A stretch of 42,377 nucleotides of DNA from Candidatus Omnitrophota bacterium. GTDB taxonomy: Bacteria > Omnitrophota > Gorgyraeia > JAFGGP01. The stretch lies in contig JAFGGP010000007.1 of the NCBI GenBank assembly GCA_016930485.1, positions 1-42,377 of the forward strand, read 5' to 3'. This document shows, piece by piece, positions 1 through 42,377 of this stretch (position 1 is the stretch's first letter; every line of letters starts with the position of its first letter). The notes beneath the pieces are model-generated. The model ran no database searches. It was given only the letters and a program-made list of their open reading frames with translations, and had not been told where the DNA came from. Both the position numbers and the translations under genes were made by a program.

Positions 1-195
1 AAAAAAGGGAAAATAAAAATAGAAAGCCGTTTCGGTTATTGTGATTTGTAACTTGTAGTTTGTTTGGAATGTGTGATTTGTGATTTGGAATTTATTCGAT
101 TTAGGATTTCTTCACTATACGCTATCCGCTAGACGCTTGCCCTAAACCTCACGTGGTTTTAGGGCTACAGGCTAAAAAAGTATCAGAGGGAGAGG
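1..195. repeat. Low-complexity AT-rich spacer at the window start
   Basis: No gene is visible before the first start codon. The stretch from about 40 to 100 is built from permuted short words (TTGTGATTTG, TTTGGAATTT, AACTTGTAG), followed near 115-140 by a CTATACGCTATCCGCTAGACGCT run of the same kind. The same style of word repeat recurs in other spacers of this window (near 11400, 13100 and 13260). A purine-rich Shine-Dalgarno stretch lies just ahead of the ATG at 196. No convincing promoter is seen. Confidence 0.6.
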
Positions 196-1293
196 ATGAA
201 AAATAAGTATCTGTGCCGCCCACGCATCTATCCGGTTGATCTTAAGAAAAACATGAAGGTTACCGATCTGGTCGATGTCTATACATGCTCCGGTTCTTTT
301 CAGGGGGGGAGACTGGCCGAGGCCTGTGCCATATTTGAGAGAATGCTGAACGACCCCGATGTGTGCATAGGGCTTACCATAGCCGGGGCCATGATACCCG
401 CGGGCATGGGCGGGGCGATTATTGCCCTTATGAAGCAGGGATTCGTCGACTGGATTATCTCTACAGGGGCCAATCTCTACCACGATCTGCACTTTGCCCT
501 TGATCTGCCGGTTCATCAGGGCTCCTTCAGGGTAGATGATACGGAGCTCCTCAGGCATAAGATAGAACGAATATACGATATCTTTATCACCGAGGACCTC
601 CTGCTTAAGACAGATCATTTTGTAAAAAATATCACGCGCAACGCACCTTTTACAGAGCCGGTCTCCACCAGCCAGCTGCACCACTTTTTAGGTAAGGCGG
701 TCTGCGAGCAGACGCCCCGTCCCGAGAGGTCGCTTTTGGCAACCGCCTGTAGACTGGATATCCCGGTATTTACCAGCTCGCCCGCCGACAGTTCGATCGG
801 CATGAACCTTGCGGAGCACAAACTACAGGGGCGCAGGGGAATTACCATTGACCCTGATCTGGATGTGCTGGAGAGTTGCGCCTATGTTGCCGAGAGCAGA
901 AAAAACGGCGTTATTATTTTGGGGGGCGGCTCACCCAAGAATTTTTATCTCCAGACACAGCCGATGATCTGGCAGATTATCGGCGGCGAACAAAGGGGCC
1001 ACGACTACGATATTCAGATCAGCACCGACTCACCCCAGTGGGGCGGCCTGAGCGGGGCAACGCCAAGCGAGGCGGTGTCGTGGGGAAAAGTCAATCCTAA
1101 AAGACTCTCGAGCAGCGTAGTGGTACACTGTGATGCAACGATCGCCTTTCCGGTTCTGGCGGGTTATATATTGTCGCGTACTGCGAAGAAGCCCCTGAAG
1201 AGACTCTATAGGCACCGGGATACTTTTTTGAAACGCTTTCGAACCCGGTGCGACGAGTGGATTAGGACGAGAAAATACACACCCGAGCGATGA
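196..1293 (+). CDS. Deoxyhypusine synthase-like protein (probable homospermidine synthase)
   Basis: This 365-residue protein belongs to the deoxyhypusine synthase (DHS) family. The glycine-rich segment with AGAMIPAGMGG (about residues 64-74) and the later GGGSPKNF motif (about residue 244) are visible; the lysine of GGGSPK aligns with the lysine that forms the enzyme-substrate imine in DHS. Bacteria lack the eIF5A target. In Anabaena a DHS homologue makes homospermidine from putrescine, so polyamine synthesis is the likely role. The next gene, an agmatinase-type enzyme that would make putrescine, starts inside this gene's stop codon by a 4-base ATGA overlap, which supports that reading. A GAGGGAGAGG stretch precedes the ATG. 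Family assignment is firm; the exact product (homospermidine or another polyamine) is inferred. Confidence 0.85.
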   Translation: MKNKYLCRPRIYPVDLKKNMKVTDLVDVYTCSGSFQGGRLAEACAIFERMLNDPDVCIGLTIAGAMIPAGMGGAIIALMKQGFVDWIISTGANLYHDLHFALDLPVHQGSFRVDDTELLRHKIERIYDIFITEDLLLKTDHFVKNITRNAPFTEPVSTSQLHHFLGKAVCEQTPRPERSLLATACRLDIPVFTSSPADSSIGMNLAEHKLQGRRGITIDPDLDVLESCAYVAESRKNGVIILGGGSPKNFYLQTQPMIWQIIGGEQRGHDYDIQISTDSPQWGGLSGATPSEAVSWGKVNPKRLSSSVVVHCDATIAFPVLAGYILSRTAKKPLKRLYRHRDTFLKRFRTRCDEWIRTRKYTPER

Positions 1294-2168
1294 AACAGTT
1301 TTTAGGTCTCAGCGCAAAAGAGGCATGCACCTACTCCGATGCCTCTGTGATAATAGTGCCGGTGCCGTTTGAGTGTACGGTCAGTTTCGGTGAGGGGACC
1401 GCCCACGCCCCGCGGGCTATTATCGACGCCTCATCCCAGGTAGAACTGTACAGCATTGATTTGGGCCGCAACATTTACGAAAGAGGCATTCATACCCTCG
1501 CCCCCCTGTGTAAGGCCACCGCGGCATCCACCAAACAGACCAGGTCGCTGCTCTTCGAAAGAATAGAAAAAACCGCCTCCCGGATTATCAAGGACGGGAA
1601 AAAAGGTGTTTTTCTCGGCGGGGAACACACTATTGCCTTACCGATAATCAGGGCCTATCAGCGCTCCTTCGGCACCGTTACCGTTCTTCATTTTGATGCA
1701 CACTCCGATCTCAGAAATTCCTATCAGCGCGATAAGCTGTCTCATGCCTCTACGATGCGGCGAATACACGAGCTCGGCGTCGAGCATGTATCCGTCGGCA
1801 TCAGAAGCCAGTGTATCGAAGAGGCCTCTTTTATCAGGGAAAACAACCTGAAAGTTTTTTATATGGAGGCTATCCGGAAGGGTGCTTCCTCCTGGATGCA
1901 GGATGTCATTCGGAATCTGGGGGATACGGTATATGTAACCTTTGATGTCGATTGCCTTGATCCGGCCATCGTGCCGGCTACCGGCACCCCTGAACCGGGG
2001 GGATTTGACTGGTATCAGATACAGGATTTTCTGGCAGCCCTCCGCGATTCAGGTATCAGAGTGGCAGGGTTTGATTTTGTGGAGTTTGCCCCGCAGGAGA
2101 CCCACCATGCGAGTGCCTTTTTATGCGCTAAGCTTATTTACAATATGATTGGTTACCTGTTCACATGA
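1290..2168 (+). CDS. speB: Agmatinase (ureohydrolase family)
   Basis: This 292-residue protein has the full set of arginase/agmatinase metal-site motifs: GGEHT (about residue 110), FDAHSD (about 134), and the DVD of TFDVDCLDP (about 217), followed by a TGTPEPGG loop. These ligands bind the two Mn2+ ions that activate water for guanidino-group hydrolysis. The expected reaction is agmatine to putrescine plus urea. The start codon overlaps the stop of the DHS-like gene (ATGA), so the two are translationally coupled and probably act in sequence: agmatine to putrescine to homospermidine. No arginine decarboxylase is present in the window, so the source of agmatine lies elsewhere. Other ureohydrolases such as formiminoglutamase are possible, but the neighbour favours agmatinase. 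Confidence 0.87.
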   Translation: MKQFLGLSAKEACTYSDASVIIVPVPFECTVSFGEGTAHAPRAIIDASSQVELYSIDLGRNIYERGIHTLAPLCKATAASTKQTRSLLFERIEKTASRIIKDGKKGVFLGGEHTIALPIIRAYQRSFGTVTVLHFDAHSDLRNSYQRDKLSHASTMRRIHELGVEHVSVGIRSQCIEEASFIRENNLKVFYMEAIRKGASSWMQDVIRNLGDTVYVTFDVDCLDPAIVPATGTPEPGGFDWYQIQDFLAALRDSGIRVAGFDFVEFAPQETHHASAFLCAKLIYNMIGYLFT

Positions 2169-2169
2169 G

Positions 2170-2214
2170 CCCGCAATTTACGGAACGAAGCGACCGTAAA
2201 TTGCATGAATGAGG
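2170..2214 (+). repeat. Post-stop stem-loop, copy A of a dispersed family
   Basis: A perfect 11-bp inverted repeat pairs GCAATTTACGG (2173-2183) with CCGTAAATTGC (2194-2204) around a 10-base loop. It begins three bases after the agmatinase stop codon. It lacks a T-run directly after the stem, so it is not a typical terminator. Two related stem-loops lie at 12935-12968 and 24710-24751, also just behind stop codons but with different, still complementary arms. The rest of the 2169-2447 spacer holds no supported gene. Confidence 0.6.
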
Positions 2215-2447
2215 GCACGGCCCATGAATTTTTATTGATTTTTTAACTATATTTAGCTACAATAGTTAAGTACATTAGTGAGATCGACAGATACCAATGG
2301 AAACAGATCCAGACGGAGATTGCATACAGAGCACATCCGGTTTTTGTTCTCGCCATTACCTTCTTTGCACAGGCCGCCTGTTTGAGATATAGCCACGGCA
2401 GGCCCTGCTTTTTCGGCTGAGACAAAAACCGGCGGAAAAGGCAGGCG

Positions 2448-3797
2448 ATGACGCAGTCCTCTTTAATTTACCCGCAGATTCGGAAAATCCTTAGTGGGCC
2501 CGATGCGCGCGAGAAATTGCAGGCGCTCTTCAATGATCTGCATCCCCATGATATATGTGTACTTATTGAAGACATCCCCCACGACGAAATAGCCCAGATT
2601 ATCACCGCCTTCGGCATACCCAAGGGTATCGAGCTCTTCGAGGAATTTGAGGATGACGATAGAAAGGCGATATCAAAGTTTTTCTCCCGGGAGTGGCTTG
2701 CGGATATCCTGGAGGAGATGTCTCCGGATGAACGGGCTGATTTTGTGAAGGTGCTCTCCGAGGATCGACTCGAGGAGGTTCTCCCCCTGGTGGCCCAGGC
2801 CGAACGCAATGATATTAAGCGGCTGCTGCAGTACAAGGAAGATACGGCGGGCTCCATCCTGACCACCGAATATGCGCTCCTGCCTCCGCAGATAACGGTC
2901 AGGGAGGCCCTGGAACGTTTGCGGCTTCAGGCACCGAATCGGGAGACCATCTACTACATTTATGTGGTTGACGAAGAAAGGCGGCTTTTAGGGTTTGTCT
3001 CTTTAAAGGATATTATTACGTCCCCCTCGCACAGCCTGATCTCCGACATTATGCACAAACACGTTATCAGTGTTTCGGTCGATGAGGACAAGGAGGTAGT
3101 CGCGAAAAAACTGGCGGATTACGACTTTCTGGCTATCCCTGTGGTTGACAACGATACTAAGCTGGTCGGCATTGTGACGGTCGACGATGTGGTGGACGTG
3201 GTCATCGAAGAAACCACGGAGGATATGCTGCGGTACGGCGCCGCGGGAGAACATATCGACTATATGGAGTCCGGTCCACTGTCTATCGCGCGACAAAGGA
3301 TACTCTGGCTTTCGGTACTCGTCTTTGTGGGGTTTATCTCCGGGTGGGTTATAGAGCGGTTTGCGGCGCAGTTACAGGCGGTGGTCGCCCTGGCGTTTTT
3401 TATCCCGCTTTTAAGCGGCTCAAGCGGCAACGCGGGGACTCAGTCTTCAACGGTGGTTATCCGGGGACTTGCGACCGGTGAGGTTAGCATTCGGGATCTG
3501 TCGGCGGTCTTTAAGAAAGAAATCGTAACCGGTATCATAGTGGGTTCTGGTATGGCGGTACTGGCTGCCTTGCGGGCGGTCATTATGAATAAAAGCCCGC
3601 TTTTAGGGGTGACCGTCGGGCTGGCAATGATAGTGGCGGTTACGATTGCGGCCACGCTCGGGGCGCTCCTGCCGATTCTGTTTAAAAAGATGAAACTCGA
3701 TCCCGCACTTATGTCAGGACCGTTTATTACGAGCATTGTTGACGTAATTACCATTTTTGTCTATTTTAGAATCGCGGCTTTTATCTTTAGCCACTGA
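2448..3797 (+). CDS. mgtE: Magnesium transporter MgtE
   Basis: This 449-residue protein has the MgtE layout. Residues 1-130 form the charged helical N domain, rich in acidic stretches such as LFEEFEDDDR and MSPDERADF. Residues 135-255 form a CBS pair (LLGFVSLKDII and LVGIVTVDDVVDV). Residues about 285-449 form the five-helix membrane channel. The channel part contains PLLSGSSGNAGTQ and ends with the SIVDVITIFVYF helix, whose aspartate matches the conserved pore Mg2+ ligand of the family. It is expected to be a homodimeric inner-membrane Mg2+ channel gated by intracellular Mg2+ through the N and CBS domains. No M-box or other Mg2+ riboswitch was recognised in the 279-base upstream spacer. A 26-codon membrane-peptide gene follows 61 bases downstream. 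Confidence 0.95.
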   Translation: MTQSSLIYPQIRKILSGPDAREKLQALFNDLHPHDICVLIEDIPHDEIAQIITAFGIPKGIELFEEFEDDDRKAISKFFSREWLADILEEMSPDERADFVKVLSEDRLEEVLPLVAQAERNDIKRLLQYKEDTAGSILTTEYALLPPQITVREALERLRLQAPNRETIYYIYVVDEERRLLGFVSLKDIITSPSHSLISDIMHKHVISVSVDEDKEVVAKKLADYDFLAIPVVDNDTKLVGIVTVDDVVDVVIEETTEDMLRYGAAGEHIDYMESGPLSIARQRILWLSVLVFVGFISGWVIERFAAQLQAVVALAFFIPLLSGSSGNAGTQSSTVVIRGLATGEVSIRDLSAVFKKEIVTGIIVGSGMAVLAALRAVIMNKSPLLGVTVGLAMIVAVTIAATLGALLPILFKKMKLDPALMSGPFITSIVDVITIFVYFRIAAFIFSH

Positions 3798-3858
3798 CAT
3801 CACACGTGCCAATACGGTCTGCACGCGTAAGTGTGTGCCGGCCGAAGGGAGGGACGAC

Positions 3859-3939
3859 ATGAACGCTGTTCTCCTTATCAAGATAGTTGCTATTATCGCG
3901 CTTATCGGGTTGCTGCTGTATCTCAGAAAAAAAGAGTAG
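3859..3939 (+). CDS. Small single-pass membrane peptide (26 aa)
   Basis: A short ORF starts at ATG 3859 with a strong Shine-Dalgarno stretch (AAGGGAGGG, about 6 bases upstream) and encodes 26 residues. After MNAV there is one hydrophobic helix of about 17 residues (LLIKIVAIIALIGLLLY) and a basic-acidic tail LRKKE, consistent with a cytoplasmic C-terminus. A longer reading from 3757 would overlap the end of mgtE and add an unconvincing hydrophilic stretch, so I prefer the later start. It sits directly behind mgtE, and small membrane peptides often modulate neighbouring transporters. That link is only suggested by position. No family was recognised. Confidence 0.55.
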   Translation: MNAVLLIKIVAIIALIGLLLYLRKKE

Positions 3940-3996
3940 CGCAACACTTCTTCTTTCCCGTATCTTCTCTTGCTATCTATCCGAGGTTCCGACGGC

Positions 3997-5064
3997 ATGA
4001 AAAGCACTGTATATCTTATTCGATGTCGGTCAAAAGATCCTGATTTTATCGGCTCCTGTCTGAAGCGGCTCATAAACAAGGCCTATGATTTTGACCGGCT
4101 AAAACAGAACGCCCTTATCCCGATTAAACTGACGGTGGGCGAGAAGGGTTCGCGGGCGCATCTTCACTGGAAGGTCCTGTGTCCGCTGGTAAACAAGATA
4201 AAATCAAAGGGGGCAAAGCCGTTTTTTACCGACACCAACGTTATTTACGGCGGCAAGCGACGAAATGCCTATGACCACACAGTTCTTGCCCATGAACGGG
4301 GGTATTCGCTCGAAGGGGCAGGCGCCCCGTTTATTGTTGCCGACGGCCTTTTGGGCGCAAGTTCACAGAGTATCGAGGTTAATTTCCAGCACGTTAAGAC
4401 GATCAAGGTGCCACCGTTTATCGGAATTATAGAAGATCTGTTTGTGGTATCTCACGTGACCGGCCACATGCTCTCCGGCTTTGCCGCATCGATCAAAAAC
4501 GTAGCGATGGGACTGGCTACCCGGCCCGGCAAACAGATGCAGCACTCTTCGGTAAAGCCGGTAATCACCCCCGATCGGTGCGTCCTGTGCGGCTGCTGTA
4601 TTGCCGTCTGCCCCGAGGGTGCCATCAGCGCTCAGGGTTCCTCGGCAGTGATTGACATGGAGCGCTGCATTGGCTGCGCCGAGTGTATCCCGGCCTGTAA
4701 GTACTATGCCATCGAGGTGCAGTGGGAGGTTGATAAGCGGGTATTCGCCAGAAGGATGTGCGAATATGCCAGGGGCATTCTCTCGCGGATATCGAACACT
4801 TTTTTTATTAACTGCATCTTTCATATAACCAAGGAATGCGACTGCCTTTCAAAAACCGACGAGACTATTGTTGATGATATAGGAATTGTGGCAGGGGACG
4901 ATATTCTTGCGGTGGATAAGGCGGCATTCGATCTTGTCTGTGCCGCGGCGGGGAAAGACGTATTTCAGGAGACCCAGCGCGTGGAGACTCATAACGATCT
5001 ATTCCGCTACGCGGAACAGATAGGATTGGGCTCTTTGGAATATGAGATTGTCGAAGTCGGTTGA
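3997..5064 (+). CDS. DUF362 protein with two 4Fe-4S ferredoxin clusters
   Basis: From ATG 3997 this is a 355-residue protein. The N-terminal 180 residues match the DUF362 fold, with KPFFTDTNVIYGGKRRNAYDH and a central GHMLSGFAASIKNVAMG segment. Two ferredoxin-type motifs follow: CVLCGCCIAVCP and CIGCAECIPAC, each C-x2-C-x2-C-x3-C, enough for two 4Fe-4S clusters. Such proteins are widespread in anaerobes and are thought to carry electrons; the substrate is unknown. A TTG 27 bases upstream would extend the protein, but it has no ribosome site, while ATG 3997 has GAGG 10 bases ahead. The 3' end overlaps the following radical SAM gene if that gene uses its first ATG, so the two may be co-expressed. 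Confidence 0.83.
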   Translation: MKSTVYLIRCRSKDPDFIGSCLKRLINKAYDFDRLKQNALIPIKLTVGEKGSRAHLHWKVLCPLVNKIKSKGAKPFFTDTNVIYGGKRRNAYDHTVLAHERGYSLEGAGAPFIVADGLLGASSQSIEVNFQHVKTIKVPPFIGIIEDLFVVSHVTGHMLSGFAASIKNVAMGLATRPGKQMQHSSVKPVITPDRCVLCGCCIAVCPEGAISAQGSSAVIDMERCIGCAECIPACKYYAIEVQWEVDKRVFARRMCEYARGILSRISNTFFINCIFHITKECDCLSKTDETIVDDIGIVAGDDILAVDKAAFDLVCAAAGKDVFQETQRVETHNDLFRYAEQIGLGSLEYEIVEVG

Positions 5065-6412
5065 TATGAGTCGGGAACATGCATTGTTATGTAATGAGAT
5101 AGAAAACCTCATCGCCCGCTTTCCTTATTCCCCGGGCCGTAATCTGCGTAGAGAGCTTTCCCGGTTACTGTTCGAGGTTTCCCTGAAAGAAAATATAACC
5201 CCCCGGTACCTCTGCGATCCAGCGGCAGTCTGCGCCAAGAAGGACGCGATCCGCCTCAGGCGCGAGCTTCTTCTGCGGCGTTTCCCCGGGAGCGACATTT
5301 CGCATTTAGAATCGAATGCCTATCTTCCGCCGCTTAGCTATCGGGAAACGGCCGTGTTAAAGCCCGGTGACTGCCGGCAGGAGGCGCGGGAGATATACTA
5401 TGAAAACGGCCTTGCAGAGTCAGCGTTATTAGGGCGCCTCCGCAGACGTTTCCCGCAGGGCACGTTCCGGCAGATTTCTTCCTTTAAGGAATACTGTTTG
5501 CGGGAGCGGAGGCCCATGACCCCGGAAGAATACAACAGGAGACGCCGGACTATTTTTCTCCTCAAGGAGCGGTTCGATTTTTTTAAGAAGTGCCCCTGCA
5601 CCAGTGGGGTGGTGAGCTGTGGGTATTATATCTTCAATCTGGGTTTCGGGTGCCCGTTCGAATGCAGCTACTGTTATCTCCAGCACTATCAGGATCATCC
5701 CGGGATTGTGCTCTGTGATAACGTGACCGAGTACCTCAGCCGGTTCGATGATTTTCTCGCTCAGACCGGGCGCACCTCGATCCGGATCGGGACCGGGGAG
5801 TTTACCGATTCACTCGCCCTCGATGATATTACGGCCCATTCGCGCGAATTGGTGGCGTTTTTCTCAAGGCGCCGGGTGCGGTTTGAGCTAAAGACGAAGA
5901 GCGCCGCCATCGACAATCTTCTGGATGTACCCGCCTCACCCCTGGTGACTGTTTCGTGGTCCTTAAACCCGCAGCCGCTTATCGAGACCGATGAGCCGTT
6001 GACCGCATCGCTGGATGAGCGGCTGGATGCGGCAAGGCGCTGCGCCGGGCACGGGTATTCCCTGGGGTTTCATTTCGACCCTCTTATCGCCTGTGAAGAC
6101 TGGGAGAGGGAATATAAAGAACTGGTGGACAGACTGTTCGAGACGGTCGGAGGGTACCCTATTTCGTGGATCAGCCTGGGAACGCTCCGGTTTAACAAGG
6201 ATCTTAAGACAATCGCCGAGCAACGCTTTCCTCAAAGCAGGATATTCCTGGGCGAGCTTCTGCCCGGTATGGACGGAAAGATGCGGTATCCGCGGGCCCT
6301 CAGACGTACTATGTACAGAAAGCTGATCGACTGGATCAGGCACTACAACCGGGAGACGTGGATATACCTGTGTATGGAAGATAAAGAGATGTGGCGAGAA
6401 GTGCGTAAGTAA
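5042..6412 (+). CDS. SPL-family radical SAM protein (spore photoproduct lyase-like)
   Basis: This protein of about 456 residues carries the radical SAM cluster motif C-x3-C-x2-C as CPFECSYCYLQ (about residues 205-215). Further motifs typical of the spore photoproduct lyase family follow: IRIGTGEFTDSLALD and RFELKTKSAAIDNLL. A helical N-terminal region of about 190 residues precedes the barrel. In spore formers this family repairs a thymine dimer in DNA using a 5'-deoxyadenosyl radical. Nothing here suggests sporulation, so the substrate is open. Two starts are possible: ATG 5042, overlapping the previous gene, and ATG 5066, one base after its stop. Neither has a clear ribosome site. A hairpin that looks like a terminator follows at 6438. 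Confidence 0.8.
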   Translation: MRLSKSVDMSREHALLCNEIENLIARFPYSPGRNLRRELSRLLFEVSLKENITPRYLCDPAAVCAKKDAIRLRRELLLRRFPGSDISHLESNAYLPPLSYRETAVLKPGDCRQEAREIYYENGLAESALLGRLRRRFPQGTFRQISSFKEYCLRERRPMTPEEYNRRRRTIFLLKERFDFFKKCPCTSGVVSCGYYIFNLGFGCPFECSYCYLQHYQDHPGIVLCDNVTEYLSRFDDFLAQTGRTSIRIGTGEFTDSLALDDITAHSRELVAFFSRRRVRFELKTKSAAIDNLLDVPASPLVTVSWSLNPQPLIETDEPLTASLDERLDAARRCAGHGYSLGFHFDPLIACEDWEREYKELVDRLFETVGGYPISWISLGTLRFNKDLKTIAEQRFPQSRIFLGELLPGMDGKMRYPRALRRTMYRKLIDWIRHYNRETWIYLCMEDKEMWREVRK

Positions 6413-6437
6413 TTATAAATGAAATAGTTATATTGCT

Positions 6438-6477
6438 ATACAAAAGAGCTGGTCCTTAGGGGTCCGCTCTTTTGTAT
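6438..6477 (+). terminator. Hairpin terminator behind the SPL-family gene
   Basis: A perfect 12-bp inverted repeat pairs ATACAAAAGAGC (6438-6449) with GCTCTTTTGTAT (6466-6477) around a 16-base loop. The T-run lies inside the right arm, so the stem would also present a T-tract on the minus strand. It separates the upstream operon from the promoter at 6623. The loop and right arm share GGTCCGCTnTTTT with the terminator at 7752-7785. Confidence 0.65.
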
Positions 6478-6622
6478 GCATGCACCCTACGACAGGGCAT
6501 CGCAGCTCCTTCTTCTTATAATCACTTTATAATCAATAAGTTATGGGCAGGATATGGCAACTCGATATGATCATCCATATTTTTTATTATGACTACTTTT
6601 TTACAAAAATTACGCTACAACC

Positions 6623-6650
6623 TTGAAAAATCGATATGTAGTGGTATACT
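6623..6650 (+). promoter_or_regulatory. Sigma-70-type promoter for the secreted repeat protein
   Basis: TTGAAA (6623-6628) and TATACT (6645-6650) are separated by 16 bases. This predicts transcription from about 6657 and a leader of about 42 bases before the ATG at 6699, which is preceded by AAGGGGGA. The surrounding 6480-6698 spacer is AT-rich and shows no gene. Confidence 0.6.
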
Positions 6651-6698
6651 TTTAAAACTTATATACAGGACTACAAAAAATAAATAAGGGGGAATGTC

Positions 6699-7709
6699 AT
6701 GTTTTATTACACTATGAGAACAAAGATCTTAGCACAGGTAATGACTATTTTGGTTATCACGCTTTTCTTATGCAGTAATAATGTCTGGGCGAAACCGGCC
6801 TTGCCTCCCCGCGAAGGAGCAGGCAATCCAAGACAGGCCATGCAAAAGGCGGAAGACGCGGAGAAAAATCACAACCACCAGAAAAAAAATGTGCAAAAAC
6901 TTGAAAACATAGAAAAGTTAAGACAGGAAAGAAGAAAAAAACCCGAACAGCAAACCCCTCCAACAGCAACTCTAGCCGATCCCGCTCAAAAGGTATATAC
7001 CTCTGTAGACACACCCACCACAATCAGACTGGCAATTAAGGTGGAAGGATTGCGTGATATAGGAGGCAGTAATAATAATGTAAGTCCGGAAGAATTCGCG
7101 GCCATGGGGCTGTCACTGGAGTTCAGACGCAACCATACAGGGGCCGCAGTAGATCACTATGAAATCAACAAGCTCGGGGACGTGTACATAATAACGGTAG
7201 AGTATAAATGGACACCGTCAGCAGCAGAGCCGGGCTCTTATTCATTTGACCTGTTATTTCACGATACAGAGACAAGGACTGAGGCTACAAGGATTGACGA
7301 TGTCCTGTATGTAGAAGTATCAAGCATGCCGCATCCGACAGTAACGGTACCAGATCCTCATCAAGAGGTGCGCACCACAGTCGGCGAACCTACCACGATC
7401 AGGCAGGCAATTATGGTAGAAGGATTGCGTGATATAGGAGACGGCAGCATGAATGTCAGCCCTGAGGAATTCGCAGCTCTGGGTCTCACGCTCGATTTCG
7501 AGCGCAACAACACAACTGCCGAAGTAGATCATTATGAGATAATTAAGAGGGGAGAAGGGAGATATCTGATCATCGTAGAATACACATGGACACCTTCAGC
7601 AGCAGAAGTAGGCTACTATTCATTTGATATGACATTCCGCGACCATCAAACTATGAACGAGGGTATCAGACTTAATGATGTACTTTATGTTGAAGTAGCC
7701 CCCGAGTAG
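6699..7709 (+). CDS. Secreted protein with two tandem ~118-residue repeats, unknown function
   Basis: This 336-residue protein starts with a signal peptide: basic MRTK, a hydrophobic core, then a likely cleavage after NNVWA near residue 31. Residues 45-85 form a Lys/Glu/Gln-rich, probably helical linker. Two tandem copies of one domain follow (about 93-213 and 216-336). They share VEGLRDIG, NVSPEEFAA.GL, VDHYEI, WTPSAAE and DVLYVEV, and the alternating pattern suggests beta-sandwich domains. I recognise no family. It has its own promoter and is bracketed by hairpin terminators at 6438 and 7752, so it is a monocistronic unit. Its codon use looks more AT-rich than its neighbours, which could reflect transfer or just secreted-protein composition. 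A start at the sixth residue (ATG 6714) is also possible. Confidence 0.75.
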   Translation: MFYYTMRTKILAQVMTILVITLFLCSNNVWAKPALPPREGAGNPRQAMQKAEDAEKNHNHQKKNVQKLENIEKLRQERRKKPEQQTPPTATLADPAQKVYTSVDTPTTIRLAIKVEGLRDIGGSNNNVSPEEFAAMGLSLEFRRNHTGAAVDHYEINKLGDVYIITVEYKWTPSAAEPGSYSFDLLFHDTETRTEATRIDDVLYVEVSSMPHPTVTVPDPHQEVRTTVGEPTTIRQAIMVEGLRDIGDGSMNVSPEEFAALGLTLDFERNNTTAEVDHYEIIKRGEGRYLIIVEYTWTPSAAEVGYYSFDMTFRDHQTMNEGIRLNDVLYVEVAPE

Positions 7710-7751
7710 GGTGTACACTAGTAATATGGATACTGGAATACAGATAGTATG

Positions 7752-7785
7752 AAAATAGCGGATCTTTAAAGGTCCGCTATTTTTT
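7752..7785 (+). terminator. Intrinsic terminator of the secreted repeat protein gene
   Basis: AAAATAGCGGA (7752-7762) pairs with TCCGCTATTTT (7773-7783) around a 10-base loop, and the T-run continues to 7785. It lies 42 bases after the stop codon at 7709. The right arm GGTCCGCTnTTTT is shared with the hairpin at 6466-6477. Confidence 0.8.
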
Positions 7786-7818
7786 ATCCACAGATCTTCC
7801 GTCAGCACGAACTTCACC

Positions 7819-7827
7819 TGCTAGAAT
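7819..7827 (+). promoter_or_regulatory. Possible extended -10 element next to a start codon
   Basis: TGC directly followed by TAGAAT (7822-7827) resembles an extended -10 element. The next gene starts at ATG 7837 without a Shine-Dalgarno stretch, so transcription from here would give a nearly leaderless mRNA. No good -35 is visible. Weak evidence. Confidence 0.3.
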
Positions 7828-7836
7828 AAAAGCGCA

Positions 7837-9144
7837 ATGAATGACGCCGATGTCATTTTAATTACATGCCCTCCTTTTTGGACGAGGACACCTCCTTTGG
7901 CTATGGCGGTCCTCAAGGCTTATCTGGAATCACTTTCTTATACAGTGGAATTGTTTGACCTGAACGCCCATTTTTTTCATATGCTCAAGGAGTATCGGCC
8001 GTCATGGCAGAGGCGCGATGCAGTGTTTGAACAGGATCTCTTCGATAAGATGATCTGCGATTATCCTGAAGAAATGGAGCGGATAATCGCTCATATCAAT
8101 AACTCATCTGCCAGATATGCAGGCTTTTCTCTCTTTAATCGCAATCTTTATTTTAGTATAGAACTGATAAATAAGATAGTTTCCTCAAAGCAGATAATAG
8201 TAGGGGGGCCGGAAGTTTTCTATGGCAGTTTTGGAAACTTCCAAAACATCCATTGCCTCCTCACAAGAAATATAGAGTTTTTTGTTATTGGGGAAGGGGA
8301 GAGTACGCTTGCTGATATTCTCCAAGGTAAAGCCGCAACAGTAAGCACATGTATCGAGGTCGAAAGCCTAGATAATCTACCGTTCTATGATTTTTCCGAT
8401 CTGTTTGTCCCGTCCGAGGGCGTGGTACTGCCGCTTTTGGCAAGCCGCGGCTGTATCGCGCACTGTGCCTTTTGCGCGGAGCGCTTACTGTCTAAAAGAT
8501 ACAGGCAGCACAGCGTCGGTTATATGATCGGGCAGATTCGGCATCTCATGCAAATGCACCGCACCTCCACCTTTAGTTTTCAGGACTCGCTCTGGAACGG
8601 AAATCTATCGTGGTGCGAGGAATTCTGTGATGCGGTTATTTCCGAGGGGCTCGCCATACACTGGGACTGCCAGATGCTGATCAGGTCCGGGATGGATGTG
8701 GCATTTTTTAAAAAGATGAAACGCGCCGGTTGCTTTAATATATTCTTCGGACTCGAGAGCGGTTCAGATACGGTGCTCAGGCTCATGAAAAAGCCGTTTA
8801 GGGCCGATGAGGCAGGCCGCGTATTTACCAGTGCCTACCAGGCCGGTCTCCATTATGAGGCGAGCCTTATTATCGGCTACCCCGGCGAAGGTGAGCAGGA
8901 GTTCATGGAGACCTGTTCGTTTCTGCGGCACAACCGCTCTGTTATAAAGAAGATAGCCCAGATTAATCCGTATATTAAGCTCGCGCCGATTAGACCGAAT
9001 CAGCCCACCGAAGACCCGGTGCGCACACAAAAAAGAATCAGGGCCATTTTAGAACTTTTGGATTCCGAGGGAATCAGGTATACTAATGCCTTCATCAATA
9101 ATCTGGTGGATCATTCTGATGAGCTATTGGCACTATATGAATAA
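7837..9144 (+). CDS. B12-binding-domain radical SAM protein
   Basis: This 435-residue protein has an N-terminal Rossmann-like cobalamin-binding-type domain (about 5-170; PPLAMAVLKAYLESLSYTV, IIVGGPEV, VIGEGE). A radical SAM domain follows with the cluster motif CIAHCAFC (about residues 207-214). Downstream come GLESGSDTVLRLMKKP and SLIIGYPGEGEQE, both typical of this superfamily. The classic DxHxxG histidine motif for base-off B12 binding is not seen, which is common in this subgroup. Members act in methylations and lipid or cofactor modifications; the substrate cannot be told here. It appears to stand alone between a terminator (7752) and a repeat-filled spacer (9145-9278). Confidence 0.82.
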   Translation: MNDADVILITCPPFWTRTPPLAMAVLKAYLESLSYTVELFDLNAHFFHMLKEYRPSWQRRDAVFEQDLFDKMICDYPEEMERIIAHINNSSARYAGFSLFNRNLYFSIELINKIVSSKQIIVGGPEVFYGSFGNFQNIHCLLTRNIEFFVIGEGESTLADILQGKAATVSTCIEVESLDNLPFYDFSDLFVPSEGVVLPLLASRGCIAHCAFCAERLLSKRYRQHSVGYMIGQIRHLMQMHRTSTFSFQDSLWNGNLSWCEEFCDAVISEGLAIHWDCQMLIRSGMDVAFFKKMKRAGCFNIFFGLESGSDTVLRLMKKPFRADEAGRVFTSAYQAGLHYEASLIIGYPGEGEQEFMETCSFLRHNRSVIKKIAQINPYIKLAPIRPNQPTEDPVRTQKRIRAILELLDSEGIRYTNAFINNLVDHSDELLALYE

Positions 9145-9200
9145 GACGACACCTCATACGACAAATGTACGGGGTATGCATGACACACTAATCGTGGAAC

Positions 9201-9266
9201 GTGTAAAGTGTAACGTGTAATGAAAAAAGCAGGTTTTACATTACACATGCAACGTTACACATTACA
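9201..9266. repeat. GTGTAA/TTACAC word-repeat spacer with inverted symmetry
   Basis: The 134-base spacer between two radical SAM genes holds GTGTAACGTGTAATG (9208-9222) facing CATTACAC (9238-9245) and CGTTACACATTACAC (9252-9266). The same 7-8-base words run forwards on the left and reverse-complemented on the right, so the transcript could fold into several alternative hairpins. The downstream ATG is only 13 bases beyond the repeat. Confidence 0.6.
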
Positions 9267-9278
9267 CAGGTTGACATT

Positions 9279-10250
9279 ATGATCGTTCACACCTTCTACG
9301 CATCGAAAGCCCTCAGCAAAACCGGGATTGATATAGCCGATTTTGTGATCAATCCATACCGCGGGTGCACCTACGGGTGCGTCTACTGCTATGCCCAACA
9401 GAACAAAAATATAAAAAAACGAAAGGAAAAATGGGGCAGCTTCGTCGACGTAAAGATCAATATCTTAAATCTCCTGCAGGAAGAACTGCGCAGCGGCATC
9501 ATGGATGTGTCTCAGCGGGTGTTAATAGGGTCCGTTACCGAGCCGTATCAGCCGATAGAGAAGGATATGCGGTTTACGCGGGGCATTCTGCATACATTGA
9601 ACGACTTCGGCAAAAGCGCGGTTATCCTCACGCGTTCGCCCTTAATCTGTGAGGACGCCGAACTGATAATCAAAGGTGGACATACAGTATTTTTCACCCT
9701 GAATACGTTTACCCCGTTAGACCCTGAAAACCCCGCTTTTCAAAACGGGAATGAATGTACTATTGGATTGGAACAAAAACAAAAATCCCGGTCTTCAGGC
9801 AGGTGTCTAACGGGGTTCGCCGGACGCATTAAAGAAGGCCTTGAGCCGGCAGGCCCTTCACTCGATCAGCGGCTTGATGCCGTTGCCCGGCTAGTAGCAA
9901 GCACTGCTGATGTGCGAATACATATCGGTCCGGTTATTCCCGGGCTTACTGATTGCGAGATGCTTTTTGCCAAACTGCCTCCGGGGTGTACAGAGGTGGC
10001 TCTTGAACTCTATAATTTTAAAATGGGTTCGTGGCCGTGTGTGCGTACTGTTCTCGAGCGCGAGGCGCCGCAGGCGGTTAAACTCTGCGAGGAAATCACG
10101 GCTTCACCGGAAATATACGAAGGATATTGCCGGAGATTCCGCGACGAGATTGCGACGATAAACAGAAAATACGGGTATTCGCTCCGTTTTTTCATACCCC
10201 AATTCGACGCCTATTTTGATAATGAAGCGTATCACTATGAGGTATCCTGA
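9279..10250 (+). CDS. SPL/COG1533-type radical SAM protein carrying an in-frame palindromic insert
   Basis: This 323-residue protein has the radical SAM motif C-x3-C-x2-C in NPYRGCTYGCVYCYAQ (about residues 27-42) and continues with SVTEPYQPIEKDMRFTRGIL and the conserved GPVIPGLTD strand-turn. This is the COG1533 family, related to spore photoproduct lyase. Between the FTLNT strand (ends at residue 143) and the usual GRIKEGLEPAGPS.DQRL helix there are about 38 extra residues, coded by the palindromic repeat at 9708-9820. Relatives normally join these two elements directly by a short loop, so the insert should sit on the surface. The frame is intact and the protein ends normally, so it may still be active. 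The next gene starts inside the last codons of this one. Confidence 0.8.
   Translation: MIVHTFYASKALSKTGIDIADFVINPYRGCTYGCVYCYAQQNKNIKKRKEKWGSFVDVKINILNLLQEELRSGIMDVSQRVLIGSVTEPYQPIEKDMRFTRGILHTLNDFGKSAVILTRSPLICEDAELIIKGGHTVFFTLNTFTPLDPENPAFQNGNECTIGLEQKQKSRSSGRCLTGFAGRIKEGLEPAGPSLDQRLDAVARLVASTADVRIHIGPVIPGLTDCEMLFAKLPPGCTEVALELYNFKMGSWPCVRTVLEREAPQAVKLCEEITASPEIYEGYCRRFRDEIATINRKYGYSLRFFIPQFDAYFDNEAYHYEVS
9708..9820 (+). mobile_element. In-frame palindromic coding element, copy 1
   Basis: The 113-bp block is flanked by a perfect 12-bp inverted repeat: ACCCCGTTAGAC (9711-9722) and GTCTAACGGGGT (9805-9816). An inner hairpin is formed by CCCG/CGGG and TTTT/AAAA around 9732-9749. It matches 19598-19710 without gaps at about 92 of 113 positions. 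Its first codon (TTT, 9708) is in frame with the host gene and it encodes FTPLDPENPAFQN...LTGFA. It has no internal gene, so it cannot move by itself. By analogy with Rickettsia palindromic elements it is a non-autonomous repeat tolerated inside proteins. Mobility is inferred from the scattered copies, not observed. Confidence 0.8.
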
Positions 10251-10926
10251 TACACTCTTTAGCTTTCTCTATGGGATTGATGAGGCTCGGTTTCCCCGGT
10301 GCATTATCATTTCCCCGTTTCTGCCGGTTAAGACAATGGCACAGCAGTTCGGCGGGGGGTGCGCCTTCAAAGGGAATCTCTTTGAGGGATGTATCGGCGA
10401 TGGCCTCGCGTATGTGCGGACCGGAATCGGCGCCTCACTGGTGCGCGACGCGCTTCTCGCGTTTCAGGACAGAAAAAGAGCGGTCATTTTTATAGGCAGT
10501 GCCGGCGGCCTCGGTTCTCTGAAAATAGGCGATATATTCATAGCCGGTGAGGCGCGGGATTGGCGCGGGCGCTACAGCCCGGATGCGGCACTGAAGGAGC
10601 TCTTTCAATCGATAGCCGCGGATACGCCTGTGAGTACGGGTGCGGTATACAGCCTTGAGGCGGTCCTTGACGGTGAAGAGGTGTTTCTTAAGGCGAGAGA
10701 AGAAGAGGGCGTCAGTGCCTGTGAACTTGAGGTCGCCGTCTTTTACCGCACTGCCTCAGAACGCGGTCTTGCGGCGCTTGCCCTGCTCTATATTACCGAC
10801 CTGCCGCTTGAGAGGCGGTTTTGGGAGGAGCGCACCGAGGTTGAGGCTGCGTCTATTGCCGGGGCAAAAAAGAAGCTTTTTAGTATCATTCAGAAGACCT
10901 GTATGCGGTTCAGCGAGGAGCATTAG
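10237..10926 (+). CDS. Nucleoside phosphorylase-family protein
   Basis: About 230 residues with the purine/uridine phosphorylase (PNP_UDP_1) layout: the glycine-rich phosphate-binding segment RTGIGASLVRDAL, the strand VIFIGSAGGLGSLKIGDIFIA, and the segment EEEGVSACELEVAVFYRTA, which corresponds to the nucleoside-binding Glu region. The expected chemistry is N-glycosidic bond phosphorolysis or hydrolysis of a nucleoside; the substrate cannot be told. The 5' end overlaps the radical SAM gene by 14 bases from ATG 10237. ATG 10222 and TTG 10216 are also in frame, and none has a strong ribosome site. The overlap implies co-transcription with the COG1533 gene. Confidence 0.75.
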   Translation: MRYPDTLFSFLYGIDEARFPRCIIISPFLPVKTMAQQFGGGCAFKGNLFEGCIGDGLAYVRTGIGASLVRDALLAFQDRKRAVIFIGSAGGLGSLKIGDIFIAGEARDWRGRYSPDAALKELFQSIAADTPVSTGAVYSLEAVLDGEEVFLKAREEEGVSACELEVAVFYRTASERGLAALALLYITDLPLERRFWEERTEVEAASIAGAKKKLFSIIQKTCMRFSEEH

Positions 10927-10943
10927 ACCAGGCGGCGAGTTTA

Positions 10944-10952
10944 TGCTATAAT
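10944..10952 (+). promoter_or_regulatory. Extended -10 promoter candidate ahead of queF
   Basis: TGC-TATAAT (10944-10952) makes an extended -10 element. The -35 region (TTAGAC, 10923-10928) is poor, as often tolerated with TGn. It would give a leader of about 30 bases to the ATG at 10988. No preQ1 riboswitch was recognised in that leader. Confidence 0.45.
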
Positions 10953-10987
10953 GCTGCCCGGCTATAAAAGGAGTCTGTGAAGAGGCC

Positions 10988-11392
10988 ATGCCAACGCAAC
11001 CGTCAAAGACATTAGAAATTATCACAAATCCTTCTCGGCGGCGAAATTACGAGATTTATCTGGAATGCCCCGAATTTACCTGTGTGTGCCCGAAGACAGG
11101 ACAGCCGGACTTTGCAACCATTCGGATTACCTATATCCCCGATAAGTGGTGCATCGAACTTAAGAGCCTCAAGCTCTACCTCTGGTCATACCGTCAGGAG
11201 GGTATCTTTCATGAGGCGGCCGTCAATACCATCCTCGATGATATCGTAAAGGCGATAAAACCCCGCCGCGTGTCGGTAGCCGGTGACTTTTATGTCAGGG
11301 GAGGAATCCGTACGGTAGTGACCGCGGAGTATAAGAAGCGAAAGAAAAGAACTTTACTCAATGACAAAATCCAAAATCCAAAATCCAAATGA
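10988..11392 (+). CDS. queF: NADPH-dependent 7-cyano-7-deazaguanine (preQ0) reductase
   Basis: This 134-residue protein is of the short, unimodular QueF type. It shows [19 protein letters not shown] (about residues 27-45), whose second cysteine is the one forming the thioimide with preQ0, and [20 protein letters not shown] (about 57-76), the NADPH-binding and family signature. It reduces preQ0 to preQ1 in queuosine tRNA-modification synthesis. No other queuosine gene is nearby. The last 10 or so residues ([10 protein letters not shown] after TLL) and the stop codon come from the intergenic word repeat that starts at about 11363, so the gene's natural end seems to have been replaced by repeat sequence. 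A GAAGAGG stretch is very close to the ATG and AAAGGAG lies further up. Confidence 0.93.
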
Positions 11393-11490
11393 AATCCAAA
11401 ACCCAAATGAACTAAAAAAGGTTTTGATTTTTTTGGCATTGGAGATTAAGTGATTCATTTGTCATTTGGAATTTGTCATTTGAAATTAGA
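11363..11490. repeat. Inverted CAAAATCC / CATTTGGAATTTGTCATTTG word repeats
   Basis: The left part (11363-11411) repeats AAAATCC/AAATCCAAA words; the right part (11450-11486) carries the reverse-complement type words CATTTGTCATTTGGAATTTG. The two halves could pair through many registers. The left half reaches into the queF 3' end and the right half ends just before the Shine-Dalgarno of the cupin gene. The same words recur at 13070-13100 and 13255-13292. Confidence 0.65.
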
Positions 11491-11505
11491 AAGAGGAGGA
11501 TTGTT

Positions 11506-11775
11506 ATGTCACAGATAGTCATAAAACAGCCTACAGAGGGTGAGTTAAAGAAGCTCGAGATTGACAACTGGTCTCCGTGGTCATGCGAACCCTCCACCTT
11601 TAACTGGCACTATGATACCGATGAGACGGCCTATGTCTTTGAAGGCAGGGTTAAGGTGAAGACGGCCGGCGGCGAGGTAGAGATCAAGGCCGGGGACCTG
11701 GTATTTTTTCCGAAGGGATTATCCTGCACCTGGCAGGTCCTCGAACGGATAAATAAAGTGTACAGGATGGGGTAA
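11506..11775 (+). CDS. Small cupin-domain protein (DUF861-like)
   Basis: This 89-residue protein starts at ATG 11506 behind a strong AGAGGAGGA ribosome site; an upstream TTG at 11473 lies in repeat sequence and is not credible. It has the cupin pattern of the short DUF861 group: NWHYDTDETAYVFEGRVKV, then EIKAGDLVFFPKGLSCTWQV. The first motif keeps the family's E (in DETAYVFEG) and H positions partly, and the second keeps G-D-x6-P-x-G. The fold is a small beta barrel that often binds a metal and a small molecule. Members have varied or unknown substrates, so I give no reaction. It stands alone between two repeat-rich spacers. Confidence 0.8.
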   Translation: MSQIVIKQPTEGELKKLEIDNWSPWSCEPSTFNWHYDTDETAYVFEGRVKVKTAGGEVEIKAGDLVFFPKGLSCTWQVLERINKVYRMG

Positions 11776-11780
11776 AAATA

Positions 11781-11906
11781 GTTCGCGAGTTCGCGAGTTG
11801 AAAATGGTTCGCGAGTTAGCGAGTTAGCGAGTTCGCGGGTTCACGGGTTGAAAAATAATTTGATAACAAAAACGAACCCGAGGAACCCGTAGAACTCGAA
11901 GAACTT
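11781..11906. repeat. GTTCGCGA octamer array facing an inverted GAACCCGAG array
   Basis: Units of 8 bases (GTTCGCGA, GTTAGCGA, GTTCGCGG, GTTCACGG) occur twice, then a GTTGAAAATG break, then five times, then GTTGAAAAAT, ending near 11855. After a short AT stretch, GAACCCGAG-type 9-base units (11873-11906) run in the opposite sense. The GGGTTC words of the left array can pair with GAACCC of the right one. The array fills the spacer between the cupin and the deaminase-fusion gene. There is no conserved 20-40 base repeat with unique spacers, so it is not CRISPR. Confidence 0.75.
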
Positions 11907-11925
11907 AGACAGGGAAGTAAAACTT

Positions 11926-12927
11926 ATGATAATCGGTTTAACAGGAAAAAACGCGTCGGGGAAAGGGGCTGTACTGGAGTTCCTGCGGGAGCGAAGCTTT
12001 TATGCGTTTTCTCTTTCGGATGCCCTGCGCTCAGAGCTTGCGGCGCGCAAGCTCCCCCTGACACGGGATAATCTGATCGCGCTAGGCACTGAACTCAGAC
12101 GCGAGTTCGGCAACGGTGTCCTGGCAGAGCGCATTCTTGAGGAGCTGGAAGAGGAAAAGAATTACATCGTTGACTCATTCCGTCACCCCGTTGAGGTAGA
12201 GACCTTTCGCCGCCGCGGTGATTTTATCCTGCTCAACGTCCACGCCGACGATAGAATCCGGTTTGAACGTATTGCCTCCCGTGGCAGAGAAAACGATCCC
12301 CGGAAGCTTGAGGAATTTTTGAAGCTTGAGGCCCAGGAGGCAAAAAGCGATAATGCGTTTGCCCAGCAGCTCGATGCTACCATAGCCCGGGCGGATTATA
12401 CCGTCGAGAATAACGGGTCTTTTGAAGAACTGCACAGGAGCGTTGTTTCAATTATTCAGATCGCGGCCAAAAAACAAAAGCGGCCTGACTGGGATACGTA
12501 TTTTATGAAAATCGCGAAGGTTGTCGCCCTGCGCTCTAACTGTATCAAACGCAAAGTGGCCGCTGTCATCGTTAAGGATAAGCGCATTATCTCTACCGGC
12601 TATAACGGGACGCCCCGGGGTGTCAAAAACTGCAATGAGGGAGGCTGTCCCCGGTGCAACAGCCTGAGTTCACAGGGGGAGCATCTGGATAAGTGCCTTT
12701 GCTCTCACGCGGAGGAAAACGCCATTACCCAGGCGGCATATCATGGTGTTTCAATAAAGGGTGCAGCACTCTACAGCACCTTTTCGCCGTGCCTCATGTG
12801 CACAAAGATGATTATTAATAGCGGGATTACCGAAGTGGTCTTCGATGACCGGTACTCGATCGACGACACCTCACTCAATCTCTTGAAAGAGGCCGGCATT
12901 AAGGTACGCAGTCTCAGGGCGACTTAA
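11926..12927 (+). CDS. P-loop kinase-like / deoxycytidylate deaminase fusion
   Basis: This 333-residue protein has two domains. Residues 1-180 form a P-loop NTPase with Walker A GLTGKNASGKGAV, a DSFRHPVEVETF segment and RIASRGRENDP, like dephospho-CoA or nucleotide kinases. Residues 195-333 form a zinc-dependent dCMP deaminase domain with the catalytic CSHAEENAI and zinc-binding PCLMCTKM motifs, plus an extra cysteine cluster (CNEGGCPRC...CLC) typical of dCMP deaminases. The expected activity is dCMP to dUMP, feeding dTMP synthesis. The same domain order occurs in yeast Dcd1 and in the longer (about 530-residue) AvcD/DcdV antiphage deaminases. This protein is much shorter and has no defence neighbours, so a housekeeping role is more likely. 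AGGGAAG lies 11 bases before the ATG. Confidence 0.85.
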   Translation: MIIGLTGKNASGKGAVLEFLRERSFYAFSLSDALRSELAARKLPLTRDNLIALGTELRREFGNGVLAERILEELEEEKNYIVDSFRHPVEVETFRRRGDFILLNVHADDRIRFERIASRGRENDPRKLEEFLKLEAQEAKSDNAFAQQLDATIARADYTVENNGSFEELHRSVVSIIQIAAKKQKRPDWDTYFMKIAKVVALRSNCIKRKVAAVIVKDKRIISTGYNGTPRGVKNCNEGGCPRCNSLSSQGEHLDKCLCSHAEENAITQAAYHGVSIKGAALYSTFSPCLMCTKMIINSGITEVVFDDRYSIDDTSLNLLKEAGIKVRSLRAT

Positions 12928-12929
12928 TG

Positions 12930-12989
12930 ACGACACAAGTTATAGAGCCGGATGGCGAGGTAACTTGTTTGCCGGAATTAATCCCGAAG
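12930..12989 (+). repeat. Post-stop stem-loop with conserved tail, copy C
   Basis: ACAAGTTA (12935-12942) pairs with TAACTTGT (12961-12968). It starts eight bases after the deaminase-fusion stop codon. The tail GCCGGAATTAATCCCGAAG (12971-12989) matches GTCCGAATTTATCCCGAG behind copy B at 24747-24765. The arm sequences of copies A, B and C differ but remain paired. Confidence 0.55.
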
Positions 12990-13296
12990 CCTGCCGAGGA
13001 AAAAGTCGAAGACATTTTCCCGGTGTTTAGGCAAGGGGAAATGACAAATGCCGAATGTCTCTGCCAAAAGGCTGACTAAGCAAATGACAAATGAATCACC
13101 CAATCTTAAATACCAAATTAAAAAAAGCAAGTAACGTTTGTCATTCCCGTGTAAACGGGAATCCAGGAAAAAGTAAAGAGGTGGATTTCTGATCATGGTT
13201 CGACTGCGCTCACCACAGGTATCCGGAATGGCGTGTGTATCTTCTTTTTTTAGGTGATTTGGAATTTGAAGATTCATTTGGATTTTGTCATTAGAC
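12990..13296. repeat. Repeat-filled spacer with several nested inverted repeats
   Basis: No gene is seen in this stretch. It contains AAATGACAAATG words (13041 and 13083), a hairpin ATTCCCGT-gtaa-ACGGGAAT (13142-13161) of the common dispersed ATTCCCG/CGGGAAT type, an inverted copy of the CCTGTGGTGAGCG repeat (13194-13219), and a GGTGATTTGGAATTTG...CATTTGG stretch (13254-13290) that is inverted relative to the words at 13083-13100. The last repeat runs directly into the start codon of the next gene. Confidence 0.65.
13194..13219 (-). repeat. 26-bp dispersed repeat, inverted copy
   Basis: The reverse complement of this 26-base stretch matches 24768-24793 at 24 of 26 positions (core CCTGTGGTGAGCG then GTCGAACCATG). 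Both copies are intergenic and in opposite orientation relative to the flanking + strand genes. Confidence 0.7.
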
Positions 13297-14832
13297 ATGC
13301 AGCATTCAAGTTACAAACAACGCGAATTAACTCGCCTTAACAAAACTCCCGCAGCAATGATCATCAAACGTAATCCGGCCGAGATCCAGTCATACCTCGA
13401 AGATGCCTCCAACGTACAGGCCGGCCATGCCGAGGCCGTCTATTTTCCCGAGATCATCGATGATGTAATTACGTGCATGCGGGAGTCGTTTCGCACGAAG
13501 ACCCCCCTGACGGTATCGGGCGGAGGGACCGGTGTCTGCGGCGGAAGGATTCCCTTCGGCGGCCTTATTCTGGCAACGGACCTTCTGGACAAAATCGGTC
13601 CGGTCAGGCGTGAGGGGGAGGAGGCATGCTGCACAGTCGGGACCGGGGTTCGCCTGAGCGCCTTACAGGACTACGCAGAGGCCAACGGCCTTTTTTACCC
13701 GCCCGACCCCACAGAGCGCGATTCCTTCCTCGGGGGCACCATCGCGACCGATGCCCGCGGCGCGCGGGCCTTTAAGTACGGCTCGACCAGACGCTACATC
13801 AGACGGCTTCAGGTTGTCCTGGCAGACGGTGATGTGCTGCAACTTGAGCGGGGAGGGCATGGTCTGGATAAGGCAGGACGTTGTTCGGTCCGGGCGGCCT
13901 CCGGAAAGGGCTACGATCTCACAATCAGCACCTTCTACCATCATGCGGTAGAGGGCGTCACAGGTTATCTCCTTGAGCCGGGCATGGATATTATCGATCT
14001 CTTTATCGGATCAGAGGGGACACTGGGTATTTTTACAGAGGCCGAGGTCACACTCCTGGAGTCGCCGGGCGACACCGTCGCCTTATGTGTCTTTTTTGAA
14101 GGCGATGAAGACGGCATCTGCTTTGCCCGCACCCTCCGGGACTGCATGCGGGAACGCGGTGTCAATCCCAGCGCGATCGAGTATCTCGATATAGCGTCAC
14201 TTGCTCTCCTCAGGGAGGAGCATATCGATATACCTGAATGTGCGAAGGCGGCACTGCTTATCGAAGAGACATGCGCCGACCCCCACCGGACGTTAGAGCG
14301 GTGGTTTGAGGTATTGGGAGAGTCCCCCGCACTCCTTGATGAGAGCTGGGTATCATCGTCGATGAAGGATGTAAAGCGGTTCAGAGAGATACGTCATATG
14401 ATTCCGGCAAGAATTAACGAGATAATCAGGCACAACGGTTTTCCCAAGATAGCCCCGGATATAGCGGTGCCCCTTGAGAAACTGGAGACATTCGTATCTG
14501 GCGCCAGAGTCATGATGGAGAAGGGTGGGGTGCCCTATTTTGTATTCGGTCATCTCGGGGACGGCAGGCTCCACATCAATCTCCTGCCGAGGTGCGAGAG
14601 AGAGCGCAAGACCGCCCATCGGATATATGCGGGGCTTGTCGACGAGGTTATTGCCTGCGGGGGAACCGTGTCTTCCGAGCACGGCGTCGGCAAGACAAAG
14701 TATGCATATCTTGCGAAGATGCTCGGCCGGGACGTCATCAACCAGATGCTTGCGGTAAAAAAAATCTTCGACCCGCACTGTCTTCTTTCGCGGGGCAACA
14801 TCTTTCCCGAGACTTTGCTCAACTCGCCATAA
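13297..14832 (+). CDS. FAD-binding oxidase (GlcD / D-lactate dehydrogenase-like)
   Basis: A protein of about 511 residues of the FAD-linked oxidase type (FAD_binding_4 plus the GlcD C-terminal domain). The FAD-binding part shows PLTVSGGGTGVCGGRIPFGG (about residues 70-90), PPDPTERDSFLGGTIATDARG and FIGSEGTLGIFTEAEV. The C-terminal part shows FGHLGDGRLHINLLP and GGTVSSEHGVGKTK, the latter holding the conserved His near the flavin. Expected substrates are 2-hydroxy acids such as D-lactate or glycolate. No Fe-S partner (GlcF-type) gene is adjacent. ATG 13297 follows the word repeat directly and has no ribosome site; ATG 13357 is a second option. The protein is otherwise full length. Confidence 0.87.
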   Translation: MQHSSYKQRELTRLNKTPAAMIIKRNPAEIQSYLEDASNVQAGHAEAVYFPEIIDDVITCMRESFRTKTPLTVSGGGTGVCGGRIPFGGLILATDLLDKIGPVRREGEEACCTVGTGVRLSALQDYAEANGLFYPPDPTERDSFLGGTIATDARGARAFKYGSTRRYIRRLQVVLADGDVLQLERGGHGLDKAGRCSVRAASGKGYDLTISTFYHHAVEGVTGYLLEPGMDIIDLFIGSEGTLGIFTEAEVTLLESPGDTVALCVFFEGDEDGICFARTLRDCMRERGVNPSAIEYLDIASLALLREEHIDIPECAKAALLIEETCADPHRTLERWFEVLGESPALLDESWVSSSMKDVKRFREIRHMIPARINEIIRHNGFPKIAPDIAVPLEKLETFVSGARVMMEKGGVPYFVFGHLGDGRLHINLLPRCERERKTAHRIYAGLVDEVIACGGTVSSEHGVGKTKYAYLAKMLGRDVINQMLAVKKIFDPHCLLSRGNIFPETLLNSP

Positions 14833-14841
14833 ATTTACGGT

Positions 14842-14870
14842 TTGCATAATCTTATATTCTATCTTATAAT
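14842..14870 (+). promoter_or_regulatory. Sigma-70-type promoter ahead of the ACT protein
   Basis: TTGCAT (14842-14847) and TATAAT (14865-14870) are separated by 17 bases. Transcription would start near 14877, about 20 bases ahead of ATG 14898. The -35 lies 10 bases after the stop of the FAD oxidase gene. Confidence 0.7.
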
Positions 14871-14897
14871 AATACAAACTCTATTTTAGGCCCGGCT

Positions 14898-15314
14898 ATG
14901 CGCATTACCAAACAGCTTTCGATCTTTCTTGAGAACCGCCTCAGCGGACTGGCGAAGATCTGCGCCGTCCTGTCGGAGGCGGAGATAAATATCACCGCCC
15001 TCACCATCCACGATACCGTTGACCATGCCATCGTGCGCCTTATCCCGGATAAACATATCAAGGCCCTGCTGCTTCTGGAGCAGGAAGGGATGCATATCGT
15101 CGAGCAGGATGTAGTGGTTATGGATCTGGATAATAAGCCGGGGGCGCTGGCAAGTGTGGTGGAGAAGCTGGCGCGGGCGGATATCAGTATCGATTATGCC
15201 TACTGCACTGCCTCGGAGCGGCAGTCGTTTGGTTGTATTGTGCTGAAAACCAGCAACATACATCAGGCGCTTGAGCTGCTCAGGCGGGATATACTCGGCG
15301 AGAATTTTAATTAG
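14898..15314 (+). CDS. Tandem ACT-domain protein
   Basis: This 138-residue protein consists of two ACT domains and nothing else. The first (about 1-68) begins ITKQLSIFLENRLSGLAKI and includes EINITALTIHDTVDHAIVRL. The second (about 70-135) begins DVVVMDLDNKPGALASVVEKLARADISIDYAY. Each shows the ligand-binding glycine after the first strand (LSGLA, PGALA). Stand-alone tandem ACT proteins bind amino acids and act as small regulators; the ligand is not known here. Related proteins often sit next to phenylacetate-CoA ligases, but none is present in this window. It has its own good promoter at 14842. Confidence 0.85.
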   Translation: MRITKQLSIFLENRLSGLAKICAVLSEAEINITALTIHDTVDHAIVRLIPDKHIKALLLLEQEGMHIVEQDVVVMDLDNKPGALASVVEKLARADISIDYAYCTASERQSFGCIVLKTSNIHQALELLRRDILGENFN

Positions 15315-15372
15315 CGGCATTCTTTACACGCACGTTACTTTCTCCCCAGCGTGTAGTGTGTTTTCCGACCCT

Positions 15373-16296
15373 ATGAAACACAGAGAAAGAACGGTTGATG
15401 CGTCTTTTGCCCCGGTGGAGAAAAACCGCGTCTGTCTAACGGGGTTTAGCTTAGTCGAGCTTGTGGTAGTGCTCGTCATCCTGAGCCTCCTTAGCTTTGT
15501 CGCCCTTCCCCGTTATGCCCGCCTTAAAGAAACCGCCCGGTTCGCCCTTACCAAACAAACGGTGACCGCGATCCGGAAGGGTATCGTGAGTTATCCGGCC
15601 ACCCCGAAGGCACTTGCCCGGGGGGAGGGATTTCCCAAAAGCCTCGATAGCGCGCCTCTTGGCGAGGCATCCGAGAGTGAAAGTTTTTTTACCGAGGTCC
15701 TTGGATATGACGGCGTCAAAGCCGGGTGGCAAAAGGTGCACCGCCGTCCCGACCGCTATAAACCGCTACTCGGATATCAGGAGGTCTATGAGTACAACCC
15801 GAACGACGGAACCTTCGTACTGGTAAGCAAGGCGGTAGGGGGTGACGAGGCGCCCCAGGAAACCTGGTCTGCCGCGGAGGCCTCGGGCGAAAGTCCGAAA
15901 TGGGAAATATACGGAACGACCCAGTATACCTCGTGGAGCAATCAGTACCTTGATTACGTCATCGACCTTTTAAGAAGCGGTAACTTTGAGATAGCGATTG
16001 CAGCAAAGAACAACGCTGCCGCTCCGGGACAGGGGTCGTTTCAGCCGCGGCAGGGATGGTCGTTGTCAAACGGATATACGCATTTTTTAGTGGATGTGTA
16101 CGTCGACGGCAAGAAGAAAACCCAGGTCAGGATTCCTGCCTCTGATGAGGAGTATAACACAGGGACAAGCGTACTGAGTGATGTTGCAAGCGGCGTGTAT
16201 CTTATCAGACTTGTCTGGAAAAACGATTCGTATCGCCCCTTCTTCCGGGAGGATGCCAATATTGAGGTGCGGGACCTGAGATTAAGCCAGCTCTAG
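15373..16296 (+). CDS. Type IV prepilin-like (pseudopilin) protein with a beta-sandwich C-terminus
   Basis: About 307 residues from ATG 15373. The prepilin peptidase site is clear: LTG|FSLVELVVVLVILSLLSFVALPRY, with Glu five residues after the cleavage and a hydrophobic helix. The C-terminal part (about 180-307) has alternating strands ending in DANIEVRDLRLSQL, resembling a jelly-roll or carbohydrate-binding module. The leader ahead of the cleavage site (SFAPVEKNRVCLTG) seems to be coded by a shortened copy of the palindromic element found at 9708 and 19598. The start is uncertain: ATG 15373 gives a long leader, GTG 15415 (MEKNRVCLTG) a more typical 10-residue leader; neither has a ribosome site. 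No pilus assembly genes are adjacent except the PilZ-PilT ATPase 5 kb on. Confidence 0.78.
   Translation: MKHRERTVDASFAPVEKNRVCLTGFSLVELVVVLVILSLLSFVALPRYARLKETARFALTKQTVTAIRKGIVSYPATPKALARGEGFPKSLDSAPLGEASESESFFTEVLGYDGVKAGWQKVHRRPDRYKPLLGYQEVYEYNPNDGTFVLVSKAVGGDEAPQETWSAAEASGESPKWEIYGTTQYTSWSNQYLDYVIDLLRSGNFEIAIAAKNNAAAPGQGSFQPRQGWSLSNGYTHFLVDVYVDGKKKTQVRIPASDEEYNTGTSVLSDVASGVYLIRLVWKNDSYRPFFREDANIEVRDLRLSQL
15406..15447 (+). repeat. Shortened palindromic coding element at the prepilin leader
   Basis: TTTGCCCCG...GAGAAAAACCGCG (15406-15430) resembles the left end of the full element, and GTCTAACGGGGTTT (15434-15447) matches its right end exactly. The middle of about 70 bases is missing. 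The reading frame is the same as in the full copies (CTA ACG GGG TTT coding LTGF), so the element's end supplies the LTG of the prepilin cleavage site. Confidence 0.6.
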
Positions 16297-16383
16297 CGGG
16301 TTATCAGATGTGCCCTCCCGCCCTTCTCCAGCCGGACGGGATCTCTCGTGACACACAGACCTGTTTGATGGAGGGACCAAGCG

Positions 16384-17430
16384 ATGAGGAAGACATTGCA
16401 GCGTATGCTTATGTTTGCCTTCTCGGCAGTGCTCCTTCTGGCATTGATCGAGCTGGTCCTGCGGTTTTACGACTTTCCGAGCGAGCTGGCGGCATATGAC
16501 AGGGTCTTTGTGGGGGGAACGGCGGTGTATCTGCCATCCCCGCATCAGGAGTATACCGAACGCTGGTTTCTATGCCAGAGACCCCATAAGGTCGTCACCA
16601 ATGCCCTGGGGTTACGGGACCGTACGGAGTATGCCTCTGGCGGGATCAAAATAGCGGTCTTAGGGGATGAGCCGACATTCGGGGCAGGGGTTTCGTTTGA
16701 AGAGACCTATGCGCACAATCTGGAGGAGGCGCTCAGGGGGTACCTGAACCGCAGCGATATCGAAGTGATCAATATGGGTATGCGCCTGGCGGGCATACGC
16801 GAGGAGAAGACCCTGCTTAAAGAACGGGGTCTCGCCCTGAGGCCGACGATGATTATCCTGCAGTTTTCCCCCAACGATGTCGGCGAGGCGAAGTTTGACG
16901 TCTTTTCATCCTTTTATAAGGAGGCATCGAATACAAAGGTGCCTCTTGCCTTACGGAAGACGGCGCTCTATGTGCAGTTTATTCGTACAAAGTTATCGCT
17001 TCTGTCGCTGATAAAAAGACAGGACAGGACGGCCTTAAAGGAACCGTTGGATGCCCCCGACAGTTTTTATGCCCCCCGGATGCCGCTATTCTGGCAGCAG
17101 GCATGGGACGTCTATTGTGCAGAGCTGGAGGAATTGGTAGATGAGTGCCGGGAGCGCGGGATAGTCCTGGGCATTCTGGTTCTTCCGGCAAGGACACAGG
17201 TTGCCGACCCGGCGAGGGAAGATATTCCGCAGAAGGCACTTTCCCGCTTCGCCCGAGCCCGCGGTGTCTATTTTCTGGATCCCCTCTCTTTTTTTAGAGA
17301 ACGGTTCTCGAAAGGGAAAAACGACTTCTATCCGGGCTCGGAGGTCCTGAACGCCGACGGTCAGTATGCCCTGTCCACATTTTTATTCGACCGTGTCTTG
17401 AATATTATCAGAGAAGAGAAACTGCAATGA
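16384..17430 (+). CDS. SGNH-hydrolase-fold membrane-anchored protein lacking catalytic residues
   Basis: This 348-residue protein has an N-terminal membrane anchor (about 8-28, MLMFAFSAVLLLALIELVL) and then an SGNH/GDSL-type domain. Block I reads LGDEPTFGAGV, where the catalytic serine of GDS is Glu. Block II (NMGMRLAGI) and block III (QFSPND) keep the conserved Gly and Asn. The C-terminal DxxH block reads YPGSEVLNADGQ, with neither Asp nor His in the usual places. It is therefore probably a non-hydrolytic member or has changed chemistry. A GGAGGGA ribosome site precedes ATG 16384. It is followed at once by a YfhO-like gene, a pairing typical of cell-surface glycan loci; a role in glycan acylation or binding is an inference. 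Confidence 0.75.
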   Translation: MRKTLQRMLMFAFSAVLLLALIELVLRFYDFPSELAAYDRVFVGGTAVYLPSPHQEYTERWFLCQRPHKVVTNALGLRDRTEYASGGIKIAVLGDEPTFGAGVSFEETYAHNLEEALRGYLNRSDIEVINMGMRLAGIREEKTLLKERGLALRPTMIILQFSPNDVGEAKFDVFSSFYKEASNTKVPLALRKTALYVQFIRTKLSLLSLIKRQDRTALKEPLDAPDSFYAPRMPLFWQQAWDVYCAELEELVDECRERGIVLGILVLPARTQVADPAREDIPQKALSRFARARGVYFLDPLSFFRERFSKGKNDFYPGSEVLNADGQYALSTFLFDRVLNIIREEKLQ

Positions 17431-17506
17431 GTATGCGCGGGCATTTTTCAGAAAGGCCAGATTTTCCGGCACAAGACACGGCCAACCGATAACACTACAC
17501 TATCTT

Positions 17507-20083
17507 TTGAATACGGATTATTTCTCCCCAGAAAACGGACCGAGGCCGCGCATTCGATGGCTTAAAGAATCGGGGTATCTGGTGCTCTTTCTGTGCATGA
17601 GCGCCGTTTTATTTTATCGGGTACTGATCCAGGATCAGATGGTTTTAGGCCTGAGATACTCGGATACGATGGAGCTCTTTTTTTATTTTCGCAGTTTCGG
17701 ATTCGGCTGTCTAAAACAGCGCATCCTTCCTCTGTGGAACCCCTATGTTTTTTCAGGCTATCCCTTTCTTGCGAATATGGGGTCGGCCCTTTTTTATCCC
17801 CTGAACGCCCTCTATTTCTTTTTGACGGTCCCGGCCGCCATGAACTGGTCCGTCGCGGTGCATATTACGCTGGCTGCCGTCGCGATGTACTCCTTTCTCA
17901 GGTACATCAAGCTCGCCCCCCTGGCGGCGCTGGGGGGCGGGTGTATCTTTGCCTTTAACGGGACCACCGCTGGGTGGCTCCTGGGCGGGTATCTGACCTG
18001 CGTCAACGGGTTTATCTGGATACCCCTCATCTTTCTCGGTGCCGAGATCGGCATTCGCGATCAGAAGGCTGGCGGCTGGATCGGGGCCGGCTTTGCCCTG
18101 GCCCTGCAGATTCTCGCAGGGTATCCCCAGTTTCCCTGGATCGTGACAGTCGGTATCGGCGTCTACACTATCCTGCGGATAACAATAACCATCCGGCCCG
18201 GCGCACGGTTGCGGCATCTCCGTAAGGCCGTTACCGGCCTCTTTATTATGTGCATTGTCGCCTCAGGCCTTTCCGCTGTCCAGCTTTTGCCGGGGATTGA
18301 ATGTGTCTTTCATTCTGCCCGCGGCGGGATCCGGTTAAAAGAATTTTCACTTATGTATGCCTATCCTCTTGAAAACATGGTCAGTTGGTTTATCCCGCAT
18401 TTTTTCGGTGATGCCTGGAATAAACTGCCATATTGGGGGCGCTGGTTCTTCTGGGAGGCCTTGCCGTTTATCGGGATTACCTCTCTGTGCCTGATAGGGC
18501 TGGGTCGGATGCTGCACCGCCGGCGCCGGGAAACCCTTCTCTTTCTCTGTATGACCGTGATTTTTCTGTTACTCTCTTTTGGCGACCAGATTCCCGTTTT
18601 CCGATGGCTCTACTACGCGATTCCGTTCGCCGGTCTTTTCAGAGGTCCGGGCAGGTTTCTTGTTATAGTCAATTTTGCGGGCGCGTGCCTTGCGGGTTTC
18701 GGCCTCGATGCGCTCATTCGTTATACGGACGACAGTATCCAGGAGGAACGGTTCAGGCGATTTACGTGGGTCCTTGCGATGTTTGCCGCTGCCTGCGCCT
18801 TGTTTTTCTTTCTGTACCTTGGGCCCGCCCGTCTGGCCTCTTCGTGGATTCACTATGTAGCCGGTGCACTGAAGGAGCCCCATCATTTTCTGAGGATGCC
18901 GCCGGAAAGCATGCCGGCATTTCTCGAACAGTCTTTTCTGGTGATGCGTTCTGGTTTTCGGCGGATGCTTTTCTGGCTTACCGCAACGACAGGCGTCCTT
19001 TTCTGTTTTGGCATAAAACCGCTGCGCCATGCCGTCCCGGTTGTATTGTGCCTGCTTGTTATGCTTGAGTTGGGGGTGTTTTTTTACGGGGGTATGGCCG
19101 CATGGAATATAAAGGATATCGAGTGGCCTGAGGAACTCGTGGCATTTTTGAGGAAAGAAACAAAAGGGGGGTACCGCATCAGTTTTTATCCGCACGGCGG
19201 AAGAGGAGGGCTTAACCGGAATATCCTCTACCGGCTTTCCGCCGCCAGCGGATTCGATAGTAATATCCTGAGGCGTTATAATCGGGTTATTGCCCGGAGT
19301 CAGGCATTGCCCGAGAAAGACCGGACGTACTTTACCATGGGACTGTGCCGTTACGGGCGGCTTTTGGACCTTCTGGCGCTGAAGAGCATGGTCTTTTATG
19401 ACGAAGAGGTAACAGGAGAGGGCATTGACAGGACCCCGGTTTTTACAACGGGCGAGTTTGCCGTGTATCGCAATGAGAATGCATTGCCGAGGGTATCGCT
19501 GGCCACCGACGCACTGGTGATGGATTCCGAGGATATCCTGAACTCTCTCACCGACCAGATCGAAGCAAAAACACACAAGGTGCTGTTAGAGACCGCCTTT
19601 ACCCCGCCAGACCCAGAAAACCCCGCTTTTCAAAACGTGGATGAACGCACTGTTCGATCGGAACAAAAAAGAAGACCCCCGCCTTTAGACCGGGGTCTAA
19701 CGGGGTTTGCTGCCGCCGGGACCTCGCACCATGGAGCAGAACCAGATGATAATACGTTAGTTACGGTACTTTCATTTAGCGAGGAGGATCCTAACAGAGT
19801 GGATATGGATCTCGATGTCCGAAGAGAGGGTTTTTTGGTGTTTCGCGATATGTATTATCCAGGCTGGAAGGCCACTGTCGACGGCGCGCCCGTTGAAGTT
19901 CGCCGGGCGGATTATCTCTTTCGAACAATCAGAGTCCCGGCGGGAAGACACAGGGTCATTTTTTTCTACGCACCTCTCTCGGTCAGGATAGGGATGGCTT
20001 TTTCTCTTGGTTCACTCATCTGTCTTTGTCTGTACTGGCTCCGGCTCAGGAGGCATCCTTCTGGAGGAGGACAGATGCTATAG
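17507..20083 (+). CDS. YfhO-like polytopic membrane protein with an in-frame palindromic insert
   Basis: About 858 residues. After a short N-terminus there are some 12-13 hydrophobic segments (the first at about residues 26-45, a final one at about 828-848) and large periplasmic loops, ending in the YfhO signature PGWKATVDGAPV...YLFRTIRVPAGRHRVIFFY (about residues 785-820). YfhO proteins are GT-C-like enzymes needed for adding sugars to cell-wall polymers from lipid-linked donors. Residues 698-735 are coded by the palindromic repeat at 19598-19710; they lie in the loop after VLLETA, before the beta-rich TLVTVLSF domain. No ATG is available upstream; TTG 17507 is the only usual start and has no ribosome site, so the N-terminus is uncertain. 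Confidence 0.82.
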   Translation: MNTDYFSPENGPRPRIRWLKESGYLVLFLCMSAVLFYRVLIQDQMVLGLRYSDTMELFFYFRSFGFGCLKQRILPLWNPYVFSGYPFLANMGSALFYPLNALYFFLTVPAAMNWSVAVHITLAAVAMYSFLRYIKLAPLAALGGGCIFAFNGTTAGWLLGGYLTCVNGFIWIPLIFLGAEIGIRDQKAGGWIGAGFALALQILAGYPQFPWIVTVGIGVYTILRITITIRPGARLRHLRKAVTGLFIMCIVASGLSAVQLLPGIECVFHSARGGIRLKEFSLMYAYPLENMVSWFIPHFFGDAWNKLPYWGRWFFWEALPFIGITSLCLIGLGRMLHRRRRETLLFLCMTVIFLLLSFGDQIPVFRWLYYAIPFAGLFRGPGRFLVIVNFAGACLAGFGLDALIRYTDDSIQEERFRRFTWVLAMFAAACALFFFLYLGPARLASSWIHYVAGALKEPHHFLRMPPESMPAFLEQSFLVMRSGFRRMLFWLTATTGVLFCFGIKPLRHAVPVVLCLLVMLELGVFFYGGMAAWNIKDIEWPEELVAFLRKETKGGYRISFYPHGGRGGLNRNILYRLSAASGFDSNILRRYNRVIARSQALPEKDRTYFTMGLCRYGRLLDLLALKSMVFYDEEVTGEGIDRTPVFTTGEFAVYRNENALPRVSLATDALVMDSEDILNSLTDQIEAKTHKVLLETAFTPPDPENPAFQNVDERTVRSEQKRRPPPLDRGLTGFAAAGTSHHGAEPDDNTLVTVLSFSEEDPNRVDMDLDVRREGFLVFRDMYYPGWKATVDGAPVEVRRADYLFRTIRVPAGRHRVIFFYAPLSVRIGMAFSLGSLICLCLYWLRLRRHPSGGGQML
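19598..19710 (+). mobile_element. In-frame palindromic coding element, copy 2
   Basis: This 113-bp block aligns with 9708-9820 without gaps at about 92 of 113 positions. Its outer arms are ACCCCGCCAGAC (19601-19612) and GTCTAACGGGGT (19695-19706), 10 of 12 paired. It also keeps an inner hairpin AGACCCC (19673-19679) / GGGGTCT (19692-19698) that copy 1 has lost. Codon phase equals copy 1 (TTT at 19598 starts a codon). The encoded 38 residues match copy 1 at 23 positions, including DPENPAFQN and LTGFA. Confidence 0.8.
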
Positions 20084-20099
20084 GTGTACTATTCCGCAC

Positions 20100-20129
20100 T
20101 TGACCCTGTTTACGGAGGGGGCGTATAAT
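20100..20129 (+). promoter_or_regulatory. Promoter upstream of the PilZ-PilT leader
   Basis: TTGACC (20100-20105) and TATAAT (20124-20129) are 18 bases apart. The whole block, including a GGGGG run in the spacer and TATAATATA, resembles the promoter at 39444-39473. Transcription should start near 20136. Confidence 0.7.
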
Positions 20130-20137
20130 ATACACTA

Positions 20138-20179
20138 ATGAAAAAGGATCTGATGGAAGAAGACAGAAGCACCTCATAA
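20138..20179 (+). CDS. Leaderless 13-codon ORF (possible leader peptide)
   Basis: ATG 20138 lies about 8 bases after the -10 element, so the mRNA would begin at or within two bases of the start codon. The ORF encodes MKKDLMEEDRSTS and stops with TAA eight bases before a terminator hairpin. The arrangement of short ORF, terminator, then gene is that of an attenuator. The peptide has no run of a single amino acid that would name a sensed substrate. It may also be a chance ORF within a small RNA. Confidence 0.35.
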   Translation: MKKDLMEEDRSTS

Positions 20180-20186
20180 CAAAGAA

Positions 20187-20211
20187 CGGGGACAGATGTC
20201 CCCGATTTTTT
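20187..20211 (+). terminator. Intrinsic terminator / attenuator
   Basis: CGGGGAC (20187-20193) pairs with GTCCCCG (20198-20204) around AGAT, followed by ATTTTTT. It would end a transcript of about 75 bases from the promoter at 20100, well before the PilZ-PilT gene. It could therefore be an attenuator, or the end of a small RNA. Confidence 0.75.
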
Positions 20212-20367
20212 ATCCACCTTCGCGAGATATCCATGGGTGTACGCGTGGATAAATGCGAAGAAATGGTCAGATGCAGTGACATTTGTAAGCTTCGGTGGAT
20301 GTTGCGGTATGGGGCATTTAAGCACCGAAGCCGAGATGTGAAAAAGGTACCACGGGCTTGCTCGTGG
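20211..20367 (+). promoter_or_regulatory. Leader region with mutually exclusive hairpins
   Basis: Between the terminator and the PilZ-PilT start, three pairings compete: TATCCAC (20211-20217) with GTGGATA (20245-20251); ATCCACC (20212-20218) with GGTGGAT (20294-20300); and GCTTCGGTG (20289-20297) with CACCGAAGC (20323-20331). A further small hairpin CCACG/CGTGG lies at 20350-20367. It does not match a c-di-GMP riboswitch (GEMM) that I know. No gene is supported in 20212-20393. Confidence 0.4.
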
Positions 20368-20393
20368 GACTCCATTTTGAAGAAAGAAAAGAC

Positions 20394-21758
20394 ATGACGG
20401 GCCACGAGAAAAGGGCGCATCCGCGGTTTAAATTCAGGACGTCTATTCAGTATCAGAAGCTACTTGCGGACGGGGGGCTCAGCCTTCCGGTTACGGCGCC
20501 TGCCCGCGATCTGAGCGCAACGGGCATAGCCTTTTACGCGGCCGAGCGCATGGAGGTGCAGTCCCACCTGAAGGTCATCTTTACACTGGAAGAAGAAACG
20601 ATCACCTTTATGGGGCGGGTTGTCAGAATGGAAATTAACGAAGAGGGGGCCTTTGGTTTTATGATCGGCGTTGAGATAGAAGGGATCGATGATCTCAGCA
20701 GAAAGCGACTGACCCAGTTCCTCGATTTTATTGATATCTATAGCGTATTGAAGGGGATTGATCTGAAAGGCGTCGTTGATATCCATTTTGTCGTGGGCTA
20801 TCCCCCTATTGTAAAACGGGTGGGCAAGCTGGCGATCGTGCAGGGAGAGAGGTCGTTTACCGAAGGGGCCCTGCGGGGCCTTTTATTGAATCTTCTTGAC
20901 GACGAACGGCATAAGAAATTTTTAAAGGAAAAGGAGGTCAACTTTATTTTCTTTTATCAGGAAGGGCTGCGCTTTCGGGTCAACCTGCATGTGCAGCAGG
21001 GTAAGACCGAAGGCGTTTTCCGCTTGATACCCGCTACCATACATCAACCGAGCGAATTGGGCCTGCCCCCTGTTGTGGAGGCGCTCTTAGAAAATAAAAA
21101 GGGGTTGATCCTGGTTGCCGGGCGGACCGGGTCAGGCAAGACAACAACGCTTTCATCCATGGTTGAGTTCCTCAACAATCGACGGCCGGGCATTATTATT
21201 TGCATCGAGTCGCCGATCGAGTATATCCATACCAATCAAAAGTGCATTATCAAGCAGCGGGAGGTCGGGAAGGATACGCTCTCATTTTCGAGCGCCGCCA
21301 AAAATGCCCTCAGACAGAGCCCGGATGTCATGGTTATCGGGGAAATTCTGGATGTGGAGACAATGGAGGTAGCGATATCGGCCGCAGAAACAGGCATTTT
21401 AGTACTGACAACAATTCACGCCCCGGACTCATCCCAGGCCCTGGACCGGGTCATATCTTTTTTCCCGCCCGAGCTGCATAAGCACATGCAGACACGGCTT
21501 TCCCTTGTGTTAAGGGGGGTTATCACGCAGGCGCTCCTGCCGCGTCTTGATGGCAAGGGTCTGGTCGTTGCCTCGGAGATCCTGGTGATAAATAACGCCA
21601 TGAAGCGTATCGTTCGGGATGCCGACTGGAAACAGATTCCGTCGGTTATTCAGACAGGGGGCGATGCCGGGATGCAGTCGATGCACAACTCCCTGGAGAC
21701 CCACTATCTGAAGGGGGTTATCAGCGGAGAATACCTGAAGGAATACGAGTTTATGTAG
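20394..21758 (+). CDS. PilZ domain fused to a PilT-type retraction ATPase
   Basis: This 454-residue protein from ATG 20394 has two parts. Residues 1-110 form a PilZ domain with both c-di-GMP motifs intact: RAHPR (RxxxR, near residue 6) and DLSATG (DxSxxG, near residue 40). Residues about 120-454 form a PilT/secretion-type ATPase: Walker A VAGRTGSGKTTT, the acidic box IESPIEY, the Walker B-like VMVIGEILDVETM, and the His box TTIHAPDSSQALDRVISFFP. PilT retracts type IV pili as a hexamer at the inner membrane; the PilZ domain suggests direct c-di-GMP control. A TTG at 20358 lies upstream in the leader hairpin and is less likely than the ATG, which starts exactly at the PilZ motif. Two small membrane proteins follow. 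Confidence 0.87.
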   Translation: MTGHEKRAHPRFKFRTSIQYQKLLADGGLSLPVTAPARDLSATGIAFYAAERMEVQSHLKVIFTLEEETITFMGRVVRMEINEEGAFGFMIGVEIEGIDDLSRKRLTQFLDFIDIYSVLKGIDLKGVVDIHFVVGYPPIVKRVGKLAIVQGERSFTEGALRGLLLNLLDDERHKKFLKEKEVNFIFFYQEGLRFRVNLHVQQGKTEGVFRLIPATIHQPSELGLPPVVEALLENKKGLILVAGRTGSGKTTTLSSMVEFLNNRRPGIIICIESPIEYIHTNQKCIIKQREVGKDTLSFSSAAKNALRQSPDVMVIGEILDVETMEVAISAAETGILVLTTIHAPDSSQALDRVISFFPPELHKHMQTRLSLVLRGVITQALLPRLDGKGLVVASEILVINNAMKRIVRDADWKQIPSVIQTGGDAGMQSMHNSLETHYLKGVISGEYLKEYEFM

Positions 21759-21782
21759 GATGTTCAGCAAGGAGGGGGCGGG

Positions 21783-21968
21783 GTGGAGTTCAAAATACGG
21801 CACATGAAAATACGGATCTGGGCGGTTGTCGCCGATCTCTTACTTCTTTCGGCACTCATCGGAGCGCTTTTCCCCGGCGGCGAAATACCCTTTTTGCTTT
21901 TGATATTTTGTGCCTATCTCTATCTTTTAATCCGCATTATTACCTTGAGACGGTTTAGCACAAAATAA
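21783..21968 (+). CDS. Small two-helix membrane protein, paralogue 1
   Basis: A 61-residue protein from GTG 21783 with a very strong AAGGAGGGGG site about 5 bases upstream; the internal ATG 21804 is less well placed. Two hydrophobic helices (IWAVVADLLLLSALIGALF and PFLLLIFCAYLYLLIRI) are joined by a short PGGEI turn, and the C-terminus is basic. It aligns along its length with the next gene (ADxLxxSALxGAL...G...P.L...YL..R), so the two arose by duplication. They follow the PilZ-PilT ATPase by 24 bases and may be membrane partners of that ATPase. No family was recognised. Confidence 0.72.
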   Translation: MEFKIRHMKIRIWAVVADLLLLSALIGALFPGGEIPFLLLIFCAYLYLLIRIITLRRFSTK

Positions 21969-22000
21969 CACCTATACCTTTATGTACGAAGGAGGAACGT

Positions 22001-22201
22001 ATGGACAGTAAGACAAAAAAACAGGTCGCTCGGGCGACGCTTATTATCGCAGACATTCTGATGATCTCGGCACTTCTCGGTGCCCTGATGCTCAGCGGTG
22101 ATCTGCCGTTATTGACGTTTGTCGTCTTTTTGTATCTAGCGACGCGTCTTGTCATCTTTCGCACATTGCGCCTTAAGGGGTTTTTCCCGTACCAGATGTA
22201 G
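22001..22201 (+). CDS. Small two-helix membrane protein, paralogue 2
   Basis: A 66-residue protein starting at ATG 22001 behind AAGGAGG. It has a hydrophilic start (MDSKTKKQVARA), two helices (TLIIADILMISALLGALML and LLTFVVFLYLATRLVIF) separated by SGDLP, and a basic tail. It is a diverged copy of the protein at 21783. Spacing to the copy is 32 bases, so both belong to the PilZ-PilT transcription unit. The following 282-base spacer is pyrimidine-rich, with T-runs but no clean terminator hairpin. Confidence 0.72.
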   Translation: MDSKTKKQVARATLIIADILMISALLGALMLSGDLPLLTFVVFLYLATRLVIFRTLRLKGFFPYQM

Positions 22202-22445
22202 TCTGTTGGCAGGGGCCTGCAGCCGATCAACCTGTTTCAGGGTTAATTTACCCGCTTTTTCTACCTATTTTTCTGTTTCATGTCCTCTTTTTTTAACATA
22301 CCTCTCCATATGTTGTAATATTTTATCAACCACTCCTGTCCCTCTTTTTTTCAGGAAGAATCATAACCTCTTTCCATTTCAAATATTGCAGTAAATCAGG
22401 CCTTTTGGCACCAATCCTGCTTATTTAGAGACGAAACAATCCAAC

Positions 22446-22463
22446 TTTACACGCTTTTACACG
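22446..22463 (+). promoter_or_regulatory. Direct repeat TTTACACG x2 upstream of the HTH/HD-GYP gene
   Basis: TTTACACG occurs at 22446-22453 and again at 22456-22463, exactly 10 bases apart (one helix turn), 20 bases before the start of a BldC-like HTH protein. BldC-family proteins bind DNA head to tail on direct repeats, so this could be an autoregulatory site. No strong promoter hexamers are visible around it. Confidence 0.35.
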
Positions 22464-22483
22464 GTTTCCCCCTCACAAACAAT

Positions 22484-23305
22484 ATGCCCGAGAAATCTGT
22501 GAATCCAGAAGATGTATTTCTGACCCCTGCCCAGGCTGCGCGCATGCTTAACGTGAGTCTTTCCACACTCAAAAAGTTTGTCTATGCCGGGGCTATCCCA
22601 ACCCTAAGAACGCCCGGCGGTCATCACCGCATCAGGAGGAGTGATTTATTTTCCATGAGGGAGAATAAGAGAATAGGGGGACTTTCGGATATTGCTCCCG
22701 ATGAGAAGATATCTACCATCATAGAAAAGACCCTTGCGCTCTTCGAAAAAAGACAACGGTTTTTAAAATTTCATGCCCTCGCCGTTGGCGCGGCGAGTGT
22801 GCGCGTTGGCCGCGTTTTTGGCCTGTCGGACGGACAGCTTGACCGGCTGTATCTGGCAGGCTGCCTGCATGATATCGGTTTTTTAGGTATTGTTGAGGAC
22901 ATTCTCAACAAACCGCGTCAACTCAGCAATCTTGAAAGGTCTATCGTGCGTGCGCATCCGCTCATTGGCGAAGAAATCGCCGGTTCAATAGTCCAATTGG
23001 CCGGTGTCGGTCCTATCATCAGGCAGCACCACGAGCGGTATGACGGATCCGGATATCCCGATGGATTATCCCGCGAGACAACGTGTATCGAGTCCCGCAT
23101 TATTGCTGTGGCCGAGGCCTTTGATGCCATGACGGCACCGCACTCATATCGCAGGGCTATATCCCGGGAGGCGGCACTGGGGGAGCTCGAAAAGAACGCG
23201 GGCACGCAGTTTGATCCGGGTATCGTCTTTACCTTTTCCAGGATGTGGCAGGCCGAGGAGATAGAAGGCAGAAAAAAGAAAACAGGAGCGACGCACCTAT
23301 GTTGA
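22484..23305 (+). CDS. BldC/excisionase-type HTH fused to an HD-GYP c-di-GMP phosphodiesterase
   Basis: This 273-residue protein has an N-terminal MerR/excisionase-type HTH (about 12-58; LTPAQAARMLNVSLSTLKKFVYAGAIPTLRTPGGHHRI), closest in style to BldC. An HD-GYP domain (about 88-255) follows, with LHDIG, the RAHPLIGEEI histidine, HHERYDGSGYPDGL and AEAFDAMT. The usual lysine after HDIG is Phe. HD-GYP domains hydrolyse c-di-GMP, so this looks like a DNA-binding protein whose activity depends on c-di-GMP. It overlaps the first polysaccharide gene by seven bases and is therefore probably its regulator and operon member. No clear ribosome site precedes ATG 22484. Confidence 0.83.
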   Translation: MPEKSVNPEDVFLTPAQAARMLNVSLSTLKKFVYAGAIPTLRTPGGHHRIRRSDLFSMRENKRIGGLSDIAPDEKISTIIEKTLALFEKRQRFLKFHALAVGAASVRVGRVFGLSDGQLDRLYLAGCLHDIGFLGIVEDILNKPRQLSNLERSIVRAHPLIGEEIAGSIVQLAGVGPIIRQHHERYDGSGYPDGLSRETTCIESRIIAVAEAFDAMTAPHSYRRAISREAALGELEKNAGTQFDPGIVFTFSRMWQAEEIEGRKKKTGATHLC

Positions 23306-24705
23306 AAGAGTACGCGAGTCTATTCAGGAAAGTAATGATCGGGGCCGACCTGTGTATTCTCTCCGCATGTTTTTTTCTGGGATTTTTTCTCAGCAATCGG
23401 ACGACGTCACTGTATTCTCTGGATGTCTATATCTGGATATTACCGTTTTTTCTTTTTGTCTGGGCGGGCCTTCTGCATATCTTCGGTATGTATGCCTCGT
23501 TTCGGCTTAAGGGCATGCCTCAGATAGTGGCGATTATCGGAAAGACGGCCTGTTCTGGACTGCTTCTCTTTGCCGCCCTGGGTTATTTATGCAAACTGAC
23601 GCATATCAGCCGTATCTTTATAGGAATGATCTTTGTTCTCGCGGCCCTTGCTATCGCGGTTGAAAAAACAATCCTTATGCAGGGTTTCCGGTGGCTGCGC
23701 ATCAAAGGGTTCAACTTCAGGAATATTCTTGTTGTGGGAACCGGCCCCCGGGCCCAGCGCTTTATCCGGGAGGTACTCAGACATCGCGAAATCGGCCTTA
23801 AGGTTATCGGCCTTGTTGATCGAGAGAAGGAAAAAATCGGACAGTGGGTTATCGGCCAGCAGGTCATCGGCACCTTGGAGGATATCCCCAACATTCTGCA
23901 TACGCGGTCCGTTGACACCGTTGTCTTTATAGTACCGCGTTCCTGGCTGGAGGATATCGAAAAACCGATGCATTACTGTGAAATGCTCGGCGTAACCCTG
24001 AGTGTCGCCGTTGATCTCTTTAAGCTCCGATTCGCCAGACGCAAGGAAGAAAAGGTGCTCGGCTTCCCTACCATTACCTTTGAACCCACGTCCGATAGCG
24101 CATGGCAGCTGTTGCTAAAACGGGTCCTCGATATCGTCCTGGCCGGTACCGCCCTCATAGCGTTATCGCCGGTTCTTGGGTTGATTGCACTCGCAATAAG
24201 ATTGACGTCACCGGGTCCGGTATTATTTAGGCAGGAACGCTGTAGTTTGCGCGGAAGGAAATTTACCCTTTATAAATTCAGAACTATGGTTGAGGGCGCC
24301 GAAGAAAAAAAGGGGGAACTTCTCTGTTATAACGAAATGGAGGGGCCTGCCTTTAAGATGACACGTGACCCCCGGGTCACCAGAGTCGGGACATTTCTCA
24401 GGGCCTCCAGCATGGACGAGCTGCCCCAGCTCTGGAATGTATTACGGGGTGATATGAGTTTAGTCGGACCACGGCCCCCGATACCTACGGAGGTCGAACA
24501 GTATGATGCCTGGCAGCGGAGAAGATTGAGTATGCGGCCCGGCATCACCTGTCTGTGGCAGGTAAACGGCAGAAATCATATTTCTAATTTTGATGAATGG
24601 ATGAAGCTTGATCTGGACTATATCGACCGATGGTCGCTATGGCTCGATTGCAAGATTCTTTTCAAGACGATACCGGCGGTGTTGGCCAGCAATGGAGCGA
24701 AGTAA
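23299..24705 (+). CDS. Polyprenyl-phosphate sugar-1-phosphate transferase (initiating enzyme, WcaJ-type)
   Basis: From ATG 23299 this is a 468-residue protein; the ATG overlaps the HD-GYP stop (ATGTTGA) and has AGGAG 11 bases upstream. The order is that of the polyprenol-phosphate glycosylphosphotransferase family: four N-terminal membrane helices, a Rossmann-like domain ([11 protein letters not shown], about residue 143), a membrane-reentrant helix (about 272-295), and the bacterial sugar transferase domain with [27 protein letters not shown] and [14 protein letters not shown]. It should transfer a hexose-1-phosphate from a UDP-sugar to undecaprenyl phosphate at the inner membrane, the first step of repeat-unit synthesis. 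Which sugar is used cannot be read from the sequence. Confidence 0.92.
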
Positions 24706-24709
24706 ATGA

Positions 24710-24765
24710 GGACGCAACTTAGCGAACAGAAGTGAAGCTAAGTTGCTGTCCGAATTTATCCCGAG
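24710..24765 (+). repeat. Post-stop stem-loop with conserved tail, copy B
   Basis: GCAACTTAGC (24714-24723) pairs with GCTAAGTTGC (24737-24746), and the stem extends outward through GGAC/GTCC across one unpaired T. It begins five bases after the sugar transferase stop codon. The tail GTCCGAATTTATCCCGAG (24747-24765) resembles the tail of copy C (12971-12989). Confidence 0.65.
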
Positions 24766-24767
24766 CG

Positions 24768-24793
24768 CCTGTGGTGAGCGAAGCCGAACCATG
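24768..24793 (+). repeat. 26-bp dispersed repeat, direct copy
   Basis: It has 24 of 26 matches to the reverse complement of 13194-13219. It lies directly behind the tail of stem-loop copy B, in the spacer ahead of the polysaccharide export gene. Confidence 0.7.
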
Positions 24794-24846
24794 TCGAGGG
24801 ATCTCAGCAGACGCAGTTATGGAATGCAACCGCAATGCCACATGTA

Positions 24847-24877
24847 CCCTTGACATCTAAGATATCAAGGGTTTAAT
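24847..24877 (+). promoter_or_regulatory. Promoter with an overlapping operator-like palindrome, polysaccharide export operon
   Basis: TTGACA (24850-24855) and TTTAAT (24872-24877) are 16 bases apart. A near-perfect palindrome CCCTTGACATC (24847-24857) / GATATCAAGGG (24861-24871) covers the -35 and the spacer, with one mismatched pair per arm. Binding of a dimeric protein there would block RNA polymerase. A second TATAAT at 24905-24910 has no -35. Confidence 0.5.
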
Positions 24878-24908
24878 TCGCAGACGCCCGCGTGAGGCGC
24901 GGACTATA

Positions 24909-24939
24909 ATTTACATCTCTTTGATAAAGAGACGTAAAT
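24909..24939 (+). promoter_or_regulatory. 5'-leader hairpin ahead of the polysaccharide export gene
   Basis: ATTTACATCTCTTT (24909-24922) pairs with AAAGAGACGTAAAT (24926-24939) with one mismatch and a 3-base loop. It ends 12 bases before the AAAGGAGGGGG ribosome site. It has no T-run, so it is more likely an mRNA-stability or translation element than a terminator. Confidence 0.5.
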
Positions 24940-24965
24940 CATCTGCTCATTAAAGGAGGGGGAAA

Positions 24966-25607
24966 ATGAAAAAGGTTATTACGCTACTGGCAGTTTTTGT
25001 GTTGTGTCTGGGACAGACGGGTTATGCCGAAGACGAATCTTCTTATTTAATCGGGAGAGGAGACACGCTCGAGGTATATGTCTGGGGATATCCCGAACTT
25101 GACCACAGCATCGTCGTGCGCCCCGACGGCAACATCTCGTTTCCTTTAATTGAAGGCGAGATCGAGGCCGAGGGAAAAACCCCCGAGCAGCTGGATCGCC
25201 TGTTGACGACCGAGCTCTCAAAGGAGCTTAAGGACCCGAAGGTCACGGTGATTGTGGCAAGATTCAGCAGCAAGAAAATCTGGGTGTGCGGGGAGGTCGA
25301 GGAACCGGGGGCATACCCCTTTACCGGGTTTGCAACCGCACTTGAGTCGATTATCCAGGCGGGCGGCTACAAGAGATCTGCGTGTCTGAGGAGTGTTTTG
25401 ATTATTCGGAATAGGGACACCAGGAATCCGGAGGCATTTCTGGTTAATCTGGATAAGGTGATAAAAAAACAGGAGATTACATCAGATGTATGGCTCCAGC
25501 CGGGCGACATCGTGTATGTGCCGAGGAGCTTCATTTCCCGGGTCGATGGTTTTCTTGATTTCTTCAAGGATGCGGTACACGTCGGTGCATACTATGAACT
25601 CAGATAA
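24966..25607 (+). CDS. Wza/GumB-type polysaccharide export protein
   Basis: This 213-residue protein has a signal peptide (MKKVITLLAVFVLCLGQTGYA, cleaved near residue 21) without a lipobox. Residues 27-108 form a Poly_export domain (YLIGRGDTLEVYVWGYPELDHSI, VRPDGNISFPLIEGEIEAEGKT). An SLBB domain follows (about 110-190; VCGEVEEPGAYPFTG, LQPGDIVYVPRSF). Such proteins form the outer-membrane channel of Wzx/Wzy-dependent polysaccharide systems; the small size resembles GumB/EpsY rather than full Wza. Its own promoter, leader hairpin and very strong ribosome site suggest it begins a major transcription unit, with the Wzc-like gene 44 bases downstream. Confidence 0.9.
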   Translation: MKKVITLLAVFVLCLGQTGYAEDESSYLIGRGDTLEVYVWGYPELDHSIVVRPDGNISFPLIEGEIEAEGKTPEQLDRLLTTELSKELKDPKVTVIVARFSSKKIWVCGEVEEPGAYPFTGFATALESIIQAGGYKRSACLRSVLIIRNRDTRNPEAFLVNLDKVIKKQEITSDVWLQPGDIVYVPRSFISRVDGFLDFFKDAVHVGAYYELR

Positions 25608-25651
25608 GATATGTAACCACAACGAACGGAATATAATAAAGAGGAGGCATT

Positions 25652-27940
25652 ATGGCACCCCACAATGACAAAGGTGTTATCAGACCCAAAAAGGAAGAGG
25701 TAAACGACTTTTTTGTAGAGGATCTTATAAAAGAAGATGCCTGTGCCCAGCAGACATTTTTTCAGCAGAAGACCTCGAAAGAGCCCGCCCGCCTCAAAGA
25801 CCGCATTCAGCCTGAAAAGGACCTGGTTTGGGAGGGCGAAGGGGTGAATCTCAGGGATATCACAGAGGTGCTGTTCAGGAGAAAGGGTTTTATCGCGTTT
25901 TTTTTCCTGGCAACGGTGCTTCTTTTTATTCTGGGAACGATGCTTGTTACGCCTGTATATGAGGCATCGACGTTAATCGCGATTGAATCACCGGAAAAGT
26001 TTATCATCTCTCCCGATTTCCCCCCTTCAGAGAGGGGTGACTGGGTTGAGACAGAGGCGCGCATTCTCAAAAGCCTGCCGGTGCTGTCGCAGACGGTAGA
26101 CCTTTTGCGCTTGGATACAAGGGAGATGACCGATACCTCGCACCGTTCGGGCGGCGCTTTCATTATGGACTGGTACCGTACGTTTGATCGCGGGAGTCTG
26201 ACCGATGAGCAGTATGCGCAGAAACTGAGAGAACGTGCGATTCGTTCACTGGAAAAGAACGTAGAGGTTTCGTCTCCGCGGTTTACGACACTGATCCGGG
26301 TGAATGCCTATGCCGACGGCCCTCAGCTTGCCGCGGACATTGCCAATACGATTACCCAGGTTTATGTAACCAAACATTTCCAGGGACAGAAGGGACAGCT
26401 TCAGAAAAACTATGATTTTGTAACCGAGCAGAAAGAAATGGCGCGGGTGGAGTTAGAGCAGGCCGAACAGGCATTACAGGAATTCCTGAAAACGGAGAAC
26501 GTCGCGTCATTAGAGGAAGAGTTAAAGATAAACACAGAAAAATTAGTGGCCGTCCAGTCTGATTACTGGACCACAAGAAGAAGAAAAGAGGAAATTCAGA
26601 CGGCCCTTGACGATCCTGCTATCGACCTTGATAAAATCATCGCCGCCATTCCCGAGATCAGAAGCGATCCGTATATAGACGGTCTTAAGGAACAACTGGC
26701 GCTCCTGGAAACACAGCTTTCCCAGTTTTTGAGCAAGTACACCCCGTCCGGAGAGCTGGTGACAAAGTTAAAACAGGATATCGGGACACTAAAAAGGAGT
26801 ATCCAGGATGAGTCACTACGGGTTGTTGACACGACGCTTGCCTTTCTGGATGCCCGGGAGGATTCTTTATCGGGGGAGGTGACGCGTTACGAAGAAAAAA
26901 TACAGAATATCTCACAGAAGGAATTAGCGCTTCAGAGAAGACGGTATGATGTGGCGCACAAACGGGACATATATACCATGCTTTCCAAAAAGGAAGACGA
27001 GTTACGGATATCTGATGCGATGGAAAGCGATCAGATTTCCAGCACGAAACATATCCGGCTGGTGCAGGATGCCCAGCCCCCCTTCAGCCCGATACGGCCA
27101 AAGTGGATGTTGAATATAGCACTTGCATTGCTTATCGGGACAGCAGGGGGTATATGCGGCGCGTTTTTTATCGATTACTGGGATGACACGATAAAAGACG
27201 GCAGGGCCGTTACCAGGTATATAAAGGCCGATGTGCTGGCAAACATCCCCTATTTTACCTGGAGACAGCGAAGGGAGCTTCGCGCCAACGGCTATATTAT
27301 GCACGATTCCTTTAAGGAAATGTGGATCAATCTCCACGCGGCCCTCAGGAATAAGGCATCCGGTTCTTTAGTGCTTACCAGTCTGTATAGAGAGGGCAAG
27401 ACAACGACAGCGACCGGCCTCGCATTTACTGCGGCTCGACTCAATCCCGCACGGAGAATACTATTGGTCGACGCTCATATGCGCATGCCCGGTCTGTGCA
27501 AACGGTTGAAACTGGAATGTGGCACGCCGGGTCTTGCCGAGATTATAGGCGAGGAGGCGACGCTCGAGACATGCCTGCAGAATACGCAGTTGGACAATCT
27601 GAAGGTGCTGCCGGCTGGCAGTCTGCACAGTGAGGAGCCTCTTACCCTTTTTGAATCGGCCCGGTTCGACGAATTGCTCGACCTTCTTCATCTGCGCTTC
27701 GATCTTATTCTGTTTGATTCACCTTCGTTGAGCACCTATCCGGACGGAAGGCTGCTGAGCGGTAAAACAGACGGTACGATTTTACTCATTGAAGCGATGA
27801 AGACCAGACGGGCCGTTCTCAGATATTACCGGTCGCTTTTGGAAAAAAGCGGCGCCACACTCATAGGTTGCGTCGTGAATAAAAGACGATTTTTTATTCC
27901 GGGATGGCTCTATAACATGCTGTGCGGAGAACAGGCATAA
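25652..27940 (+). CDS. Wzc/GumC-type polysaccharide co-polymerase with a BY-kinase-like ATPase
   Basis: This 762-residue protein starts at ATG 25652 behind AGAGGAGG. A 60-residue charged N-tail precedes the Wzz domain with the first membrane helix (FIAFFFLATVLLFILGTMLV, about 80-100). A long coiled-coil periplasmic region spans about 240-460, and the second helix is near 487-507 with the proline-rich PFSPIRPKW before it. The C-terminal ATPase (about 550-762) has TSLYREGKTTT (Walker A), ILLVDAHMRMP (Walker A') and FDLILFDSP (Walker B). The C-terminus has no tyrosine cluster, so autokinase cycling as in Wzc is doubtful. It is expected to control chain length and couple synthesis to export at the inner membrane. 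Confidence 0.9.
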   Translation: MAPHNDKGVIRPKKEEVNDFFVEDLIKEDACAQQTFFQQKTSKEPARLKDRIQPEKDLVWEGEGVNLRDITEVLFRRKGFIAFFFLATVLLFILGTMLVTPVYEASTLIAIESPEKFIISPDFPPSERGDWVETEARILKSLPVLSQTVDLLRLDTREMTDTSHRSGGAFIMDWYRTFDRGSLTDEQYAQKLRERAIRSLEKNVEVSSPRFTTLIRVNAYADGPQLAADIANTITQVYVTKHFQGQKGQLQKNYDFVTEQKEMARVELEQAEQALQEFLKTENVASLEEELKINTEKLVAVQSDYWTTRRRKEEIQTALDDPAIDLDKIIAAIPEIRSDPYIDGLKEQLALLETQLSQFLSKYTPSGELVTKLKQDIGTLKRSIQDESLRVVDTTLAFLDAREDSLSGEVTRYEEKIQNISQKELALQRRRYDVAHKRDIYTMLSKKEDELRISDAMESDQISSTKHIRLVQDAQPPFSPIRPKWMLNIALALLIGTAGGICGAFFIDYWDDTIKDGRAVTRYIKADVLANIPYFTWRQRRELRANGYIMHDSFKEMWINLHAALRNKASGSLVLTSLYREGKTTTATGLAFTAARLNPARRILLVDAHMRMPGLCKRLKLECGTPGLAEIIGEEATLETCLQNTQLDNLKVLPAGSLHSEEPLTLFESARFDELLDLLHLRFDLILFDSPSLSTYPDGRLLSGKTDGTILLIEAMKTRRAVLRYYRSLLEKSGATLIGCVVNKRRFFIPGWLYNMLCGEQA

Positions 27941-29532
27941 TGAGACGACAAAGAATCACGACGGCAGCCGGGGTACTTATCGGCGCAGGGGTGCTTTCCC
28001 ATATCCTTGCCTTCTTTCGAGAGGTGATTATCGCCAATCAATTCGGGGCCACCACGTCTCTGGACACCTTTCTGCTGGCACTCATTCCGATTTCTCTCTT
28101 TGTTATGATGTCGGATTCGATGATGACGTCGTTTGTTCCTCTTTTTACAAGAGACCTTACCGTTAAGGGGGAAGGGGCGGCGTGGCAGACAGCGAGTGAC
28201 GTGATCACCGTATTTATCGCGCTGTTCGCGGTTCTGGCGTTTGTGTGGCTGATATTTGCCGGTCCTATCATGAAGGCCATAGGCTCCGGCTGCGAGAGCG
28301 GTGTCATTACTCAGGTACTGGAGCTCCTGAAAGTCATGTTTCCTATCCTGATGGTGGTTTTACCGATTGCCCTTACGACCGCCGTTCTTCATTCGTACAG
28401 GCACTTTACCTATCCTGCCTTTGCGGAGCTCTTGCCGAATATCGGAATGATACTGGCGGTTATCTTTTTTTCGTCACGGATGGGGGTATTCAGCTTAGCG
28501 GCGGGAATGATGGGGGGGTACATTGCGCGTTTCCTTGTACAGTTTGCGGTGATCGCCGGGACATTGAAGAGATATTATCGGTTTTCTTTCAATATATATA
28601 ACCCGGTTATTAAGAAGTTCGGTGTTTTCACGATGCTCACGGTCATTGCCAATGGTTCCTTTGTGATCTATCTTGTCGTTGACCGGTACTTCGCATCCTT
28701 CCTGCCCGTCGGTACCATTGCGGCGCTCAATTTCGCAGACAGGCTTGTCGTCGCTTCTTATTATATCGTGATATGTGCCATAGGAAGCGCTGTTTTTCCT
28801 GTGCTTGCTGCAAAGGCGGCATCGGACGATAAAACGGAATTTCGGAGTATGCTGGAATCGGCATTGCGGATCGGTCTCACGTGCGTTATGCCTATAAGCG
28901 TGTTTCTTATTATCTGGAATAGACCCATTGTCCGTTTGATATTTGAACGGGGATTGTTTAATGTGGAGGCGACCACCCTCACTGCCGAGTCCCTGCTTTT
29001 TTACGCCATCGGAATCTTTGCCTTCAGCGGGGGGACCATCCTTATCCGCGGTTGGTACGCGCTGCACGACTTTAGGATTCCCGCCCTGACAGGGGCCGTT
29101 TCCCTTACCGTTAATGTCATCGGCGACTATCTGCTGATCGGACCGCTCGCGCATAAAGGACTTGCCCTCGCTACTGCAGTGGCTTCGATCGTTAATTTTT
29201 GCCTCATGTTGATTCTCCTGCGCAGGAAAATCGGATTATTCAACACCTCGGGCTTTATGGTATTTTTTGTAAAGCTTGTTTTTATTTCCGCACTCACAGG
29301 ACTGTCAGGCTGGCTTTGTGGAAGAGTCCTCATCGATAGATTGGATATGCAACTATTCGGCGATCAACTATTCTTCTTTTGTTCCGAAATCATAATCGTT
29401 ACCACCGGTTTTCTATGTGCTGGCTTACTGGTAAGGCTTCAGGAAATAGTAATATGCAAGCAGGCGCTGTGTGAGAGGTTATACGGCATCAGAAGGGTGC
29501 CGCAAGCAGATATCGCCCATGATATTCAATAA
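27940..29532 (+). CDS. MurJ/MviN-family lipid-linked oligosaccharide flippase
   Basis: From ATG 27940 (the preceding stop and this start share one base, TAATG) this is a 530-residue protein with about 13-14 membrane helices across its whole length. Features of the MurJ branch of the MOP superfamily include the N-terminal LSHILAFFREVIIANQFGATTSLDTFLLA and the central FADRLVVASYYIV. In this place of the operon it takes the role usually filled by Wzx: moving undecaprenyl-linked repeat units to the periplasm. It could in principle be the cell's murein flippase, but its position between the co-polymerase and the ligase argues for polysaccharide export. A GTG 18 bases upstream is in frame but less likely. 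Confidence 0.87.
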   Translation: MRRQRITTAAGVLIGAGVLSHILAFFREVIIANQFGATTSLDTFLLALIPISLFVMMSDSMMTSFVPLFTRDLTVKGEGAAWQTASDVITVFIALFAVLAFVWLIFAGPIMKAIGSGCESGVITQVLELLKVMFPILMVVLPIALTTAVLHSYRHFTYPAFAELLPNIGMILAVIFFSSRMGVFSLAAGMMGGYIARFLVQFAVIAGTLKRYYRFSFNIYNPVIKKFGVFTMLTVIANGSFVIYLVVDRYFASFLPVGTIAALNFADRLVVASYYIVICAIGSAVFPVLAAKAASDDKTEFRSMLESALRIGLTCVMPISVFLIIWNRPIVRLIFERGLFNVEATTLTAESLLFYAIGIFAFSGGTILIRGWYALHDFRIPALTGAVSLTVNVIGDYLLIGPLAHKGLALATAVASIVNFCLMLILLRRKIGLFNTSGFMVFFVKLVFISALTGLSGWLCGRVLIDRLDMQLFGDQLFFFCSEIIIVTTGFLCAGLLVRLQEIVICKQALCERLYGIRRVPQADIAHDIQ

Positions 29533-30907
29533 TCACAGATCAACCTGTATCGCTTTCTGTATCTTGACGGTACACCTGCTCTTTTGCGGGATGTATGTAC
29601 TGGGGGTTATTTCTCCCGCGTACTGTTGCGGAGCCCAGGTGCTCATACTTTTCAGCATGTTCTTTTTTGCTAAACCGCGCCAGGCCGTTCTGCTGTTTAT
29701 TTTTATCCGCCCCACCCTCGATTGTCTGAAGACATATACCGACATTAAACTGCAGATGACCAGCAGCGTCAATCTGGCCGGGATCATGGGGATGCTGATT
29801 GTCGCATGGGGTATCGTGTATTTCTTATCCCATCGGATTAATCCCTTTCATTCGCCGTGTTCCCTGCGTTTTGCCGCGTTTCTCGCCGCCAGTTTTTTCG
29901 CTGTTTTTCCGTCACCGCTACGAACAGAGGGATTTTTCGATTGGACAAGGCTGATTACTATATTCATGCTCTATCTCCTTGTGTATCATTTGATGACAAC
30001 GAAACAGCATATCAGGCAGTTGGTTATAGTCGTCTGTTGTTCGGCGGTTGTACCTCTTCTGGCGGGATTTCATCAGGCATGGGCCCATTCAGGGTTGATC
30101 GATATTACCGAGTACGAATATATGAGCGGTTATCACCGCATCTTCGGCACCTTTACTCATCCGGCTATGTATTCCTTTTATTTGACCGTACTTCTGCCGG
30201 TCGGCATTGTGCTGTTTCTGGAATCGAAAACCCGATTTGAAAAAACGGCCCTGGGGATTTTCAGCGTCGCACTCGGTATATCACTCCTGTTGACCCTTAC
30301 GCGGAGCGCGTGGATTGGGCTGTTTTGCGCCCTTTTCATAATCGGCACCCTCAGGTATCGAAGATTGCTCTTTATCCTGGTCATCATTATTGTGGCGGCT
30401 GCGTACATAATGCCGCAGGCCTCCCAGCGTTTTGTCGATCTGCTCGATCCTTATGCGCAACAGACCAGTTCGTTTACCTGGCGTGTCCGGTTGTGGACAA
30501 GCGCGTTAGGCGTTTTTATGGAAGGACCTTTATTGTTAGGGCATGGCCTGGGGAGTTTCGGCAGTTTTGCGGAGAGGGTATTGGGCTACTATGCCGAGGC
30601 ACACAATGATTACATCCGGGTGGTATGGGAGACAGGTCTTTTGGGATTCATACTGTATATGTGTCTGCTATTCGGCCTGGTTACAAAGGCGTTTTTTACG
30701 TACCGGACGCTGTCTGTCCCGCATTACAAAGGGGTGGCGCTGGGTTTTTTTGCACTCTGTATAGCATACCTGGTTATCAGCATGTCCGATAATCTGCTTC
30801 GGGGCACTGTGGTCCAGATATATTTTTGGACGTTTGCCGCGGCAGTCTTCAATTTGCGTCGCATCGAACATGCGGCGCAGGAGGGGTCTGTGCCGCAAAC
30901 GGGGTAA
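29519..30907 (+). CDS. O-antigen ligase / Wzy-type polymerase family membrane protein
   Basis: From ATG 29519 this is a 462-residue protein overlapping the flippase gene by 14 bases. It has about 11-12 membrane helices and one large periplasmic loop (about residues 305-365; QTSSFTWRVRLWTSALGVF, GPLLLGHGLGSFG, EAHNDYIRVVWETGLLGF). The H-N-D-Y-x-R/x-x-W-E-x-G-x-x-G stretch and TLTRSAWIGL are hallmarks of the O-antigen ligase (Wzy_C) family. It could either polymerise the repeat units or join the glycan to an acceptor; families of this type cannot be told apart by sequence alone. No other polymerase candidate exists in the locus, so polymerisation is the more likely task. Confidence 0.85.
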   Translation: MIFNNHRSTCIAFCILTVHLLFCGMYVLGVISPAYCCGAQVLILFSMFFFAKPRQAVLLFIFIRPTLDCLKTYTDIKLQMTSSVNLAGIMGMLIVAWGIVYFLSHRINPFHSPCSLRFAAFLAASFFAVFPSPLRTEGFFDWTRLITIFMLYLLVYHLMTTKQHIRQLVIVVCCSAVVPLLAGFHQAWAHSGLIDITEYEYMSGYHRIFGTFTHPAMYSFYLTVLLPVGIVLFLESKTRFEKTALGIFSVALGISLLLTLTRSAWIGLFCALFIIGTLRYRRLLFILVIIIVAAAYIMPQASQRFVDLLDPYAQQTSSFTWRVRLWTSALGVFMEGPLLLGHGLGSFGSFAERVLGYYAEAHNDYIRVVWETGLLGFILYMCLLFGLVTKAFFTYRTLSVPHYKGVALGFFALCIAYLVISMSDNLLRGTVVQIYFWTFAAAVFNLRRIEHAAQEGSVPQTG

Positions 30908-30908
30908 T

Positions 30909-31931
30909 ATGAAAATCCTTGTCCTGACCAACATGTATCCGAACGAGCACCGGTCCTTTTACGGCGTCTTTGTTAAAGATGAGATCGAGGCGCTGAAAAG
31001 GCGGGCGCTTAAACCCGAGCTCTTGTTTATCAACGGACGCAGGAACCGTTTGCATTATCTCAGCGGGCTGGTACGGCTCGTGCAGGTCCTCTCTTCGGGG
31101 GAGTACGACCTTATCCATGCGCACCATACCTATTGCGCCTTTTTGGCCCTTGTGGCCCGGCCGCTTGCCGGAAAGCGGATCCCGCTTATTCTTACGCTGC
31201 ATGAAGGCGAAATCTTTCATAAAACGGACGACAACTATGAAATCGACCGCATCCGCAGATTTCAATACAACACCTCATTGAGACAGTTTGTCATGCAGAG
31301 GCTCAGTTTTCTTATCACGGTCAATAAGGACCTGATAAACGGATTTCGTATGCGCGATTACTCGGTTATCCCCTGCGGGGTTGACCTGGAGCGGTTTCGT
31401 CCGTTTTCCCGGGAAGATTCGAGAAAGGAGACAGGCATAGCAAAAAATGCCAGGGTAGTCTTTTTCCCCAGCGATTACAGGACCCCGGCAAAGAGATTCG
31501 ATCTTGTCGAAGAGGCATATCGCATCCTGCAGAGAGAATATAACGGAACGCTCCATCTGATCAGGGGAGGGGAGATACCGCCCGAGAGAATGCCTGTGTA
31601 TTATAACGCGAGCGATGTTGTGGTGCTCGCCTCTGACTATGAGGCCTCACCGATGGTCGTCAAAGAGGCCATGGCGGTGAACGTGCCGGTGGTAACGGTT
31701 AATGCGGGTGACGCCGTCACCCTCATCAGCGGCGTTGAGGGCTGTTATCAGACGGCGAGAGAACCCGGGGATATTGCATGCAACATCAGGCGCGCCCTCG
31801 ATTTTGGCGCCAGGACAAAGGGCAGGGAGAAGATCAGGCAGCTACAGCTGTCGCATCATGACAGCGTATATAAGGTAATCAGGGTCTACGAAAGGGTATT
31901 GTCCGGCAATGCATCACCCGCTCCCGCTTAA
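30909..31931 (+). CDS. Family 4-type glycosyltransferase
   Basis: From ATG 30909, one base after the preceding stop, this is a 340-residue GT-B fold protein. The N-terminal domain opens with MKILVLTNMYPNEHRSFYGVFVKDEIEAL and contains YDLIHAHHTY. The C-terminal domain has IPCGVDLERFRP, then RMPVYYNASDVVVLASDYEASPMVVKEAMAVNVPVV, which includes the E-x7-E nucleotide-sugar motif of GT4. It should be cytoplasmic and add one sugar to the lipid-linked repeat unit; the donor is not determined. Its 3' end overlaps the next gene by 23 bases. An upstream in-frame start at 30834 would overlap the ligase gene and is not needed for the fold. Confidence 0.88.
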   Translation: MKILVLTNMYPNEHRSFYGVFVKDEIEALKRRALKPELLFINGRRNRLHYLSGLVRLVQVLSSGEYDLIHAHHTYCAFLALVARPLAGKRIPLILTLHEGEIFHKTDDNYEIDRIRRFQYNTSLRQFVMQRLSFLITVNKDLINGFRMRDYSVIPCGVDLERFRPFSREDSRKETGIAKNARVVFFPSDYRTPAKRFDLVEEAYRILQREYNGTLHLIRGGEIPPERMPVYYNASDVVVLASDYEASPMVVKEAMAVNVPVVTVNAGDAVTLISGVEGCYQTAREPGDIACNIRRALDFGARTKGREKIRQLQLSHHDSVYKVIRVYERVLSGNASPAPA

Positions 31932-34164
31932 TGCACAGGTAGTGTATCTCTCTCTTTTATTGATGCTGACGGCAGGTGCCTATCCCCCTGTTAACGGGGC
32001 CATTCGGTGGGAGAGTATCGGACCCGGCGGCGGCGGATGGATCGAGTGCCTTGCCGTTGATCCCCGTGACCCCGGGACTGTCTACGCGGGTTCGGATGTG
32101 GGGGGTATTTTTAAGAGCACCGACGGCGGCGCGTCATGGCATGCCTCAAATATCGGTCTTAAAAATGATTTTATCCGCGATATCGTCATAGATCCGGATA
32201 ACCCGGATGTCATATACGCTGCGACCCCGGGGGGTGTTCATAAGAGCGTAGATAGAGGGGAGACATGGACGGTATTGCGCAACGGTTTCCCGCCGGTTGC
32301 GGCCCATGCATTCAGCTCTCCCGTTAATACGATAGCGATCGATCCCCGGAATTCCAGCGTACTCTATGCAGGGGTCGGCAGGCGTGATAAGGAAGGTGCC
32401 GGGACGATCTACAAAAGCACCGACGGAGGCGGACACTGGTGGATAGTGAACGCCGACGGCACAATTCATCCCCGGGCTGTTATTTACTCTATCTGCGTCC
32501 ATCCGGTTGATACCGGCGTTCTGTATGCAGGAACTGACCGGGGGGTGTACCGGAGCAGTGATGGGGGCGTCACCTGGAGCCCGAAGAATAACGGGCTTGC
32601 GCATCAGAATGTGCGCGCAGTCGCCGTAGGCGCCCGCCAGCCGCATACGCTATATCTTGCGCTGGGGGCCCTGCACAGGGAAGGCACCATAAGCGGCGGG
32701 GCGGTATATAGGAGTGATAACGAAGGAGAGGACTGGGAACTCATCAGGGAAGAGAGATTGTATAGTGAGGGCGATATCTCCGGAGACGCCCCGATCGGGG
32801 CATTGAGCCCTGATTATTTTTCAATCGAGGTAAGCCCGGTTGATTCCCGCGTCTGTTTTGCCGGTGATGTTTCTTGGAAGACAGGAGGGCTCTACGTGAG
32901 CCGTGATGCCGGCACCACATGGTCCGGGTTGACCGCCCCCGGACATATACGGGGGTATGGATGGATTACTCAGTGGGGCGTCGGGGTGACCTCTGCGGCG
33001 ATCGCGCCCAGCGACCCGCGGGTAATGTACATCGGGACGAGCGGGCACATCTTCAGGTCAGGAGACGAAGGAAGGACGTGGCGGCAGGTATATTCGGCCC
33101 CGGCCGGCGGCGGCGATGAGGGCAGAAGCGCCTCGCGCGGCCTGGAGACAACGTGTATTCACTCGATAACGTTAGACCCCCGCATACCGGGCACCCTCTA
33201 TGTCGGTTACTTTGATCTGGGGCTTTTAATAAGCCGCGACGGGGGGAGGAGTTTTACAAGGAGCGTTACGGGCATGAGCTACCCAAATAATACCTTTACC
33301 GTTGCGCCCGATCCGGATGATTCCCTGATACTGTATGCCGGGACCGGGGAGTGGTCCCGCAACGAAGGCGCTTTGTGTAAGAGTACCGACGGCGGTGCGT
33401 CGTGGCGGGTTATCGGCACCCCTAAGACCGGTCTCCCGTTGGGGAGGCCGCGGTTTATCTGCGTTGATCCGCAAAGCCCCCGTGAGACGCGGATAGTCTA
33501 TACAGCAATAGATGAGAAGGGCATTTTTAAGAGTATCGACGGAGGGGCGAGCTGGCGGGCGGTTAACAGGGGTCTTTCTTCTCAGGATATCCGCGCTCTC
33601 ATAGTACACCCCTCTAGATCCGATACCCTTTTTACAGCATGCGGGGGCACCGTCGAGGAGGGCGGCGGGCTCTATGTGACACATAACGGGGCGGCCTTGT
33701 GGAAGCGGGTTGCAACCGATGAGGTATTCCCGAATATTCAGACGTTGCTCATAGATCCCCACAACCCCGAGATACTGTATGCGGGTCACCGCACGTATTA
33801 TGACCCGGCCCGCCAGGAATATATTTCCGGAGGGGTATTTCGCGGAACCGATGAGGCACGGAACTGGGTAAAGTTGCTTGATGACACATTTGTCTCGTCA
33901 ATAGCGGTGCATCCGGCCGACCCGAACAGTATCTATGCGGGCTGTCCGGACCATAATTATCACGACTTCAGCAGGGGCACAGGTCTTTATAAAAGCACCG
34001 ACGGAGGCACGCACTGGGCATTGGTGAATGAGGGGTTGTCGGGTCTGCGCGTCAGTTGTGTGAGTATACAGCCCGAAGAGCCTTCTGTTGTCTACTGTGG
34101 CACAGAGGGAAACGGGCTATTTAGAAGCTCCACACAGAACAGTATCCACGAGGAGGAGAGATGA
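31909..34164 (+). CDS. Secreted BNR/Asp-box beta-propeller protein (sortilin/HCF136-like)
   Basis: This 751-residue protein starts with a likely signal peptide (VVYLSLLLMLTAGAYPPVNGA, cleaved near residue 31). The rest is built of repeated blades with the Asp-box pattern S-x-D-x-G-x-x-W; I count about 13, such as STDGGASW, SSDGGVTW, SRDAGTTW and SIDGGASW, each preceded by a P-x-x-P-x-x-[IVL]-YAG strand. Two stacked propellers, or one ten-blade sortilin-type fold, are likely. Such proteins are found among secreted glycoside hydrolases and VPS10-like receptors. No catalytic residues can be assigned. In the middle of a polysaccharide operon it may bind or trim the polymer in the periplasm or outside. 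It shares 23 bases with the glycosyltransferase gene. Confidence 0.82.
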   Translation: MHHPLPLNAQVVYLSLLLMLTAGAYPPVNGAIRWESIGPGGGGWIECLAVDPRDPGTVYAGSDVGGIFKSTDGGASWHASNIGLKNDFIRDIVIDPDNPDVIYAATPGGVHKSVDRGETWTVLRNGFPPVAAHAFSSPVNTIAIDPRNSSVLYAGVGRRDKEGAGTIYKSTDGGGHWWIVNADGTIHPRAVIYSICVHPVDTGVLYAGTDRGVYRSSDGGVTWSPKNNGLAHQNVRAVAVGARQPHTLYLALGALHREGTISGGAVYRSDNEGEDWELIREERLYSEGDISGDAPIGALSPDYFSIEVSPVDSRVCFAGDVSWKTGGLYVSRDAGTTWSGLTAPGHIRGYGWITQWGVGVTSAAIAPSDPRVMYIGTSGHIFRSGDEGRTWRQVYSAPAGGGDEGRSASRGLETTCIHSITLDPRIPGTLYVGYFDLGLLISRDGGRSFTRSVTGMSYPNNTFTVAPDPDDSLILYAGTGEWSRNEGALCKSTDGGASWRVIGTPKTGLPLGRPRFICVDPQSPRETRIVYTAIDEKGIFKSIDGGASWRAVNRGLSSQDIRALIVHPSRSDTLFTACGGTVEEGGGLYVTHNGAALWKRVATDEVFPNIQTLLIDPHNPEILYAGHRTYYDPARQEYISGGVFRGTDEARNWVKLLDDTFVSSIAVHPADPNSIYAGCPDHNYHDFSRGTGLYKSTDGGTHWALVNEGLSGLRVSCVSIQPEEPSVVYCGTEGNGLFRSSTQNSIHEEER

Positions 34165-35105
34165 AGTTGCAACAGACCCGGGAATGTCCTGCGGCTGCAC
34201 CGGAGACGACCGATGAAATGCCGTTTTCATCGGATACACCCGGTGATACAGGAAGCACCCTCCTATCATTTTTCCGGGAGCGCCTCAGGTGTGCGTGCGC
34301 CGATCTTATAGGAGGGATTCTCTATTACAGCGGCATTATACAGCTGGTGGTATGGATACGCCGGAAGGTCCTCAAACGGGGCAGACTGCTGATTATTGTG
34401 TATCACCGGGTGACCAGACCGTGCAGAGGTGTCGCCGATATCAGTATTTCTCCCCAGAACTTCATCGAACACCTCGGGTATCTCTTAAGGCGTTACCGGA
34501 TACTTTCGATAGATGAATGCCTGAATTACGTGCATACCAGGACGTATCCAGAGCGGGATTCGGTGCTAATCACCCTTGATGACGGGTACGAGGATAATTA
34601 CACCAACGCATTTCCTGAATTACAAAAATGGGGTCTGCCGGCGGCGATCTTTTTGACAGGCGACCATATCGGCAAGGAGCAGATGCTGAAAGAGGAACAG
34701 ATACGGGAGATGGCCGGACATAACATAACCTTTGGCGCGCACACGATGACGCATCCACTACTGAGCGCTCTCGACACCGTCGACATCCGCAGGGAGGTCT
34801 GGAATGCCAAAACGACCATCGAGAAAATCATCAATAAACCGGTGCGTTCCTTTGCCTACCCGTTCGGCTCTGAAGGTCATTTTGACCGCCGGGCCGTAGC
34901 GGCTGTGGCACACAGCGGTTTCAACTGCGCTTTTACGACGATAAAGGATGATGTGACGGTTGAGCATTCGCTCTTTGAGCTTCCGCGGAAGGTAATAGCG
35001 GACTTTTCGATGCCTGCTTTTTCGGCCAAGATAGAGGGGGTATTCGATGTTATGTATACCCTGCGCCGCGCACTGCACAGGGCGCACACAACGGTACGGA
35101 GATAA
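34161..35105 (+). CDS. Polysaccharide deacetylase (NodB domain)
   Basis: This 314-residue protein is coupled to the previous gene by an ATGA overlap, with GAGGAGAG as ribosome site. After about 75 residues containing a hydrophobic segment (LIGGILYYSGIIQLVVWI), the NodB domain begins with IVYHRVTR. It carries SVLITLDDGYEDN (catalytic and metal Asp pair), FGAHTMTHPLLS (metal His-x3-His) and FAYPFGSEGHF. It should remove acetyl groups from N- or O-acetylated sugars, probably of the polymer made here. The hydrophobic segment may anchor it to the membrane, but no clear signal peptide is visible at the very N-terminus. Confidence 0.88.
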   Translation: MKLQQTRECPAAAPETTDEMPFSSDTPGDTGSTLLSFFRERLRCACADLIGGILYYSGIIQLVVWIRRKVLKRGRLLIIVYHRVTRPCRGVADISISPQNFIEHLGYLLRRYRILSIDECLNYVHTRTYPERDSVLITLDDGYEDNYTNAFPELQKWGLPAAIFLTGDHIGKEQMLKEEQIREMAGHNITFGAHTMTHPLLSALDTVDIRREVWNAKTTIEKIINKPVRSFAYPFGSEGHFDRRAVAAVAHSGFNCAFTTIKDDVTVEHSLFELPRKVIADFSMPAFSAKIEGVFDVMYTLRRALHRAHTTVRR

Positions 35106-35113
35106 AGCAAGTT

Positions 35114-36298
35114 ATGATAACCGTAAGAGAAATAAATACGGAAAGCGAGTTCCGGCAGTTGAGAGATGCATGGGAAGATGCGATCTCACGCAGCAACAAC
35201 CATCATTGTCTATTTTTGAGCTGGGAGTGGCTCTATAGCTGGTGGCGGGTGTACGGAGATGACGGACGAACTCTTTTTATTCTTGTTGCGCGGGACGATG
35301 ACGGGGTCTTGCTCGGTATAGCCCCGCTTCTATTGCGCCGGGCGACACTATTCGGTCTTAAGACATGGACCGTCCTGGAGTTTCTGGGGAGTGGGGAGGA
35401 CCCGAAAGAAAAAGTCTGTTCCGAGTACCTTGATTTTATCGTCTGCCGGGGGAGGGAAGAAGAGGTAATGAAGGCCTTCTTCGCCTATCTGGGAGAGCAG
35501 GTTTGCCGGTGGGATGTCTTTAGCCTCGAGAGTGTACTGGAGTATTCTCACGCAGTCCGCTTTTTGCACCTTCTTGAAAAACAGCACGCGCTGTATATCA
35601 TGAGGTGCTCTAATAACGGGCAGGGATATAACTATATGTCTCTGACCGGCAGCTGGGAAGACCTGCTACAGTCATACCGCGCCTCGGGGAGATGTTTGTA
35701 TACGGCCATACGCAGAAAAAGACGGGCCCTTGAAACATGTGGGACGATCGAGATCGGAGAGGTGCGGGATGAAAATGAGCTGGACGCGGTTATGGATCGG
35801 TTAATCCATTTGCATCAGCTCAAATGGAATGCTGTCGGCAAGCCCGGAAGTTTTCGGTCAGAACGATTTACCAGATTTCACCGGACGGTCGCCCCGCTCT
35901 TACTCAAAAAGGGACGTTTAATCCTCCCGCATCTTAAGGTAAACGGCACCATTCAGGCCTGCATGTACGTGTTTACCTATAACGGCCGCTCATTTTATTA
36001 CCAGACAGGATACAATCCGCATTTCCCGAGTAAGTTTAGCCCGGGTTTTACGTTATTTACCTATTTTTTGGAGCGCTCCGTTCAGAGAGGGACCAGGGAA
36101 CTGGAATTCCTCAGAGGAGAGTGTCACTATAAAAACAGATGGTCCGGGCAGAAACGACGGGTGTACGAACTGCTTATCACCAGAAAAGAACCGGGGGGAA
36201 TGTTTTTTATCGCAAGGACCAGGGCCGAAAGGGCGATCAGGGGTGCGGCCAGAAAACTACTCAGGGAAAATAGACCCGTAACGGCAAGGAACGTATAA
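35114..36298 (+). CDS. BioF2/FemAB-like GNAT acyltransferase
   Basis: This 394-residue protein belongs to the GNAT superfamily group annotated as BioF2 or CelD-like (Acetyltransf_6), with two GNAT folds. Visible features are FLSWEWLYSWWRVYGDDGR near the N-terminus, and YKNRWSGQKRRVYELLI together with TRELEFLRGECHYK near the C-terminus, the typical end of this family. Members in polysaccharide or exosortase loci are thought to acylate sugars or add aminoacyl groups to the glycan. It pairs with the deacetylase upstream (8-base gap), so the polymer may be both deacetylated and re-acylated. The true acyl donor is unknown. Cytoplasmic. Confidence 0.8.
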   Translation: MITVREINTESEFRQLRDAWEDAISRSNNHHCLFLSWEWLYSWWRVYGDDGRTLFILVARDDDGVLLGIAPLLLRRATLFGLKTWTVLEFLGSGEDPKEKVCSEYLDFIVCRGREEEVMKAFFAYLGEQVCRWDVFSLESVLEYSHAVRFLHLLEKQHALYIMRCSNNGQGYNYMSLTGSWEDLLQSYRASGRCLYTAIRRKRRALETCGTIEIGEVRDENELDAVMDRLIHLHQLKWNAVGKPGSFRSERFTRFHRTVAPLLLKKGRLILPHLKVNGTIQACMYVFTYNGRSFYYQTGYNPHFPSKFSPGFTLFTYFLERSVQRGTRELEFLRGECHYKNRWSGQKRRVYELLITRKEPGGMFFIARTRAERAIRGAARKLLRENRPVTARNV

Positions 36299-36300
36299 TT

Positions 36301-37281
36301 ATGCAACCGATACTTTCGATTGTTATCGTCAATTGGAACTCCGGTGAGGTGCTCTGTCGGTGTCTGCGGTCTATTTATGATACTGTCCGTTCATCTTTCG
36401 AGGTAATCGTTGTGGATAATGACTCATCGGATGATAGTATCTCCATGATACGGAATCATTTTCCGGGTGTCAGATTAATAGAGTCCGGCGCAAATCTGGG
36501 GTTTTCCAAAGGCAACAACCTGGGCACGGGCTATTGCACCGGGAAGTATCTTATGCTTACCAATCCCGATACCATTCTGTGCGAGTGTGCCGCGGATACG
36601 CTGGTTGCTTTTTTGGAAGATCGCCCCGACGTCGGTATCGCCGGGCCTCAGGTCGTCGGTCCTGACGGGATGGTCTCGTTCTACAATAAGCGGAGACTGC
36701 CGAATCTCGTCCAGGATTTTTCCCTATTATTTCTGATCGAAAAATTCACGAATGTCATCAGGGCCCGGCTTACCGGACTGCCGTTTTTCCGGGATAAGGT
36801 GCCGCCATATTACTGGAGGACCGAGGAGTGCGAGGGCCTGGACGGGTCGAGTTTTATTATCAGGCGCGCACTCTACGAGGCACTGGGCGGATTTGACGAA
36901 ACGACCCCCATGTATCTGGACGATATTGATTTATTCTATCAGTGCAGGAAGGCGGGCGTTAAGGTGTATTATGTGGCCGAGGCCCGGGTGATCCACGAGG
37001 GGCACCATTCGACCAAGAAGTCACAACAGCATAAGATGTACGACGTACTCTCCCTTTATTCCCGGCTGCTCTACTATAAAAAGAATCACGGCCTGGGCAA
37101 GGGGATGTTGTATCGGGGGTTAATTATGATGAGCGTCCCCTATCTGCTGCTTTTAGATCTCATTAGCCTGCCTGTTTTTCTGCCGATGAAACACACCAGA
37201 GACAGGATGCCGGTGATCAAAAAGCATATAACATACCTTCGGGTTGCCTTGCTCGGCAGGGGAGTGGCGATAAAACGATGA
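36301..37281 (+). CDS. Family 2 glycosyltransferase (rhamnosyltransferase-like)
   Basis: This 326-residue GT-A fold protein begins LSIVIVNWNSGEVLCRCLRSI, has VIVVDNDSSDDSI and the TNPDT metal-binding equivalent of DxD (about residue 86), then FIIRRALYEALGGFDETTPMYLDDIDLFYQCRKAG, which supplies the catalytic aspartate of the ED motif. The C-terminal 80 residues hold an amphipathic or membrane-associated helix (LIMMSVPYLLLLDLISLPVFL). It resembles WbbL-like rhamnosyltransferases, but the donor sugar is not proven. It sits two bases after the GNAT gene and overlaps the next by four bases (ATGA). Confidence 0.9.
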   Translation: MQPILSIVIVNWNSGEVLCRCLRSIYDTVRSSFEVIVVDNDSSDDSISMIRNHFPGVRLIESGANLGFSKGNNLGTGYCTGKYLMLTNPDTILCECAADTLVAFLEDRPDVGIAGPQVVGPDGMVSFYNKRRLPNLVQDFSLLFLIEKFTNVIRARLTGLPFFRDKVPPYYWRTEECEGLDGSSFIIRRALYEALGGFDETTPMYLDDIDLFYQCRKAGVKVYYVAEARVIHEGHHSTKKSQQHKMYDVLSLYSRLLYYKKNHGLGKGMLYRGLIMMSVPYLLLLDLISLPVFLPMKHTRDRMPVIKKHITYLRVALLGRGVAIKR

Positions 37282-39389
37282 AGACGCAACTGCACGGCTC
37301 AATAATTGTGACCTACCGCTGTAACGCGCGGTGCAATATGTGCGAGGCCTGGAAATATCCGACCGCCTCGCACGAAGAAATTGCCCCTGAGATGCTCAAA
37401 AAACTTCCGGAGATGTTTTTTACCAACATTACCGGGGGCGAGCCTTTTGTAAGGACCGACCTCCCGCAGATTGTTGACATTCTGCGCCAAAAAACAGGCC
37501 GTATTGTTATCAGCACCAACGGCTTTTTTACCGACCGGATTGTTTCTCTGTGTCAAAGGTATCCTGATCTGGGAATCCGTATCAGCATCGAGGGCATGCA
37601 GCGGGCAAACGACGCCATCAGGGGCATCCCCGATGGATTTAACCGCGCGATGGACACGCTCTTTAAACTGAGAAAAATGGGAATGAGAGATATCGGATTT
37701 GGTATGACGGTGCAGGATTTAAACTGCCACGACGTGGTCCCGCTTTACCGGTTGGCCGAAACCCTGGGGTATGAATTTGCAACAGCGACACTTCATAACT
37801 CGCACTATTTCCATAAATGGGATAACCGCATCGAACGCAAGGAAGAGGTGATATCAGAGTGCGAAACCCTGGCATCTCTCCTGCTTCGTTCGAACAGGGC
37901 AAAGGACTGGTTCAGGGCGTACTTTAATTACGGGCTGATCAATTATCTTAAAGGAAACAGGCGTTTACTCCCGTGTGAGATGGCGCGGCACGGATTTTTT
38001 CTGGATCCCTACGGAAATGTACTTCCGTGTAATGGCATGGACGCGTCTGAACCGATGGGCAACCTGAAGGAACAGGACTGGAAGGATATCTGGGAAGGTC
38101 GGCGGGCAGGGGAGGTGAGGCGGATGGTAGCCGAATGCCGGAAACAGTGCTGGATGATCGGGAGCGCCGCGCCGGCTATATGGCGCTATCCCGCCGGACC
38201 GGTTGGATGGGTGATCCGCGAGAAAATATGTTCGATGCTGAAAGAAAAACCGCGGCATGTACGCGGGACAAAGATCGTTGTATTAGGAACCAGGGGATTT
38301 CCGGATGTGCAGGGCGGGATCGAGACACACTGTGAAAACCTGTATCCCCATCTGGTCAAGAAGGGCTACCAGGTGGTGGCATTGGGAAGAATGTCATATG
38401 TCGGCGATGACGCCTTCTATCATGAAGGCATTACTGTACTGCCGGTGCGCTGTCCGAAACATAAATTCCTCGAGACCATTATCCACAGCCTGAAAGGCGT
38501 CTTTATCGCAAGGAAAATAAAATGCGACGTGTTGCACATCCACGCCGTAGGCCCGGCACTCGTTACGCCGCTTGCCCGTCTTCTCGGGATGAAGGCGGTC
38601 TTCACGCACCACGGCGCTGATTACAGAAGGGCGAAATGGGGGAGGGTTGCACGTCTTATGTTGCGCCTGGGTGAATGTCTGGGGGTCTGTTTTGCAAATG
38701 AGGTAATCGCGATTTCACAGGCAATCGCCGATTATCTTGCCGATACCTATAAGAGAAGGGTTACCGTCATTCCGAACGGCGTTGCCCCCGCACATGCTGC
38801 GGGGACGAATAGTATACTTACGAAACACGGGCTGGAGAGAGGAAAATACGTGCTCGCAGTAGGCCGTTTTGTCCCTGAGAAGGGGTTTGATGACCTGATG
38901 GATTCTTTTACAGAGATGATAAACAACAATGGGTTCGGCGACTGGAAGCTGGTTATTGCTGGTGATGCAGACCATGAGGATAACTATAGCGCGCGGTTAA
39001 AAGAAAAAGCCGCCGGAGACGCACATATCGTCCTGACGGGATTTATATCAGGCGCCCCCCTCACAGAACTCTATTCCCACGCAGGACTTTTCGTGCAGCC
39101 TTCCTCCCACGAGGGACTCCCTATCGCGCTTCTTGAGGCGATGAGTTACGGGTTGCCGTGCATCGCGAGCGATATACCGGCGCACGCCGGGACCGGCCTT
39201 TTGGAAAAAAGCAGATTATTCAAGAAGGGTGATGCCGGTGCATTGACCGCATTATTAGAACATGCCCTCCACAATCCGCTGACAGAGGATGAAAAAATAC
39301 ATCAGATAAACACGGTTGCCGAACGATTCAGATGGGACCGCATAGCGGACGAGACGGCAAGGATATATCAAAGACTTACTCTATCCTGA
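37278..39389 (+). CDS. Radical SAM (SPASM-type) domain fused to a family 4 glycosyltransferase
   Basis: This 703-residue protein joins two complete enzymes. Residues 1-320 form a radical SAM domain: CNARCNMC (about 15-22), FTNITGGEPFVRTDLP, VISTNGFF, then a SPASM-like end with LLPCEMARHGFFLDPYGNVLPCNGMD and a final CRKQC. Residues about 332-703 form a GT-B glycosyltransferase: TKIVVLGTRGFPDVQGGIETH, VLHIHAVGP, VIPNGV, and HEGLPIALLEAMSYGLPCI with the E-x7-E motif. The GT part resembles DUF1972-type transferases. The join has no stop and an ATG at 38235 could restart translation. A fusion suggests the radical SAM step modifies the sugar or carrier just before or after transfer. The substrate is unknown. 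It is the last gene of the cluster. Confidence 0.85.
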   Translation: MKTQLHGSIIVTYRCNARCNMCEAWKYPTASHEEIAPEMLKKLPEMFFTNITGGEPFVRTDLPQIVDILRQKTGRIVISTNGFFTDRIVSLCQRYPDLGIRISIEGMQRANDAIRGIPDGFNRAMDTLFKLRKMGMRDIGFGMTVQDLNCHDVVPLYRLAETLGYEFATATLHNSHYFHKWDNRIERKEEVISECETLASLLLRSNRAKDWFRAYFNYGLINYLKGNRRLLPCEMARHGFFLDPYGNVLPCNGMDASEPMGNLKEQDWKDIWEGRRAGEVRRMVAECRKQCWMIGSAAPAIWRYPAGPVGWVIREKICSMLKEKPRHVRGTKIVVLGTRGFPDVQGGIETHCENLYPHLVKKGYQVVALGRMSYVGDDAFYHEGITVLPVRCPKHKFLETIIHSLKGVFIARKIKCDVLHIHAVGPALVTPLARLLGMKAVFTHHGADYRRAKWGRVARLMLRLGECLGVCFANEVIAISQAIADYLADTYKRRVTVIPNGVAPAHAAGTNSILTKHGLERGKYVLAVGRFVPEKGFDDLMDSFTEMINNNGFGDWKLVIAGDADHEDNYSARLKEKAAGDAHIVLTGFISGAPLTELYSHAGLFVQPSSHEGLPIALLEAMSYGLPCIASDIPAHAGTGLLEKSRLFKKGDAGALTALLEHALHNPLTEDEKIHQINTVAERFRWDRIADETARIYQRLTLS

Positions 39390-39443
39390 TTTTTTCTCTC
39401 GAGCCAGCCGTCCTCAAGCCACTTTTCCTTTCCCGGATCCTTC

Positions 39444-39473
39444 TTGACCCTTTTTTATGGCAGGGGGTATAAT
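39444..39473 (+). promoter_or_regulatory. Promoter ahead of the spermidine-synthase-like gene
   Basis: TTGACC (39444-39449) and TATAAT (39468-39473) are 18 bases apart, with a GGGGG run directly before the -10 and TATAATATA at the -10. Its sequence closely follows the promoter at 20100-20129. The predicted leader is about 50 bases. Confidence 0.7.
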
Positions 39474-39529
39474 ATAATCCTCATTGTTGCAATAAGTTGC
39501 ACCGATCTTCGTAACACAATAAATACATT

Positions 39530-41878
39530 GTGAAAAAAATATCCCCATCTATTACTTCTTCCGACACATTCAGCTATATAGGAGTGCTCTTTTTTTCCGC
39601 ACTCATCCTGCTTCTCGAAACGGTCTTTTTTCACATTCTTATCTATCTCTACGATTATTTTATTGCGGTTTTCGCCCTTGGCTTTGTTGTACTGGGGATA
39701 GGCCTGGGTGCTTTTCTGGCTCAAAGGATACACGTTGAAGAGACCCGGGTCTTCTGGATAGCCTGTCTGGCTACAAGTATTTCTCTATATGTAAATGGGG
39801 TGATGCTTGTCGCCGCATATCCGCTTTTCTGGGTTTTGGATTTTTTTATCGCCCTCACCTTTTCTTTTCCCACTTTTTATATCGTTACGCTTTTCAAAAA
39901 CCGGCCCGCACACCATGTGTACCTCTCTGATATGACCGGTGCTTTTTTAGGGGTTGCCTTCACGGTTATCCTGTATCAATGTCCCCGCCTGGATTCCGAG
40001 CTGATACTCCTGGCAGCCGCTTTTGTGATATCACTGATAGGGTTTGTATATTTTATGCTATTTAGAAAAAGGCGAAGGCCGGGCATTTCCATCGTCTTTA
40101 TTGTTCTGATCCTGCTCAGTTTTCATTCCTTTTTTGTGCATTTTTTTACCGACTCCTTTAACCTATTCAGACTTATGCGTGCTTCAGATAAAGAGCCGGG
40201 CATCTTCGAACTTCAAAATAAATCGTTTCACCGCACAGCAAGAATAGGTACCAGGACGCGTTACACGATGGCCCCTAACAGACTAGTCAAAAGCTATGAC
40301 TCCCTTTACGGGCGGCTTGAGATTATAAAAAGAAAAAAGAGTTACGGCGTATCTTTTAACGGATTCGGAAGCGACCATTTTACGAATGTTCCGAGCCCGA
40401 CCTACGAAGACTACTACCGGCCCCGCCACATACGGTGGCCTTCACGCGATGTGCGTCTGCTGTACGGCATTGTAGAGGAGCCGCGAATTTTTATCGTAGG
40501 CTCGAGCGCCTGCGGCATTCTGAAGTCCGCGAAAAGGATAACCCCCCTCAGTAATATCACGGCCTGCGAAATGAATCCCGATATACTGCGGGCGGCCTGC
40601 GAGGATTTTTATCCTGAGACCGGCTATGCCTATAAAGGAATCAAGACGCTTGAGGGCAACGCGCTTTCTCTACTCAAGGGCTCCGACGGCACCTTTGATA
40701 TGATCACCTTTATAAACACACACTCGACGAGATGCATATCCTATCAAGGTGCACCTGATTATCTTCATACCGCGGAAAATTATGCCCTGTATTTTAGCCG
40801 GCTTGACGACGGCGGTTTTTTAAATTTTGAAGAGCGTGTTATAAAAAAAGAGGGGAAGCTGGCGCTGTATAAAATGATGAATACGCTTTTCCATTCTCTG
40901 AAGTCTTGCGGGGCCAAGAGTCCGGAAGATCATTTTTTCATTTGGGACTGGTCAAATCATCACAGAAGATATAACTATAAATATTATGCAAGCCTTGCTG
41001 TTTTTAAGGAGCCCATAGACGCAGAGATCAGAAGAAAGATACTCTCATGGGTAGACAGCATTAATTCCAAGAAGACCAAAAGTCACATTTTGTATCTTAA
41101 GGGAGTTGAGGAGGATGCTGAATATCAAAAGCTTTTTCGCATGATTTCTTCCGGGGATTTTACGGATATACAAACCGAACGTTTTGATTCATCCATAGCC
41201 ACGAACAACCGCCCTTTCGTGACGATCGGGGGCGTATCGGCGGGCAGATTGGGGAAACTCGTTTCTATATCCGGGGCCTTTTGTCTCTTTCTCTGGGGCA
41301 TTTTTACAATAGCCCTTGTAAAGGAGGGCAGAAGAAGACAGGTTTTTTTCCTTAACCTCTACAATCTCCTGATAGGAATGGCCTATTTCTTTTTAGAGAT
41401 TATTTTAATGCAGACATACCAGAATGTTTTTGTAACCACCTCCTCTACGTTACTTTTTATTCTGGGAGTACTACTTTTAAGCTCGGGCATCGGCGGGACA
41501 TGTGTGGGCCGGATGCATCTCGCACCTGCGACGGTTTTACTCCTCGCCTTTTCTCTTATGGCTGTTTATCTCCCGGGTGCCTTGCTCGGTTTGGGTGTGC
41601 CGATTGTCGCGGTCAGGGCCTTTGCCGTTTTTCTTGTTGCGGCGTGTGGGTTTTGTATGGGCGGGTATTTTCCGAAAGGCCTTTTTGCCGCCCGCGCCGC
41701 CAATCTTAGCCAGGCCATACCGTACTTATTTGCCGTTAATGCGATAAGCGGCTCTTTCGCGGTTATATTCGGATTATTTTTAGGGGTGAGGTACGGGTAT
41801 CAGCTCACCGTTCTGGCCGCGGTATCATTTTATGCGGCGGCATCGTACATTATGGGTGCTTTGAAAATCGCAGAGTGA
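39530..41878 (+). CDS. Membrane-embedded spermidine synthase-like protein
   Basis: This 782-residue protein from GTG 39530 has about six N-terminal membrane helices (to residue 215), a soluble methyltransferase-fold domain (about 240-560), and seven or so C-terminal helices (580-775). The soluble part resembles spermidine synthase: SYDSLYGRLEI, IFIVGSSACGILKSA, TACEMNPDI, FDMITFINTHS and SRLDDGGFLNFEE. The glycine-rich loop is degenerate (GSSACG instead of GxGxG) and the aspartate loop reads INTHS. It is probably not a true aminopropyltransferase. Fused membrane forms of this family are common and uncharacterised. The GTG start lacks a ribosome site, but its own promoter is good. It ends about 270 bases before the tRNA. 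Confidence 0.75.
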   Translation: MKKISPSITSSDTFSYIGVLFFSALILLLETVFFHILIYLYDYFIAVFALGFVVLGIGLGAFLAQRIHVEETRVFWIACLATSISLYVNGVMLVAAYPLFWVLDFFIALTFSFPTFYIVTLFKNRPAHHVYLSDMTGAFLGVAFTVILYQCPRLDSELILLAAAFVISLIGFVYFMLFRKRRRPGISIVFIVLILLSFHSFFVHFFTDSFNLFRLMRASDKEPGIFELQNKSFHRTARIGTRTRYTMAPNRLVKSYDSLYGRLEIIKRKKSYGVSFNGFGSDHFTNVPSPTYEDYYRPRHIRWPSRDVRLLYGIVEEPRIFIVGSSACGILKSAKRITPLSNITACEMNPDILRAACEDFYPETGYAYKGIKTLEGNALSLLKGSDGTFDMITFINTHSTRCISYQGAPDYLHTAENYALYFSRLDDGGFLNFEERVIKKEGKLALYKMMNTLFHSLKSCGAKSPEDHFFIWDWSNHHRRYNYKYYASLAVFKEPIDAEIRRKILSWVDSINSKKTKSHILYLKGVEEDAEYQKLFRMISSGDFTDIQTERFDSSIATNNRPFVTIGGVSAGRLGKLVSISGAFCLFLWGIFTIALVKEGRRRQVFFLNLYNLLIGMAYFFLEIILMQTYQNVFVTTSSTLLFILGVLLLSSGIGGTCVGRMHLAPATVLLLAFSLMAVYLPGALLGLGVPIVAVRAFAVFLVAACGFCMGGYFPKGLFAARAANLSQAIPYLFAVNAISGSFAVIFGLFLGVRYGYQLTVLAAVSFYAAASYIMGALKIAE

Positions 41879-41964
41879 GACACTGAAGAAAAGCGAGGCC
41901 TGATGAAAATTATAACACCTTATTAAAGGAGGCGTTACGGTAACAGCGCGCGGAAATCTTTTAC

Positions 41965-41992
41965 TTGCACACACACGGAAATCTGGTATAAT
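41965..41992 (+). promoter_or_regulatory. Promoter of the tRNA-Phe region
   Basis: TTGCAC (41965-41970) and TATAAT (41987-41992) are separated by 16 bases, with TGG just before the -10 (extended -10). It should transcribe from about 42000 through the structured region and the tRNA. Confidence 0.75.
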
Positions 41993-42013
41993 CAGGTTTC
42001 GATTTCACGGTGT

Positions 42014-42114
42014 GAAGCCTTATTATCAGAAAAAAGGCTTCCGGCGTTTTATCTTATAGTGGTCCCTGGACGGTCCCCAGAGCGGCCTTACCGAAAAGGC
42101 CCTTGGACGAGACC
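42014..42114 (+). ncRNA. Structured leader or small RNA candidate
   Basis: Between promoter and tRNA the transcript can form GAAGCCTT (42014-42021) with AAGGCTTC (42034-42041), then a junction closed by GGTC (42061-42064) with GACC (42111-42114) that contains CTGG/CCAG (42066-42080) and GGCCTT/AAGGCC (42084-42101). I recognise no known RNA family. It may simply be the tRNA 5' leader. Confidence 0.35.
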
Positions 42115-42151
42115 TTTCCAACTCTTTAAAATTCCTACAGTTGTATAAGGT

Positions 42152-42227
42152 GCCGAGGTAGCTCAGTAGGTAGAGCGACGGACTGAAAATCCGTGTGTCC
42201 CTGGTTCGATTCCAGGTGGTACCACCA
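42152..42227 (+). tRNA. tRNA-Phe (GAA) with a mismatched acceptor stem
   Basis: The D arm (GCTC/GAGC, 42161-42176), anticodon arm (ACGGA/TCCGT, 42078-equivalent positions 42178-42194, anticodon GAA at 42185-42187) and T arm (CCTGG/CCAGG, 42200-42216) are all normal, and CCA is encoded (42225-42227). The acceptor stem fails: 5' GCCGAGG (42152-42158) against 3' TGGTACC (42217-42223) gives one Watson-Crick and two wobble pairs only. Shifting the 5' end to GGTGCCG (42149-42155) restores seven pairs (two G-U) but leaves five bases before the D stem instead of two. Either the gene is recombinant or decayed, or the assembly is chimeric here. Confidence 0.75.
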
Positions 42228-42359
42228 GATTCTGTTTTGAAAGGTTACAGAAATCTGATTCCGGAATAAAGTTAAAGGGTTATTACCGGGAAAATTTTAA
42301 GGGTTATTGATTATGGGTTTTTGTTATTTTTGCATCATTTAACTGTAAAAATAACATTT

Positions 42360-42377
42360 GGTACCATAGCTCAGTAG
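42360..42377 (+). tRNA. 5' fragment of a second tRNA gene, cut by the window end
   Basis: GGTACCA (42360-42366) followed by TAGCTCAGTAG is a standard tRNA 5' acceptor strand plus D arm start. The window stops before the anticodon. GGTACCA would pair perfectly with TGGTACC, the 3' acceptor strand of the tRNA-Phe gene upstream. The intervening 130 bases are AT-rich with no gene. Confidence 0.65.

Follow-up and report, generated by a model that had tools for sequence, protein, structure and literature searches.

Within the window analysed here, a 42,377-nt stretch of contig JAFGGP010000007.1 from a Candidatus Omnitrophota bacterium, two unrelated genes share a palindromic block of DNA, which raises the question of whether the segment belongs to the two proteins or has been inserted into both. 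A repeat search of the window returns the block as an ungapped 113-nt direct repeat (9708-9820 and 19598-19710; 81% identity), with a perfect 12-nt inverted repeat at the ends of the first copy (9711-9722 and 9805-9816) and an inner pair of arms (18 nt, 78%). Compared with shuffled sequences, hairpin folding on the two strands scores z = -3.2 and -4.6 for copy 1 and z = -1.5 and -2.8 for copy 2. The two copies share one open reading phase (FTPLDPENPAFQ...LTGF). The block, its terminal inverted repeat, the inner hairpin, the ~81% second copy at 19598 and the common phase (the FTPL..LTGF frame, open in both) had been described in a sequence-only reading of this DNA, and all are reproduced here. 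The 38 extra residues claimed in that reading are corrected to 36: counting both 4-bp flanking repeats the element unit is 112 bp, and the net insert is 108 nt, which in copy 1 encodes residues 144-179 of the radical SAM protein (FTPLDPENPAFQNGNECTIGLEQKQKSRSSGRCLTG; Table 1).

Table 1 Coordinates of the element copies, their parts and their host genes in the window
Feature	Position	Strand	Remark
Radical SAM gene (Rv2578c/PA0069/rSAM_mob_pairB type)	9279..10250	+	Host of copy 1; Pfam/NCBIfam matches
Element copy 1, 112 bp with both 4-bp flanking repeats	9708..9819	+	In frame in radical SAM gene
Left target tetranucleotide TTTA, copy 1	9708..9711	+	Right counterpart (9816-9819) now TTCG
Left 13-bp terminal repeat, copy 1	9712..9724	+	CCCCGTTAGA plus three variable, pairing bases
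Right 13-bp terminal repeat, copy 1	9803..9815	+	...TCTAACGGGG
Prepilin-like gene	15373..16296	+	Leader MKHRERTVDAS[FAPVEKNRVCLTG], mature part FSLVELVVVLVIL; host of the short copy
Probable third copy, short and degenerate (TTTGCCCCGGTGGA...TCTAACGGGGTTTA)	15406..15448	+	43 bp, net 39 nt; in prepilin-like leader, directly before FSLVELVV
YfhO-family membrane protein gene (PF09586)	17507..20083	+	Host of copy 2
Element copy 2	19598..19709	+	In frame in YfhO-family gene, residues 698-733

Elsewhere in the window, one ORF with no Pfam match carries an internal duplication of ~375 bp (6699-7709; 214-nt and 123-nt blocks, 72% and 71%), a large ORF contains repeated 40-nt motifs of the STDGG...W type, typical of a beta-propeller repeat protein (32101-34018), and the two arms of a 46-nt inverted repeat (11423-11468 and 13081-13126; 80% complementary) lie 1.6 kb apart.

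Copies in the host genome and insertion into genes

The block is multicopy, as a search of the window's own genome (1.9 Mb in 57 contigs, 89% complete) and of other genomes, suggested in the sequence-only reading, makes plain. Approximately 20 clear places in the own genome match the 113-bp block, and at least 16 full-length copies of 108-119 bp, with ends set by fuzzy terminal matching, run from TTTACCCCGTTAGA to TCTAACGGGGTTTA or near variants. The left end, allowing at most one mismatch, occurs 41 times in this genome, versus 0 for a reversed control pattern. A covariance model recovers 52 places at E ≤ 1, a figure that counts some copies on both strands, and its matches include relatives that keep these ends but are shorter (69 bp, 58 bp) or longer (~240 bp).

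The ~240-bp version contains an extra block of ~130 bp with a palindrome of its own (GTGCCAACTTGTTGGCAC), and one 127-bp element of the own genome has the same termini around this extra block only (places of both kinds: C25:47407, C25:55770, C44:59558-59796 and C31:49914-50040); the longer versions and the 127-bp element are mosaic or nested mobile elements. The 69-bp relatives (C40:8452, C46:7127, C46:19059, C52:7561, C47:813 and C57:5472) have a net length of 65 nt, no multiple of three. Hairpin repeats (CCCCGGCTTGAAAGCTGGGG together with IS200-like hairpins) that partly match the element interior are present in relatives of the same class (G054:C1:1296523 and 984623, G024:C5:247567; loci L034, L036 and L033). 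The window's genome also carries a c-di-GMP-I-GGC riboswitch near the end of an rRNA operon (L002:2523-2605, minus strand).

Six of the 16 full-length copies lie in frame inside unrelated genes, whose products are the radical SAM protein, the YfhO-family protein, a MurB-type, a VanZ-like and a SpoIID-domain protein, and one unnamed protein. The net insert (the element minus one 4-bp repeat) measures 108 or 111 nt in all six, and the net length is a multiple of three in 6/6 in-gene copies versus 0/10 of the other own copies. Radical SAM orthologues from the same class are devoid of the 36 residues, and the alignment becomes gapless after removal of exactly 36 codons; alignment with orthologues lacking the insert had been proposed as the way to define its ends, and it does so. 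Without the 36 residues the radical SAM protein scores 43.4 against Pfam instead of 33.3, and two matched stretches merge into one, as they also do for four NCBIfam models. For the VanZ-like protein the rise in score is small (45.6 to 47.2).

As an alternative explanation, the segment could be a protein domain of ancestral origin, or the two window genes could have exchanged it by gene conversion; the similar peptide that both window copies encode in the same phase would fit either. The sequence-only reading had itself named what would speak for them, namely orthologues that all carry the segment, or a lack of further copies. Neither is the case, and the insert-free orthologues and the abundance of further copies answer both points in favour of insertion. 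In addition, the hosts are unrelated, many copies are intergenic and no codon-position bias is seen, so we give this alternative practically no credence. The RPE-like palindromic element in frame inside proteins, proposed in that reading, stands.

The further proposal that the preserved peptide reflects selection at the protein level is not borne out. Mismatch rates of the in-gene copies against the consensus are about equal at codon positions 1, 2 and 3 (0.136, 0.153 and 0.108), and 24 of 86 changes are synonymous compared with 23% expected for random changes. In the FTPL..LTGF frame the own-family consensus has no stop over its whole length, and a related 118-bp deltaproteobacterial family has stops in this frame and few copies in long open frames. 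On these comparisons, the shared peptide is explained by common descent and by FTPL..LTGF being the open frame of the subfamily, and selection acts only on the frame, that is, on a length divisible by three and the lack of a stop. The simplest reading is that elements insert without regard to frame and that, within genes, only frame-compatible copies survive. Elements with one open frame and a net length that is a multiple of three are found inside intact genes. Among 119 cross-phylum elements, 40 lie in long open frames, and 39 of these have a net length divisible by three, a proportion that the open-frame criterion itself favours.

Termini, target and mobilisation

Elements with these ends occur in about a dozen unrelated bacterial phyla. 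The pattern TTACCCCGTTAGA...TAACGGGGTTTA over 65-125 bp, expected by our estimate less than once by chance, was sought in 84,980 named species genomes and yields at least 116 stretches; the matches listed include Omnitrophota, several Patescibacteria groups, Deltaproteobacteria, Nitrospirae, Nitrospinota, Elusimicrobia, Cloacimonadota, Planctomycetota, KSB1, WOR-3, Armatimonadota and others. The earlier description of an independent family in a candidate-phylum bacterium is therefore too narrow, since the same termini, TTTA/CCCCGTTAGA-NNN...NNN-TCTAACGGGG/TTTA, are common to all these phyla. Interiors differ wholly between families. In 14 genomes from the scan, 12 to 138 half-sites each are found versus 0-2 for a reversed control, and within the window's phylum the distribution is patchy, with at least one exact left end in 110 of 384 genomes and up to 54 per genome. 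The same 112-bp subfamily as in the window is carried by another Omnitrophota MAG (L108). One deltaproteobacterium gives 41 matches with ~40 full copies at 89-100% identity, indicating recent amplification. No element was found in 2.9 million viral contigs and blastn of plasmid and phage records gives no match to the own-family consensus, so no vector is seen there.

The flanks were examined in 96 elements for which the search pattern did not impose them. An exact 4-bp direct repeat flanks 52 of the 96, compared with 19% when flanks are shuffled, and there is none at a length of 5 or 6. Of 24 elements without TTTA flanks, 14 show a perfect repeat of another tetranucleotide (CATA, TCAA, TGAA, TCTA, TTAA, TGAG, CGAG, CAAA). 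As expected of a miniature inverted-repeat transposable element (MITE), the target-site duplication is of fixed length, exactly 4 bp. Among 170 TTTA elements, the base that follows the right TTTA (+5), which the search did not impose, is C in 72%, indicating the target TTTAC; the next base is T in 51%, and nothing is conserved to the left of the left TTTA. Ten own-genome elements within this set do not have the target C.

The hairpin covariation check put forward in the sequence-only reading was carried out across elements, and complementarity is kept. In 154 dereplicated elements, stem bases 1-10 are nearly invariant; bases 11, 12 and 13 vary yet pair in 92%, 82% and 77%, values that 500 shuffles never bring above 51%, 58% and 43%. 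Pairing drops to baseline from base 14, marking the sharp end of a 13-bp stem. Over all elements 18 different triplets are perfectly paired, four of them in one Uhrbacteria genome.

Taken by its sequence features, the element is multicopy, with numbers in the tens in a genome, end-defined and target-duplicating, has been recently amplified in some genomes and has no enzyme gene of its own; it is short and bounded by 13-bp terminal inverted repeats, as MITEs are. It is very probably a non-autonomous palindromic mobile element of MITE or RPE type, mobilised in trans by a recombinase. Such a recombinase would cut at the element ends, and insertion at TTTAC with filling of a 4-bp gap would leave the 4-bp repeat. 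Recognition would be of the two ends together, as one folded stem, rather than of each as a separate double-stranded site; this is suggested because the variable triplets stay internally paired and come in several kinds per genome. A separate transposase for each triplet is possible but strained. Gene-breaking copies would then be lost and frame-compatible copies persist, the latter giving rise, on translation, to longer leaders or to hydrophilic inserts of ~36 residues.

Four observations count against this explanation, the first being that no mobilising enzyme or autonomous copy turned up in the searches described below. The left TTTA is intact in 16/16 copies of the own family and the right one is altered in about half, an asymmetric decay that is unexpected for plain duplication. 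Of the pairs of similar elements, 59 agree in the side that bears TTTA and 10 differ, an orientation bias that a symmetric cut-and-paste transposase would not give. No filled and empty alleles within one species, that is, no polymorphic insertion, were seen.

The constant and the variable flank of the own family, the orientation fixed relative to TTTA in most families and the hairpin anatomy with its covarying stem would all suit a single-strand HUH/Y1 element (RAYT- or IS200/IS605-like), in which a Y1 transposase cuts the folded strand out behind TTTA and reinserts it 3' of another TTTA, so that the flanks are cleavage and target motifs and no duplication arises. Two Y1_Tnp genes are present in the own genome. 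However, in many elements the two flanks vary in concert (CATA/CATA, TCAA/TCAA, TGAA/TGAA, CTTA/CTTA), none of 30 Y1 loci (with flanks of up to 1.5 kb) contains an element end, and three element-rich genomes have no detectable Y1 gene, which makes this alternative improbable.

The exact 4-bp duplication of varying sequence could also be the work of a DDE transposase, the elements being MITEs whose autonomous partner, from an IS family with CCC ends that duplicates 4 bp (IS1380/piggyBac-like), is gone. The piggyBac and IS1380 elements make an AT-rich 4-bp duplication and have ends starting with CCC, features shared with the present elements; the CCCC start of the terminal inverted repeat beside TTTA/TTAA presumably recalls these ends, a lead that we count for the DDE alternative. 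Unlike in piggyBac/IS1380, the target is TTTAC and not TTAA and the hairpin covaries. No IS1380 (PF13701) gene is present in the 89% complete own genome, no element bounded by the inverted repeats and with room for a transposase turned up in the collected loci and 14 genomes, and several internally paired stem types per genome are hard to reconcile with double-stranded end recognition. On balance a DDE-type origin seems unlikely, though it deserves to be kept in view.

Half-site analysis of the collected loci and of 14 genomes, which are incomplete MAGs, reveals no autonomous copy with the same ends among the matches listed, and no mobilising enzyme was found. Candidate autonomous elements of 1.3 and 2.2 kb between facing ends are chance pairs, the 1.3-kb one spanning ribosomal protein genes. 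An integron attC site was rejected by inspection, the order of the core-like sequences GTTAGAC...GTCTAAC being inside-out.

Insertion at prepilin cleavage sites

Codons for F-T-h-h-E, the start of a mature type IV prepilin, directly follow 17 of 170 elements. At background TTTAC sites of these loci the figure is 12 of 2355 (0.5%), so that 0.87 would be expected among the elements (P about 5e-17). Of the 18 cases listed, 16 translate as leader-(FTPLE...LTG)-FTLIEL and two are interrupted by a stop within the element; in the prepilin cases scanned, N_methyl is detected immediately behind the insert. The element ends in GGGG/TTTA, so insertion at G/TTTAC rebuilds G/FT; the leader grows and the mature pilin should stay unchanged.

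Prepilin genes with a whole element in the leader come from several phyla (L245, L249, L256, L052, L062, L066, L070, L107, L114, L120, L121, L126 and L155), and in L256 two neighbouring prepilin paralogues carry the same insert. In L080 and L081 a stop lies inside the element, with a possible new start codon within it.

The window itself probably holds a degenerate element at a prepilin cleavage motif, missed by the sequence-only reading. In the short stretch at 15406-15448 the right end is perfect, the left end agrees at 11 of 14 positions, and the model gives it a weak score (E 0.015 across the loci searched). The N_methyl motif of the host gene's product scores 18.5 bits, just below the cut-off.

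The strong excess at the prepilin cleavage motif might mean that the encoded peptide or the hairpin RNA is selected for a function, such as longer prepilin leaders or mRNA stability, and that the element is kept for it. The same excess is expected, however, if prepilin leaders are the safest site in a gene for an insert that rebuilds G/F, and neither the lack of peptide-level selection in the own family nor the wholly different interiors of the families agrees with this; we consider a selected function quite improbable. The excess needs no more than tolerance at a harmless site, while targeting or function is possible as its source.

As a tentative proposal, which we rate somewhat below an even chance, the elements may form an undescribed cross-phylum class of hairpin mobile element, whose folded, base-paired 13-bp ends would be recognised by a recombinase cutting TTTAC with a 4-bp stagger, and which would dock at the prepilin site as its right end rebuilds that site.

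Relation to known palindromic elements

Nearly half of the Rickettsia palindromic elements (RPE) lie in ORFs, and a 2024 review of prokaryotic MITEs regards RPE as unusual in their frequency of in-frame fusion, a similar process in other prokaryotes being conceivable (PMC10969869). Like the palindromic elements of Rickettsia and Wolbachia, the present elements are palindromic, about 100-150 bp long and without an enzyme, and have inserted repeatedly in frame into unrelated genes, the host protein gaining a segment. Unlike RPE, whose host range is the Rickettsiales, they span many phyla, with candidate phyla dominating, and they differ in having ends (13-14 bp) common across phyla, a 4-bp duplication that is mostly TTTA, the target TTTAC and insertions at prepilin cleavage sites. 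They work like RPE, but are set apart from them by host range and not filed as RPE.

Among the small inverted-repeat elements of enterobacteria (ERIC/RU), Neisseria (Correia/NEMIS) and pneumococci (RUP), some are intragenic and translated, and enterobacterial ERIC-type elements carry TA duplications (PMC2759123). In contrast to the 2-bp TA duplication of ERIC/Correia, the duplication here is exactly 4 bp. REP/BIME sequences share with the present elements a hairpin with a fixed tetranucleotide at its foot and a mostly fixed orientation; unlike in REP/BIME-RAYT, the foot is TTTA with no GTAG/CGTC tag, the direct 4-bp repeats vary together and there is no Y1/RAYT association. No Rfam family covers the element. 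The sequence-only reading knew of no description of such a family, and our literature search, in which coverage of subscription papers and preprints is thin, likewise found none of these termini or peptides.

To our knowledge, in-frame protein-coding palindromes have so far been regarded as peculiar to Rickettsia and Wolbachia. The elements described here show that in-frame insertion of palindromes occurs across many, mostly uncultured phyla and with a clear anatomy, making testable the old question of how proteins come to incorporate mobile DNA. A clean route is offered by the prepilin cases, in which the processing site is re-created and the mature protein should stay untouched. The family also points to a mobilising enzyme that distant bacteria have in common, and it means that inserts of this kind can be present in the annotated proteins and prepilin leaders of such MAGs.
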